DNA of 64,000 nucleotides, from the NCBI GenBank assembly GCA_937146645.1, contig CAKZRQ010000056.1, positions 1-64,000 on the forward strand, read 5' to 3'. The stretch is from an uncultured Cyclobacteriaceae bacterium. Its GTDB lineage: Bacteria; Bacteroidota; Bacteroidia; Cytophagales; Cyclobacteriaceae. The position numbers and the translations under genes were made by a program. Every line of letters starts with the position of its first letter. Position 1 is the stretch's first letter. Below, one piece after another: positions 1 through 64,000 of the stretch. The notes under the pieces are model-generated. The model saw nothing but the letters and a program-made list of their open reading frames with translations, was not told the DNA's origin and searched no databases.

Positions 1-176
1 ACACCTCTGGTAGTACCCTTCACAAGAACAGTGGCTCCGGGAATTCCCTCGCCAAAAGTCCCATCAAGAACGGTTCCAGTCACCGTCCTGGTTTGTGCGT
101 TGACCAGCATGACCGTACTTAACGTAAGGACCAAAGCCAGAAGCAACGACTTCATTTTTGGTAAATTGTTTCTCAT
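1..176 (-). CDS. SusC/RagA-type TonB-linked outer membrane protein, N-terminal fragment (runs off window start)
   Basis: Reverse-strand translation gives MRNNLPKMKSLLLALVLTLSTVMLVNAQTRTVTGTVLDGTFGEGIPGATVLVKGTTRG: signal peptide followed by a carboxypeptidase-regulatory-like repeat typical of SusC N-termini. Start could be 176 or 155. Confidence 0.7.
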   Translation of the reverse strand, partial: MRNNLPKMKSLLLALVLTLSTVMLVNAQTRTVTGTVLDGTFGEGIPGATVLVKGTTRG

Positions 177-708
177 AAGTTTTTTTGTTTCTCTTAAAAA
201 ACGAATTGGTTGAACACATTCGAATTCGAAGCTAAAGTGTTCTATAAATTTTGTTTTTGCAATTCTTAACAAACGCCAAACGGGCACCTAGAATCAAGGA
301 ACTTTAACAAATGAAAGTATTGTTTAAGGGGTGTTTAATGATAAGTTTCTTTTGTTAACATTAAGTTAATGGAAATCGATTTCCGTTTACGAATACTTAA
401 AAAATTCGATTTTTATTAAAAAAATGAGAATTTGTCGATCCCCCGAAACAAGCTTTTAAATCGATTGCGAGACATTTTTAAAAATTTTATAAAAGATTAA
501 AACTTTATAAAAAAAAGTCTAAAAAGCATTTAGTCATTTTGGTGTAGTGCAGGTACTAACGGTTTTGTTTTATTACAATCGGCAAAATTTGATTTAGCTA
601 AATAAACTTAAAAATGCTGACGGCGTCTATAACACCAAGACTTACATAAAATCTATTAAGTATAATTGGGATATAGATTATATAGTCTTTTTTGCTAAAC
701 CAACCTTA

Positions 709-3348
709 ATGAGACACATTACTTTTTTACTTCTTTTTTTGGCTTTGGCCATTGGGGCCGATGCACAAGGAATCCGGGGAACAGTCCAATCCGAAGAGGG
801 TGAAATTCTATCCTATGCCTCAGTCTATGTTAGAAATATCGGGGATGGGGTACCGACCAATGAAGAAGGTCGATACGAATTCGCACTGCCCCCCGGGGTC
901 TATGATGTTATCTTTCAGTACTTGGGTTATGAATCAGCAATCGAGACGATAATAGTAGAGGATGGATGGACAGAATTCAATGCTGTCCTCAAGCCTCAAA
1001 CTTATACACTTGAAACCGTTGAGGTACAGGCAGGTCAGGAAGATCCTGCCTTGACCATTATGAGGAAGGCTATCGCCAAAGCCAAATATCATAGACTTCA
1101 GGTGCAGCAGTATTCCATGACGGTGTATTTAAAAGGTACTGGGCAATTAACCGATGCACCTTTCTTTTTGAAGAAAACCCTGGAGGAAGAAGGGCTGAAT
1201 CTGAATGAGGCCTACACCTCCGAATCAGTTTCCAGAATCACCTTCACCCAACCGGATAAGGTGGAAGAGAAAGTGATTTCAATCCGGACCAACGGTGACA
1301 ATCAGGCTACTTCACCGGCACCTTATATAGAGACCAGTTTTTACCAGGAGAAAATCAATGATATTATTTCTCCATTATCGAGAGCTGCATTTCAATATTA
1401 TCGATTCAAATACGAGGGCAGCTTCTTCGATCAAGATGTACTGGTAAGTAAAATTAAAGTTACTCCTCGCTCCAGGGGCGAGCAGGTGTTCGAAGGCTAC
1501 ATTTATATCATCGAAGATCTATGGGCTATTCACAGTTTGAATCTGCAAACCTCTTTGCTAGGATTTAAAATTCAGGCCACACAACAGTATGCACCTGTTG
1601 CAGAGAATGTCTGGATGCCGCTAACCCATACCTATAAGTTTGGAGGTAAATTCTTCGGGTTTGAGGGCGACTTTAACTATCTGGCTTCGACCCGGGACTA
1701 TGAGATCACGCTAAATGAAGATTTGATCGAAGTTCCGGACATCATTGATGAGAAAATTGAGGAAGTTCCTGAGGAGCTGAAAAAGAAGGATACCGAGAAA
1801 TCTGTCTTTGAGCAGCTCGCAGATGAGGAGCCCAAAACAAGAAAAGAGTATCGCAAACTCATGAATCAGTATGAGAAGGAAATGCTCAAAGAAGAAAAGG
1901 AGGAAGCGGAGAATGTGACTTCGGAAAGGTATTATTCTGTTGACTCACTTGCTAAGAAACGAGAGTTGTCTTACTGGGATAGCATTCGCCCGGTCCCATT
2001 GACCACGAAAGAAGTGGAAGGATATAAACGAGATGATAGTCTGGCGGTGGTCGAAGCGGCAAAAATGAGTGATGTTGATTCAATCGCGAAAAAAGCCAGA
2101 AGGAAATACAAACCACTAGACTTCATGAATGGAGCCTCCTACAGTTTAGGAGGAGGGAAGTCCATTGGCTTTCGTCAAAACTGGACAAAGCTCTCCTTTA
2201 ATACGGTAGAAGGTTTCAAAGTTGGAATGGGGCTTTACTACAGAAAATATGAACGGATCAAACTTGCAGATTCTGCTAATTTCATTCGAAAGAGCTTCAA
2301 TATCGAGCCTGAATTAAGATATGGGTTTTCCAGTAATCAGTTTTATGGGAAAGTGAATGTTCGGTGGTCCAAAACCGAGGCCATCTCAGGCCTTACTAAA
2401 GGGATAGAAGGTGGTAGATACATTTACCAGTTTAATGGTGGAAATCCCATCAATGAACAGGTAAATGCTTTTTATTCCTTGCTCTTCAGACAAAACTACA
2501 TGAAGCTTTATGATCAAAGCTTGGTGAGGGCATATTGGGCGCATCGTGTGAACTCAGGTTTTACTTATCGAGTGAATGTTACCTATGCAGATCGAAATCA
2601 ATTATTCAACAATTCGAATTACAGTTTTTACAATAAACCTGAACGAGTCTATACGCCCAATCAGCCCGAGAACGTCGAAACAACCGATATGAGTTTTCAG
2701 GATCATCAGGCTTTGATCCTAAGAGGTTCGATTGATTGGAGGCCGGGAATTACCTACAATATTTATAATGGAGTGAAATACCCGAATTCATCAAGATCTC
2801 CATTAATCAAGTTTGCCTATGAAAGGGCTTTTGGAGGCATAGCAGATATGGCTGCAAGCTATGATCATGTGAGCCTTGGGATTGAGCACTCTTTTGATTT
2901 CGGTGTGAGTGGAGACCTAGATTTTAAAGTCACAGGAGGTACATTCCTAAACAATGATCAGGTGTATTTCCAGGACTTCCAGCACTTCGGGGGTAATCGA
3001 ACGATCTTCTCGAATTTTGGTCCTGCATCTAATTACCGATTCATGGACTATTATAAATACAGTACGCAGACTTCGTATTTCTCCAGCATTGTCCATTACC
3101 AATTCCGGAAGTTCCTGTTCACACAGCTTCCGATGCTAAGATTCTCTGGACTACGAGAGAACATTTTCTTTAATTATCTGAAAACAGAAAATTCTCCTCA
3201 CTATTGGGAAGTGGGGTACAGTCTGGATAATCTCTTCAGAATTTTCCGTGTGGAATTCGGTGCAGGGTTCGAAAATGGGAATTACCTGCGAGGTGGAGCC
3301 AGATTTGGTATAGCCACCTTTATTACGGTGAGTACTGGGGATAATTAA
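709..3348 (+). CDS. DUF5686 / carboxypeptidase-like regulatory domain outer membrane protein
   Basis: 879 aa, signal peptide, N-terminal CarboxypepD_reg-like domain (GIRGTVQSEEGEILSYASVYVRNIGDGVPTNEEGRYEF), C-terminal beta-barrel-like region. Confidence 0.8.
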   Translation: MRHITFLLLFLALAIGADAQGIRGTVQSEEGEILSYASVYVRNIGDGVPTNEEGRYEFALPPGVYDVIFQYLGYESAIETIIVEDGWTEFNAVLKPQTYTLETVEVQAGQEDPALTIMRKAIAKAKYHRLQVQQYSMTVYLKGTGQLTDAPFFLKKTLEEEGLNLNEAYTSESVSRITFTQPDKVEEKVISIRTNGDNQATSPAPYIETSFYQEKINDIISPLSRAAFQYYRFKYEGSFFDQDVLVSKIKVTPRSRGEQVFEGYIYIIEDLWAIHSLNLQTSLLGFKIQATQQYAPVAENVWMPLTHTYKFGGKFFGFEGDFNYLASTRDYEITLNEDLIEVPDIIDEKIEEVPEELKKKDTEKSVFEQLADEEPKTRKEYRKLMNQYEKEMLKEEKEEAENVTSERYYSVDSLAKKRELSYWDSIRPVPLTTKEVEGYKRDDSLAVVEAAKMSDVDSIAKKARRKYKPLDFMNGASYSLGGGKSIGFRQNWTKLSFNTVEGFKVGMGLYYRKYERIKLADSANFIRKSFNIEPELRYGFSSNQFYGKVNVRWSKTEAISGLTKGIEGGRYIYQFNGGNPINEQVNAFYSLLFRQNYMKLYDQSLVRAYWAHRVNSGFTYRVNVTYADRNQLFNNSNYSFYNKPERVYTPNQPENVETTDMSFQDHQALILRGSIDWRPGITYNIYNGVKYPNSSRSPLIKFAYERAFGGIADMAASYDHVSLGIEHSFDFGVSGDLDFKVTGGTFLNNDQVYFQDFQHFGGNRTIFSNFGPASNYRFMDYYKYSTQTSYFSSIVHYQFRKFLFTQLPMLRFSGLRENIFFNYLKTENSPHYWEVGYSLDNLFRIFRVEFGAGFENGNYLRGGARFGIATFITVSTGDN

Positions 3349-3376
3349 AAAAGGCCCTGAATTTTCAGGGCCTTTA
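3349..3376. terminator. Bidirectional intrinsic terminator between convergent genes
   Basis: AAAGGCCCTGAA-TT-TTCAGGGCCTTT, flanked by A-run and T-rich tract, between the DUF5686 gene and frr. Confidence 0.8.
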
Positions 3377-3377
3377 T

Positions 3378-3938
3378 TTATACTGTCATTATATCCTTTT
3401 CTTTCTGCTCCAGCAGTTCGTCGATCTTATGCGAGTAGTTGTCTGTGAGTTTTTGCACCTGATCCTCAGCACGCTTTACTTCATCTTCCGAAACTCCTTC
3501 CTTTTGTAGCTGCTTTAAGGAATCGTTAGTGTCCTTTCTGACTGTCCGGATGGAAACCTTACCTTGCTCGCATTCATGCTTTGCTTGCTTCACGAGTGTG
3601 AGTCTTCTCTCTTCTGTCAAAGCTGGAATAGTCAGGATGACCATTTCTCCATTGTTTTGCGGCGCAAGACCTAAATCAGAATTGATAATGGCTCTTTCAA
3701 TATCTGGAATAAGGTTTTTCTCCCATGGCTTGATCGCCAAAGTCCTTGCATCTGGCGTATTGATAGAAGCTACCTGAGAAAGTGGAGTGTTCGCTCCGTA
3801 ATACTCAACCATTACAGAATCCAAAAGATTTGGCATCGCCTTACCTGCTCTGATCTTCAAAAGTTCCGAGCTGGTATGATTGACAGCCTTTTGCATCAGC
3901 TCTTTGGCTTCGTCTAAAAACAATTCTATCTCTTCCAT
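3378..3938 (-). CDS. frr: Ribosome recycling factor
   Basis: 186 aa; SSELLKIRAGKAMPNLLDSVMVEYYGANTPLSQVASI is characteristic of RRF. Confidence 0.97.
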   Translation of the reverse strand: MEEIELFLDEAKELMQKAVNHTSSELLKIRAGKAMPNLLDSVMVEYYGANTPLSQVASINTPDARTLAIKPWEKNLIPDIERAIINSDLGLAPQNNGEMVILTIPALTEERRLTLVKQAKHECEQGKVSIRTVRKDTNDSLKQLQKEGVSEDEVKRAEDQVQKLTDNYSHKIDELLEQKEKDIMTV

Positions 3939-3944
3939 AATGTC

Positions 3945-4655
3945 TTAGTTAGAGGAAATTAAGGTTCCTATTTCTTCACCTTTAATAATACGACTCAGGT
4001 TCCCCACCTTATTCATATCGAATACGATAATAGGAAGGTTGTTTTCCTGGCAAAGTGTAAAGGCAGTCATGTCCATTACATTGAGATTCTTTTCATAAAC
4101 CTCAAAGAAGGAAATGTTGTCGTATTTGGTAGCATTTGCATCCTTTTCTGGATCAGCTGTGTAGACTCCATCTACCCTTGTGCCTTTTAGTACTACTTCC
4201 GCTTCTGTCTCGATAGCCCGTAAACTTGCTGTGGAGTCAGTGGTGAAGTAAGGATTACCGATGCCTGCACCGAAAATCACTATCCTTCCTTTTTCCAGGT
4301 GGCGGATAGCTCTTCGTCGAATGAAAGGTTCACATACACTTTCGATTTTGATTCCAGACATCAGTCTGGTGTACATGCCGTTTTGTTCCAGGGCGCTTTG
4401 CAAAGCCATGGCGTTGATCAAAGTCGCAAGCATTCCCATGTAATCACCTTGCACTCTGTCGATACCCGACTTCTCGGCCTGAACTCCTCGGAAAATATTT
4501 CCACCTCCGATTACAATTGCGATTTCAACTCCCATTTCTTTGATGGCTTTGATCTCGTCGCTGTACTGCTGGAGTCTGACGGGGTCGATTCCGTAACTCT
4601 TGTCACCCATCAGGGCTTCACCACTTAATTTTAGGAGTATTCTTCTGTATTTCAT
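3945..4655 (-). CDS. pyrH: UMP kinase
   Basis: [25 protein letters not shown]...GGGNIFRG; start trimmed from ORF 4700 to the conserved Met at 4655. Confidence 0.95.
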
Positions 4656-4737
4656 GTGTTTCAAGAGTTGGTCTTCACCGTTTCGAAAATTTCCGAACAA
4701 ATATAATTTCTTATCCCTTTAAAGCTATAGCCAAAGG

Positions 4738-5232
4738 TTAAAATTGGATGAGAGTTTGATTTTTTTCTACGCTTTGGCCCAGTTCTGCTTTCACAGCTTT
4801 GACAGTCCCGTCACCAGGGGATTTGATGATGTTTTCCATTTTCATTGCTTCCAGAATTAGAACGACATCTCCTTTTTTAACTTCGTCACCGGGGCTCACC
4901 TTCAGTTCCAGAATTAAGCCTGGCATAGGAGCTTTGATCTCACTGATCTGAGCACTGCTTTTCATGTTCAGTCCAAGCTTTTCTAGCAGAAGGTCGTTTT
5001 TATCCTTGAGGCTGATTTGAGCGGTTTTATTCCCAATCCTGACTTCCATGGATTTATCTTCTTCGAGAAATCGAACAAACTCTACTATATAAGATTTGTC
5101 TTTATAAATCACATGGACTTTGTTCTTGTCCAAATTTTTGATGTCCATTTGAACCAGCTGACCATTGATCAGGAAGCCTTGATCCTGGACCTCTATGCTT
5201 AAATTCTCTTCACCAATATTTACAGAATACAT
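4738..5232 (-). CDS. Biotin/lipoyl carrier protein (acetyl/propionyl-CoA carboxylase biotin carboxyl carrier-like)
   Basis: 164 aa with biotinylation motif EAMKMEN in a C-terminal biotinyl domain (IKAPMPGLILELKVSPGDEVKKGDVVLILEAMKMENIIKSP). Confidence 0.9.
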   Translation of the reverse strand: MYSVNIGEENLSIEVQDQGFLINGQLVQMDIKNLDKNKVHVIYKDKSYIVEFVRFLEEDKSMEVRIGNKTAQISLKDKNDLLLEKLGLNMKSSAQISEIKAPMPGLILELKVSPGDEVKKGDVVLILEAMKMENIIKSPGDGTVKAVKAELGQSVEKNQTLIQF

Positions 5233-5289
5233 ACCGTTTTACTTACCTCTTAGTCTTATCTTGCATGCCCTCAGGGACGATTTCCAAAG

Positions 5290-7917
5290 ATGACACAATT
5301 GCGATCTATGCCAAAGACATTTTCTTTAAAGTACTCTTCACTTTTCTTTTTCTTGATAATTCTTGGGTTGTATGGATGTAAGTCAACAGCTGATGTGACA
5401 GTATTGGAAGAAACATCGAATTATGAAGATGTGGCTTTAGAAGAATTTACCTCGGAAGATTCTTTGGAATTCTTACGAATTCTTCGCGAAAAGGAAAGTG
5501 CCATTTCGGATTACAGAGAGAGTCATCCCATGGATGTGGAAATTCATCATGTGGAGTTGGATATAGGTTTTGATTACCAAAATCAATCAGTCTCCGGGAT
5601 CGCCAGACTGTTGATCAGTCCTCATTTTTATCCGGTGAAGACTTTCGAACTTGACGCAAAAGAATTTGAGCTGGGGAGAATATCACGAATAGATGGTCAG
5701 GATACGGTAAAGCTTGGTTATTCCTACACAGGGGGAGAAAAGATTACCATTTTCCTTCCTGAAGAAATCAACAAGGAAGATTCGGTTTGGGTGGAGATCA
5801 ATTACACCGCTTTCCCAGAAAGAAATACCCAAGCAGGTAGTGCTGCGATTACGGATACAAAAGGTCTTTACTTTATCGATCCTTTGGACACCGTTCCGAA
5901 TAAGCCAACCATGATTTGGACTCAGGGAGAGACGGAGCATAATTCCAGATGGTTTCCCATGGTAGATAAGCCTAACCAGCGCTTCACACAGAAATTCATG
6001 CTTACCATTCCTGATTCCTTGATTAGCCTGAGCAATGGAGAATTAGTTGATCAAGAAGACTTGGGTAATGGTATGCGGAAGGATACCTGGGTTATGGATA
6101 TTCCTCACGCACCGTATTTAGCTGCGTTGGGTATTGGAGATTTTGGGAAGGTAGAGGATTCTTGGCGAGAGGTTCCGCTGGCTTACTATGTAGAAAAGGG
6201 GTATGAGGCTGGCGCCAAAAAGGTCTTTGAGAATACGCCTGAAATGATTGAATTCTTTTCTGAGCTTCTTGGTGTTGATTATCCCTGGCAAAAATATGAT
6301 CAGTTGGTGGTTCGGGATTTTGTGTCTGGAGCTATGGAGAATACTACCCTCACCATATTTATGGAGGAATTGAGATTGACTGAGCGGGAGGCAATTGACT
6401 CGGAGTGGGATTACATCATAGCTCATGAGCTTTTTCATCAGTGGTTTGGAAATTATGTGACCAATGAATCTTGGTCTAATCTCACCATGAACGAGGCCTT
6501 TGCGACCTACAGTGAGTATCTATGGAATGAGTATAAGTTTGGCAGGGATGAGGCTGATCTGAAAATGGTGGCTTCCCGGGAAGAATATTTCTATGAGTCG
6601 GAGACCAAGCAGGAGGACTTAGTCCGATTCAGTTATGAAGATGCAGAAGATATGTTCGATTCTCATAGCTATGCGAAGGGAGGAGCTATTCTTCATATGC
6701 TTCGCAAAGCCATTGGAGATGAGGCCTTCTTCGAGAGTCTTCAACTTTACCTGAAGGAGAATGCCCTCGGCGCTGTGGAAGCTCATGATCTTCGCTTAGC
6801 ACTAGAAGAGGTGACCGGTAGAGATATGAATTGGTTTTTTAACCAATGGTTCTTCGATAAGGGTCATCCACAGCTTTTGGTACGAGCGGATTATTCTCAG
6901 CCAGAGAATGTGCTATTAGAAGTTTATCAAACTCAAGACTTAAAGACCACTCCTTTATATAAGCTTCCTTTCGAGGTGAGTTGGTATGTGAATGGGGAAA
7001 GAAAGTCAAAGCGATTTATTCTGGATAAAGCATTCCAGCAATTTGCGCTAGAGAATGAAGATGCTGTGGAGGTGGTTTATTTTGATGAGCAAAAGGAACT
7101 CTTGGTTATAACCAATCCAAGTTTCACTGCCGAGCAATGGTCTAAGCAATTCTTTGAATCCAAATTTGGAGTGAGTCGCTATGAAGCCCTGGATAGTTTG
7201 GAAATCTCAGGACGAGATGATTTATGGATGGAGGCAGTGAAGGCCGGATTGACTGATGAGTTTTATTCTATTCAGGAGTCAAGCCTTTTGACTTTAATGA
7301 GCAAGGATGCATGGTTTGAGGAAATGCCAGAATTAGAAGAGTTGGTTTTTGCTTTAGCAAATGATTCTGAAGACAATTCAGTGAAGTCTACAGCGCTTGA
7401 TGTTTTGGCAGCTCAGTGGCCAGAGAAGTATAACCCAACTTTCCGATTGAATTTAAATCACCCGTCTTATCTGGTTGCTGGATCATCTTTAATGGGTTTG
7501 ATGGCATCTACCAGTAGTCCTTTGAGCTTGGAAGAAGTGGAAGCTTTTGAATCAGAGGAAAGCTATCACATGATTATTCCCGTGGCGGAATATTATCTGG
7601 ATAATGCTGTGACCGGAAAAGGTCCTTGGTTTATGGAGCAGATGCAAAGCTTAAGCGGTGATGGAAAATATTATTTCTTTGGCTACTACGGAGAGTACTT
7701 TAGTATGAATCCAGATGAAGGTCAGGACGAAGCCATTGCTTTCCTTTTTAGCATGATGGAAAATAGCTCTTCTCCAGGAGAACGATTGGGGTCATTTCAG
7801 GCCTTATTGAGCTTTGCCGATCAGGAAGAAGTGATAGCAGAAATGAAGCGAATCTCGGAAAAAGAGACGGATGACTTCGTGAAACGCTACTATGATTACT
7901 TTTTGAGTAATCTCTGA
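5290..7917 (+). CDS. M1 family metallopeptidase (aminopeptidase)
   Basis: HELFHQWFGNYVT zinc motif (HExxH) and GAMEN-type motif (SGAMENTTLTIF); lipoprotein-like N-terminus (LYGCKS). Confidence 0.95.
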   Translation: MTQLRSMPKTFSLKYSSLFFFLIILGLYGCKSTADVTVLEETSNYEDVALEEFTSEDSLEFLRILREKESAISDYRESHPMDVEIHHVELDIGFDYQNQSVSGIARLLISPHFYPVKTFELDAKEFELGRISRIDGQDTVKLGYSYTGGEKITIFLPEEINKEDSVWVEINYTAFPERNTQAGSAAITDTKGLYFIDPLDTVPNKPTMIWTQGETEHNSRWFPMVDKPNQRFTQKFMLTIPDSLISLSNGELVDQEDLGNGMRKDTWVMDIPHAPYLAALGIGDFGKVEDSWREVPLAYYVEKGYEAGAKKVFENTPEMIEFFSELLGVDYPWQKYDQLVVRDFVSGAMENTTLTIFMEELRLTEREAIDSEWDYIIAHELFHQWFGNYVTNESWSNLTMNEAFATYSEYLWNEYKFGRDEADLKMVASREEYFYESETKQEDLVRFSYEDAEDMFDSHSYAKGGAILHMLRKAIGDEAFFESLQLYLKENALGAVEAHDLRLALEEVTGRDMNWFFNQWFFDKGHPQLLVRADYSQPENVLLEVYQTQDLKTTPLYKLPFEVSWYVNGERKSKRFILDKAFQQFALENEDAVEVVYFDEQKELLVITNPSFTAEQWSKQFFESKFGVSRYEALDSLEISGRDDLWMEAVKAGLTDEFYSIQESSLLTLMSKDAWFEEMPELEELVFALANDSEDNSVKSTALDVLAAQWPEKYNPTFRLNLNHPSYLVAGSSLMGLMASTSSPLSLEEVEAFESEESYHMIIPVAEYYLDNAVTGKGPWFMEQMQSLSGDGKYYFFGYYGEYFSMNPDEGQDEAIAFLFSMMENSSSPGERLGSFQALLSFADQEEVIAEMKRISEKETDDFVKRYYDYFLSNL

Positions 7918-7991
7918 GAAAAATAAAGAGTTGATTTATAGAGGGTTAAAAACTTTTTAGATAAAAAGCTCTCAATTTTAAAATGGAGGTT

Positions 7992-8021
7992 TTGAATCTT
8001 TCCTAAAAGGGTATAATTTTG
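7992..8021 (+). promoter_or_regulatory. Bacteroidota-type promoter for tRNA-Tyr/Gly/Thr-tuf
   Basis: TTG (7992-7994), 19-nt spacer, TAATTTTG (8014-8021); matches TTG-N19-TAnnTTTG. Confidence 0.75.
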
Positions 8022-8074
8022 CCATCCGTTACAAGAAAATGGACTTTGAAAAAAGTTCAGAAGTAGCGTAGGCT

Positions 8075-8157
8075 GGGGGAATACCAAAGCGGCCAACTGG
8101 GACGGACTGTAAATCCGTTGACTTATGTCTTCACAGGTTCGAATCCTGTTTCCCCCA
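8075..8157 (+). tRNA. tRNA-Tyr(GTA)
   Basis: GGGGGAA...GACTGTAAATC anticodon GTA, variable arm, GGTTCGAATCC T-arm, TTCCCCC acceptor plus A; no encoded CCA. Confidence 0.95.
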
Positions 8158-8244
8158 CACATTGCAATGCAAAATTTTTTTTTAATTTTGCAGGGCATTT
8201 TCGAAACGTCGAAATGCCTCTAAATGAAAGAACTAAAATAATAA

Positions 8245-8317
8245 GCGGGAGTAGCTCAGTTGGTAGAGCGGCAGCCTTCCAAGCTGCAGGTCGCGGGTTC
8301 GAGCCTCGTCTCCCGCT
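8245..8317 (+). tRNA. tRNA-Gly(TCC)
   Basis: GCGGGAG...CTTCCAA anticodon TCC...GGTTCGAGCC...CTCCCGC T; no encoded CCA. Confidence 0.95.
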
Positions 8318-8347
8318 CGATGTCTTAATCGAGACAACAGGGTTTAA

Positions 8348-8419
8348 GCCGACGTAGCTCAGGGGTAGAGTACTTCCTTGGTAAGGAAGGGGTCACGGGT
8401 TCAAATCCCGTCGTTGGCT
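8348..8419 (+). tRNA. tRNA-Thr(GGT)
   Basis: GCCGACG...CTTGGTAAG anticodon GGT...GGGTTCAAATCCC...CGTTGGC T; no encoded CCA. Confidence 0.95.
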
Positions 8420-8481
8420 CTAAAGACTCAATTAAAAAAGTAAATAAACATATCTTTAACTAAAACTGAGGATTTTCAAGC

Positions 8482-9669
8482 ATGGCAAAAGAAACATTTG
8501 ACCGATCCAAACCGCACGTTAATATCGGTACTATCGGACACGTAGACCATGGCAAAACTACTTTGACAGCTGCTATCACTACGGTACTAGCTGAGAAGGG
8601 TCTGTCTGAATTAAGAGATTTTTCTTCTATCGATAACGCACCAGAAGAAAAAGAAAGAGGTATTACTATCAATACTTCTCACGTAGAATATCAAACTGCT
8701 AACAGACACTACGCACACGTTGACTGTCCAGGTCACGCTGACTACGTTAAGAACATGGTAACTGGTGCTGCCCAGATGGACGGTGCTATCCTTGTAGTAG
8801 CTGCGACTGACGGACCAATGCCACAAACTAGAGAGCACATCCTTCTTGCTCGTCAGGTAGGTGTACCTCAGTTGGTAGTATTTATGAATAAAGTCGACAT
8901 GGTAGACGACGCTGAGCTTCTTGAGCTTGTTGAGATGGAAGTTAGAGAACTTCTTTCTTTCTATGAGTTCGACGGAGACAACATTCCAGTGATCGCTGGT
9001 TCTGCTCTTGGAGCATTGAACGGTGAAGCTGAGTGGGTTGCTACTGTAGTTGAATTGATGGACGCTGTTGATAGCTTTATCCCAACTCCAGAAAGAGCTG
9101 TTGATAAGGACTTCTTGATGCCTGTAGAAGACGTATTCTCTATCACTGGTAGAGGTACTGTAGCTACTGGTAGAATCGAAAGAGGTGTAATCAACTCTGG
9201 TGACCCAGTTGATATCATTGGTATGGGTGCTGAAAACCTTAAGTCTACAGTAACTGGTGTTGAGATGTTCCGTAAGATTTTGGATAGAGGTGAAGCTGGT
9301 GATAACGTTGGACTACTTCTTAGAGGTATCGAGAAAACTGATATCAAAAGAGGTATGATTATCTGTAAGCCTGGATCTGTGACTCCACACGCTCACTTCA
9401 AGGCTGAGGTTTACGTTCTTTCTAAAGAAGAAGGTGGACGTCACACTCCATTCTTCAATAAGTATCGTCCACAGTTCTACCTAAGAACAACAGACGTAAC
9501 TGGTGAAATCAAGCTTCCAGAAAACGTGGAAATGGTAATGCCAGGTGATAACGTGACTATCGAGGTTAATCTTCTTAATAAGGTTGCTCTTGAGAACGGA
9601 CTACGATTTGCGATCAGAGAAGGTGGTCGAACTGTAGGTGCCGGTCAGGTTACTGAAATCCTAGACTAA
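8482..9669 (+). CDS. tuf: Elongation factor Tu
   Basis: 395 aa; [19 protein letters not shown]...; full-length EF-Tu. Confidence 0.99.
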
Positions 9670-9695
9670 TACATATCTAGATTTATAAATTAAAC

Positions 9696-9732
9696 AATGC
9701 GACTTCAATTTATTGGAGTCGCATTTGTTTCT
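9696..9732 (+). terminator. Intrinsic terminator downstream of tuf
   Basis: AATGCGACT-TCAATTTATTGG-AGTCGCATT followed by TGTTTCTTT. Confidence 0.7.
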
Positions 9733-9755
9733 TTATTTATCAATAACTACTTTTG
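9725..9755 (+). promoter_or_regulatory. Bacteroidota-type promoter for tRNA-Trp-secE-nusG operon
   Basis: TTG (9725-9727), 20-nt spacer, TACTTTTG (9748-9755). Confidence 0.65.
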
Positions 9756-9783
9756 CGTTCCCATTAGCGGAGCGTTCATTCAC

Positions 9784-9857
9784 ACGGGCATAGTTCAATG
9801 GCAGAATAGCGGTCTCCAAAACCGTTGATGGGAGTTCGAATCTCTCTGCCCGTGCCA
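9784..9857 (+). tRNA. tRNA-Trp(CCA) with encoded 3' CCA
   Basis: ACGGGCA...GGTCTCCAAAACC anticodon CCA...GGGAGTTCGAATCTCTC TGCCCGT G CCA. Confidence 0.93.
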
Positions 9858-9872
9858 GTAAGTAAGTACACT

Positions 9873-10061
9873 ATGAATCTGAAAAACTTTGTTTTAGAAG
9901 CGTACGATGAAATGAGAAATAAGGTCACATGGCCTAAGTACTCTTTTCTTCAAAACAGTGCGGTTTTGGTATTGGTAGCATCCTTGATTTTCGCCCTATT
10001 CATAGGTGGTGTGGATCTTGGATTCGAAAATATCATGACATGGTTTTATGATTTATTCTAA
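9873..10061 (+). CDS. secE: Preprotein translocase subunit SecE
   Basis: MNLKNFVLEAYDEMRNKVTWPKYSFLQNSAVLVLVASLIFALFIGGVD; SecE signature (VTWP), located before nusG; start trimmed from ORF 9825, which overlaps the tRNA. Confidence 0.93.
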   Translation: MNLKNFVLEAYDEMRNKVTWPKYSFLQNSAVLVLVASLIFALFIGGVDLGFENIMTWFYDLF

Positions 10062-10080
10062 TTGAATTGATTTTTACAGG

Positions 10081-10638
10081 ATGGCAGAACATAAGTGGTA
10101 CGTACTCAGGGTAGTAGCTGGACAAGAAAAAAAGACGAAAACCTATCTCGACAACGAGATCAATAGGCAGACTCTTGAGGAATTTATTCCTGAAGTCTTG
10201 ATACCCTCTGAGAAAGTCTACGAAATGCGTAACGGTAAAAAGCGAGTACGGGAAAGAAACTTCTTTCCTGGTTACGTTTTAGTCAATGCGGATCTTTCAA
10301 ATGGTGAAGCCAACCATGTAATTACAAGTATACCGGGAGTAATCGGGTTTTTAGGATCAAACTCCGGGGGGGCTTCCAAAACCCCCGAGCCATTACGTCA
10401 GTCAGAAGTCAACCGTATTTTAGGTAAGGTTGAGGAGATTGATGAGTTTGCTGAGAAACTAGATACGCCATATATAGTCGGAGAGTCCGTGAAAGTGATG
10501 GACGGACCCTTCAGTGGATTTTCCGGGACGATTGAGGAGATATTTGAAGACAAGAAGAAATTGAATGTTATGGTCAAGATCTTCGGTCGAAATACTCCTG
10601 TTGAATTAAACTTTATACAAGTAGAAAAACAAGACTAA
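10081..10638 (+). CDS. nusG: Transcription termination/antitermination protein NusG
   Basis: [20 protein letters not shown]... plus KOW-type [18 protein letters not shown]. Confidence 0.97.
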
Positions 10639-10641
10639 GCA

Positions 10642-11085
10642 ATGGCTAAGGAAATCACTGGTTATTTAAAATTGCAAGTGAGAGGTGGCCAGGCTAACCC
10701 TTCACCTCCAGTAGGTCCAGCTCTTGGTTCCAAGGGTCTGAACATTATGGAGTTTTGTAAGCAATTCAACGCAAGGTCCCAGGATAAAATGGGACAGTTG
10801 CTACCTGTATTGGTTACAATTTTTTCTGACAAGTCTTTTGAGTTTGTAATTAAAACTCCACCTGCAGCAAATATGCTTTTGCAGGCGGCAAAGCTTAAAA
10901 GCGGTTCTCCGGAGCCAAACAGAAAGAAAGTGGGTTCTGTAACCTGGGATCAGGTGAAAGAAATTGCTGAAGTGAAGATGCCTGACCTTAACGCTTTCAA
11001 AGTGGAATCAGCCATGAAAATGGTGGCGGGTACCGCTAGAAGTATGGGAATCAAAGTATCTGGACGAGCTCCTTGGGAGGCATAA
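10642..11085 (+). CDS. rplK: 50S ribosomal protein L11
   Basis: [30 protein letters not shown]. Confidence 0.99.
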
Positions 11086-11095
11086 ATATTAGACT

Positions 11096-11794
11096 ATGGC
11101 GAAGTTAACTAAAAAGCAAAAAGCAGCGCTTGAAAAATACGATCCTAGTCAGGAATATTCCCTTTCTGAAGCTTCTTCTATTGTTAAGGAAATTACTGAT
11201 GTGAAGTTTGACGCTTCCGTAGATCTAGACATCCGATTGGGTGTAGATCCACGTAAAGCTGATCAAATGGTAAGAGGTGTAGTAGCACTTCCACACGGTA
11301 CAGGTAAAGACATCAAAGTATTGGTGCTTTGTACTCCTGACAAAGTTGATGAAGCTACAGAAGCTGGTGCAGACTACGTAGGATTGGACGACTACATCGC
11401 TAAGATCGAAGGCGGATGGACTGACATTGATGTCATCATCACTATGCCCAACGTAATGGCGAAAGTAGGTAGACTAGGAAGAGTATTAGGACCAAGAGGC
11501 CTGATGCCAAATCCAAAGGCAGGAACAGTTACTATGGATGTAGCTAAGGCTGTGAAAGAGGTGAAAGCTGGTAAGATCGATTTCAAAGTAGATAAGTTTG
11601 GAATCATCCACGCTAGTGTCGCTAAGATTTCTTTCACTCCAGAGAAGATCGAAGAGAACGCAAGAGAGCTTATCACGACCATCTCAAAGTTGAAGCCGGC
11701 ATCTGCTAAAGGAACATATTTCCAGAGTATCAACATTTCCAGCACAATGTCTCCGGGCATCAAGTTGGATAAATCAAGCATTCAAGGAATTTAA
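11096..11794 (+). CDS. rplA: 50S ribosomal protein L1
   Basis: [36 protein letters not shown]. Confidence 0.99.
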
Positions 11795-11796
11795 TC

Positions 11797-12339
11797 ATGA
11801 CTAGAGCAGAAAAGAAAGAGATCATTGACGGTCTTACCGAGAAGCTGAGGGAAACTCCTTTCTTCTACATCACGGATGCTTCTGGTTTCGATGTAGCCAC
11901 CGTGAATGCATTCCGAAGAATGTGCTTCGATAAAGGTATCGAGTACAAAGTGTACAAGAACACCTTGATCACTAAGGCGCTAGAAAATCTTGATGAAGAT
12001 TATTCTGAACTTTCGGAAAATGCGTTGAAGGGATTCTCCGGAATCTTATTCTCGAAGGAAACAAACAATTTGCCAGCAAAGGTATTGCTGGATTTTAGAA
12101 AGAAATTAGGCAAGAATGATGGAATGCCAGCTTTTAAAGGAGCTGCGATCGATTCTGATGTTATCCTTGGTGAGGATAATCTATCCATGCTTTCTAAGCT
12201 GAAATCTAAGGATGAGCTGTTGGCAGAACTTATTGGCTTGCTACAGTCTCCAGCTATGAATCTTCTTGGAGCTTTGCAAAGCGGACAAAACAACATTTCT
12301 GGAGTTTTGAAAGCGATCGAAGAAAAAGGAGACAACTAA
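11797..12339 (+). CDS. rplJ: 50S ribosomal protein L10
   Basis: MTRAEKKEIIDGLTEKLRETPFFYITDASG...YKVYKNTLITKAL; between rplA and rplL. Confidence 0.97.
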   Translation: MTRAEKKEIIDGLTEKLRETPFFYITDASGFDVATVNAFRRMCFDKGIEYKVYKNTLITKALENLDEDYSELSENALKGFSGILFSKETNNLPAKVLLDFRKKLGKNDGMPAFKGAAIDSDVILGEDNLSMLSKLKSKDELLAELIGLLQSPAMNLLGALQSGQNNISGVLKAIEEKGDN

Positions 12340-12382
12340 AAATCAAATCATTCAAAAACGAAAATTTTAAATTAATAATACG

Positions 12383-12763
12383 ATGGCAGATCTTACACAA
12401 CTTGCAGACCAGTTGGTTAACTTGACTGTAAAAGAAGTAAAAGAATTGACAGACATCCTTAAGGATCAGTACGGAATCGAGCCTGCTTCAGCTGGAGCTG
12501 TAGTAGTAGCTGGTGGTGCTGGTGGTGGCGAGGCTGAAGCTGCAGAAGAGAAAACATCTTTTGATGTGATCCTTAATGCTGCTGGTGCTTCTAAGCTAGC
12601 TGTAGTAAAATTGGTTAAAGAATTGACTGGTCTTGGTCTTAAGGACGCGAAGGAACTAGTTGACTCTGCTCCAAAGGCCCTTAAAGAAGGTATAGCAAAA
12701 GACGAAGCTGAGGCTCTTAAGAAGTCCTTGGAAGAGGCTGGCGCTGAAGTAGAAATCAAGTAA
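12383..12763 (+). CDS. rplL: 50S ribosomal protein L7/L12
   Basis: 126 aa; [42 protein letters not shown]. Confidence 0.99.
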
Positions 12764-12766
12764 TTT

Positions 12767-12798
12767 GTTAAACCAGAGCCACTAGGTCCTGGTTTAAC
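12767..12798 (+). promoter_or_regulatory. Perfect 10-bp stem-loop in the rplL-rpoB spacer
   Basis: GTTAAACCAG (12767-12776), 12-nt loop, CTGGTTTAAC (12789-12798). Confidence 0.7.
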
Positions 12799-12801
12799 CC
12801 C

Positions 12802-12835
12802 AAAGACCTGACTAAATCAGTCAGGTCTTTTCCTG
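12802..12835 (+). terminator. Terminator/attenuator between rplL and rpoB
   Basis: AAGACCTGACT-AAATC-AGTCAGGTCTT followed by TTCC; rpoB start is about 90 nt downstream. Confidence 0.75.
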
Positions 12836-12919
12836 TTTATGCACAGGTCAAAAATTGCATTATAATTAGCTAAAATTGTAGCTAAACAAGAATTAATTTC
12901 ACTATAAACACAAACTACC

Positions 12920-15900
12920 TTGGCTATCAAGAATCAAAGCGAAAGGAAAAGCTTCTCCTCCATTAAGGCGGTCAAAGACTATCCGGATTTCTTAGATATT
13001 CAATTGCAATCCTTTAAGGATTTCTTCCAATTGGATACTCCTGCTGAAAAGCGACGTGCCGATGGATTATTTAAGGTATTTTCTGAAAACTTCCCGATCA
13101 GTGATTCTCGTGAGAATTTCACATTGGAGTTTATAGATTATGCTGTAGATCCTCCAAAATATAGCGTGGGCGAGTGTATCGACCGCGGTCTTACCTACTC
13201 CGTCCCACTTAAGGCAAAATTGAGATTACTTTGCCATGATGAGGACAATGAAGATTTTGAAACCATCGAACAAGAGGTGTTCCTTGGTAATCTTCCTTAC
13301 ATGACCGAAAAGGGATCCTTCGTGATCAATGGTGCTGAAAGAGTAATCGTTTCTCAGCTTCACAGATCACCAGGTGTATTCTTTGCACAGAGTAAGCATA
13401 CCAATGGTACTAAGCTTTACTCGGCTAGAATTATTCCTTTCAAAGGTTCTTGGATCGAATTCGCTACAGACATTAATAATGTGATGTATGCGTATATCGA
13501 TCGTAAAAAGAAATTCCCAGTAACCACTCTTTTGAGAGCCATCGGATACGGATCAGATAAGGATATACTTGATCTATTTGGACTTTCTGAAGAAGTAAAA
13601 GCTAACAAAACTGCTCTTAAGAAAGCAGTGGACAGAAAGCTTGCGGCACGTGTTCTTAGAACATGGGTTGAAGACTTCGTGGATGAGGATACTGGTGAGG
13701 TAGTTTCTATCGATCGAAATGAAGTTCTTCTTGAAAGAGATACTGTTCTTACCGCTGAAGATGTGGACTTGATCCTTGAATCTGGAGCCAAGAGTATTAT
13801 CCTTCACAGAGAAGATGTAAATATCGCAGATTACTCTATCGTTTATAACACTCTTCAGAAAGACAACTCAAACTCTGAGAAGGAAGCGGTTGAGGTAATC
13901 TACCGACAGCTTAGAAATACTGAAGCACCTGATGAGTCTACTGCTCGTGAGGTGATCAATAGCCTTTTCTTCTCAGACAAGAGATATGATCTTGGAGAAG
14001 TAGGTCGATATAGAATTAATAAGAAACTTGGTCTTGACATCGAATCTGAAAAGATTGTCTTGACTAAGGATGATATCATTTCCATCGTGAAGTACTTGAT
14101 CGGTTTGATCAACTCAAAAGCGGTAGTCGATGATATCGATCACTTGAGTAATAGAAGAGTGAGAACTGTAGGCGAGCAGCTTTACAGTCAGTTCGGTGTA
14201 GGTCTTGCCAGAATGGCTAGAACTATCCGTGAAAGAATGAATGTACGTGATAACGAAGACTTCAAGCCAGTAGACTTGATCAACGCTCGTACACTTTCTT
14301 CTGTGATCAACTCCTTCTTCGGAACGAACCAGCTTTCTCAGTTCATGGATCAGACTAACCCACTTGCGGAGCTGACTCATAAGAGAAGACTTTCTGCTTT
14401 GGGACCAGGTGGTCTATCCAGAGAAAGAGCAGGTTTCGAGGTGCGAGATGTTCACTACACTCACTACGGCCGACTTTGTACCATTGAAACTCCGGAAGGT
14501 CCAAACATTGGTTTGATCTCTTCTCTTTGTGTTCACGCAAAAGTGAATTCAATGGGATTCCTTGAGACACCTTATAGAAAGGTTAAGAATGGAAAAGTTG
14601 GTATGAAGAAGGATGATATGATTTTCCTTACTGCAGAGGAGGAAGACGATCATAACATTGCTCAGGCAAATGCACCACTTGATGATTCAGGTAAGTTCGT
14701 GAATGAGAAGGTGAAGGCGAGATTTGAGGGTGACTTCCCAGTGCTTGATCCAAAAGAGATTAGCTACATGGATGTTGCGCCAAACCAGATTGTATCTGTT
14801 GCTGCTTCTCTTATTCCATTCCTTGAGCATGATGATGCGAACCGTGCTTTGATGGGATCAAACATGCAGCGTCAGGCAGTACCGTTGTTGAAGGCAGAGT
14901 CTCCTATCGTGGGAACAGGCCTTGAAGCAAAAGCTGCGGTTGATTCTAGATCATTAATCATTGCGGAAGCAAATGGTGTAGTTGACTACGTAGATGCTCG
15001 TAAGATCACTATCAAGTATGACTTGACAGATGATGAGCTTCTTGTAAACTTCACTGACGAGTATAAGTCTTATGACCTAATCAAGTTCAGAAGAACTAAC
15101 CAGGATACTACCATCAATTTGACTCCTTTGGTACTTAAGGGACAGAAAGTGGTGAAAGGTCAGGTTCTGGTAGAAGGTTATTCTACTAACGAAGGTGAAC
15201 TTGCTCTAGGTAAAAACCTGAAAGTGGCATACATGCCATGGCAAGGATATAACTTCGAGGATGCGATTGTGATCTCTGAGCGTGTGGTAAGAGAGGATGT
15301 ATTTACCTCTATTCACGTAGAAGAATTCCAGCTTGAAGTAAGAGATACGAAGAGAGGTGAAGAAGAATTGACTTCTGAAATTCCAAACGTATCTGAAGAA
15401 GCTGTTAAGCACCTTGACGAGAATGGTATTATCCGAATTGGAGCAGAGATTAAAGAAGGTGATATCATCATCGGTAAGATTACTCCAAAAGGAGAGACTG
15501 ATCCAACACCAGAAGAGAAACTTCTAAGAGCGATCTTCGGTGATAAGGCTGGTGATGTGAAGGATGCTTCTTTGAAAGCCTCTCCATCTTTAAATGGTGT
15601 GGTTATCGAAACAAAGCTATTCGCAAGACCTAAAAAGGATAAGGATCACAGAGCTAAGGCGAAGGCTGAAGTGGAAAAACTGAAAGCTTCTTACTCTAAA
15701 GATCTTCTTGCTATCAGAGAGAGAATGATCAATAAGTTGGTTACTATCCTTGATGGCAAAACTTCTCAGGGAGTGAAGCATAAGTTTGGTGATGAAATCA
15801 TCAGCAAAGGAACCAAGTTCAATGCGAAGAACATTGAAAACAACTTGTTCCCAGCTAAGAACCCATACAGAGACGAGTCTAACTATAACGTACCTGAAGA

Positions 15901-16795
15901 GGCAAACTTGATTTCTGACATTATTCTTGACGATTGGACTAAGGATGAGCACATCAATGATCTAATTGTAAAGTTGGTGAAGAACTACACCAATGCGAGA
16001 AATGAAATCAGTGGTCTATTCAAGAGAGACAGATTTACTCTAGAGGTTGGAGATGAACTTCCTGCAGGTATCGTTCAGCTTGCGAAAGTTTACGTGGCTA
16101 AGAAGCGTAAGCTAAAAGTAGGTGATAAGATGGCAGGTCGTCACGGAAACAAGGGTATCGTTGCCCGAATCGTTCGTGATGAAGATATGCCATTCCTTGA
16201 GGATGGAACTCCAATGGACATCGTATTGAATCCACTAGGTGTACCTTCTCGTATGAACATCGGACAGATCTTCGAAACTGTACTTGCTTGGGCAGGTCAG
16301 AAGCTGGATAAGAAATATGCAACTCCGATCTTCGATGGTGCTACCATGGAAGAGGTGTCTCACGAGTTGGAGCTTGCCGGGCTTCCAGCCTTTGGTAGAA
16401 CTTACCTGTATGATGGTCTATCCGGAAATAGATTTGATCAGCCAGTGACAGTAGGTATAGCTTACATGCTGAAGCTTGGTCACCTCGTGGATGACAAGAT
16501 GCACGCAAGATCTATCGGACCATACTCTTTGATCACGCAGCAGCCATTGGGTGGTAAGGCCCAGTTTGGTGGTCAGCGATTCGGAGAGATGGAGGTATGG
16601 GCACTTGAGGCATTCGGTGCTTCTCATGTACTGCAAGAGATTCTTACAGTGAAGTCTGACGATGTAATCGGTCGTGCGAAAGCTTACGAGTCGATTGTGA
16701 AAGGTGAAAACCTTCCTAAGCCAAATATCCCTGAATCATTCAATGTATTGGTTCACGAGCTAAGAGGCTTGGCATTAGAGATTACCTTAGATTAA
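12920..16795 (+). CDS. rpoB: DNA-directed RNA polymerase subunit beta (TTG start)
   Basis: 1291 aa; beta signature regions; start codon TTG at 12920 (TTG GCT ATC AAG AAT). Confidence 0.98.
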
Positions 16796-16843
16796 TTTGG
16801 CTTATCGGGCCTGAAAGGGCCCACTACATATCTTTCAAAAACT

Positions 16844-19800
16844 ATGGCGTTTAGAAAAAACAAAAAACTCAACAATGACTTTTCAAGAGTGACCATCAGT
16901 TTGGCTTCTCCAGAATCTATTCTGGATAGCTCAAACGGAGAGGTGACTCAGCCAGAAACCATCAATTACAGAACCTATAAGCCTGAGATGGGCGGCTTGT
17001 TCTGTGAGAGAATTTTTGGTCCAGTGAAAGACTGGGAGTGTCATTGTGGAAAATATAAGCGTATCCGATACAAAGGCATCATCTGTGATCGATGTGGAGT
17101 TGAGGTAACGGAGAAGAAAGTACGTAGAGAGCGTATGGGACACATCGAATTGGTGGTTCCAGTTGCTCACATCTGGTACTTTAAGTCTCTTCCGAACAAG
17201 ATTGGATATCTTCTTGGTCTACCGACCAAAAAACTTGATCAAATTGTATACTACGAGCGATATGCAGTAGTACAGCCAGGTATCAAAGAGGAGGACGGAG
17301 TTCAATACCTTGACTTCCTTACTGAAGACGAATACTTGGATATTATGGATAAGCTTCCAAAGGAAAATCATCAGTTGGATGATGATGATCCTAATAAGTT
17401 TATTGCCAAGATGGGTGCTGAGGCTCTTGAGATGCTTCTTGCTCGTCTTGATCTGGATGATCTTTCTTACTCTTTGAGACATCAGGCTGCTACTGATACT
17501 TCTCAGCAGAGAAAGGCAGAAGCATTGAAGAGACTGAAAGTGGTTGAGGCTTTCAGAGATGCAAGAACCAGAATTGAGAATCGTCCAGAGTGGATGATCG
17601 TAAGAATGGTTCCTGTAATCCCACCAGAATTGAGACCTTTGGTTCCTCTCGATGGTGGTCGATTCGCGACTTCTGACTTGAATGATCTTTACAGAAGAGT
17701 AATTATCAGAAACAACCGATTGAAGAGATTGATCGATATCAAGGCACCAGAAGTGATCTTGAGAAACGAGAAAAGAATGCTTCAGGAAGCGGTTGATTCA
17801 TTATTCGATAACTCCAGAAAAGTAAATGCGGTAAGATCCGATGGAAACCGTGCATTGAAGTCCCTTTCTGATATGTTGAAGGGTAAGCAAGGTCGATTCC
17901 GTCAAAACTTGCTTGGTAAGCGTGTGGATTACTCCGGTCGTTCTGTGATCGTGGTAGGTCCAGAATTGAAGCTTCACGAGTGTGGTCTTCCTAAGAATAT
18001 GGCTGCTGAGCTTTTCAAGCCTTTCATCATCAGGAAACTGATCGAAAGAGGTATTGTGAAGACGGTGAAGTCTGCTAAGAAGATTGTTGATCGTAAGGAT
18101 CCTGTAGTTTGGGATATTCTTGAGAATGTATTGAAGGGACATCCTGTACTTCTAAACCGTGCTCCAACGCTTCACAGATTAGGTATTCAGGCTTTCCAGC
18201 CAAAGCTTATAGAAGGTAAGGCGATTCAACTTCACCCATTAGTATGTACAGCATTCAACGCTGACTTTGATGGTGACCAGATGGCTGTTCACGTGCCACT
18301 TGGACATGAGGCCATTCTAGAAGCGTCTACTTTGATGCTTTCGGCACACAATATTCTTAACCCTGCAAATGGTGCACCTATTACCGTACCATCGCAGGAT
18401 ATGGTATTGGGTCTTTATTATGTAACCAAAGGGAAGAAGTCTACGAAAGAAGAGCCAGTTCCAGGTGAAGGAATGACTTTCTATAGCCAAGAAGAGGTAA
18501 TAATTGCTCTGAATGAAGGCTCTATTTCTCAGCACGCAAACATCAAGTGTAAGGTGAATGTGCGTGGTGAAGATGGAGAGATCAAAGAGGAAATCGTAGA
18601 AACTGTTGCAGGTCGTTTGATTTTCAACCAGTACGTTCCGGAGGAAGTAGGATATGTAAATGAGCTTCTGACTAAAAAGAAACTACAGCAGATCATTGCT
18701 CAGGTAGTGAAGGTTTGTGGTATATCCAGAACTGCTCAGTTCCTTGACGATATCAAAACCCTTGGATTCCAGATGGCCTATAAGGGTGGTCTTTCCATGG
18801 GACTTAATGACGTGATCATTCCTGAGGAGAAGGATCCAATGATCGGTAAGGCTCAGGAAGAAGTTGACCAGGTTTGGAACAACTACCTAATGGGTCTGAT
18901 AACTGATAATGAAAGATATAATCAGGTAATTGATATCTGGACTCGTACCAACTCTCATCTGACGAATAATCTGATGAAGCAGATGGAGGAGGATAAGCAA
19001 GGATTCAATGCGATCTACATGATGATGCACTCAGGAGCTAGAGGTTCCAGAGAGCAGATTCGTCAGCTAGGTGGTATGAGAGGTCTGATGGCTAAGCCAC
19101 AGAAAAATCTTCAAGGATCCGTAGGTGAGATTATTGAAAACCCAATTCTATCCAACTTTAAGGAAGGACTAGATGTATTGGAGTACTTTATCTCTACTCA
19201 CGGTGCGAGAAAAGGTCTTGCAGATACTGCCCTTAAAACTGCCGATGCTGGTTACCTAACCAGAAGATTGGTAGATGTAGCGCAAGATATGATCGTAACT
19301 GAAGAGGATTGCGGTACGCTCAGAGGTCTTGTGGTTGAGCCACTAAGAGATAACGATGAGATCGTAGAACCTCTTTCTGAGAGAATTGTAGGAAGAGTTT
19401 CCGTACACGATGTGTATGATCCTCAGACTGACGAGTTAGTGATCACAGCCGGTGAAGAGATTTCAGATGAAATCGCTGCTAAGGTTGATTCTTCTTCGAT
19501 CGAAGAAGTAGAAATCAGATCCGTATTGACTTGCGAAACTCGCAGAGGAGTATGTTCTAAGTGTTACGGTAGAAACCTTGCCACTGGAAATATGGTCCAA
19601 AACGGTGAGTCTGTAGGTGTTATTGCTGCACAGTCTATCGGTGAGCCAGGAACCCAGCTTACGCTAAGAACTTTCCACGTGGGTGGTACTGCATCCAACA
19701 TGGCTGTAGAAGCTAGCATCACTGCTAAGTTCGAAGGTAAGGTTGAGTTTGATGAGGAGCTTAGATGGATCGAGTCTTCTAATAAAGAAGGAGAGAAGGT

Positions 19801-21157
19801 GATGGTAGTAATGGGAAGATCTGGTGAGATCAAAGTAAATGATCCAAAGACTGGAAAAACTCTGGTTTCGAATCACGTTCCTTATGGTGCACATCTTTCT
19901 GTGAAGGATGGTCAGAAGATTGGCAAAGGCGAAGCGCTTTGTACCTGGGATCCATATAATGCAGTGATTCTTTCTGAATTTGATGGTAGCATTGATTTTG
20001 AATCTATCGTCGAAGGTATCACTTACAAAGAAGTAGCTGATGATCAGACAGGTTTCCGTGAGAAGGTAATTATCGACTCTAAGGACAGAACTAAGAACCC
20101 GGCTATCGTCGTGAACTATGGTGATGATTCTAAGTCATACAATATTCCAGTAGAAGCTCACCTGGCTGTAGAGCAAGGTGATAAAGTGAAAGCTGGTCAG
20201 GTGCTAGTGAAGATCCCAAGATCTGTAGGTAAGACAAGAGATATTACGGGTGGTCTTCCAAGGGTGACTGAGCTATTCGAAGCGAGAAACCCATCCAATC
20301 CGGCAGTAGTGTCTGAGATTGACGGTGTAGTAGCTTACGGAGGTATTAAGCGAGGTAACAGAGAAATCTTAATCACATCTAAGGATGGAATTACAAAGAA
20401 GTACATGGTTTCTCTTTCTAAGCACATCCTAGTTCAGGAAAATGACTTCATCCGTGCGGGTGAGCCACTTTCTGACGGTGCTATCACCCCGAATGATATT
20501 CTTGCTATCAAAGGCCCAACAGCCGTACAAGAGTATTTGGTGAATGAAATCCAGGAAGTTTACCGATTACAAGGTGTGAAGATCAATGATAAGCACATCG
20601 AAGTAATCGTAAGCCAAATGATGCAGAAGGTAGAAATCCTTGATGCAGGCGACACTGGATTCCTTCAAAATCAAGTCGTGGATAAGTGGGCTTTCCGTGA
20701 GGAAAATGACAACATCCTTGACAAGAAGGTGGTAATGGACGCTGGTGACTCTAGTACCTTGAAGCCAGGAATGATTATCTCAGCAAGAAGATTGAGAGAT
20801 GAGAATTCTAGCTTGAAGAGAAAAGATCTGAAGCTTGTTCAGGTGAGAGATGCTGAAACTGCGGTTTCTAAGCCAACCCTACAGGGTATCACGGCAGCTT
20901 CTCTTGGTACTGAAAGCTTTATTTCTGCAGCTTCCTTCCAGGAAACTACAAAGGTTCTTTCTGAAGCAGCTATTCGCGGTAAGCGTGATGAGCTTCTTGG
21001 ACTGAAGGAAAACGTGATCGTAGGTCACTTGATTCCAGCAGGTACAGGACAGAGAAGAATCCAAAATATGATCGTAGGTTCTCAGGAAGAATACGAGCAG
21101 CTGGCTGAAAATATGGAGAGTACTCCATCTACCAGATCAAGCGAAGCTATTCTTTAA
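16844..21157 (+). CDS. rpoC: DNA-directed RNA polymerase subunit beta'
   Basis: 1437 aa; NADFDGDQM catalytic motif; [23 protein letters not shown] zinc motif. Confidence 0.99.
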
Positions 21158-21180
21158 TGAATAAATAAACTCAAATCAAA

Positions 21181-21208
21181 AAGGCCTGTGTAATGCAGGC
21201 CTTTTTTT
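21181..21208 (+). terminator. Terminator after rpoC, immediately upstream of the DUF3467 gene
   Basis: AAGGCCTG-TGTAATG-CAGGCCTT followed by T-run. Confidence 0.8.
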
Positions 21209-21221
21209 AATCCCAAAATAA

Positions 21222-21545
21222 ATGGAAGACCCAAAAAATAAGAAGCCAGGAAATCAGCCAATCAACATCGAACTTTCAGAAGAAGTAGCAGAGGGAGTTT
21301 ACTCAAATCTCGCAATGATTGCTCATTCAAATTCGGAGTTCGTAATTGATTTTATTCGATTGATGCCGGGTGTGCCAAAAGCAAAGGTTAAGTCTAGAGT
21401 GATCGTGACCCCGGAGCATGCACAGAGACTTTTGGCGGCACTGAAAGATAATATTGAGAAGTATGAAAAAGCCTTCGGTAAAATCAATCAATCTGGAGGT
21501 ACACCACAGTTCCCAGTGAACTTTGGACCGGCCGGTGAAGCCTAA
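21222..21545 (+). CDS. DUF3467 domain-containing protein
   Basis: 107 aa; INIELSEEVAEGVYSNLAMIAHSNSEFVIDFIRLMPGVPKAKVKSRVIVTPEHAQRLL is the DUF3467 pattern. Confidence 0.88.
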   Translation: MEDPKNKKPGNQPINIELSEEVAEGVYSNLAMIAHSNSEFVIDFIRLMPGVPKAKVKSRVIVTPEHAQRLLAALKDNIEKYEKAFGKINQSGGTPQFPVNFGPAGEA

Positions 21546-21566
21546 TAGAAATATAACTGCTTAATT

Positions 21567-21596
21567 TTGTTCCTCTTATTTCTTTCTTTACCTTTG
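21567..21596 (+). promoter_or_regulatory. Bacteroidota-type promoter for rpsL-rpsG-fusA-rpsJ
   Basis: TTG (21567-21569), 19-nt spacer, TACCTTTG (21589-21596). Confidence 0.75.
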
Positions 21597-21643
21597 CAGT
21601 CCAAAATTTAACAGTTTACAGGAAGACTAAATTTTATCAGTTA

Positions 21644-22027
21644 ATGCCTACTATTCAACAGTTAGTAAGAAAAGGTAGAACTACACTGGAAAGCAAATCG
21701 AAATCCAGAGCCTTGGACGCATGTCCACAGCGAAGAGGAGTTTGCACCAGAGTATACACTACCACCCCTAAGAAGCCTAACTCAGCGATGAGGAAAGTGG
21801 CTAGGGTGAGATTGACAAACGGGAAGGAAGTGAATGCTTATATCCCAGGAGAAGGTCATAATCTACAGGAGCACTCGATCGTATTGATCAGAGGTGGTCG
21901 TGTGAAGGATCTTCCAGGTGTAAGATATCACATCATCCGAGGTGCACTAGATACTGCAGGAGTAAAAGACCGTAAGCAAGGTCGCTCTAAGTACGGTGCT
22001 AAGCGCCCAAAGGACGCTAAAAAGTAA
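21644..22027 (+). CDS. rpsL: 30S ribosomal protein S12
   Basis: [12 protein letters not shown]...[24 protein letters not shown]. Confidence 0.99.
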
Positions 22028-22046
22028 TTTATAACAAGAAGAAATA

Positions 22047-22514
22047 ATGAGAAAAGCGAAACCAAAGAAGAGATATATTCTTCCTGATCCGAAGTTCAAT
22101 GACACCTTGGTTACCAAGTTTGTGAATTGTCTTATGGTTGATGGCAAGAAGAGTATTGCTTACAATATTTTCTACGATGCAGTAGAGAAGGTTGAAGAAA
22201 AAGTAGGTGAGAATGGTCTTGAAGTTTGGAGAAAGGCGCTTAACAATATTGCTCCATCCGTAGAGGTGAAGAGTCGTAGAGTTGGTGGTGCTACATTCCA
22301 GGTTCCAATGGAAGTTCGACCCGAAAGAAAAATGGCATTAGGAATCAAGTGGATGATTCTTTATTCCAGAAAAAGAGGGGAAAAGACCATGATGGATCGT
22401 CTTGCAGGCGAAATCATCGCGGCTTCCAAAGGTGAAGGTGCTGCTGTCAAGAAGAAAGATGACACGCACAGAATGGCCGAAGCGAATAAAGCATTCTCAC
22501 ATTTTAGATTTTAA
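22047..22514 (+). CDS. rpsG: 30S ribosomal protein S7
   Basis: [41 protein letters not shown]. Confidence 0.99.
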
Positions 22515-22519
22515 TTAGG

Positions 22520-24643
22520 ATGGCTAAGAGAGATTTAAAATTCACCAGAAACATCGGTATTGCTGCACACATCGATGCAGGTAAGACGACTACTACCGAG
22601 AGAATTCTTTTTTACTCTGGTGTGTCTCACAAAATTGGTGAGGTACACGACGGAGCTGCGACCATGGACTGGATGGCGCAAGAGCAGGAGAGAGGTATTA
22701 CTATTACTTCCGCTGCTACTACTGTATTTTGGAATTATAGAGATCAAAAATACCAAATCAATATCATCGATACTCCAGGACACGTGGACTTCACCGTTGA
22801 AGTAAACAGATCCCTAAGAGTTCTAGATGGTCTTGTCTTCCTTTTCAGTGCTGTGGATGGTGTTGAGCCACAGTCTGAAACTAACTGGCGATTAGCTGAT
22901 AACTATAAAGTAGCACGAATTGGATTCGTGAATAAGATGGACCGAGCTGGCGCAAACTTCCTTGAGGTTTGTAAGCAAGTAAAGGAAATGCTAGGAAGCT
23001 ATGCAGTTCCATTGCAGTTGCCTATCGGTGCTGAAGATAAATTCAAAGGTGTTGTTGATTTGATTAACAACAGAGCCATCGTTTGGAACGAGCAGGATAT
23101 GGGAATGACCTACGAAGAAGTAGATATTCCAGAGGACATGGTCGACGACGTGGCAGAGTGGAGAGAGCACTTGCTAGAGGCAGTGGCTGACTACGATGAG
23201 AGTTTAATGGAGAAGTTCTTTGACGATCCAGATTCTATCACAGAAGCAGAGATTCTTACTGCACTTCGTCAGGCGACTATCGACATGAAGATCGTTCCTA
23301 TGGTTTGTGGTTCTTCTTTCAAGAACAAAGGAGTTCAAACCATGCTTGACCTGGTAATGGAAATTCTTCCTTCTCCACTTGATAAGGATGATATCATCGC
23401 TACAGACCTTAACGATGAGGAAACTGAGGTTGCTATCTCTCCAAGCGAGGACGAGCCATTTGCTGGACTTGCATTTAAGATTGCTACTGACCCATTCGTA
23501 GGTAGACTTTGTTTCGTAAGAGCTTACTCTGGAGTACTTGAGTCTGGTTCTTATGTATTCAACAGCCGATCTGGAAATAAGGAGAGAATCTCTAGAGTAT
23601 TCCAGATGCACGCGAATAAGCAAAACCAAATCGAAGCTTTAAGAGCTGGAGATATTGGTGCGGTTGTAGGATTTAAGGATATCAAGACTGGAGATACGCT
23701 TTGCCATGAGCAGAGAAAAGTAGTTCTGGAATCTATGATCTTCCCTGATCCTGTGATTGGATATGCTATCGAGCCTAAGACTCAGGCGGACGTGGATAAG
23801 CTAGGTATGGCTATCGCAAAGCTTGTAGAAGAAGATCCAACTCTTCAGGTGAATACGGATCACGAAACTGGTCAGACTATCCTAAGAGGTATGGGTGAGC
23901 TTCACCTTGATATTATCATCGACCGTCTAAAGAGAGAGTTCAAAGTAGAGATCAATCAGGGTGCTCCTCAGGTTGCTTACAAAGAAGCTCTTTTCTCAAG
24001 TGTTGAGCATAAAGAAGTTTACAAGAAGCAGACTGGTGGTAAAGGTAAATTTGCCGACATCGTATTCGAAATTGGTCCTAAGCCAGAAGATCCAGAAACT
24101 GGAGAAATCAAGGCTGGTCTTGAATTCGAAAATGGTATCGTAGGTGGTGTGATTCCTAAGGAATTTATTCCATCCATCCAGAAAGGTTTTGCGGAAGCTA
24201 TGAAAAATGGTCCACTTGCTGGATACCCAATTGATTCCATGAAGGTGAGATTGTTCCATGGTTCCTTCCACGATGTCGATTCTGATGCTTTGTCATTCGA
24301 ATTGGCTGCAAGACTTGGATTCAAGGAAGCTGCAAGGCAGTGTAGCCCACAGTTGCTAGAGCCAATTATGGCTGTGGACGTAGTTACTCCTGATGAGTAT
24401 ACTGGTCCTATCACCGGTGACTTGAATAGAAGAAGAGGTTTGATGAAGGGTATGGATACTAAAGGAACTTCTTCTGTAATCAAGGCTGATGTTCCATTGT
24501 CAGAATTGTTCGGTTATATCACTGACCTTAGAACAATTACCTCTGGTAGAGCTACCGCATCATTGACATTCTCGCACTATGCGTCAGTGCCAAATAACAT
24601 CGCGGAATCTGTGATTGCTAACGTTAAAGGTGAGAAAGCCTAA
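22520..24643 (+). CDS. fusA: Elongation factor G
   Basis: 707 aa; [25 protein letters not shown]. Confidence 0.99.
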
Positions 24644-24654
24644 ACAATATTGAG

Positions 24655-24960
24655 ATGAATCAGAAAATCAGAATAAAACTAAAATCATACGATCATAGCC
24701 TGGTGGATAAGTCATCAGAGAAGATTGTGAAGGCTGTAAAATCTACAGGAGCTGTTGTAGTTGGGCCAATTCCTTTGCCAACAAAAAAAGAGAAGTTTAC
24801 TGTGCTTAAGTCGCCACACGTAAACAAGAAGGCAAGAGACCAATATCAGCTTTGTACTTACAAAAGATTGGTAGACATCTACTCTAACAGTTCTAAGACT
24901 GTGGACGCTTTGATGAAGATCGAACTTCCAAGTGGTGTGGATGTAGAAATCAAAGTTTGA
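24655..24960 (+). CDS. rpsJ: 30S ribosomal protein S10
   Basis: [45 protein letters not shown]. Confidence 0.99.
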
Positions 24961-24982
24961 TTTCACCTGAAATTTCAATCAG

Positions 24983-25016
24983 AAAGACCTGAGTTTTTGC
25001 TCAGGTCTTTTCTTTT
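24983..25016 (+). terminator. Terminator after rpsJ
   Basis: AAGACCTGAG-TTTTTG-CTCAGGTCTT followed by TTC/TTTT. Confidence 0.8.
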
Positions 25017-25113
25017 GTCCTCCGGACAAAGCTCCTGGAATCCCAACCTTCTCAAATGTTTGGGAAGTGGGCCAAAAAAGCTGGGAATCAGGGGAAAATA
25101 AAGTAAGGGGTGT

Positions 25114-25143
25114 TTGTTACAGAATTTTATTTCAGTAACTTTG
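25114..25143 (+). promoter_or_regulatory. Bacteroidota-type promoter for the rplC-rplQ superoperon
   Basis: TTG (25114-25116), 19-nt spacer, TAACTTTG (25136-25143). Confidence 0.78.
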
Positions 25144-25204
25144 CAGTCCTTAAAAAGGGCTCACGCGTCTAATCGCTTGAGAATTATCAAATTATCTTAT
25201 TAAG

Positions 25205-25837
25205 ATGTCTGGTATAATTGGAAAAAAAGTAGGAATGACTAGCATTTTTAGTGCCGATGGACGTAACGTCGCATGCACGCTAATAGAAGCTGGTCCTTGC
25301 GTAGTGACGCAAGTAAAAAACGTTGAAACAGACGGGTACAGCGCTGTGCAACTAGGGTATGGTGAGCGTAAAGAAAAAAATACGCCTAAGCCATTGATCG
25401 GTCATTTCAAAAAGGCCGGTACTACTCCTAAGCATAAGGTTGTTGAGTTCCGTGATTTCCGGGTCGAGTTTGAAGGCCAGGTAGATCTAGGAGCTACTGT
25501 GAAGTCTGATGAAGTATTCAAGGAGGGTGACTTCGTGGATGCTATCGGAACTTCAAAAGGTAAAGGTTTCCAAGGTGTAGTTAAACGTCATGGTTTTGGT
25601 GGTGTGGGTGGATCCACTCACGGTCAGCACAACAGACAGAGACACCCTGGATCGATTGGTGCTTGTTCTTGGCCTTCCCGAGTATTTAAGGGATTGAGAA
25701 TGGCTGGAAGAATGGGTGGCGACAGGGTAAAGGTCATCAATCTTAAGGTGATGAAAATCTATCCTGAGAAGAATCTTCTTTTAGTATCTGGCTCAGTTCC
25801 AGGTCCTAAAAATTCTTATGTAATTCTAGAGAAATAA
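25205..25837 (+). CDS. rplC: 50S ribosomal protein L3
   Basis: [38 protein letters not shown]. Confidence 0.99.
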
Positions 25838-25840
25838 GCC

Positions 25841-26470
25841 ATGGAATTAGCAGTAATCAATCAACAAGGAGAAGATACCGGAAGAAAGGTTAGCCTTTCT
25901 GAGGAAATTTTCGGGATCGAACCAAACGATCACGCGATATATCTAGACGTAAAGCAGTACCTGGCTAACCAAAGACAGGGAACGCATAAGTCTAAGGAAA
26001 GAAACGAAATTGCTGGATCTACTAAAAAGATCAAAAAGCAAAAGGGTACAGGTACGGCGAGAGCTGGTTCTATCAAGTCTCCTCTTTTCAGAGGTGGAGG
26101 TAGAATCTTCGGTCCTAGACCAAGAAACTATTCTTTCAAATTGAACAAGAAGTTGAAGCAATTGGCTAGAAAGTCAGCTTTGACTTACAAGGTTCAAGAA
26201 GAAAGCCTTACCATTTTAGAGAACCTTACTTTGGATTCTCCAAAGACCAAGGACTATTTGAACGTATTGAACGGATTGTCTCTAGCAGACAAGAAGACAT
26301 TGGTTGTTTTGCCAGAGGCAAATAAGAATGTGTACCTATCTAGTAGGAACCTACCAAAGTCTCAAGTAGTCACTGTGAATGACGTAAATACTTACCAGGT
26401 GCTTCATGCTGATCAGCTAGTGCTTTGCGAAGGGTCTGTGAGTATGTTGGAAACCATTTTATCGAAATAA
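25841..26470 (+). CDS. rplD: 50S ribosomal protein L4
   Basis: [39 protein letters not shown]. Confidence 0.98.
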
Positions 26471-26474
26471 GACA

Positions 26475-26762
26475 ATGGATATTCTAAAGCAGCCCATAAT
26501 TACAGAGAAGGTTTCAGCCATGAATGAAGGTGGCGTTTACGGATTCGTGGTAGAGAAGACTGCCAAGAAGCCAGAAATCAAAGCAGCTGTAGAAAAAGCA
26601 TATGGTGTAAAAGTAGTATCTGTAAGAACTATGCGCTATGCCGCAAAGAAGAAGACAAGATACACAAAGAGCCAGATCGTATCAGGATTCACCAATTCCT
26701 TCAAGAAGGCAATGGTAGAAGTCGCTGAGGGAGATGTAATTGATTTTTACGGAGAAGTTTAA
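26475..26762 (+). CDS. rplW: 50S ribosomal protein L23
   Basis: MDILKQPIITEKVSAMNEGG... between L4 and L2. Confidence 0.98.
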   Translation: MDILKQPIITEKVSAMNEGGVYGFVVEKTAKKPEIKAAVEKAYGVKVVSVRTMRYAAKKKTRYTKSQIVSGFTNSFKKAMVEVAEGDVIDFYGEV

Positions 26763-26775
26763 TTGAATCAGTATC

Positions 26776-27600
26776 ATGGCAATTAAAAAAATGAATCCGA
26801 TTACTCCTGGAACGAGATTTAGAGTCGCTCCGGCATTTGACGAGATTACCAAGTCTACGCCAGAGAAGTCTCTTCTTGCTCCATTGAAGAAATCAGGAGG
26901 TAGAAATAATCAAGGCAAAATGACCCAGCGAAATATCGGTGGTGGTCATAAGAGAAGACTACGTGTAGTAGACTTCAAGAGAAATAAGTTTGACGTACCT
27001 GCTACTGTAAAAGGTATCGAGTATGATCCAAACAGAACTGCTCGTCTGGCGCTATTGTATTACGCGGATGGAGCGAAAGCCTATATTATCGCACCGGAAG
27101 GTTTGCAAGTTGGACAAACAGTGATTTCCGGAGAGAAAGTAGCACCTGAAGTAGGTAATGCTATGCCAATGATGAATATTCCTTTGGGTACAATTGTGCA
27201 CAATGTGGAATTGAAGCCTGGTAAAGGAGCTGCAATGGTTAGAAGCGCCGGAGGATATGCACAGATCGTAGCTCGTGAGGGTAAGTATGTGACGGTTAAA
27301 CTTCCATCTGGTGAGATGAGATTGGTACTTGGCGTATGTATGGCCACTATCGGATCTGTTTCCAATGCTGACCACATGAACGTGGTTCTTGGTAAAGCAG
27401 GTAGAAAGAGATGGTTAGGTGCACGACCAAGAGTAAGGGGTGTAGCTATGAACCCTGTCGATCACCCAATGGGTGGTGGTGAAGGACGTTCATCAGGTGG
27501 TCACCCAAGATCCAGAACTGGCGTTTTGGCAAAGGGTAAGAAGACCAGAGCACGCAAGAAGTATTCAAACAAATTCATCATCAGCAAAAGATCTAAATAA
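26776..27600 (+). CDS. rplB: 50S ribosomal protein L2
   Basis: [27 protein letters not shown]. Confidence 0.99.
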
Positions 27601-27602
27601 TC

Positions 27603-27881
27603 ATGGCACGATCATTAAAAAAAGGTCCTTATATCGAGCATCATTTGGTGAAGAAAGTGGATGTGATGAACGAGTCAGGCAAGAAATCTGTCATCAAGAC
27701 TTGGTCAAGAAGATCCATGATCTCTCCAGACTTCGTAGGACATACCTTCGCTGTGCATAATGGAAATAAGTTTATTCCAGTATTCGTCACAGACAACATG
27801 GTAGGTCACAAGCTAGGTGAATTTGCTCCTACCAGAAACTTCAGAGGGCACATTGCTAAAAAAGATAAAGGAAAGAGATAA
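27603..27881 (+). CDS. rpsS: 30S ribosomal protein S19
   Basis: [19 protein letters not shown]...[22 protein letters not shown]. Confidence 0.99.
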
Positions 27882-27883
27882 TC

Positions 27884-28282
27884 ATGGAAGCAATAGCAAG
27901 ATTAAATAATGTTCCTACCTCTACACGAAAGATGCGACTTGTCGCTGATTTGGTGAGAGGGAAAAGAGTAGGTCAGGCACTTAGCATCCTTAAGTTCACT
28001 CCTAACCAGGGAGCTGCTAGACTTGAGAAGCTTTTGTTGTCCGCAGTGGCCAACTGGCAGGCAAAGAATCCAGACGAGAAGCTGGAGGATGCTGACTTGT
28101 ATATCAAAACGATCATGGTAGACGGTGGTAGAATGCTTAAGCGTTTGAGACCAGCTCCTCAGGGTCGTGGACATAGAATTCGCAAAAGATCTAATCATGT
28201 CACTCTAGTCGTGGACGCATTTAATGTGCCAGTCGAAGACGTGACCGCTGATGAAGTTGAAACAAACGAAAAGGCAAATTAA
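27884..28282 (+). CDS. rplV: 50S ribosomal protein L22
   Basis: [29 protein letters not shown]...[24 protein letters not shown]. Confidence 0.98.
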
Positions 28283-28290
28283 AAGAGACC

Positions 28291-29019
28291 ATGGGACAAA
28301 AGATTAACCCAATAGGATTTAGACTTGGCGTAGTGAAAGGCTGGGACTCCAACTGGTACGGTGGGAGAAACTTTGCTGACAAGCTATTCGAAGATCAGAA
28401 AATCCGTAAATACGTCCTTGCCAGAATCCCTAAGGGAGGTATATCTAAGGTGATCATTGAGCGTACGCTCAAAAGAATTACGCTTACGGTACACACTGCT
28501 CGTCCGGGTGTAGTAATTGGTAAAGGCGGAGCCGAAGTAGACAAGCTTAAAGAAGAGTTGAAGAAGCTTACTGGCAAAGATATTCAGATCAATATCTTTG
28601 AAATTAAGCGTCCTGAATTGGATGCTAAGCTAGTAGGTGAATCTATCGCATCTCAGCTTCAAGCTAGGATCTCCTTCCGAAGAGCCATGAAGCAGGCGAT
28701 CGCAGCTTCCATGAGAGTAGGTGCCGAAGGTATCAAAATCAAACTATCTGGAAGACTAGGTGGTGCTGAAATGGCTAGATCTGAAATGTATAAGGAGGGT
28801 AGAATTCCTCTTCATACACTAAGAGCAGACATTGACTATGCAGTATCTGAAGCTTTGACTGTCTATGGAATCATAGGTATCAAAGTGTGGATATTCAAAG
28901 GAGAAGTATATGGTAAGAGAGATCTCTCTCCTAACCAAGGTTCGGCTAATGATCCAAAGGGAGGAAGAAACGCTGGTCCAAAGCGTGACGGAGCTCCAAG
29001 ACGTAGAAGAAGAAATTAA
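28291..29019 (+). CDS. rpsC: 30S ribosomal protein S3
   Basis: [25 protein letters not shown]. Confidence 0.99.
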
Positions 29020-29042
29020 TTTCACCTGTTTATTGAGGAATC

Positions 29043-29462
29043 ATGTTACAGCCAAAAAGAACTAAATATAGAAAAATGCAGAAGGGCCGTGTCAAGGGCA
29101 TCGCGCAGAGAGGGCATACGCTTTCTTTCGGGAACTTTGGCATTAAGTCTCTTGAAGCAGGATGGATTACAGCTCGCCAGATTGAGGCGGCTCGTATTGC
29201 GATGACCAGGGCTATGAAGCGTGAAGGACAAGTTTGGATTAGAATTTTTCCAGACAAGCCTATCACTAAGAAGCCTGCAGAGGTTCGTATGGGTAAAGGA
29301 AAAGGTGCTCCAGAATATTGGGTAGCTCCTATCAAGCCAGGTACGATCTTGTTTGAAGCAACTGGTGTAAATATCGAAGCGGCTAGAGAAGCACTTCGAC
29401 TTGCACAGCAGAAGCTTCCGGTAAGTACAAAGTTTGTTGTTCGTAGAGATTACGTTGAATAG
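29043..29462 (+). CDS. rplP: 50S ribosomal protein L16
   Basis: [51 protein letters not shown]. Confidence 0.99.
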
Positions 29463-29470
29463 TAGAACCT

Positions 29471-29653
29471 ATGAAAAATTCAGAAATCCGTTCACTTTCC
29501 GCAAGTGAGATCCAAGAGCGAATTGTCGCAGAGAAGGAGAACTTGACCAAACTACAGTTTGCTCATAACATTTCTCCAATCGAGAATCCAAATAGAATCC
29601 GCGAGTCAAAGCGTCTAATCGCAAGATTGAAGACGGAATTGACAGCCAAATAA
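29471..29653 (+). CDS. rpmC: 50S ribosomal protein L29
   Basis: MKNSEIRSLSASEIQERIVAEKENLTKLQFAHNISPIENPNRIRESKRLIARLKTEL. Confidence 0.97.
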   Translation: MKNSEIRSLSASEIQERIVAEKENLTKLQFAHNISPIENPNRIRESKRLIARLKTELTAK

Positions 29654-29672
29654 CTAGCTAATAGAAAATACA

Positions 29673-29936
29673 ATGGCTACGATTGAAAGAAATCTTCGTA
29701 AAGAAAGAATTGGTAAAGTGGTAAGTAACAAAATGGACAAGTCCATCACTGTGGCCGTAGAGCGTCGCAAGAAGCATGGAATCTATGGAAAGTTTGTTAC
29801 CAAAACTACCAAGTTTATGGCTCATGACGAGAAGAACGAATGTGCTCCTGGAGACATCGTCAAAATATCAGAAACTCGTCCGCTGAGTAAAAGCAAGCGT
29901 TGGAGATTAGTTGAAATTATTGAAAAGGCTAAGTAA
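29673..29936 (+). CDS. rpsQ: 30S ribosomal protein S17
   Basis: [37 protein letters not shown]. Confidence 0.98.
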
Positions 29937-29938
29937 TC

Positions 29939-30304
29939 ATGGTACAACAAGAATCCAGACTAAGTGTAGCGGATAACTCAGGTGCTAAAGAAGTACTTGT
30001 GATCCGAGTTTTGGGAGGAACCAAGAAGCGTTATGCCTCCATTGGAGACAAAGTAGTCGTGACAGTAAAGTCAGCCTCTTCCAGCAACATGAAAAAAGGA
30101 ACCGTTTCAAGAGCGGTAATCGTACGCACGAAAAAAGAAATAAGACGTAAAGATGGGTCTTATATTCGATTTGAGGATAATGCAGCTGTTTTACTAAACA
30201 ATAACGACGAGCCAAGAGGTACACGTATCTTCGGCCCTGTTGCTAGAGAGCTTAGAGAAAAGCAGTTTATGAAAATCGTTTCTTTAGCCCCTGAAGTACT
30301 GTAA
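29939..30304 (+). CDS. rplN: 50S ribosomal protein L14
   Basis: [37 protein letters not shown]. Confidence 0.99.
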
Positions 30305-30306
30305 TC

Positions 30307-30645
30307 ATGGAAAGAAATAGTAAAGCAAAATTCCACATCAAAACTGGCGACACCGTCAAAGTGATCTCAGGAGATGATAAAGGAAAAACCGGAAAGGTAC
30401 TTTCTGTGGACACCAAGAAAAGAAGAGCATTTGTAGAAGGTCTTAACATGATTACTAAGCATGTGAAGCCAACTGCTGCAAAGCCTGAAGGTGGTATTGA
30501 TAAGAAAGAAGCCTCAATCGACATCAGTAACCTGATGCTCGTAGATCCTAAAACTGGCGACGCTACCAGAATCGGTCGTAAAGCTGGTGATAACGGTAAA
30601 CTAGTTAGATATTCTAAGAAAACAGGGGAGGTGATCAATGGCTAA
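30307..30645 (+). CDS. rplX: 50S ribosomal protein L24
   Basis: [41 protein letters not shown]; overlaps rplE by 8 nt. Confidence 0.98.
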
Positions 30646-31198
30646 TCCTAGAATCAAAGCGAAGTACGTAGAAGAAATCGTACCAGCTCTTAAAGAGAAA
30701 TTTCAATACACTTCAGTAATGCAGGTGCCAAAGTTGAGCAAGATTGTGCTTAACAAAGGAATCGGCGCTGCTGTAGCGGATAAGAAATTGGTAGACCAGG
30801 GAGTGGAAGAGCTTTCACTTATCACAGGTCAGAGAGCCGTAGCTACTAAGGCAAAGAACTCTATCTCTAACTTTAAGCTTAGAGAGGGGATGCCTATCGG
30901 TGCTAAAGTGACTTTGAGAGGTGATAGAATGTTTGAATTCCTTGATCGTCTAATGACTGTAGCTCTTCCAAGAGTAAGAGACTTCAAAGGAATCTCTGAT
31001 AAGGGATTTGACGGAAGAGGAAACTACACTCTTGGGGTATCTGAGCAAATTATCTTCCCAGAGATCAGCATCGAAAAGGTGAACAGAATCTCAGGAATGG
31101 ATATCACATTTGTGACTACTGCAAATTCAGACGAGGAAAGCCTTGCGCTACTTAAAGCGTTTGGAATGCCTTTCGCTAACCAAAATAAAGAGAATTAA
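30638..31198 (+). CDS. rplE: 50S ribosomal protein L5
   Basis: [61 protein letters not shown]. Confidence 0.99.
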
Positions 31199-31200
31199 TC

Positions 31201-31470
31201 ATGGCAAGAGAGTCAATCAAAGCACGTGAAAGAAAGAGAGAGCGATTGGTAGCCAAGTATGCCAAGAAAAGAGCCGAGCTAAAAGCTGCTGGTGATTACG
31301 AGGCGCTTGACAAGCTTCCAAAGAATGCTTCTCCCGTAAGACTTCATAACAGATGTAAACTGACTGGTAGACCTAAGGGCTACATGAGAAAGTTTGGGAT
31401 CAACAGAGTTACTTTCAGAGAAATGGCCGCTAATGGCGAGATCCCTGGAGTAACGAAGTCTAGCTGGTAA
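31201..31470 (+). CDS. rpsN: 30S ribosomal protein S14 (zinc-independent form)
   Basis: 89 aa; [40 protein letters not shown]; no CxxC pairs. Confidence 0.98.
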
Positions 31471-31507
31471 AATAGCGACAGTAGTTTTTATAATAAGAAT
31501 CAATTCG

Positions 31508-31534
31508 TAACTTTGCCCCCCGTTTGGGCGGAGC
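31508..31534 (+). promoter_or_regulatory. Candidate internal promoter -7 element plus GC-rich stem-loop upstream of rpsH
   Basis: TAACTTTG (31508-31515) followed by GCCCCCC-GTTT-GGGCGGAGC; no good -33 TTG at the right spacing. Confidence 0.5.
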
Positions 31535-31549
31535 TAGACTTAAAAGAAA

Positions 31550-31945
31550 ATGACAGATCCAATAGCTGACTATCTTACTCGATTGAGAAATGCCATCAAG
31601 GCATCTCATCGAATCGTGGAGATTCCTGCTTCTAATTTGAAAAAGGAAATCACGAAAGTATTGCATGATAAAGGATACATCCAGAATTATAAATTCGAAG
31701 AAAATGGGCCTCAGGGTACCATTAAGATTGCTTTGAAGTATAATCCTGCTACCAAAAAGAATGCAATCGTAAGCCTGCAGAGAGTGAGTACTCCAGGCTT
31801 AAGAAAATATGTAAAACATACCGAACTTCCTCGCGTGATCAACGGTCTTGGAGTAGCAGTAATCTCTACCTCTAAAGGTGTGATGACTGACAAAGAAGCC
31901 AGAGTTGAAGGTGTAGGTGGTGAAGTTCTTTGCTACGTTTATTAA
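31550..31945 (+). CDS. rpsH: 30S ribosomal protein S8
   Basis: MTDPIADYLTRLRNAIKASHRIVEIPASNLKKEITKVLHDKGYI. Confidence 0.99.
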   Translation: MTDPIADYLTRLRNAIKASHRIVEIPASNLKKEITKVLHDKGYIQNYKFEENGPQGTIKIALKYNPATKKNAIVSLQRVSTPGLRKYVKHTELPRVINGLGVAVISTSKGVMTDKEARVEGVGGEVLCYVY

Positions 31946-31954
31946 TAAACACTC

Positions 31955-32512
31955 ATGTCTAGAATAGGTAAAAAACCAATAGATCTACCCAGCGGTGTTA
32001 CTGTAGACGTGTCAGCTCAAGGGCTGGTCACTGTTAAAGGTCCAAAGGGTACGCTTACGCAGGATGTTCATCCGGACATCGCTGTGAAAGTAGAAGAAAA
32101 CCAGGTGGTTTTGGAAAGACCAACTGAGTCAAAGAGACATAAGTCATTTCACGGGCTATACAGATCTCTGATCAACAACGCTGTTGTGGGAGTTTCTGAA
32201 GGGTACGAGAAGAAGATTGAACTTGTGGGTGTAGGTTATAAAGCATCAAATGCCGGTCAGGTACTTGAGCTTAACCTAGGTTACTCTCACAACATTTTCT
32301 TTGCTCTTCCAGAAGAGATCAAAGTAGCAACTGAAACTGTTAAGGGTAAGAATCCAATTATTACACTTAATGGAAATGACAAGGAATTGATCGGGCAGGT
32401 AGCTGCTAAGATCAAGAGCCTGAGAAAAGTCGAGCCATACAAAGGAAAAGGTGTGCGCTTCGTCGGTGAGCAAATTAGACGTAAGGCTGGTAAAACTGCC
32501 GCTAAAAAATAA
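31955..32512 (+). CDS. rplF: 50S ribosomal protein L6
   Basis: MSRIGKKPIDLPSGVTVDV...VTVKGPKGTL. Confidence 0.99.
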   Translation: MSRIGKKPIDLPSGVTVDVSAQGLVTVKGPKGTLTQDVHPDIAVKVEENQVVLERPTESKRHKSFHGLYRSLINNAVVGVSEGYEKKIELVGVGYKASNAGQVLELNLGYSHNIFFALPEEIKVATETVKGKNPIITLNGNDKELIGQVAAKIKSLRKVEPYKGKGVRFVGEQIRRKAGKTAAKK

Positions 32513-32518
32513 TAGGTT

Positions 32519-32869
32519 ATGGCATTTAATAAGAATTCCAGAAGACTTAGAATCAAGCAGGGTATCAGAAAGAAGATTTCTGGTACTGATTCCAGACCTA
32601 GACTATCTGTATTCAAAAGTAACTCAGGTATCTACGCTCAATTGGTTGATGATCTTAAGGGTCATACATTGGTACAGGCATCTTCAAAAGAGCTTGGTGC
32701 TAAAGAAAATGTAAAGGTTGACGTTTCTAAAGAGGTAGGAAAGAAGCTTGCTGAGCGAGCGGTAGCTGCCGGAGTGAACGAAGTAGTGTTTGACAGAAAC
32801 GGATACTTGTACCATGGTAATGTGAAAGCTTTGGCCGACGGAGCCAGAGAAGGAGGCCTTAAATTTTAA
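32519..32869 (+). CDS. rplR: 50S ribosomal protein L18
   Basis: RPRLSVFKSNSGIYAQLVDDLKGHTLVQASS...VFDRNGYLYHGNVKALADGAREGGLKF. Confidence 0.99.
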   Translation: MAFNKNSRRLRIKQGIRKKISGTDSRPRLSVFKSNSGIYAQLVDDLKGHTLVQASSKELGAKENVKVDVSKEVGKKLAERAVAAGVNEVVFDRNGYLYHGNVKALADGAREGGLKF

Positions 32870-32875
32870 TCAAAG

Positions 32876-33394
32876 ATGTCTGAACTAAGAAAAAAGCCTA
32901 TCAGGGCTACAGATACAGAGCTTAAAGAAAAAGTCGTTGCTATAAACAGAGTAGCGAAAGTAGTTAAGGGTGGTCGTAGATTCTCCTTCTCAGCTATCGT
33001 TGTTGTAGGTGACGGAGACGGTGTAGTAGGTTACGGATTGGGTAAAGCCAATGAGGTGACTGATGCTATCACTAAAGGTATCGAAGATGCTAAGAAAAAC
33101 TTGGTGAGGGTACCAGTACTTAAGGGTACTATTCCTCACGAGCAGATTGGCAAATATGGTGGAGGTTTTGTTTTGATTAAGCCTGCAGCTCCTGGTACTG
33201 GTGTAATCGCCGGTGGTGCGATGCGTGCGGTACTTGAAAGTGCTGGTGTAACTGACGTACTTGCCAAGTCGAAAGGTTCTTCTAATCCACATAACGTGGT
33301 GAAGGCAACCATCCATGCTTTGACTCACTTGAGAGATGCAATTGCTGTTTCACAGCAAAGAGGAGTAAAAATGGCTAAGGTATTTAACGGTTAA
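32876..33394 (+). CDS. rpsE: 30S ribosomal protein S5
   Basis: [37 protein letters not shown]. Confidence 0.99.
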
Positions 33395-33399
33395 GAATC

Positions 33400-33579
33400 A
33401 TGGCTAAGATTAAAATTACTCAGGTAAAAAGTATCATTAACAGACCAAAGGATCAAAAGGGTACTATAGCGGCTCTAGGGCTTGGTAAAATGAATAAATC
33501 CGTGGTTCATGAGGCTACTCCTCAAATCCAGGGAATGGTTAATAAGGTGAATCACCTAGTAACAGTAGAGGAAGTTTAA
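33400..33579 (+). CDS. rpmD: 50S ribosomal protein L30 (not in supplied ORF track)
   Basis: Translated by eye: [59 protein letters not shown] (59 aa), between rpsE and rplO. Confidence 0.96.
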
Positions 33580-33581
33580 TT

Positions 33582-34031
33582 ATGAAACTACATACATTAA
33601 AACCAGCAGAAGGCTCCACTAAAAACAGAAAGCGAATCGGTCGTGGACAAGGTTCGGGGCGTGGAGGCACATCTACTAGAGGTCATAAAGGTGCTAAGTC
33701 AAGATCAGGTTATAAGACTAAGCTAGGTTTTGAAGGTGGTCAGATGCCACTTCAAAGAAGAATTCCTAAGTTTGGATTTAAACCTTTCAACAGAGTTGAG
33801 TTCAAGCCAGTAAATCTGGATACTCTTCAGGATCTTGCCGAGAAGCATAACCTTGACACTGTAACCTTGGATACTTTGGTATCTCACGGAATCGCTTCTA
33901 AGAATGATAGAATTAAAATTCTTGGTGGTGGTGAATTGAAAGCCAAACTAGATGTGACAGCGCATCAATTCTCAGCTTCAGCAGCGGCTGCAATTGAGAA
34001 GAATGGTGGAGCGGCAAATAAAATTGATTAA
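33582..34031 (+). CDS. rplO: 50S ribosomal protein L15
   Basis: [48 protein letters not shown] overlap with secY. Confidence 0.99.
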
Positions 34032-35350
34032 TGAAAAAATTTATTTCGACAATAAGGAACATCTTCTCTATCGAAGACCTTCGAGAAAGAATCCTCAATA
34101 CAATTGGGTTCCTAATCATTTTTAGATTAGGATCCTTTATTGTTTTACCAGGTGTAGACCCTTCAAAATTGAATGATGCACCAGAGGGTATTTTCGGGCT
34201 TATCGATACTTTCCTAGGAGGAGCATTTAGTAATGCATCCATCTTTGGTTTAGGTATCATGCCATATATATCTGCATCCATTGTGTTGCAGCTATTGACT
34301 GTCGGAGTACCTTATTTTCAGAAAATGCAAAAGGACGGGGAGTCTGGTCGTAAGAGAATTACCCAGATCACTCGTGTATTAACTATAGCTATTACAGTTG
34401 CTCAGGGTATAGGATATGTTACTGCAACTATCCTTCCTACAGGAGCTGTGATGATTAGCACACCTCTATTCATGACTAGTTCATTGATCCTTCTTTCTGC
34501 AGGAACAATGTTCTGTATGTGGCTAGGTGAGAAGATTACTGAAAAGGGTATCGGAAACGGTATCTCAATGCTGATCATGATTGGTATTATTTCTCGATTC
34601 CCGGGAGCGATCATTGCCGAGGTTCTTGGCAAAGGTACTTCTGGCATGTTGCTTCTTTTGATTGAAGCTGCAGTACTATTCTTTGTAGTAGTAGGAACAG
34701 TTGCATTAACAGAGGCAGTGAGAAAGATTCCGGTTCAATATGCTAAACAAGTTGTGGGTGGTAAAGTATATGGAGGACAGCGTCAGTACATTCCTATTAA
34801 GGTGAATGCGTCTGGTGTGATGCCAATTATCTTTGCCCAATCCTTGATGTTCGTTCCTGCTTTGATTGCACAGATCTGGGCTGGAGAGAGTGACATCGCA
34901 AACTATATCGGTACTACATTTAGTGATTTCACTTCATGGCAGTATAATTTGCTCTTTGCGGTGCTCATCATCATTTTCACCTTCTTCTATACAGCGATCA
35001 CCGTTAATCCCGAGCAGATAGCTGAGGACATGAAGAGGAATGGTGGGTTTATTCCTGGTATTAAGCCTGGAGCTCCTACTTCAGAATTTATTGATGGCAT
35101 CATTTCTAAGATTACTCTACCTGGATCTATCCTTCTTTCAGTGGTGGCGATCCTTCCAGCGATTGCGATTATCGCAGGTGTAGGTGGTGAGTTCGCTCAG
35201 TTCTACGGAGGTACTTCACTACTTATCATGGTAGGTGTAATTATGGATACATTGAGACAAATAGAGAGCTACCTTCTTATGCGTCATTATGAAGGCATGA
35301 TGAAGAGCGGTAATATGAAGAATAATTCTTCTAATTATCAGGTAGCCTAA
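34031..35350 (+). CDS. secY: Preprotein translocase subunit SecY
   Basis: 439 aa polytopic membrane protein; GIMPYISASIVLQLLT; QRQYIPIKVNASGVMPIIFAQ. Confidence 0.99.
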   Translation: MKKFISTIRNIFSIEDLRERILNTIGFLIIFRLGSFIVLPGVDPSKLNDAPEGIFGLIDTFLGGAFSNASIFGLGIMPYISASIVLQLLTVGVPYFQKMQKDGESGRKRITQITRVLTIAITVAQGIGYVTATILPTGAVMISTPLFMTSSLILLSAGTMFCMWLGEKITEKGIGNGISMLIMIGIISRFPGAIIAEVLGKGTSGMLLLLIEAAVLFFVVVGTVALTEAVRKIPVQYAKQVVGGKVYGGQRQYIPIKVNASGVMPIIFAQSLMFVPALIAQIWAGESDIANYIGTTFSDFTSWQYNLLFAVLIIIFTFFYTAITVNPEQIAEDMKRNGGFIPGIKPGAPTSEFIDGIISKITLPGSILLSVVAILPAIAIIAGVGGEFAQFYGGTSLLIMVGVIMDTLRQIESYLLMRHYEGMMKSGNMKNNSSNYQVA

Positions 35351-35351
35351 G

Positions 35352-36125
35352 ATGATTAATTATAAGACTTCGGAAGAAGTTCAGATAATAAAAGAGAGTG
35401 CCGACATACTTGGTAGAGCTCATGGAGAAGTAGCCAAGCATGTCAAAGAAGGGGTAAAGACCTCTTTTCTAGACAAAATTGCTGAAGAGTTTATCAGAGA
35501 TCACCAGGCTGTTCCTTCCTTTAAGGGATACAATGGTTTTCCTGCTGCACTTTGTATTTCTGTGAACGAAGTAGTCGTTCATGGATTTCCTAGCGATTAT
35601 GAATTGAAAGATGGCGATATAATCTCAGTAGATTGTGGAGTCTTTCACCAAGGTTTTCATAGCGATTCCGCTTATACGTATCCTATTGGTGAAGTCTCAC
35701 CTGCTGTCATAGCTTTATTAAAAGCCACTAAAGATTCATTGTATCTGGGAATCGAGCGTGCCGTAGTTGGTAATCGGATCGGAGATGTAGGTAATGCGAT
35801 TCAAAAGTTCGTCGAAGCCAAAGGCTACACGGTAGTCAGAGAGCTTGTCGGGCATGGAGTCGGTAAAAATCTGCATGAAGGACCGGAAGTCCCGAATTAT
35901 GGTAAGCGTGGAAGTGGACCTCTTCTCAAGTCTGGTATGGTGATCGCCATAGAGCCCATGGTAAATCTCGGGACAAGGAATATTGTCCAAGAGAGAGATG
36001 GCTGGACTATCCGCACTGCGGATCGTAAGCCTTCTGCACACTATGAGCATACGGTGGCGATTATGGAAGATAAAACAGAGGTCCTAACGACCCATAAATA
36101 CATAGAAGAGAATTTTAAATTCTAA
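35352..36125 (+). CDS. map: Type I methionyl aminopeptidase
   Basis: [10 protein letters not shown]-like [45 protein letters not shown]. Confidence 0.98.
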
Positions 36126-36126
36126 T

Positions 36127-36345
36127 ATGGCTAAACAGACATCTATAGAACAAGATGGAACTATCGTAGAAGCATTGTCTAATGCGATGTTCAAAGTTGA
36201 ATTGGAAAATGGGCATCAACTGATCGCTCATATTTCAGGAAAAATGAGGATGAATTATATCAAGATTTTGCCTGGTGACAGAGTAAAACTTGAGATGTCT
36301 CCTTATGATTTGACAAAAGGTAGAATAGTATATCGATATAAATAA
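36127..36345 (+). CDS. infA: Translation initiation factor IF-1
   Basis: [66 protein letters not shown]. Confidence 0.99.
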
Positions 36346-36351
36346 AGTGAT

Positions 36352-36468
36352 ATGAAAGTTAAGGCATCTATCAAAAAGAGAAGTGCTGACTGTAAGGTGA
36401 TCCGTAGAAAAGGAAAGCTTTATGTCATCAATAAGAAGAATCCTAAGTTTAAACAAAGACAAGGTTAA
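36352..36468 (+). CDS. rpmJ: 50S ribosomal protein L36 (zinc-independent form; not in ORF track)
   Basis: Translated by eye: [38 protein letters not shown] (38 aa). Confidence 0.96.
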
Positions 36469-36471
36469 GTT

Positions 36472-36849
36472 ATGGCTAGAATTGCAGGTGTAGATATACC
36501 AGACAATAAGCGTGGCGAAATTGGACTTACTTATATCTTCGGAATAGGAAGAAGTTCAGCTCGCACGATTTTAGAGAAAGCCGGTATTTCCGTAGATAAA
36601 AAAGCAGGTGAGTGGACTGACGATGAGTCAACTGCCATCAGAAATATTATCGCAGAGGAATTTAGAACCGAAGGTGTTCTGAAATCAGAGATCCAATTAA
36701 ACATCAAGCGACTAATGGATATTGGTTGCTACAGAGGTTTGAGACACAGAAGAGGACTTCCAGTGCGTGGCCAGAAGACCAAGAACAACGCTAGAACAAG
36801 GAAGGGTAAGAGAAAAACTGTTGCTAACAAAAAGAAGGCAACTAAATAA
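36472..36849 (+). CDS. rpsM: 30S ribosomal protein S13
   Basis: [34 protein letters not shown]. Confidence 0.99.
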
Positions 36850-36864
36850 AACCTGATTTAGATT

Positions 36865-37263
36865 ATGGCTCAGAAAAGAAACGATAAAGCGAAGGGTAAA
36901 AAGAGAGTAGTTAAGGTGGAAGCCGTAGGGCAAGCTCACATCAGAGCATCCTTTAACAACATCATCATCTCTATCACCAATAACGCAGGACAGGTAATCT
37001 CTTGGGCTTCTGCCGGTAAAATGGGTTTCAGAGGTTCTAAGAAAAACACTCCTTACGCTGCGCAGATGGCCGCACAAAATTGTGGTCAGGTAGCCTATGA
37101 CTTAGGTTTGAGAAAAATCGAAGTATTTGTAAAAGGACCAGGTTCCGGACGTGAGTCTGCGATCAGAACTTTGCAAAATGTAGGATTGGACGTAACCACC
37201 ATCACTGATGTGACTCCTATGCCACACAATGGATGTCGTCCTCCAAAGCGTAGAAGAGTTTAA
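36865..37263 (+). CDS. rpsK: 30S ribosomal protein S11
   Basis: [44 protein letters not shown]. Confidence 0.99.
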
Positions 37264-37281
37264 TATTAAAGATTAGAAAGA

Positions 37282-37887
37282 ATGGCTAGATATACAGGTC
37301 CTAAATCCAAGATCGCCAGAAAATTTGGCGAGCCTATCGAAGGGCATAGCAAAGCACTTCAGAAAAAGAACTATCCTCCCGGACAACACGGAAGAGGAAG
37401 AAGAAAGAAGCAATCTGAATACGCAATTCAGCTAGCTGAAAAGCAGAAAGCAAAATACATCTACGGTGTATTGGAAAGACAATTTGCTAAGATGTTCGGA
37501 ATCGCTTCTAGAAAATCTGGTATTACTGGTGAGAACCTTCTTCAGCTTTTGGAAGCAAGATTGGACAACACAGTATACAGAATGGGAATCTCTCCCACGA
37601 GAAGAGGAGCGAGACAGCTCGTTTCTCACAAGCATATCCTAGTAAACGGTGAGGTGGTAAATATTCCATCGTTCACGTTGAAGCCAGGTGATGTAGTATC
37701 TGTGAGAGAGCGTTCTAAGTCGCTTGAAGCGATTACTAGTAGCTTAGCCGGTAGAGGTGCCATGCAGTATCCTTGGTTAGAGTGGGATTTGGCCTCATTG
37801 ACCGGTAAATTCGTCAGTATTCCTAGCAGAGATGATATTCCTGAGAATATCAAGGAGCAGCTTATTGTCGAACTTTACTCTAAGTAA
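37282..37887 (+). CDS. rpsD: 30S ribosomal protein S4
   Basis: [37 protein letters not shown]; cysteine-free. Confidence 0.99.
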
Positions 37888-37920
37888 AATTTATTTTCAG
37901 CTTTAAACAGAATAAACTAT

Positions 37921-38910
37921 ATGTCCATACTAGCATTTCAAATGCCCGAAAAAGTGGTAATGGAAAAGGCCGATGATTTTCACGGACTATTTACCTTCAA
38001 ACCACTTGAAAAAGGCTACGGAGTTACCATCGGTAATGCATTGAGAAGAATTCTTCTATCCTCTCTAGAGGGATATGCTATTACTAGTGTAAAGCTTCCA
38101 GGTGTTGTTCATGAGTTTTCTACCATCGAAGGTGTAGTAGAAGATGTAACTGACATCATCCTTAATCTTAAGCAAGTGCGATTCAAAAAAGTGCACGAAG
38201 CTTTTGATGGTAAGATTACCGTAGAAATCAAGAATCAATCAGTTTTCACAGCTGGGGACATCGCAAAGTTTACTTCTTCTTTTGAGATCTTGAATCCAGA
38301 TCAGGTAATCTGTAACCTGGATCCATCTACAACCTTCGAAATGGAGATTGTAATCGAAAAAGGAAGAGGATACTTACCAGCTGAAGAATCCAAACCAAAA
38401 GAGCAGGTATTCGGAACTATCGCTATCGATGCGGTATTTACTCCGATCAAGAATGTGAAGTACAGTGTAGAAAACACTCGTGTTGAGCAGAAGACTGACT
38501 TTGAAATGCTTGTGCTTGAAGTAACTACTGATGGATCTATCCACCCAGAGAAGGCGCTTCAGGAATCAGCAAAGATTTTGATCCAGCACTTCATGCTATT
38601 CTCTGATCAGACTATGGTTCTTGATTCTACCGGAATCGCTGAGCCAGAGCCGATCGATGAGGAATTCCTTCACATGAGAAAGCTTCTTAAGACTTCATTG
38701 AGCGATTTGGACCTTTCAGTAAGAGCATTCAATTGCTTGAAAGCTGCAGACGTGAAGACTCTTGGAGACCTTGCGAAGCTTGAAATCTCTGACATGATGA
38801 AGTTCAGAAACTTCGGTAAGAAGTCTCTTGCTGAGTTGGAGCAGTTGATTCAGGAGAAAGGATTGACTTTTGGAATGGATATTTCAAAGTATAAACTTGA
38901 AGAAGAATAA
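37921..38910 (+). CDS. rpoA: DNA-directed RNA polymerase subunit alpha
   Basis: [41 protein letters not shown]; alpha-CTD present. Confidence 0.99.
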
Positions 38911-38916
38911 AATATC

Positions 38917-39573
38917 ATGAGACACGGTAAGAAATTTAACCACCTCGGGAGAAAATCAGCTCACAGAAAGGCTATGCTTTCTAACATGGCTACCTCTTTG
39001 ATTCTTCATAAGCGTATCACTACTACTCTTGCTAAAGCCAAAGAATTGAAGAAGTACGTGGAGCCGCTTATTACTCGAGCGAAAGAAGATACGACTCACA
39101 ATCGTCGTATGGCTTTCTCTTACTTGAAGAATAAGGAAGCGATCAAGGATCTATTTGGTGAGGTGATCGATCGAGTGGGAAGCAGACCAGGAGGGTATAC
39201 TCGAATCATCAAGACTGGTTACAGACTAGGTGACAATGCAGAGATGTGTATCATTGAGCTTGTAGACTTTAATGAGCTAATGCAGAAAGAAGCTAAGCCT
39301 GCTAAGAAGACTACAAGAAGATCTAGAAGAAGCGGTGGCAAGGCCAAAGCTACTCCAGCTGCTGAAACTGCAGTTGAAGAAGTGGTGGAAGAAGCTCCAG
39401 TCGTTGAAGAGACTCCTGCTGTGGAAGAGACTCCAGAAGCAGAGGTAGTTGAAACTGTTGAGGAAGAGACTGCAGAAGAAGTGAAGGCTGAAGAGCCAGC
39501 TGCTGAGGCGGACGAAACTCCTGAAGCAGATGCTTCTGAAGACGAAGACGATAAGAAAACTGAAGACAAGTAA
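38917..39573 (+). CDS. rplQ: 50S ribosomal protein L17 with long acidic C-terminal extension
   Basis: [56 protein letters not shown]; then Glu/Ala/Val-rich tail. Confidence 0.98.
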
Positions 39574-39594
39574 TTGAATCAGTTGAAGATAGAA

Positions 39595-39629
39595 AAAGGA
39601 TTGAGCGGTAGTTCAATCCTTTTTTTTTG
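39595..39629 (+). terminator. Terminator after rplQ
   Basis: AAAGGATTGA-GCGGTAG-TTCAATCCTTT followed by T-run. Confidence 0.85.
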
Positions 39630-39682
39630 TCTGAAGAATTATAGCTTCAGAGATTTATTTAACTTTGGGCAAAATCTCTAAA

Positions 39683-42083
<2,401 letters not shown>

Positions 42084-42104
42084 AAGCTTGCAGTCGAACG
42101 TAAT

Positions 42105-42132
42105 AAAGGCAACCGAGAGGTTGCCTTTTTTT
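42105..42132 (+). terminator. Terminator after eno
   Basis: AAAGGCAACC-GAGA-GGTTGCCTTTTTTT. Confidence 0.88.
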
Positions 42133-42172
42133 GCATCATTTTTGTGTCTATCTTTTCATAACCATTTGTCGT

Positions 42173-42460
42173 ATGAAGCAAGTCTTGAAATTCGCAAAGA
42201 ATAATTATCTATTAGGAGCAGTATTTTTTCTCTTTTGGATGATTTTCATTGATTCAAATAACCTTGTGAATCAGTATCAGCTTAGCAAGAAATTAGGAGA
42301 CTTGGAGGATCAGAAGGAGTATTATCAGGAGAGAAAGGAAATCATTACGGCTCAAAGGGAAGAATTACTGAGTAATCCTGAACTTCTGGAGAAGTTTGCT
42401 CGTGAGCAATACTTAATGAAGAAGAAAACAGAGGACCTTTATGTTATCGTCAAGAAGTAA
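42173..42460 (+). CDS. FtsB/DivIC-family septum formation initiator
   Basis: Single TM plus coiled coil: MKQVLKFAKNNYLLGAVFFLFWMIFIDSNNLVNQYQLSKKLGDLEDQKEYYQERKEIITAQREELLSNPELLEKFAREQYLMKKKTEDLYVI; start trimmed. Confidence 0.88.
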   Translation: MKQVLKFAKNNYLLGAVFFLFWMIFIDSNNLVNQYQLSKKLGDLEDQKEYYQERKEIITAQREELLSNPELLEKFAREQYLMKKKTEDLYVIVKK

Positions 42461-42992
42461 AATCGCTTTCCTCTCCCTATTTTTTTTTCTGGGGATTAGC
42501 TTTGGTACGCTCGCTCAAAGAGAAATAGACCCGGAAGAAAAGCCACCGTTAAAAGATCGTCTTTATTATGGAGGTAATTTTGGGTTTCAGTTTGGAACAG
42601 TTACCCTAATCGATATTTCTCCATTAGTCGGGGTGATGGTTACACCAAGGTTTTCATCAGGTATTGGCATTACTTATCAATTTTTCGACGATAGAAGATT
42701 TGTAGGTGGTCAAACCTCGAGCTATGGTGGCCGAATTTTTTCACGCTATAATGTTCTTCCCAATGTATTTGCACATGCCGAGTTTGAATCTATCAATTTC
42801 GATAATTATAATGTGATTTCAGATCAGTTCGAGAGGATTTGGTCCAATGCCCTTTTTCTAGGAGGGGGTTACTTTGCACCTTTCGGTCAGAATGGGGGTG
42901 CTAATTTCACCTTCTTATATAATGTGCTCCACGATAATCTTAGGTCACCTTATGGAGAACCTTATGTGATCAGGATCGGTTTCGTATTATAG
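42441..42992 (+). CDS. Putative outer membrane beta-barrel protein, unknown function
   Basis: 183 aa, signal peptide (SKIAFLSLFFFLGISFGTLAQ), alternating aromatic/glycine beta-strand pattern; overlaps the divIC-like gene by 20 nt. Confidence 0.6.
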   Translation: MLSSRSKIAFLSLFFFLGISFGTLAQREIDPEEKPPLKDRLYYGGNFGFQFGTVTLIDISPLVGVMVTPRFSSGIGITYQFFDDRRFVGGQTSSYGGRIFSRYNVLPNVFAHAEFESINFDNYNVISDQFERIWSNALFLGGGYFAPFGQNGGANFTFLYNVLHDNLRSPYGEPYVIRIGFVL

Positions 42993-43007
42993 AAACCAGA
43001 CCTATTT

Positions 43008-43835
43008 ATGAATTCATTTTTAGAAAAGCTACACGCAGCGCACCGCGACTGTAGTGACTGCCCCTCTCCAAAAGCCGTTCAGGATTTCTTTTCTGAAGTC
43101 TTGGGACTTCTGTTTCCAGAGTTCACGGTTCAAAGAATTGAAGACCCTGATGAAATAAGAAAAGAGCTCAATCGGCTTGAAAGTTATTTTTCTGATTTAT
43201 TGATTCGGAATCCTCATTTATATGAAGGTGATGGGAAAGAAATAGCAAAAGCTTTTTTCAGCAATCTTGAGAGAGTATTCGATTCCATTAATCAGGATAT
43301 TGATGCGATGTTTGAAGGTGACCCTGCTGCTAAGAGCAGAACCGAAATAGTGAGAAGTTATCCTGGCTTTTTTGCGATAGCAGCCTATCGCGTGGCGCAT
43401 GAAATTCATAAGCTTGGTGTTCAATTGATCCCGAGAATTATTACTGAGTTTGCCCACGGCAAAACAGGGATAGACATTCATCCAGGAGCCCAGATAGGTC
43501 ATCATTTCTGTATAGATCATGGTACTGGAGTTGTGATTGGTGAAACCACCAATATTGGTAACCATGTGAAGATTTATCAGGGAGTTACTCTTGGAGCTCT
43601 TAGTGTTCGAAAGAAGGATGCCGATAGCAAAAGACATCCTACCATAGAGGATAAAGTGGTCATTTATGCTGGAGCGACGATTTTGGGCGGTGAGACGACA
43701 ATTGGGGAGAACACAGTGATCGGAGGAAATGTATGGCTCACTAAAAGTGTTCCTGCTAACAGTAGAGTTTACTACCAGTCCAGAATGCATAATGAGAATT
43801 CTGGCGTTACCGATACCTACGTTTTCAAAGGATAA
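43008..43835 (+). CDS. cysE: Serine O-acetyltransferase
   Basis: GIDIHPGAQIGHHFCIDHGTGVVIGETTNIGNHVKIYQGVTLGAL hexapeptide repeats; adjacent to cysteine synthase. Confidence 0.93.
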   Translation: MNSFLEKLHAAHRDCSDCPSPKAVQDFFSEVLGLLFPEFTVQRIEDPDEIRKELNRLESYFSDLLIRNPHLYEGDGKEIAKAFFSNLERVFDSINQDIDAMFEGDPAAKSRTEIVRSYPGFFAIAAYRVAHEIHKLGVQLIPRIITEFAHGKTGIDIHPGAQIGHHFCIDHGTGVVIGETTNIGNHVKIYQGVTLGALSVRKKDADSKRHPTIEDKVVIYAGATILGGETTIGENTVIGGNVWLTKSVPANSRVYYQSRMHNENSGVTDTYVFKG

Positions 43836-43838
43836 AAA

Positions 43839-44717
43839 ATGAAGCTTTTTGAATTAATTGGAAATACTCCATTGGTGGAGCTACGGTCCATTCCCACTAA
43901 TCCAAATGTCCAGATTCTGTGTAAGATGGAGGGTCAAAATCCTGGTGGAAGTGTAAAAGATAGAGCCGCATATAATATGCTTCAATCGGCTCTTGACAGA
44001 GAAGAAATTAAGCCCGGAGATAAACTAGTCGAAGCGACGAGTGGAAATACTGGAATAGCCTTGGCCATGGTGGCCAAAGTCTTGGGACTCGATATGACAC
44101 TGATCCTTCCTGATAACTCTACTCGCGAAAGAGTTTTATCTATGGAGGCTTTTGGAGCCCGAGTAATTCTTACACCTGCGGCAAAAACCATCGAGTATTC
44201 CAGGACACTTGCCGAGGAAATGCGTGATGAAGAAGGCTACTTCATGCTGAATCAATTTGGCAACCCGGATAATTACATGGCTCATTACAAAACTACCGGC
44301 CCAGAAATTTGGAGGGAGACCGAGGGGAAGGTTACTCACTTCGTTTCAGCGATGGGAACCACCGGGACAATCATGGGTGTTTCACGATTCCTTAAGGAAA
44401 AGAATTCCAAAATCCAGATAGTAGGAACTCAGCCAACTGATGGATCCAGAATTCCTGGAATCAGAAGATGGTCCCCAGAATTTTTACCCAAGATTTTCGA
44501 ACCAGAACGGGTAGATCGAGTGATTGATGTGTCTCAAGATCAAGCCACAGCCATGACGAGGAGAATGGCCAAAGAAGAAGGAATCCTTGCAGGCATGAGT
44601 AGTGGAGGAGCACTCTCAGCTGCCATCGAGCTTTCTAAAGAATTAGAAGAGGGTCTGATCGTGTGTATCACCTGCGATCGAGGAGATAGGTATTTAAGTT
44701 CTGATTTATTCGGTTGA
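43839..44717 (+). CDS. cysM: Cysteine synthase (CysM-type)
   Basis: LIGNTPLVELRSI...KMEGQNPGGSVKDRAAYNML...TSGNTGIALAMVA; 292 aa, CysM length class. Confidence 0.9.
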   Translation: MKLFELIGNTPLVELRSIPTNPNVQILCKMEGQNPGGSVKDRAAYNMLQSALDREEIKPGDKLVEATSGNTGIALAMVAKVLGLDMTLILPDNSTRERVLSMEAFGARVILTPAAKTIEYSRTLAEEMRDEEGYFMLNQFGNPDNYMAHYKTTGPEIWRETEGKVTHFVSAMGTTGTIMGVSRFLKEKNSKIQIVGTQPTDGSRIPGIRRWSPEFLPKIFEPERVDRVIDVSQDQATAMTRRMAKEEGILAGMSSGGALSAAIELSKELEEGLIVCITCDRGDRYLSSDLFG

Positions 44718-44727
44718 GCTCATTGAT

Positions 44728-45639
44728 TTAAACTAGGGTCTTCATCTTTGCTAGTCCTGTGCTGGCTACCTCTAGGGCATCCATTTCCCATAAGGCGGGA
44801 TTGAAAAGTTCGAGGGAAAGAATCTTGGTTCCGCCCATCGCGGTCAGTGTTTCCATGATCTCTTTGATCGGTGAGGCGCCGTCACCAGGATATACACGAT
44901 CCTTATCTTCTTGCTGTTCGCGAGGAATATCGCTCACGTAATCGTTCAAGTGGAAAATTTCAATGGCATTCCCATTAATCAGTTTTAATCCTTCAAATCC
45001 CGAACCACCGCGGAAAAGGTGATAAATATCTGGAAGTAATCTGGCGTCAGGATCGTTTGCTGCGGCTGCCACTGCAAGAGCTTGACTCAAGTGATAAAAA
45101 GGTTTATATGCTCCCCAGAATTCCAGCTGAGGCATCACTCCGGTTTTTCTACCTAACTCAAGGAGTCGAGCATACTTCTCACCTGCTTCTAATGGATCTA
45201 CCGGAGCTACCGTCCCAATGGCAGGCGCTGCTATTCGTGTACAACCTATTTCAGCCAACATATTCATTTCTCTTTCCATCTGCTCAAAACCGGCCTTACT
45301 CGTAGCTTCATCCTGTGCCATCCATTTGGCAAAACCTATGGCACTGAAAGCTTCAAGGTTATTATCCCTGAGTGTCTTTTTTATTTGAGCTAAGGAACCT
45401 CCTTCTTTTAAGAAACTTTCCATATCTCTTATCCAGACTTCAATTCCATCGTAGCCTGCTTTTCCTGCTGTTTCCAAAGTTTTGAGTAGCCCAAGGTTTT
45501 GGCCAGAGATGGTGCTAGTATTTAGTGAAAACAGAAAATTCGCTGATTTCTTCGGCTTTGCTTCGCTAATCTGCGTAGCTAATGGTAATGCAGCGGTTCC
45601 TAAGGCTAGGGATTTCAGGACTTTTCTACGATTGGTCAT
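44728..45639 (-). CDS. Sugar phosphate isomerase/epimerase family (TIM barrel) with Tat-like signal
   Basis: MTNRRKVLKSLALGTAALPLATQISEA leader; AGYDGIEVWIRD, FHLNDYVSDIPREQ...YPGDGASPIKEIM. Confidence 0.82.
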   Translation of the reverse strand: MTNRRKVLKSLALGTAALPLATQISEAKPKKSANFLFSLNTSTISGQNLGLLKTLETAGKAGYDGIEVWIRDMESFLKEGGSLAQIKKTLRDNNLEAFSAIGFAKWMAQDEATSKAGFEQMEREMNMLAEIGCTRIAAPAIGTVAPVDPLEAGEKYARLLELGRKTGVMPQLEFWGAYKPFYHLSQALAVAAAANDPDARLLPDIYHLFRGGSGFEGLKLINGNAIEIFHLNDYVSDIPREQQEDKDRVYPGDGASPIKEIMETLTAMGGTKILSLELFNPALWEMDALEVASTGLAKMKTLV

Positions 45640-45727
45640 AGGTTTAATTTTTTTTGAGCTATGTTTCAAAGAATATGTTCCTCATCCCCCGAATGGATCA
45701 GTGCAGAGTACAAACACCCTTTGGTTA

Positions 45728-46456
45728 ATGTTAAAAATAATTTTTTTTATCACATCATTTCTTCTTTTGGGATGGTCGGCAAAAGCTCAAGAACCGGAAA
45801 TTACTGAGTCCTTTTTGGCATTATATCAGGAGCAGCTTCCCTTTTTTCAGGAATTAATCACTGGAGGAGAATATGCAGATTCTCCAAATACGGTAGATGG
45901 AAAACCGTATTATAAGTCACAGCATTTTGATTTCGGACTCTTAAGCATCAATGGAATCGATTATCAAGAGGTCCCCATGCTTTATGATTCCTATAAGGAC
46001 CATCTTGTGACTTTTCATCCTATTCACAAGCAAAAAATCTTGATGAAGCCGGAAAAGGTGGAGGCCTTTAAAATTTTCGAAACGGAGGAGTTCCAATTTT
46101 TTGAGGGAAATGAGAATTACAATAAACATCGAAATGGGTTTTATAAGGTGGTTTCTGGAGATGAAGTGAAGGTTTTGATCAAGCATTATAAGGAACTGAA
46201 GCCCTCTAAAGACATCAGACAGTATCTGTATGAGCTGAAGGAATATGAGGATTACTTCCTTTGGTATCAGGGAGATTTCATAAAAGTGGAAAAAATGAAA
46301 TCCGCGATTAAATCTCTTGGTCTGGATAAGAAAGAGGTAAGAAAGGCTCTAGGATGGAGTCAATACAGATTCAAGCAGGATACTCCAGGGTTTTTAAAAG
46401 AGCTCGTTGCCTATCATTCGGAGATTAATTCTTCTTTCACTGGTTTTACGAAATGA
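45728..46456 (+). CDS. Exported protein of unknown function, coupled to the downstream TonB receptor
   Basis: MLKIIFFITSFLLLGWSAKAQEPEITESF...; start trimmed from ORF 45482 (upstream part overlaps the divergent gene); stop overlaps next start (ATGA). Confidence 0.7.
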   Translation: MLKIIFFITSFLLLGWSAKAQEPEITESFLALYQEQLPFFQELITGGEYADSPNTVDGKPYYKSQHFDFGLLSINGIDYQEVPMLYDSYKDHLVTFHPIHKQKILMKPEKVEAFKIFETEEFQFFEGNENYNKHRNGFYKVVSGDEVKVLIKHYKELKPSKDIRQYLYELKEYEDYFLWYQGDFIKVEKMKSAIKSLGLDKKEVRKALGWSQYRFKQDTPGFLKELVAYHSEINSSFTGFTK

Positions 46457-49188
46457 AGAAACTGCTACTCTCAATTTTTTTCATTTGTATGGTATTCTTG
46501 GCCTTCGGTCAAAGCCAGGAAGAGAAAATAACAGGTGTATTTGCTCAAATGAATTTTGAAAGATTTGCGTCAGCATTAGAAAAGCAAACCTCCTACCAGT
46601 TCTACTTTAGGCAAAAGGATGTCAAAGATTTGAAGGTCAATCTACAGGTCACCGAAGCCTCCCTTCCAAATATCTTAAATGAAGTCTTCACCGACACTGA
46701 TCTCAAGTACACGATTGATAGCAATAAGGGTGTCTGGATTTCTTTGAATTCCAGAATGCAAATGAATTTCAGCTCTGACTTTTTTGAAATAAAGGAGAGG
46801 TCGGAAAATGAAAATCGCGGAACAGATTCCGTGGATCGTTTCGCTAGAAATAAGCTTTACACGATTGGTAAACAAGGAGATAATCCAGGTAGTAGTACGG
46901 CTACTATAAGTGGGATAGTTCGAAGCATTGAGAATGGGGAGCCAATGGTAGGAGCGATTGTGCTGGAAAAAGTGGATTTCAATCAAATCGTAACAGGACC
47001 TGATGGGTATTACGAACTTACTTTACCGAAAGGTAGGCACACTTTAGTCGTCCAAAATATTGGAGGATTTCAAGAGCAGCGGCAGATTAACCTATTAGGA
47101 GATGGGAAGCTGGATATGCTCATTGCTGAAACGGTACTTTCCCTTGATGAGGTGGTCGTGAGTTCAGGAGCATTATCAAACATCCAAAAACTCGACATGG
47201 GAGTACAATCCATTTCCATAGATGAGGTCAAGCGTTTACCTGCGGTTCTTGGTGAAGTTGATTTGGTGAGAGGGATTCTTACTATGCCAGGGGTGAATAC
47301 CGTGGGTGAAGCCAGCGTAGGTTTTAACGTCAGGGGTGGGGCTGCAGATCAAAATTTGATTCTTTACAATAAGTCCACAGTCTTCAATCCGAGCCACGTT
47401 TTTGGGTTTTTCTCGGCCTTCAATGCAGACCTAACTTCTGGGGTGGAATTATATAAAGGTTCTGTTCCTGTTAACTATGGAGGTAGACTTTCATCCGTAC
47501 TCCAAATAGATGCTGATTTTGGGTCAGACGAGAAATTTTCTGGTAGCGGTGGTATCGGACTCTTAACTGGTAGGTTAAGTCTGGAGGGACCCTTGACGGA
47601 GAAGACAACATTCAAAATAGGAGGAAGGGCCACCTATTCAGATTGGGTTTTGAATTTACTCGAGGATGAAACTGACCTGAATGGAAGTGACGTTTCTTTT
47701 TATGATTTGAATGCGAACATCCGACATCAAATAGACGAGAAGAATATTCTTGAATTCACAAGTTATCTAAGTCAGGACGATTTTAGCTTTGACCCTGACA
47801 CTACATTTAATTACCGGAATGTGAACGTGGCAGGTACCTGGAGGCATTTCTTTAATGACCAATTAGAAGCAGATTTCACGCTTGGGTATGATAGCTACGA
47901 TTTTGGGATCATAGGCATCGAGAACCCATTAAATTCATTCAATTTTACCTTTGAAGTAGAGCAGCTTCATCTGAGGTCCGATTTTCAATACCGAAAGAAT
48001 GAGAATCACTTATTCAAGTTTGGATTACATGCCATTCAATACGATCTAGACCCTGGTACAAATCAGCCTTTTGGCCCCGAATCCATAGTCCTTGAGCAGG
48101 ATTTAGAACGCGAAAGAGCCCGTGAGATTTCTGTTTATTTTGGAGATGAATTTACCATAAGTGAACAGCTAAGTGTCAGCTATGGAGGTCGATACATGTT
48201 CTATCAAATGTACGGTCCCCAAACTATTAACCAATACGTCCCTGGTGCTCCGCTTACCGAGAGCAATGTTATTGGGGAAGAGACTTTTGAGACTGGAGAG
48301 ACCATTCAAACTTACCATGGTCCTGAATTTAGGGTTTCAGCCAGATACATTTTGGGCAATGAATCTTCGATCAAGGCTGGATTCAATACCATGAGACAGA
48401 ATCTCCATCTTCTCACTAATACATCGGCTATCGCGCCAACAGATTCATGGAAACTTAGTGATTCTTTTATCAAACCGCAGACAGGGGGGCAAGCTTCCAT
48501 CGGTTACTACCGAAATTTGGCCAGGGGCCAAATAGAATTCAGTACAGAAGTTTATTACAGGTACATGAGGAATCTTCTCGATTTCCGATCTGGTGCCACT
48601 TTGATTTTGAATGAAAATATTGAACAAGATGTCTTGAACTCAGATGGCCGAGCTTATGGAATTGAGTTCTTACTTAAGAAAAATGTGGGTGATTTAACTG
48701 GATCCCTAGCATATACTTATTCTCGCTCCTTTCTCAGAACTTCTGATGATCCAAGTGTAGAGAAAATCAATGATGGGGAATTTTACCCCAGCAATTTTGA
48801 TCAGCCGCATAATGTGGTGTTAGCACTGAATTATGAGCTAAGTAAAAGAATAAACACTACACTAAATACAAACTACAGTACGGGAAGGCCGGTGACTTTA
48901 CCAATTTCAAAATTTGAATATGCTGGTTCTGAACGTGTGTTCTTCTCGGACCGGAATGCTTATAGGATTCCAGATTTCTTCAGGATTGATTTCTCAGTGA
49001 ATCTCGAGGGAAATCATAAGGTGGATAAGATAGCCCATGCTTCGTGGTCCTTTGGAGTGTACAATCTTTTAGGTCGTAGCAATCCTTACTCAGTGTATTT
49101 TACACCTGTTGAAGGGCAAATAAGGGGCTTCCAGCTTTCAATTTTTGCGAGGCCAATTCCTTTCATTACGTATAATTTCAGGTTTTGA
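46453..49188 (+). CDS. TonB-dependent receptor with STN-like N-terminus and carboxypeptidase-regulatory-like domain
   Basis: 911 aa; EKITGVFAQMNFERFASALEKQTSYQFYFRQKDVKDLKVNLQVTEASLPNILNEVF (STN-like), SGIVRSIENGEPMVGAIVLEKV..., plug GEVDLVRGILTMPGVNTVGEASVGFNVRGGAADQNLILYN. Confidence 0.9.
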   Translation: MKKLLLSIFFICMVFLAFGQSQEEKITGVFAQMNFERFASALEKQTSYQFYFRQKDVKDLKVNLQVTEASLPNILNEVFTDTDLKYTIDSNKGVWISLNSRMQMNFSSDFFEIKERSENENRGTDSVDRFARNKLYTIGKQGDNPGSSTATISGIVRSIENGEPMVGAIVLEKVDFNQIVTGPDGYYELTLPKGRHTLVVQNIGGFQEQRQINLLGDGKLDMLIAETVLSLDEVVVSSGALSNIQKLDMGVQSISIDEVKRLPAVLGEVDLVRGILTMPGVNTVGEASVGFNVRGGAADQNLILYNKSTVFNPSHVFGFFSAFNADLTSGVELYKGSVPVNYGGRLSSVLQIDADFGSDEKFSGSGGIGLLTGRLSLEGPLTEKTTFKIGGRATYSDWVLNLLEDETDLNGSDVSFYDLNANIRHQIDEKNILEFTSYLSQDDFSFDPDTTFNYRNVNVAGTWRHFFNDQLEADFTLGYDSYDFGIIGIENPLNSFNFTFEVEQLHLRSDFQYRKNENHLFKFGLHAIQYDLDPGTNQPFGPESIVLEQDLERERAREISVYFGDEFTISEQLSVSYGGRYMFYQMYGPQTINQYVPGAPLTESNVIGEETFETGETIQTYHGPEFRVSARYILGNESSIKAGFNTMRQNLHLLTNTSAIAPTDSWKLSDSFIKPQTGGQASIGYYRNLARGQIEFSTEVYYRYMRNLLDFRSGATLILNENIEQDVLNSDGRAYGIEFLLKKNVGDLTGSLAYTYSRSFLRTSDDPSVEKINDGEFYPSNFDQPHNVVLALNYELSKRINTTLNTNYSTGRPVTLPISKFEYAGSERVFFSDRNAYRIPDFFRIDFSVNLEGNHKVDKIAHASWSFGVYNLLGRSNPYSVYFTPVEGQIRGFQLSIFARPIPFITYNFRF

Positions 49189-50354
49189 TGAAAAATCGAA
49201 TTCACATATTTCTCATCCTGATTTTCTTGGTTCTAAGCTGTAGAGAACCTTTTGAACCTGTCATTGAGCCTACTGATCAAAACGTTTTGGTAGTGGAAGG
49301 ATATCTGGATTCTGATGGAACGCCAAGCATCCTGAGTTTAAGTTTTACCACCGACCTTCAAAGTAATTTTCAGCCTAGTTCTTCATTAATTGGGGCTTCC
49401 GTTTTTCTTGAAGCGTCCAATGGAGGTCAGTTTTCATTGATTGATCAAGGGAACGGTGATTACCTTTTTGAAACGGATATCCCTGAAAATGATACCTACA
49501 GACTAAGGATATTTCTGACCAATGGAAATTCCTACACTTCGGAAGATTTAAATCCTATAATTACACCAGATATCATTGATGTGGGTTATGTAAGGAATGA
49601 AACTGGAGTCGAGATTTTTCTCACTACCCAAGGAGATGAAAATGCTGACGACTTTCTATGGACATATGAAGAGACCTGGGCCTTTAGACCGGCCATAGAA
49701 TCTCAGTTTAAGTATGATCCTGACATTTTCGATGTGGTCCTAAGAGGACCAGATGAAAGAATCGACCTATGTTATCGAAGTTTCCCAAATTCAGATTTGA
49801 TTCTTGAGACATCCTCAAGATTTGAGGATCAGTTCGTATTTCGTCAATCCATAGCTCAAATCGAAGATGGAGACGAGAAGCTCTCGGAGAGGTATAGTAT
49901 TCTGATTTCACAAAAAGCCTTATCTAAAGAAGATTCTGAGTTTTGGGAAATTCTAAAAAAGAACACTGATGATCTCGGCTCTATTTTTAGTCCACTACCG
50001 TCTTTAATCGGAGGTAATATTACATTAGATCAAAATCCAGATGTTCCGGTTATTGGACAAGTCTCATTAGGCAAAGTGAGGCAGCGAAGATTGTTTATTG
50101 ATAACCAAGAGATTACTCCATGGTTAATGCCCGAAGTGCCCGAATATGAGGGATGTGTCATTTCTGCGGATACAGTTTTTATTGCAAGCTATGACGCGGT
50201 ATTCAGAAGTGGAGTGAACATTCCTGTTCGTCCGGTCATTCCTGAAGGAGGCTTTAACCCGGTTGGATATAGAAGTGCCCCAGTAAACTGTGTTGATTGT
50301 ACACGGAGAGGAACTAATGTTGCACCTGACTTTTGGGAGGACGATCAACCGTGA
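49188..50354 (+). CDS. DUF4249 lipoprotein
   Basis: Lipobox VLSCREPFEP; VVEGYLDSDGTPSILSLSFT; C-terminal CVDCTRRGTNVAPDFW. Start ATG at 49188 (TGATG overlap). Confidence 0.85.
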   Translation: MKNRIHIFLILIFLVLSCREPFEPVIEPTDQNVLVVEGYLDSDGTPSILSLSFTTDLQSNFQPSSSLIGASVFLEASNGGQFSLIDQGNGDYLFETDIPENDTYRLRIFLTNGNSYTSEDLNPIITPDIIDVGYVRNETGVEIFLTTQGDENADDFLWTYEETWAFRPAIESQFKYDPDIFDVVLRGPDERIDLCYRSFPNSDLILETSSRFEDQFVFRQSIAQIEDGDEKLSERYSILISQKALSKEDSEFWEILKKNTDDLGSIFSPLPSLIGGNITLDQNPDVPVIGQVSLGKVRQRRLFIDNQEITPWLMPEVPEYEGCVISADTVFIASYDAVFRSGVNIPVRPVIPEGGFNPVGYRSAPVNCVDCTRRGTNVAPDFWEDDQP

Positions 50355-51964
50355 AAAAACTCGTGTCACTTTTTCTTGTGATTCTACTTTTTGAATCATC
50401 ATTTGTCCTGGGTCAGGAAAATCTCAATCTAAAGCAAGAGACCATTGAGTTTGATTTCCCAAAATCCATTTTCTTTTCAGGAGAAAAGCTTTGGATAAGT
50501 TTGGAAGTCAGTACGATCGGGACCAGTACCGGTTCTCAGATTGCTTATGTGGAACTCCTAAACAGGGAAGGTGAATCTGTGGCCTTGGGAAAATTTCAAC
50601 TTGATGATGGCAAGGCTATTAATTTCCTACAAATTCCAGATAACCTGGTTTCAGATAATTATTTGCTTCGGGCTTTTACCAGGGTTAGCCCCTATTTGGA
50701 TTTGGATAAAGGCCTACGGCAAAGCTTGGTTACCATTATTAGTCCTAGAAATCCACCTAGAATAGTTGAGAAAAGAGAGCCAATCGAAATAGATTTTTAT
50801 TCGGGCTTTGAATTGATTAATCCCAAGGGTACCTCAGATGAATTTAAGTTGGAATTAGATGCTTTAAAAGGGGAGTTTGTAAGTGCCTCTGTGTCCGTGG
50901 TAAATCCATTTTTGGAACCACACGAAAATTTAATTTCTTCTGAAATTTATAAGGGCCTTGAACCCAGAGCTTTGGTGCCTGAATTATTTGGCCATCTGGT
51001 TGAAGGTTATGTCAACCCGTCTGCCGTAGATACTACCCAACTTTACTTCCTGTCGGTCCATGGTGATAAATCAGCTTTGTTTACAGATCGGCCAGATAAG
51101 AATGGAGCGTTGTTTTTTGATACGGGAGGAATAAAGGAATGGGATTTTATCATTGCTCAAACGAATGGAAATGAAAGCTTAATCGATTTCAGCATAGTTT
51201 CACCATCACCAAAAACTACTTTCTCAGAAGACTTTGAAATACCTGAGTTAGTTTTTTCACCGGAGGATAAGAGTTTTTTGGAGAAACTGCTCAAAGCAGG
51301 ACAGATTGAAAGCTATTTCCTTCAAGAGTTTGAGCAAAAAGAGATTCCTATAGTCACAGGCTTTGTGGAGGATCAAACTTATTTTCTCGATGACTACACT
51401 CGTTTTGAAGATGTGGAGACGGTAATTAAGGAATATGTTCCGGAGATCGGTGTTAAGACGGTCGAAAAGAGAAAAGAATTTAGGGTGCTGGATAAGGTTA
51501 AAAACCGGGTTTTTGATTCGAATCCATTGATGCTTATCGATGCCATGCCAGTATTTGATTCTGATAAGCTTTCGAAATTTGACCCAACAGAATTCGAGAA
51601 ACTGGAAATTCTCACCCGCAGCTTTTATTTGAATGAGGAGGCTTTCTCAGGGGTTATGAGTTTCACTTCGTTTGAAAATGATTTTGCAGATTATCCTATT
51701 CCTTCTAATGGAATTTATCTGGATTATCCCGGAATAGCCCAAAGGGTGACAGTGTTTCCTGGTCTTTTTTCACAAAGCGAAGAAGAACGAATTCCTGAGC
51801 TAAGAACCATTCATTATTGGTCTGAGACCGAGGGAGATTTTGTTCAGGATGAGATTTCTGTCCCACTTATCTCATCCGATTTCCCAATGGAAATTCGAGT
51901 TAAGATCAGAAACGAAAATGGAGAATTAGAGACTTTGCATCAGCGAATTGAAACCTCTAAATAA
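50351..51964 (+). CDS. Exported protein with possible MG2-like beta domain, unknown function (GTG start)
   Basis: VKKLVSLFLVILLFESSFVLGQ signal; ETIEFDFPKSIFFSGEKLWISLEVSTIGTSTGSQIAYVELLNREGESVALGKFQLDDGKAINFLQIP resembles MG2 domains; GTGA overlap with upstream stop. Confidence 0.65.
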   Translation: MKKLVSLFLVILLFESSFVLGQENLNLKQETIEFDFPKSIFFSGEKLWISLEVSTIGTSTGSQIAYVELLNREGESVALGKFQLDDGKAINFLQIPDNLVSDNYLLRAFTRVSPYLDLDKGLRQSLVTIISPRNPPRIVEKREPIEIDFYSGFELINPKGTSDEFKLELDALKGEFVSASVSVVNPFLEPHENLISSEIYKGLEPRALVPELFGHLVEGYVNPSAVDTTQLYFLSVHGDKSALFTDRPDKNGALFFDTGGIKEWDFIIAQTNGNESLIDFSIVSPSPKTTFSEDFEIPELVFSPEDKSFLEKLLKAGQIESYFLQEFEQKEIPIVTGFVEDQTYFLDDYTRFEDVETVIKEYVPEIGVKTVEKRKEFRVLDKVKNRVFDSNPLMLIDAMPVFDSDKLSKFDPTEFEKLEILTRSFYLNEEAFSGVMSFTSFENDFADYPIPSNGIYLDYPGIAQRVTVFPGLFSQSEEERIPELRTIHYWSETEGDFVQDEISVPLISSDFPMEIRVKIRNENGELETLHQRIETSK

Positions 51965-51976
51965 TGGTTTATAAAA

Positions 51977-53635
51977 CTACTTCTTTCCGAATTCCTGCTC
52001 AAGAAAAGCACCGAGTTTTCTTTTATAGCTTTCTTCAGTCTCCTGGCTAAAATCTGGAGATAATTCCTTCTTTTCTGGGAAGGATTCCATATGCAATGTT
52101 TGAGTTGGGAAAGCGAATCTCACCCCTAAGCTATCCGCGAGCTTCATGATTTGAAGTAATAATTCATGTCTGCACTGAAGCTCCATAGGCCAGGTTGGTA
52201 CTTCAAAAAACACATAAAACATCACGTCCAAGCTGAATGAGGACATGTTGTTGAAATAGATATTGAAGTAGTCCTTTCGGGTGTGAGGATGCGCCAAAAC
52301 TATTTCCCTCAGCCCTTTTACAAATTGCTCCACCAATTCAGGTGGGGTGTCATAGGTAATCGTTATCGTCGTATAAAACCTTCGGTACTGTCGCAGTCCA
52401 TGATTATCTACCGTGGCGTCAGCAATTTTACCATTCGGGATGTACATGACAGAATTGCGGAAAGTTCGAACTCGAGTAGACCTGAATCCTACCTCTTCCA
52501 CTGTCCCATCTACATCTCCAGAGGTAATCCAGTCACCCACCTGGAAAGGTCGATCCACAAAGATCATAATGGACCCAAAGAAATTCTTTATCGTATCCTG
52601 AGCCGCAAGGGCAATGGCCACACCACCAATGGAGAGACCGGTAAGGAATGGAATGATATCCAGATTCAGCCCGTCGCGAAGTATGAAAAGCGTTCCTATT
52701 ATCACCACGAAAGCCTTAAGAGTCTTTCGGAGCAATGGAACCAACTGATCATCCAGAGTAGATTCAGTTTTGAGTGCAAGCGTACCAAAATACACTGCAA
52801 TCACATCCACTACTTTATAGAAGATGATGGTGATCATGAGTGGTTTCAAAACCATAAAAATGACCACTAACCATGACCATACTTCTATGGGTAATTGTAG
52901 CACTCTGATGAAGAGCGAAAGCAGTAAGACTACAAAATATATACTCGTGACTTTGGCAACAGGAAGCAGGTATTGTTCACCTTGAGTTCCATAGCCTAGC
53001 CGAGACATAATGTAAAGTAGAACTTTGTCCACCAGAAAGGTCAGAACCCAATGAGTGAGAAAAACAAATAGGATAAGAAAGGCTAACCCAACAATCTGCC
53101 ATAAGTACAATCCAAGGTACTTGTCTGTCCCAACCTTGGGAAGAAGATTTAGCAGTCGAGCAGTACCATAGGGATAGGTTTGTCTGTGCATCCTCTCAAT
53201 TTCTCCCACAGAGAAACTGGAAAACTTCCATTCTTCCCCTCTTTTGGAAAGGAATATACCAGGTAGCTTTTGCCGATCGAAGTAGAAGATGTTTTCATCT
53301 CCAGCCAGGCTATCCAGATAACCAGGTTCGTTTGGAATTTGGCTGGTCCTAACAGCTACACCTCGTCCTTCAAAAATTTGCTTAAGCTTAACGCTTAAAT
53401 CTTCTTTATCGGCTTCTTCAAGCCCCTTCCAATTCAAAGCCTTTGCGGCTTGATCTGGTTTGAAATTATTGTCCTCTAAATTATAGAAGAAGGTCAGAGT
53501 GGTATGGTACGGAGTAGTCAGGTTGACATCATAGTCAATTTCTTCCAACGCATTATCATCAGAGACTAGCTGCGCAAAAGTACTTTGCGAAGCAATAATA
53601 AAAAGGAAGAAAAGGGTGATTTTGAGGTATTTCAT
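51977..53635 (-). CDS. Mechanosensitive ion channel family protein (MscS-like)
   Basis: GLSIGGVAIALAAQDTIKNFFGSIMIFVDRPFQVGDWI is the MscS pore/beta-domain signature; start trimmed to the signal-peptide Met. Confidence 0.93.
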   Translation of the reverse strand: MKYLKITLFFLFIIASQSTFAQLVSDDNALEEIDYDVNLTTPYHTTLTFFYNLEDNNFKPDQAAKALNWKGLEEADKEDLSVKLKQIFEGRGVAVRTSQIPNEPGYLDSLAGDENIFYFDRQKLPGIFLSKRGEEWKFSSFSVGEIERMHRQTYPYGTARLLNLLPKVGTDKYLGLYLWQIVGLAFLILFVFLTHWVLTFLVDKVLLYIMSRLGYGTQGEQYLLPVAKVTSIYFVVLLLSLFIRVLQLPIEVWSWLVVIFMVLKPLMITIIFYKVVDVIAVYFGTLALKTESTLDDQLVPLLRKTLKAFVVIIGTLFILRDGLNLDIIPFLTGLSIGGVAIALAAQDTIKNFFGSIMIFVDRPFQVGDWITSGDVDGTVEEVGFRSTRVRTFRNSVMYIPNGKIADATVDNHGLRQYRRFYTTITITYDTPPELVEQFVKGLREIVLAHPHTRKDYFNIYFNNMSSFSLDVMFYVFFEVPTWPMELQCRHELLLQIMKLADSLGVRFAFPTQTLHMESFPEKKELSPDFSQETEESYKRKLGAFLEQEFGKK

Positions 53636-53685
53636 CACGTATGATTTGGGCCGCAATTTAATTATATGCCCATATAAGGCAAAAC

Positions 53686-56394
53686 TCAATAGGCCAAGGA
53701 GTATTCAGTAACCTGATTTCTGGCCTTACACCTAATAAGGTATTGTTGACCAGAGGGATCAAAACTAACATCTAGTTTCCCACTACTTTCAAGTGGTAAG
53801 GTGGTAAGTAAGTTGCCTTCTGCATCATAGAGATAGCTGAACTCCTGGATTAAGTCCGTGACTGCGATGATTCTCCTGTTCGTACCAAAATTGAAAAATT
53901 GGATCTCGAAGGATTCTGTAGAAGTGCTGACAGTGAAGATCTCTTCCTCTTGCGAATCGAGTATCTTGATTTTATTGAATTCTTTTCCAACAATTAGAAA
54001 ATCACTTTCTATTTGATCGGCTACTATGAAAAATTCACTATCGGCCCCTTCTTTAACGAGCTGGTTGGTATAAGTGATTTCACCATTGAAATTTGCCTTG
54101 ACTATTTCTCCTCCTGTTGAAATGTTAACCAATTCAAGGATTTTGCTTGAAGGATTATTAAATGCCATAACAGGAGATTCAAAACTTGTACCTAGATTTA
54201 AAGGGTTAGCTACTTTTCTTTCTCCGCGCCGGTTAAAGAAATGCAATAATCCTGGCTCCGTAAATGCAATCATGTAATCTCCTTTTCTAGGCACTCTGAC
54301 ATGTCTTGGACGACCTATTGTTTTCGCACCGACGGGTTTAGGATTCCATCCATCAAGCCTCTTTCCTGTTTTGTCGAGTAGATAGAGCCGACCATCCTCA
54401 GTACTAACAAAATATCTATAGGCCTTTGTGTTGCTATAATCCACTAGGTTAAGTGAACTGATCTTCTTCTGAGGGATGGCTAAAGGATATCCTCTAAGCG
54501 GATTCCCTAAACGGTCAATCCCATAAATTTTGTTTTCCGTGGCTAGTAAAAGTTGAAGCTTGCCGTTTTTAAAATAGTCAACTTGGAAGGCATCAGAAAT
54601 CACCGGTCCATCTAAGGAAACTGAGTACACTTGACTACCTGTGGAGTTAAGAAGAATGAGGTTATAATTTTCGTCTTGAACCACAATATCTTCCGAGCCA
54701 TCTTGATAATTCTTTATGACTTTTGGCCCAAATATTAGATTGCTTTCAAAGTTAATTCTATTGGTAGGCTCTAGTGCGATGGCTTCTTGTTCCGGCTCTA
54801 AAGGAGCAGCTTCTATACCTGAAAAGGGGAATGAAAGAGTAGCTGTTAAACGATCGGGGTACTGGTTAAGCTTAAAGCTTATTCCGTAGAATTGCTGAAA
54901 GCTAGACCGATATCTTTGAAAGAAACTATTCCAGGCAGGTGAAGCTGCTGAGGTCCATGCATCCCATGATTTATCACTCAGAATAAGTTTCGAGAAACCG
55001 GAACTCGCTGTCAATGAATTCTTCATAGGATTTGAGCGAGTGCTTTTTCCCCAAGTATCTCCATTAGCAATATCATCCAGCATTAGTTTCATGCTTTGCT
55101 GGTTATTACTGAAGAGCAAAATCTCATCAATTGCAGCCACCCAGGTTTGATTAAAACCCTGGAATTTTCCATTAAAAATATGTGCTACAAAGTCCTGCTC
55201 ATTTATCAAAATGATCTCCTGATCCCGATAGAAATCAGAAACTACTTCACCTTCCTGATTTTGATAATTTTTTAATAATTCTAGCACCGCCATGGAATTT
55301 GAACTTCGAGCTATCAAGCCAAAATTCTCATTGATAGGACCAATTTTTTCTAATCGAAGAAAGTATAGGTCCCCATAAAAAGTGTCTAAGAAGCCTTTAG
55401 AGAGTAACTCAAGTTCAATTTGCGCGGTAAGTGTCTCACGAATATTGAATGCTCTATTGACCAGTTTTTGAGTTTCATAGATACTCTCCAGATTAACTTG
55501 GGTGATAGCAGATGTACCTGAAGGTATCACACCGAGAATCGCATTGATATTGGCATCGATGGATGGAGTGAAGTCCACATCTTCAGGAATTGTGACATTC
55601 CCAATGAATCCTAATTCATAGGGTTTCAGATTTAAATCCAAAGCCATCCCTTGTTGATATTGTTCAAATTTTGCAATCGTAGGGTCGGTATTTTTGCCCT
55701 GAACTGTCCTAAGTAGATTGGATAGACCGGTACTTGTGAGAAAGATTCTTCCTTCAGACTCTTGTTCTTGAATTTCCTCCTCAAAGAAAGACGCGAAGTT
55801 CGGCTGATCGGGATTTTCATAAAACCGGATAGCTTCCTCGATTAAGAAGGACGATCCTGACACCAATATTAGATCTCCCAAAAATGCGACACTCCATTTC
55901 CTATCATTATTACCATCGAAAAGCTCTAGGATCTCGCGACCACTGTAAGTTCGACTTTGGAAGCGTTCACCATTTTGAAGTTTTTCTGTGACCAGATCGA
56001 TCATATCCCGCGCTTTACCCTCACGGAGATTGATCATGTACATGAGATCAAAATTTTCTTTTCCCACCGGGTGGAGACTTATTGTGGTTTGAGTCCCGGA
56101 AAGTTCGGTAGATAGAATTCCTTGGGAGCCAGTGAGACTATCCAAGGCTATTAATTGATCTGAAACCTGCTTGAATGCCGGAAAATTCTGAAGTAAAGAA
56201 TAAGCCTTTGAATCTACTAGTTGATTCCATGTGTTTGCAGCATTGTAGGATTCCAAGGTGAAAACTGCATCCTGAGAAACTAGCTCGAGATTATTAACTT
56301 TTTTGGATGAAAAAAATGTCCTTGAGATCAACCATCCTGCAAGAACTACTAATCCAATCAAAAGACTAATGATGGTACTTTTCCAGATATTCAC
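53686..56394 (-). CDS. Membrane-anchored large protein; possible DUF3352-like N-terminal half and beta-propeller-like C-terminal half
   Basis: 902 aa; single N-terminal TM (STIISLLIGLVVLAGWLI); C-terminal repeats such as NKIYGIDRLGNPLRGYPL, GRLYLLDKTGKRLDGWNPKPV, GLLHFFNRRGERKVANPL. Confidence 0.6.
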   Translation of the reverse strand: MNIWKSTIISLLIGLVVLAGWLISRTFFSSKKVNNLELVSQDAVFTLESYNAANTWNQLVDSKAYSLLQNFPAFKQVSDQLIALDSLTGSQGILSTELSGTQTTISLHPVGKENFDLMYMINLREGKARDMIDLVTEKLQNGERFQSRTYSGREILELFDGNNDRKWSVAFLGDLILVSGSSFLIEEAIRFYENPDQPNFASFFEEEIQEQESEGRIFLTSTGLSNLLRTVQGKNTDPTIAKFEQYQQGMALDLNLKPYELGFIGNVTIPEDVDFTPSIDANINAILGVIPSGTSAITQVNLESIYETQKLVNRAFNIRETLTAQIELELLSKGFLDTFYGDLYFLRLEKIGPINENFGLIARSSNSMAVLELLKNYQNQEGEVVSDFYRDQEIILINEQDFVAHIFNGKFQGFNQTWVAAIDEILLFSNNQQSMKLMLDDIANGDTWGKSTRSNPMKNSLTASSGFSKLILSDKSWDAWTSAASPAWNSFFQRYRSSFQQFYGISFKLNQYPDRLTATLSFPFSGIEAAPLEPEQEAIALEPTNRINFESNLIFGPKVIKNYQDGSEDIVVQDENYNLILLNSTGSQVYSVSLDGPVISDAFQVDYFKNGKLQLLLATENKIYGIDRLGNPLRGYPLAIPQKKISSLNLVDYSNTKAYRYFVSTEDGRLYLLDKTGKRLDGWNPKPVGAKTIGRPRHVRVPRKGDYMIAFTEPGLLHFFNRRGERKVANPLNLGTSFESPVMAFNNPSSKILELVNISTGGEIVKANFNGEITYTNQLVKEGADSEFFIVADQIESDFLIVGKEFNKIKILDSQEEEIFTVSTSTESFEIQFFNFGTNRRIIAVTDLIQEFSYLYDAEGNLLTTLPLESSGKLDVSFDPSGQQYLIRCKARNQVTEYSLAY

Positions 56395-56430
56395 GAGAAG
56401 AATTTTGTACTTGCTAGGTATAGCAAAAAT

Positions 56431-56473
56431 AAGACCTAAGACTTCTTAGCAATGCTTTGAAGCCTTAGGTCTA
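56431..56473 (-). terminator. Terminator for mdh (minus strand)
   Basis: Minus strand AGACCTAAG...CTTAGGTCTTATTTTT; inner CTTC/GAAG also pair. Confidence 0.65.
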
Positions 56474-56494
56474 TATGTCAATTAAAGTTAAAGC

Positions 56495-57430
56495 TTAATT
56501 CGAAAGCTTGTCCAATACAGCCATCACTTCTTTTACATGACCTCTTGAAGTTTCAAGAAGAGCCTTTTCTTCTTCGTTAAGGTCTAATTCAAGCACTTTT
56601 TCGATTCCATTTTTACCAAGAATAACTGGGACTCCAAGGTAGCAATCGTCGATTCCGTATTCTCCATCTAGCTTGATACAAACCGGGAAGACTCTTCTTT
56701 GATTCTTAAGAATGGCTTCTACCATTTGTGCAGCAGCAGAGCCAGGAGCATACCATGCAGAAGTACCCATAAGCTTAACCAATTCACCCCCACCGAATTT
56801 GGTTCTTTCGATGATAGCGTCAAGCTTGTCCTTCTCGATCAATTCGGTAACCGGAATCCCAGCAACAGTAGTATATCGTGGAAGTGGTACCATGGTATCT
56901 CCATGCCCACCCATCAGGATTGCTTGGATTTCTTTAGGAGAAACATTCAATTCAGAGGCGATAAAGGCTCTGTATCTCGCAGTATCCAAAATCCCAGCCA
57001 TACCCATAACCTTGGTTCTTGGAAGACTTGAAGAAAGGTGTGCTTGATAGGTCATCACATCCAAAGGATTGGAGACAATGATGATGATGGCATCAGGAGA
57101 ATGCTTGATTACACTTTCAGTCACAGACTTTACGATTCCAGCATTAGTCTCGATTAAGTCATCACGAGTCATTCCTGGCTTTCTTGGAAGACCGGAAGTG
57201 ATTACAACCACGTCCGAATTAGCTGTTTTAGAATAATCAGCTGTGCTGCCAACTGTTCTGCTATCATATTGGTTAATAGGTGCTTTCTGCCAAATATCAA
57301 GGGCTTTTCCTTCTGCTACACCTTCCTTAATGTCTACCAGAACGATTTCTTCTGCTACCTCTCTATAGGCCAAAACATCGGCGCAAGTTGCTCCTACATT
57401 TCCAGCTCCTACTACGGTTACTTTGCTCAT
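56495..57430 (-). CDS. mdh: Malate dehydrogenase
   Basis: MSKVTVVGAGNVGATCADVLAYREVAEEIVLVDIKEG; MAGILDTARYRAFIA; GGHGDTMVPLPRYTTVAGIP. Confidence 0.97.
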   Translation of the reverse strand: MSKVTVVGAGNVGATCADVLAYREVAEEIVLVDIKEGVAEGKALDIWQKAPINQYDSRTVGSTADYSKTANSDVVVITSGLPRKPGMTRDDLIETNAGIVKSVTESVIKHSPDAIIIIVSNPLDVMTYQAHLSSSLPRTKVMGMAGILDTARYRAFIASELNVSPKEIQAILMGGHGDTMVPLPRYTTVAGIPVTELIEKDKLDAIIERTKFGGGELVKLMGTSAWYAPGSAAAQMVEAILKNQRRVFPVCIKLDGEYGIDDCYLGVPVILGKNGIEKVLELDLNEEEKALLETSRGHVKEVMAVLDKLSN

Positions 57431-57554
57431 TGTGATTTTATGTTTATTGTTTGAAAAGACTTATATAAAAAGCTGCGCTAAGTTATTAAACAAAGCTCAT
57501 ATTCGGAACTTTAATCAGATTATGATTTCTAGGTAAAAAGCCCTTTCCTGACCC

Positions 57555-58070
57555 CTATTCGAACATTTCCCGCAAGCGGAAGAAACCAAAGGATGAGCGG
57601 TATGACTTGAAAAGACGCTGATTGTTTTCATTGTAATACTCAGCGAGTGAAGTCATCATTTTTGCTTTGATCTTTGGACTACTATCAAAAACTTCCTGCA
57701 AAGCATATTGAGGTATAACCATTAATTCCGTGTCTTCGGATTTAACCAATGCAGTGTACGTTCTTTTCGCATTTTGAAGGAGAGAGTTCTCTCCGAAAGC
57801 TTCACCTGGTCCTACTTCTAAAATCGTTTCAAAATTATCCTTGACATCAATGGTCAATTCAATCAGTCCTTTTTTTACGATATATAGAGCCTGACTTGGA
57901 TCTTTGCTGAAAAAAACGACTTCATCCACTTCATATTTCCTCGAATGGAGCGCAGGCAAAAACCTTCCCATTTCTTTATTCTTTAATCTCGCAAAAAGCT
58001 TTGTTGATCCTAAAAACTTAAAGGTTTCAAGATCAGAAGTAGAAAAAGTTTTGGAGAAAGGATTATTCAT
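57555..58070 (-). CDS. Stand-alone cyclic nucleotide-binding domain protein
   Basis: 171 aa; ALYIVKKGLIELTI...ILEVGPGEAFGENSLLQNAKRTYTALVKSEDTELMVIP cNMP-binding fold; no HTH recognised. Confidence 0.85.
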   Translation of the reverse strand: MNNPFSKTFSTSDLETFKFLGSTKLFARLKNKEMGRFLPALHSRKYEVDEVVFFSKDPSQALYIVKKGLIELTIDVKDNFETILEVGPGEAFGENSLLQNAKRTYTALVKSEDTELMVIPQYALQEVFDSSPKIKAKMMTSLAEYYNENNQRLFKSYRSSFGFFRLREMFE

Positions 58071-59392
58071 TATGAAGTCTTTTTGAAATAGATTATTTCT
58101 TTGGTCCCTGGACCAATTTTTACCCAGTCAGCAATTCGGTAGCCCATGACCCATGCTATCCGATTTCCTGAAATTAATACATTCACCCGGGCTTTTTTAA
58201 TCAGCGGCACTTTTAAATCAATCAAAAAATCGCTGATTTTTTTTTCGTTTTGCATGCCTAATGGAATAAAACGATCTCCTGTCTCAATTGGACGAAGGGT
58301 TAATGGGAATTCCAATTGTTCGAGATCCATCATGGCATTTTCTGGATCCTTATCCATGAAATCGCCAGGTTTCACTTTTAATATTGAATAGTTTTCCAGG
58401 CTAGTATCCAGCTGGATATCCGAAGAATCAATTGAAATTTTTTCTTGTAACCCTCCCTTTTTTACAATCAAAACCTGATCTCTATCCACATTTGCCAGGT
58501 AATTAGCAGAGTTGAAAAGCTTTCCAGATTCTCCTAATGTTAAGGCCTGATGAATATCTCTTGCTTGATCAGAGTTAAATCCGAAATCCCTTACCCAGTA
58601 AAATAGAAGTGAATGAGAACCACTGTATCTTTTTAAACCTTCTGATTTAAGAACCCAAATATCATCATCCTTGGAAGTGAACTGATTTTTCCATTCTTGA
58701 TATAGACTATTGAAGGCTCGGCCCGTATCTTTTAATCGTTGCAAGCTCCCGAGAAAGTTATCTCGGGCATCTTCTCTACTTTGGTAGAGCTCTGGAAGCA
58801 CATTCAGTCTTAGTTTATTCCGAAGATAATCTGTCTTCTGATTTGAAGAATCCTCTCTCCAACTGATGCCATGGCTTTCAGCAAATTCTTTGATCTCAGC
58901 TCGAGAAAAACTTAACATCGGCCGGATAATTTCTCCCCTTTTTTCTGACATTCCAGCAAGACCTTCTATTCCTGTCCCCCTTAAGAGATTGATAAAAACA
59001 GTCTCGATTTGATCATCCTCATGATGAGCTGTAATAATTCCATCCAGCTTATTCTGTCGGCGTATTCTCTCGAAATAGTCATATCGAATTTGGCGTGCAG
59101 CTTCTTGAATTGACACCTTGTTCCGTTCTACATATGCTTTTGTGTCACTCTTCAATTCATTAAAAACTAATGAATTGGCTTCGCAAAATTGCTTAACGAA
59201 TTCAGAATCCTGATCACTTTCATAACCACGGAGTTGAAAATTCACATGAGCTACTTCAAAAGGGGTTTTGCTTTGCATCAACAAATGCGCAAGGCACATA
59301 CTGTCTAATCCCCCGCTACAGGCAAGGAGATATTTTTTATCAATATTTAAGAGATTCCGCTCCTTGAAATGCTCGATAAAAGACTGGATCAT
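58070..59392 (-). CDS. tilS: tRNA(Ile)-lysidine synthetase
   Basis: KKYLLACSGGLDSMCLAHLL PP-loop motif; GIITAHHEDDQIETVFINLLRGTGIEGLAGM. Confidence 0.96.
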   Translation of the reverse strand: MIQSFIEHFKERNLLNIDKKYLLACSGGLDSMCLAHLLMQSKTPFEVAHVNFQLRGYESDQDSEFVKQFCEANSLVFNELKSDTKAYVERNKVSIQEAARQIRYDYFERIRRQNKLDGIITAHHEDDQIETVFINLLRGTGIEGLAGMSEKRGEIIRPMLSFSRAEIKEFAESHGISWREDSSNQKTDYLRNKLRLNVLPELYQSREDARDNFLGSLQRLKDTGRAFNSLYQEWKNQFTSKDDDIWVLKSEGLKRYSGSHSLLFYWVRDFGFNSDQARDIHQALTLGESGKLFNSANYLANVDRDQVLIVKKGGLQEKISIDSSDIQLDTSLENYSILKVKPGDFMDKDPENAMMDLEQLEFPLTLRPIETGDRFIPLGMQNEKKISDFLIDLKVPLIKKARVNVLISGNRIAWVMGYRIADWVKIGPGTKEIIYFKKTS

Positions 59393-59439
59393 TGATCAAA
59401 AATATCATTTTCTACTAATTTTGCGCATCATCCGTAATC

Positions 59440-61113
59440 ATGAGCAGACCTTCCCTTTTTCTTCTTCTTATTCTGTTGTTTACAGCTTTTTTGGCCGAAG
59501 CTCAGGATAATACTCTGGAGATAAAGAAAGCTGATTTACTGGCTGGAGCAGAAGGGTTTGAACGGCTTCTCGGAAACGTAGAGATGAAGAATCAGAGTTC
59601 TCTGATTTATTGTGATTCTGCTCATTTTTTCAGGACAGAAAATAAAGCTCAGCTTTTTGGTAATGTAAGGATAATTGACACAGAGGATCCGGTAGTCACA
59701 ACCAGTCGCTACGCAGAGTACGATGGGAACACAAAAGTCGCTAAGCTCCGAAATAAAGTAGTTTTTACAAATCAGGAAACAACCCTGTACACAGAGTTTT
59801 TGGATTATAATCGTCAACTAAACATTGCGAATTACTTCAATGGTGGTAGGGTGGTGGACTCAACTAATGTTCTAACCAGTGACCGTGGAATATATCTGGT
59901 TTCTATCGAACAAATCACTTTTCTAGATGATGTGGTTTTAGTGAATCCAGATTATACCATGAAAACTAATTATCTGGTTTATCTCACCATTCCGAAAACT
60001 GCAGAAACCAAAGGCCTTACCAACTTGATCTCAGCTGAAGGGAATACGCTTGATGCTGTGAAAGGAAGTTTCTATGATACCCAAGAGAAGAAGTTTCGGT
60101 TTTTCGAAGGAACTGTTGAAACCGAAACAAGTCGGGTAATAGCAAAAGAGCTCTTTTATGATGAGGTAAGGATGTATTACGAGGGAAAAGAAGATGTAAG
60201 AGTCTTCAATAAGGAGAGGGATGTTGAGATTTTTGGCGATGTAGGAGAGTATTATGAAGAAACGAAATATAGTCGAGTTTATGGCAAGGCCTTGGTAAGA
60301 CGGTATTTTGAGCAGGATACGCTTTTCATGATCGCGGATAGTTTGATTTCACTAGATAACGAAGAGGATACCATGAGTTATTTGACCGCTTTTCCAGAGG
60401 TCAAAATTCTAAAATCAGATGTACATGGAATCTCAGACTCTTTGAGCTATAATTATTCTGATTCCACTATTAAATTGTTTCGAGATCCGGTTCTTTGGAA
60501 TGAAAAAAGTCAGATCACCGCTGATAGCATGACCTTTTTCCTTAAGGAAGATAACCTTGATAAGGTAATCATGAAGGAAAAAGCCTTTGCCATAGCCACT
60601 GATACCCTTCTGAATTATAATCAAATGAAGGGTAGATTAATGACAGCCACTTTTGCTGAAGGAAACATTAATTTACTCCAAATAGATGGAAATGCTGAGT
60701 CCTTGTATTATGCTCTGGAGGGTGATACACTTACTCAGGGTGTAAATATTACCCTAAGTGCATCTATAAAAATGACATTTAAAGAAGGAGCGATCCAAAA
60801 GGTAATGTATAACATTAAACCTGACGGAAGATTCGTTCCAGTCCAGCAAATTGACGAGGATAATTCCCGTTTGGATGATTTCGTTTGGCGAGTAGATGAA
60901 AAGCCAAATCGAGGGATGATTGACACATGGAGAAAGCCTGAAGAATTTGATCCCGACTCAGAGAATCTCTTCGATATCCCAGAGGCGAGAATCCGAATGC
61001 CAAATGATGATGAAATACAAAAAACCCTACGTGAAAAAGGTATTTTTGAAAATAAAAATTCGGATCAAATTTTCCCTGCAAAGCTTAAGACTAAGGGTAA
61101 CGGAAATAGATGA
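59440..61113 (+). CDS. OstA-like protein (LptA/OstA N-terminal fold)
   Basis: Signal peptide; ADLLAGAEGFERLLGNVEMKNQSSLIYCDSAHFFRTENKAQLFGNVRIID...VARLRNKVVFTNQETTLYTEFLDYN-type repeats. Confidence 0.8.
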   Translation: MSRPSLFLLLILLFTAFLAEAQDNTLEIKKADLLAGAEGFERLLGNVEMKNQSSLIYCDSAHFFRTENKAQLFGNVRIIDTEDPVVTTSRYAEYDGNTKVAKLRNKVVFTNQETTLYTEFLDYNRQLNIANYFNGGRVVDSTNVLTSDRGIYLVSIEQITFLDDVVLVNPDYTMKTNYLVYLTIPKTAETKGLTNLISAEGNTLDAVKGSFYDTQEKKFRFFEGTVETETSRVIAKELFYDEVRMYYEGKEDVRVFNKERDVEIFGDVGEYYEETKYSRVYGKALVRRYFEQDTLFMIADSLISLDNEEDTMSYLTAFPEVKILKSDVHGISDSLSYNYSDSTIKLFRDPVLWNEKSQITADSMTFFLKEDNLDKVIMKEKAFAIATDTLLNYNQMKGRLMTATFAEGNINLLQIDGNAESLYYALEGDTLTQGVNITLSASIKMTFKEGAIQKVMYNIKPDGRFVPVQQIDEDNSRLDDFVWRVDEKPNRGMIDTWRKPEEFDPDSENLFDIPEARIRMPNDDEIQKTLREKGIFENKNSDQIFPAKLKTKGNGNR

Positions 61114-61236
61114 AATTTATTTCAGTAAGCTTAACAACAATTAAGGGGTTTTTTTAAGTAAAAGGTAACCTACAATCTATTTTTGTACGTATATTATCTA
61201 TTGATAAAGCTGAATGCGTATAGGTTAAAGGTTTAC

Positions 61237-61953
61237 ATGAAAAAGTTTCTCACCATTTTTTCTTGGCTATTGCTAAGTCTGCCATTGGTTACCAATGCGC
61301 AAGAGGTGAAAGTCCTGAGTGAAGACTTAGATTTTCGTGGTTCCCTTAATCAATCCCAGCGTAAAACCGTGATTCTACAAAATGAAACGGATCAGCCCCA
61401 AACTTATTTTCTTAAGACACTTCGAGGAAGTATAGGGTCTTCTCAAGACGTGAAAATCTGTATAGGAGATAATTGCTTCGATTCGAAGAGAGATCTTGCC
61501 AAAATCAAGATAGATCTGGAACCAGGAGAAATCATGACGGATCTCTACTTGGAATTTGAGCTTGGGATTGTTGAGGCTAGAGGGTCATTTGATTTATTCT
61601 TTGTCAATGAAAAGAATATCCGGGATGCTTTCGTGGTCCAGGCGAATTATGAAGTAGAAGGGCCTTCCATTGCTGAGGAAGGTTTTGAACATGATGCCAT
61701 TTCTTTGACAGATGTTTATCCGAATCCTTCTCAGCGAATCGCCCAAATAGATTATGAATTGAAAGATGGGCAGGTTGATGCGCGGATTTCGATAAATAGT
61801 TTCATTGGTAATCCGGTCAGCTCTTACGACCTCGAGCCGGGTCAAAATACCCTGGTGATTAACGTCTCTGATTTTAATCCAGGAGTCTATTTTTACACAC
61901 TTTTTGTGGATAATATGAATATTGTCACCAAAAAGTTGGTTGTGAAAAAGTAG
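61237..61953 (+). CDS. T9SS type A sorting domain-containing secreted protein
   Basis: Signal MKKFLTIFSWLLLSLPLVTNAQ; C-terminal VYPNPSQRIAQIDYELKDGQVDARISINSFIGNPV...FNPGVYFYTLFVDNMNIVTKKLVVKK. Confidence 0.82.
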   Translation: MKKFLTIFSWLLLSLPLVTNAQEVKVLSEDLDFRGSLNQSQRKTVILQNETDQPQTYFLKTLRGSIGSSQDVKICIGDNCFDSKRDLAKIKIDLEPGEIMTDLYLEFELGIVEARGSFDLFFVNEKNIRDAFVVQANYEVEGPSIAEEGFEHDAISLTDVYPNPSQRIAQIDYELKDGQVDARISINSFIGNPVSSYDLEPGQNTLVINVSDFNPGVYFYTLFVDNMNIVTKKLVVKK

Positions 61954-62023
61954 TCGATTTCCATTAATTCATTTGAAAATTCAATCCAAAAAAATCCGTA
62001 TATTTGCGGTCTTGAAAACTACC

Positions 62024-62914
62024 ATGCGAAATAGAATTGCAAGCGTAATTGCAGCCCTCTTAATTTTAAGCAGCTGTGGACCTTTTGCCAAACTCGAAAA
62101 GAGTACGAATTGGGAAGAGCTTTATGCGGGAGCGAATAGCTATTACCAGGAAGGTGAATACAATAAAGCTATAATCCTTTACGATAAGGTTTTACCTGTA
62201 ATCAAGGGTAGTGAAAAGGCAGAAATGGCTGATTATAATTATGCAGACTGTCACTTTAAGACAGAGCGATACATTGAAGCTGCAGGATATTTCAATAATT
62301 TTTATAGGACCTACAATCGAAGCCCTTTGGCGGAGGAGGCATTGTTTATGCACGCATACTCCTTGTTTTTAGATTCGCCAGATTACAATTTGGATCAGCA
62401 GAGTTCTCAAGAAGCAGTCGCTGCTATACAACAATTTGTGACTCGATATCCTGGATCGGGAAGCTATGAACGAGCCATGGATATGCTGACGACACTCGAA
62501 GATAGATTTGAGGAAAAGGCTTATCAGGAAGCTTCTATGTATTACCGTTTAAAGGATGGTTTATTTCCAGGGGATTTCTATCGCGCCTGTATTGTGAATT
62601 TCCAGAATTTTGCAAAAAATTATCCGGAGAGCGAACACAATGAAGAGCTTGCAGCGAAGCTTGTAGAAGTGAGCGCGGGATATGCTGAAAATAGTGTGTA
62701 TGCGAAAAAGGAGGAGAGGTTGAATGATGCAATTGTATTCGCAAGTAATTTTTACAGACGATATCCTGACTCAGAATTCACTTCTGATGTAAAAAGCTAT
62801 GAAGAGCTAGCAAGATCTGAATTGGCAGATCACCAAAAATTAAAGGCTGAGGTAGCAAAAAATAAGGCAGAGAAAGAAGCCAAAGCTTTAGCCAAATCAA
62901 AAGAAAATAATTAA
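62024..62914 (+). CDS. bamD: Outer membrane protein assembly factor BamD
   Basis: Lipobox LILSSCGPFAKLEKS, TPR-like repeats (YYQEGEYNKAIILYDKVLP), upstream of rpoZ and coaBC; start trimmed; -7-like TATATTTG at 61999-62006. Confidence 0.88.
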   Translation: MRNRIASVIAALLILSSCGPFAKLEKSTNWEELYAGANSYYQEGEYNKAIILYDKVLPVIKGSEKAEMADYNYADCHFKTERYIEAAGYFNNFYRTYNRSPLAEEALFMHAYSLFLDSPDYNLDQQSSQEAVAAIQQFVTRYPGSGSYERAMDMLTTLEDRFEEKAYQEASMYYRLKDGLFPGDFYRACIVNFQNFAKNYPESEHNEELAAKLVEVSAGYAENSVYAKKEERLNDAIVFASNFYRRYPDSEFTSDVKSYEELARSELADHQKLKAEVAKNKAEKEAKALAKSKENN

Positions 62915-62924
62915 ACGAAACATA

Positions 62925-63239
62925 ATGGCAATTAATCCATCAATCATTACTAGAGATCTTGACAAAGTAGCTGAGTCCACTGGAAACATCTATGAGTCAC
63001 TTCATATTGTAGGAAACAGAGCAAAGCAAATCTCTTCTTCTTTGAAAGAGGAGTTGAATACAAAGCTTTCTGAGTTTGCTTCAACTGTGGATAATCTGGA
63101 AGAAGTTTTTGAGAACAAGGAGCAAATTGAGATCTCTAAGTTCTATGAGAGAATGCCAAAGCCAACTACACTGGCAATGGAAGAATTCATGGAAGGAAAA
63201 GTATATCACAGATTCCCTGAAGAGGAAGAAAGCAAATAA
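62925..63239 (+). CDS. rpoZ: RNA polymerase omega subunit family (RpoZ, Bacteroidota type)
   Basis: MAINPSIITRDLDKVAESTGNIYESLHIVGNRAKQISSSLKEELNTKLSEF. Confidence 0.85.
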   Translation: MAINPSIITRDLDKVAESTGNIYESLHIVGNRAKQISSSLKEELNTKLSEFASTVDNLEEVFENKEQIEISKFYERMPKPTTLAMEEFMEGKVYHRFPEEEESK

Positions 63240-63240
63240 G

Positions 63241-64000
63241 ATGTCACTTAAAGGAAAGCGGATACTCCTGGGAGTGACGGGTAGCATTGCTGCCTATAAA
63301 TCAGCTTTTCTCGTACGACTTTTAATAAAAGCAGGAGCCGAGGTACAAATTGTTGCCACGGCTTCTGCTTTTGAGTTTATTACCCCGCTCACCTTGGCTA
63401 CTCTATCTAAGAAGCCTGTATTGAGTGAATTCCAAAAGGACAATACAGGTGCTTGGAATAACCATGTCGAACTAGGGCTATGGGCAGATCTAATGATTGT
63501 AGCACCTGCTACGGCAAACACGCTAGGGAAATTTTCTGGGGGGCTGTGTGATAACCTATTAGAAGCTGTTTACCTCTCGGCTAGATGTCCGGTTATGTTA
63601 GCACCTGCTATGGACTTGGATATGTATCAGCACAGTTCTGTTCAGGATTCCATGAGGAAATTGATTTCCTATGGTAATCATATTCTAGAGGCCCAATCCG
63701 GAGAACTCGCTAGTGGTTTATCTGGTCAAGGCAGAATGATGGAGCCTGAGGATATTTTAATTGAGATAGAATCTTTCTTTTCTAAGTCCAAAGATTTTCA
63801 AGGAAAAAAGGTATTAGTCACTCTCGGACCAACACAAGAAGCATTAGACCCAGTCAGATTTATCAGTAATCATTCCAGTGGGAAAATGGGTCTAGCCATT
63901 GCTGAGTCATTCTTCAAAAGAGGGGCTGAAGTACATTTAATTGCAGGTCCAATAAAGACGGAAATTCCTTCAAAATTTACGACGGTTAATGTGAGTACTG
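63241..64000 (+). CDS. coaBC: Bifunctional phosphopantothenoylcysteine decarboxylase/phosphopantothenate-cysteine ligase (truncated by window end)
   Basis: MSLKGKRILLGVTGSIAAYKSAFLVRLLIKAGAEVQIV...APATANTLGKFSGGLCDNLLEAVYLSARCPVMLAPAMDLDMYQH; translated directly since the gene is open to the window end. Confidence 0.95.
   Translation, partial: MSLKGKRILLGVTGSIAAYKSAFLVRLLIKAGAEVQIVATASAFEFITPLTLATLSKKPVLSEFQKDNTGAWNNHVELGLWADLMIVAPATANTLGKFSGGLCDNLLEAVYLSARCPVMLAPAMDLDMYQHSSVQDSMRKLISYGNHILEAQSGELASGLSGQGRMMEPEDILIEIESFFSKSKDFQGKKVLVTLGPTQEALDPVRFISNHSSGKMGLAIAESFFKRGAEVHLIAGPIKTEIPSKFTTVNVST

Follow-up and report, generated by a model that had tools for sequence, protein, structure and literature searches.

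Receptor operons and the four-gene locus

TonB-dependent receptors are, as a class, importers that use the energy of TonB, and in the accepted view the STN domains found on such receptors serve FecR-type anti-sigma factors as handles. In Bacteroides thetaiotaomicron, BT2172/BT2173 is a conserved operon in which a TonB-dependent receptor is followed by a DUF4249 lipoprotein, and mutations in the two genes have similar consequences (PMC11003636). We have analysed a window (the whole stretch of 64,000 nucleotides) where a receptor and a DUF4249 gene, likewise in one conserved operon, lie between two further genes for exported proteins, here called gene 1 and gene 4. Set against BT2172/BT2173, as known from its published description and not from the BT2172 sequence, the module adds an STN-like domain, a long linker, a Cys-tailed DUF4249, gene 1 and an MG2/plug protein. 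Since the receptor-DUF4249 operon has already been published (PMC11003636), the new part is the four-gene version, of which a literature search, made mostly outside subscription journals, found no description. The search turned up a single paper that names DUF4249, and none that brings STN domain, FecR and Bacteroidetes together. An earlier reading of this DNA from its letters alone (the sequence-only reading) had put the four genes forward as a candidate new system; the claim stands for the four-gene version and falls for the receptor-DUF4249 pair.

The sequence, read directly, holds four plus-strand ORFs at 45728-51964, each overlapping the next:

45728 to 46456, plus strand: gene 1, exported protein of 242 aa, signal peptide at about residues 1-20
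46453 to 49188, plus strand: gene 2, TonB-dependent receptor of 911 aa, ATGA overlap with gene 1
49188 to 50354, plus strand: gene 3, DUF4249 lipoprotein of 388 aa (PF14054, E 2.7e-34), directly downstream of the receptor gene, TGATG overlap with it
50351 to 51964, plus strand: gene 4, exported protein of 537 aa, GTG start, GTGA overlap with gene 3
43008 to 44717, 44728 to 45669 and 51977 to 53689: flanks, with serine acetyltransferase, cysteine synthase, a Tat-signal sugar-isomerase-like TIM barrel and an MscS-type channel

All three junctions were verified, and each gene carries the export signal that had been claimed for it, a hydrophobic N-terminal signal peptide in genes 1, 2 and 4 and the lipobox VLSC in gene 3, whose lipid Cys18 lies at 49239-49241. 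The overlaps suggest that the four genes may be translationally coupled. By themselves they would be weak evidence for a module, and it is the conservation of the gene set that raises the locus above chance. Its immediate neighbours are the Tat-signal TIM-barrel gene (minus strand) and the MscS-type channel gene, and the genes flanking the Algoriphagus locus L057 match those of the window module. Promoter and terminator scans gave fewer matches than shuffled sequence and are uninformative, the sigma-70 consensus of the tool being ill-suited to Bacteroidota.

No FecR, sigma factor or SusD gene adjoins the module in the window, in agreement with the earlier statement that an anti-sigma factor or SusD partner is missing, and the two FecR genes of the genome are both on other contigs. 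SusCD systems resemble the module in pairing a TonB-dependent receptor with a lipoprotein, but here the lipoprotein is a DUF4249 protein with a predicted Ig/Fn3-like fold, and there are two further exported proteins. SusCD is ruled out, as gene 3 is a DUF4249 gene and none of genes 1-4 has a SusD match. FecIR-coupled STN receptors share with the module an N-terminal STN domain, a single gene upstream that encodes an exported or membrane protein and, in seven loci, a downstream DUF4249; in the module, however, the place upstream is taken by gene 1, which matches neither FecR nor FecR_C, a sigma factor is lacking, and the linker after the STN-like domain measures 47-69 aa and not 6-23 aa. An adjacent FecIR system is ruled out as well, with no FecR/sigma pair adjoining and no FecR match in gene 1. 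The module is therefore neither SusCD nor FecIR, in agreement with the sequence-only reading.

The four proteins

Gene 1 has no Pfam or NCBIfam match, its homologues have no Pfam match, and no FecR or FecR_C match was found in Pfam at E values up to 1. Its AlphaFold2 model (pLDDT 87) is beta-rich with three C-terminal helices. Nothing significant was found in the PDB by sequence profile, and by fold the best Foldseek hit (E 0.2, probability 0.10) is no match. The protein thus belongs to no recognised family, in line with the earlier claim, and without FecR, FecR_C or SusD matches it is, by sequence, not a known FecR- or SusD-type partner. A missing PDB relative is no proof of a new fold.

The receptor has the following parts:

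46531 to 46743, plus strand: STN-like domain, residues 27-97 (PF07660 E 1.8e-4, PF16344 E 4.6e-3, both below cut-off)
46744 to 46905, plus strand: module-specific linker from the STN-like to the CarbopepD domain, residues 98-151, ending in a conserved NKLYxIG type motif
46906 to 47160, plus strand: CarboxypepD_reg-like domain, residues 152-236 (PF13715, CarbopepD_reg_2, E 8.4e-11)
47203 to 47487, plus strand: plug domain, residues 251-345 (PF07715 E 6.7e-5, 0.1 bit below cut-off)

The identity of gene 2 as a TonB-dependent receptor, a plug followed by an outer-membrane barrel, comes through its homologues. In those aligned end to end (39-45% identity) the plug scores above cut-off, and homologue L069 has both the barrel and an above-cut-off FecR_C match (PF16344). 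The STN-like domain of the window receptor aligns with the STN of FecR-type receptors. A sequence comparison with the PDB gave nothing significant. Together with the CarbopepD_reg_2 match (E 8e-11), the above-cut-off matches in homologues uphold the description of gene 2 as an STN-like TonB receptor, its own STN and plug scores lying below cut-off.

The linker between the STN and CarbopepD domains is 47-69 aa long in 130 modules, compared with 6-23 aa in FecR types; in MG2-bearing receptors without gene 1 it is 27-41 aa, and 68 aa in L246. In the modules it ends in a conserved segment like ENKLYEIG. The IG-type motif is present in 111 of the 130 module linkers (background 0.175 per window), and most of ten inspected linkers that miss it have LG or VG.

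The DUF4249 lipoprotein carries the hallmark of the four-gene version at its C terminus:

50289 to 50336, plus strand: C-terminal Cys tail, CVDCTRRGTNVAPDFW, residues 368-383

This CxxC...PxF/Y tail is present in 129/130 modules, whereas only 4/35 two-gene DUF4249s have it, and four cysteines besides the lipid Cys are invariant among the module proteins. Searched by sequence profile, gene 3 gave nothing significant in the PDB. Its AlphaFold2 model (pLDDT 90) matches Fn3/Ig-like tandem domains at E 3e-5 with TM-scores of only about 0.2-0.36, so that DUF4249 is predicted to consist of beta-sandwich domains and not to have the SusD fold. Two surface-export motifs, K-(D/E)2 and SDDDD, have been described after the lipid Cys (PMC5080379); the residues at this place in the DUF4249 proteins are often C-R-E-P-[YF], which matches neither.

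Gene 4 has no Pfam or NCBIfam match and nothing significant in the PDB by sequence profile. Homologues alignable over the same region reach up to 37.5 bits for MG2, several of them over or near the Pfam cut-off, and the relationship of gene 4 to proteins of 770-856 aa with MG2 and a plug-like C-terminal region extends along its full length. The name MG2-like, given earlier to gene 4, therefore holds through the homologues and has no Pfam match in the window protein itself. The window copy is a short form, lacking the middle MG-like region of these longer homologues; family f25, Flavihumibacter and P. distasonis have short forms too. Bacterial alpha-2-macroglobulin-like proteins share the N-terminal MG2 domain seen in the gene 4 homologues; in contrast, the gene 4 family lacks the thioester and has a C-terminal plug-like domain. 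None of the 130 modules has the thioester motif C-x-E-Q, and the window copy lacks Cys altogether. An alpha-2-macroglobulin-like protease trap is ruled out by the missing motif, and the proteolysis-protection and export ideas of the sequence-only reading gain little.

Conservation of the gene set

Homologues of the four genes co-occur in other genomes, which is the decisive evidence that they form one module. The order gene 1-receptor-DUF4249-MG2/plug is kept in Cytophagales, where such conservation had been suggested as a check, in Sphingobacteriales, Chitinophagales and another family of the class, and in Parabacteroides distasonis. In the window's genus, which by the closest named relatives of the receptor is most probably Algoriphagus, 37 genomes were searched and 36 have gene 1, and in Algoriphagus genomes the gene order matches the window wherever the neighbours are readable. 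Four other families of the order have an identical gene order at 19-26% identity for gene 1 and 21-23% for gene 4; between orders the set persists at 20-30% identity of these two genes, and the neighbouring genes differ.

A receptor-based search found the same set at 80 named loci, in Cyclobacterium, Mucilaginibacter, Hymenobacter, Pontibacter, Dyadobacter, Niastella and others. Of 119 full-length related receptors, 117 are preceded by gene 1; the other two start at most 62 bases from the locus end, cut at contig ends. Gene 1, at least one DUF4249 gene and the MG2 protein stand in order at 103 of these 119 loci, many of the remaining 16 being cut at contig ends. The DUF4249 gene is present in one to four tandem copies per module, and modules L165 and L202 are without it. 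The P. distasonis record reads hypothetical-receptor-DUF4249-hypothetical, in the order of the window; by its label, this record is a 237-kb plasmid.

Across a sample of 396 Bacteroidota genomes, the receptor profile scored at least 1223 bits at 36 places and at most 973 at all others. Where the surroundings of the high-scoring places could be examined, gene 1 was present at 34/35, the exception being L246 in genome G360; in L238 (G115) its match is a 156-aa fragment. In the same sample, every fetched gene 1 match outside the genus with an E value better than about 3e-18 lies in a module, and weaker ones are stand-alone relatives. By receptor score, 31 of the 396 genomes have the four-gene module. 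DUF4249 is present in 257 of them, which makes the module a minority type among DUF4249 systems. From this conservation we conclude that the four genes very probably constitute one functional unit.

The simpler systems differ from the module in a consistent manner. Four other DUF4249 genes of the window's genome adjoin three receptors. All three are without the ~150 N-terminal residues that make up the STN-like domain, and they have neither gene 1 nor the MG2 protein. Both are likewise absent from 23/23 STN-less receptor-DUF4249 pairs and from 30/30 STN-less receptors of a DUF4249-centred sample, two sets that overlap. Where STN-bearing receptor-DUF4249 pairs lack the MG2 protein, a FecR gene precedes the receptor in 7/7 cases (L229, L236, L239, L244, L247, L259, L270), with FecR confirmed by Pfam in all seven and DUF4249 being a Pfam match in L229, L236, L244 and L270. 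We found no description of DUF4249 in such FecR-coupled operons, and an ECF sigma gene is seen in L259 and seemingly in L270. The position of FecR in these operons is that of gene 1 in the module, and no locus was seen with both. Finally, L235, L246, L252 and L260 hold an STN-bearing receptor, DUF4249 and the MG2 protein with neither gene 1 nor FecR detected upstream, which suggests that the MG2 protein does not depend on gene 1.

Two variants of the module were also noticed: one genome of the genus has its last two genes swapped, giving gene 1, receptor, MG2 protein and DUF4249 (L242:2941-9290), and one genome of family f25 carries a tandem duplicate of the module (L132:534-11943).

Proposed role and rival explanations

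We propose, with a probability of roughly 0.45, that the products of the four genes form a TonB-driven outer-membrane uptake complex, with gene 1 as the periplasmic partner of the STN-like domain and linker. The receptor would be the channel, and the DUF4249 lipoprotein, sitting on the barrel and probably at the cell surface, would capture the substrate. Gene 1 would stand in for FecR, docking on the STN-like domain and the linker next to it, and the MG2/plug-like protein may be a second periplasmic partner that touches the N-terminal domains of the receptor. Together the two would receive or gate the incoming ligand and send no signal to a sigma factor. By analogy with the two-gene kind (PMC11003636), the receptor and DUF4249 may act together, and an uptake complex of these two is the probable core of the proposal. 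That gene 1 is the STN/linker partner is tentative and somewhat less likely than the proposal as we have put it; its main ground is that gene 1 stands in the operon place of FecR and never with it.

We also compared distance matrices over 108 loci. Rank-based partial distance correlations were 0.36 for DUF4249-barrel, 0.16 for gene 1-STN, 0.22 for gene 1-MG2 protein and 0.24 for MG2 protein-CarbopepD, with bootstrap intervals above zero and a weak signal that varies with subsampling. Distances of DUF4249 go with those of barrel and plug, distances of gene 1 with those of STN, linker and MG2 protein, and distances of the MG2 protein with those of CarbopepD. Taken with the mutants of the two-gene system (PMC11003636) and with the importer character of the receptor class, this pattern favours a placement of DUF4249 at the barrel and of the products of genes 1 and 4 in the periplasm; it is from such evidence that we infer the locations, contacts and transport direction of the complex.

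The main difficulties for the uptake complex are the four MG2-bearing loci without gene 1 and the existence, in Algoriphagus relatives, of gene 1-DUF4249 pairs without receptor or MG2 protein (L056:4530-6456, L063:4150-6076, L057:4220-6095, L045:9067-10942), found alone or directly upstream of a full module. These pairs fit a tie of gene 1 to DUF4249 better than one to the STN. Modules L165 and L202, without DUF4249, and the lack of a published surface-export motif (PMC5080379) in DUF4249 also stand against it.

The receptor-free pairs also bear on the rival that survives best, an assembly or export role, in which the tandem DUF4249s would be cargo, and gene 1 and the MG2/plug protein periplasmic chaperones delivering them to the receptor or holding them on it. 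The one to four tandem copies per module fit such a role, and DUF4249 gives the largest Pearson partial correlation of gene 1 (0.44). This value falls, however, to 0.15 with ranks and to 0.01 in long-form loci. A strong gene 1-DUF4249 tie was thus overstated by Pearson, and since it mostly disappears with ranks and subsampling, co-evolution lends weak support only. Moreover, STN-less receptors manage DUF4249 without gene 1 or the MG2 protein, and TonB-dependent receptors are established as importers. We regard the assembly role as improbable.

Less probable still is an ordinary nutrient operon that would carry genes 1 and 4 as passengers or for unrelated envelope roles and would keep them by operon inheritance only. 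Paralogues of both occur alone elsewhere, suggesting that the two folds are useful outside the module, and the Algoriphagus locus sits in a fixed neighbourhood; but the set is retained from one order to another, with genes 1 and 4 sharing 20-30% identity and with different neighbours, and every part has module-specific features. Surface signalling, where the STN would act by way of FecR and sigma genes at another locus and gene 1 would tune the signal, is the least probable of the three: the STN-like domain, the two FecR genes elsewhere in the genome and the FecR-type receptors with DUF4249 would suit it, but no FecR or sigma gene adjoins the module in the window or stands among the module genes upstream of the inspected receptors, and FecR types lack the 47-69-aa linker.

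In the uptake complex, the receptor family would have kept its STN, lengthened the linker and swapped FecR for gene 1, offering a direct way to test whether such domains have further functions. It is doubtful, in our estimate, that gene 1 is a new class of STN-domain partner with an undescribed fold, replacing FecR, and that the STN thereby drives, in the periplasm, a machine made of gene 1 and the MG2/plug protein, and not transcription. DUF4249, which has no known function, gains a defined four-protein setting, one that includes the gut genus Parabacteroides.

Relatives of genes 1 and 4 were also observed outside the module. The window's genome has four longer MG2/plug-like paralogues (open frames of 878-939 aa), of which three cluster in about 27 kb of a single contig. 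Bacteroidota genomes also hold, widely spread and without the module, stand-alone relatives of gene 1 (L085-L116); they are exported, with ORFs of about 230-250 aa, those that were tested fit no Pfam family, and they share a conserved GSPY-type motif near the N terminus. Their positions are as follows:

G000:C23:53130-57547 and 31068-33701, G000:C37:274201-274554: MG2/plug-like paralogues
L092:8326-8985, L098:8727-9449, L114:9092-9769: examples of stand-alone gene 1 relatives
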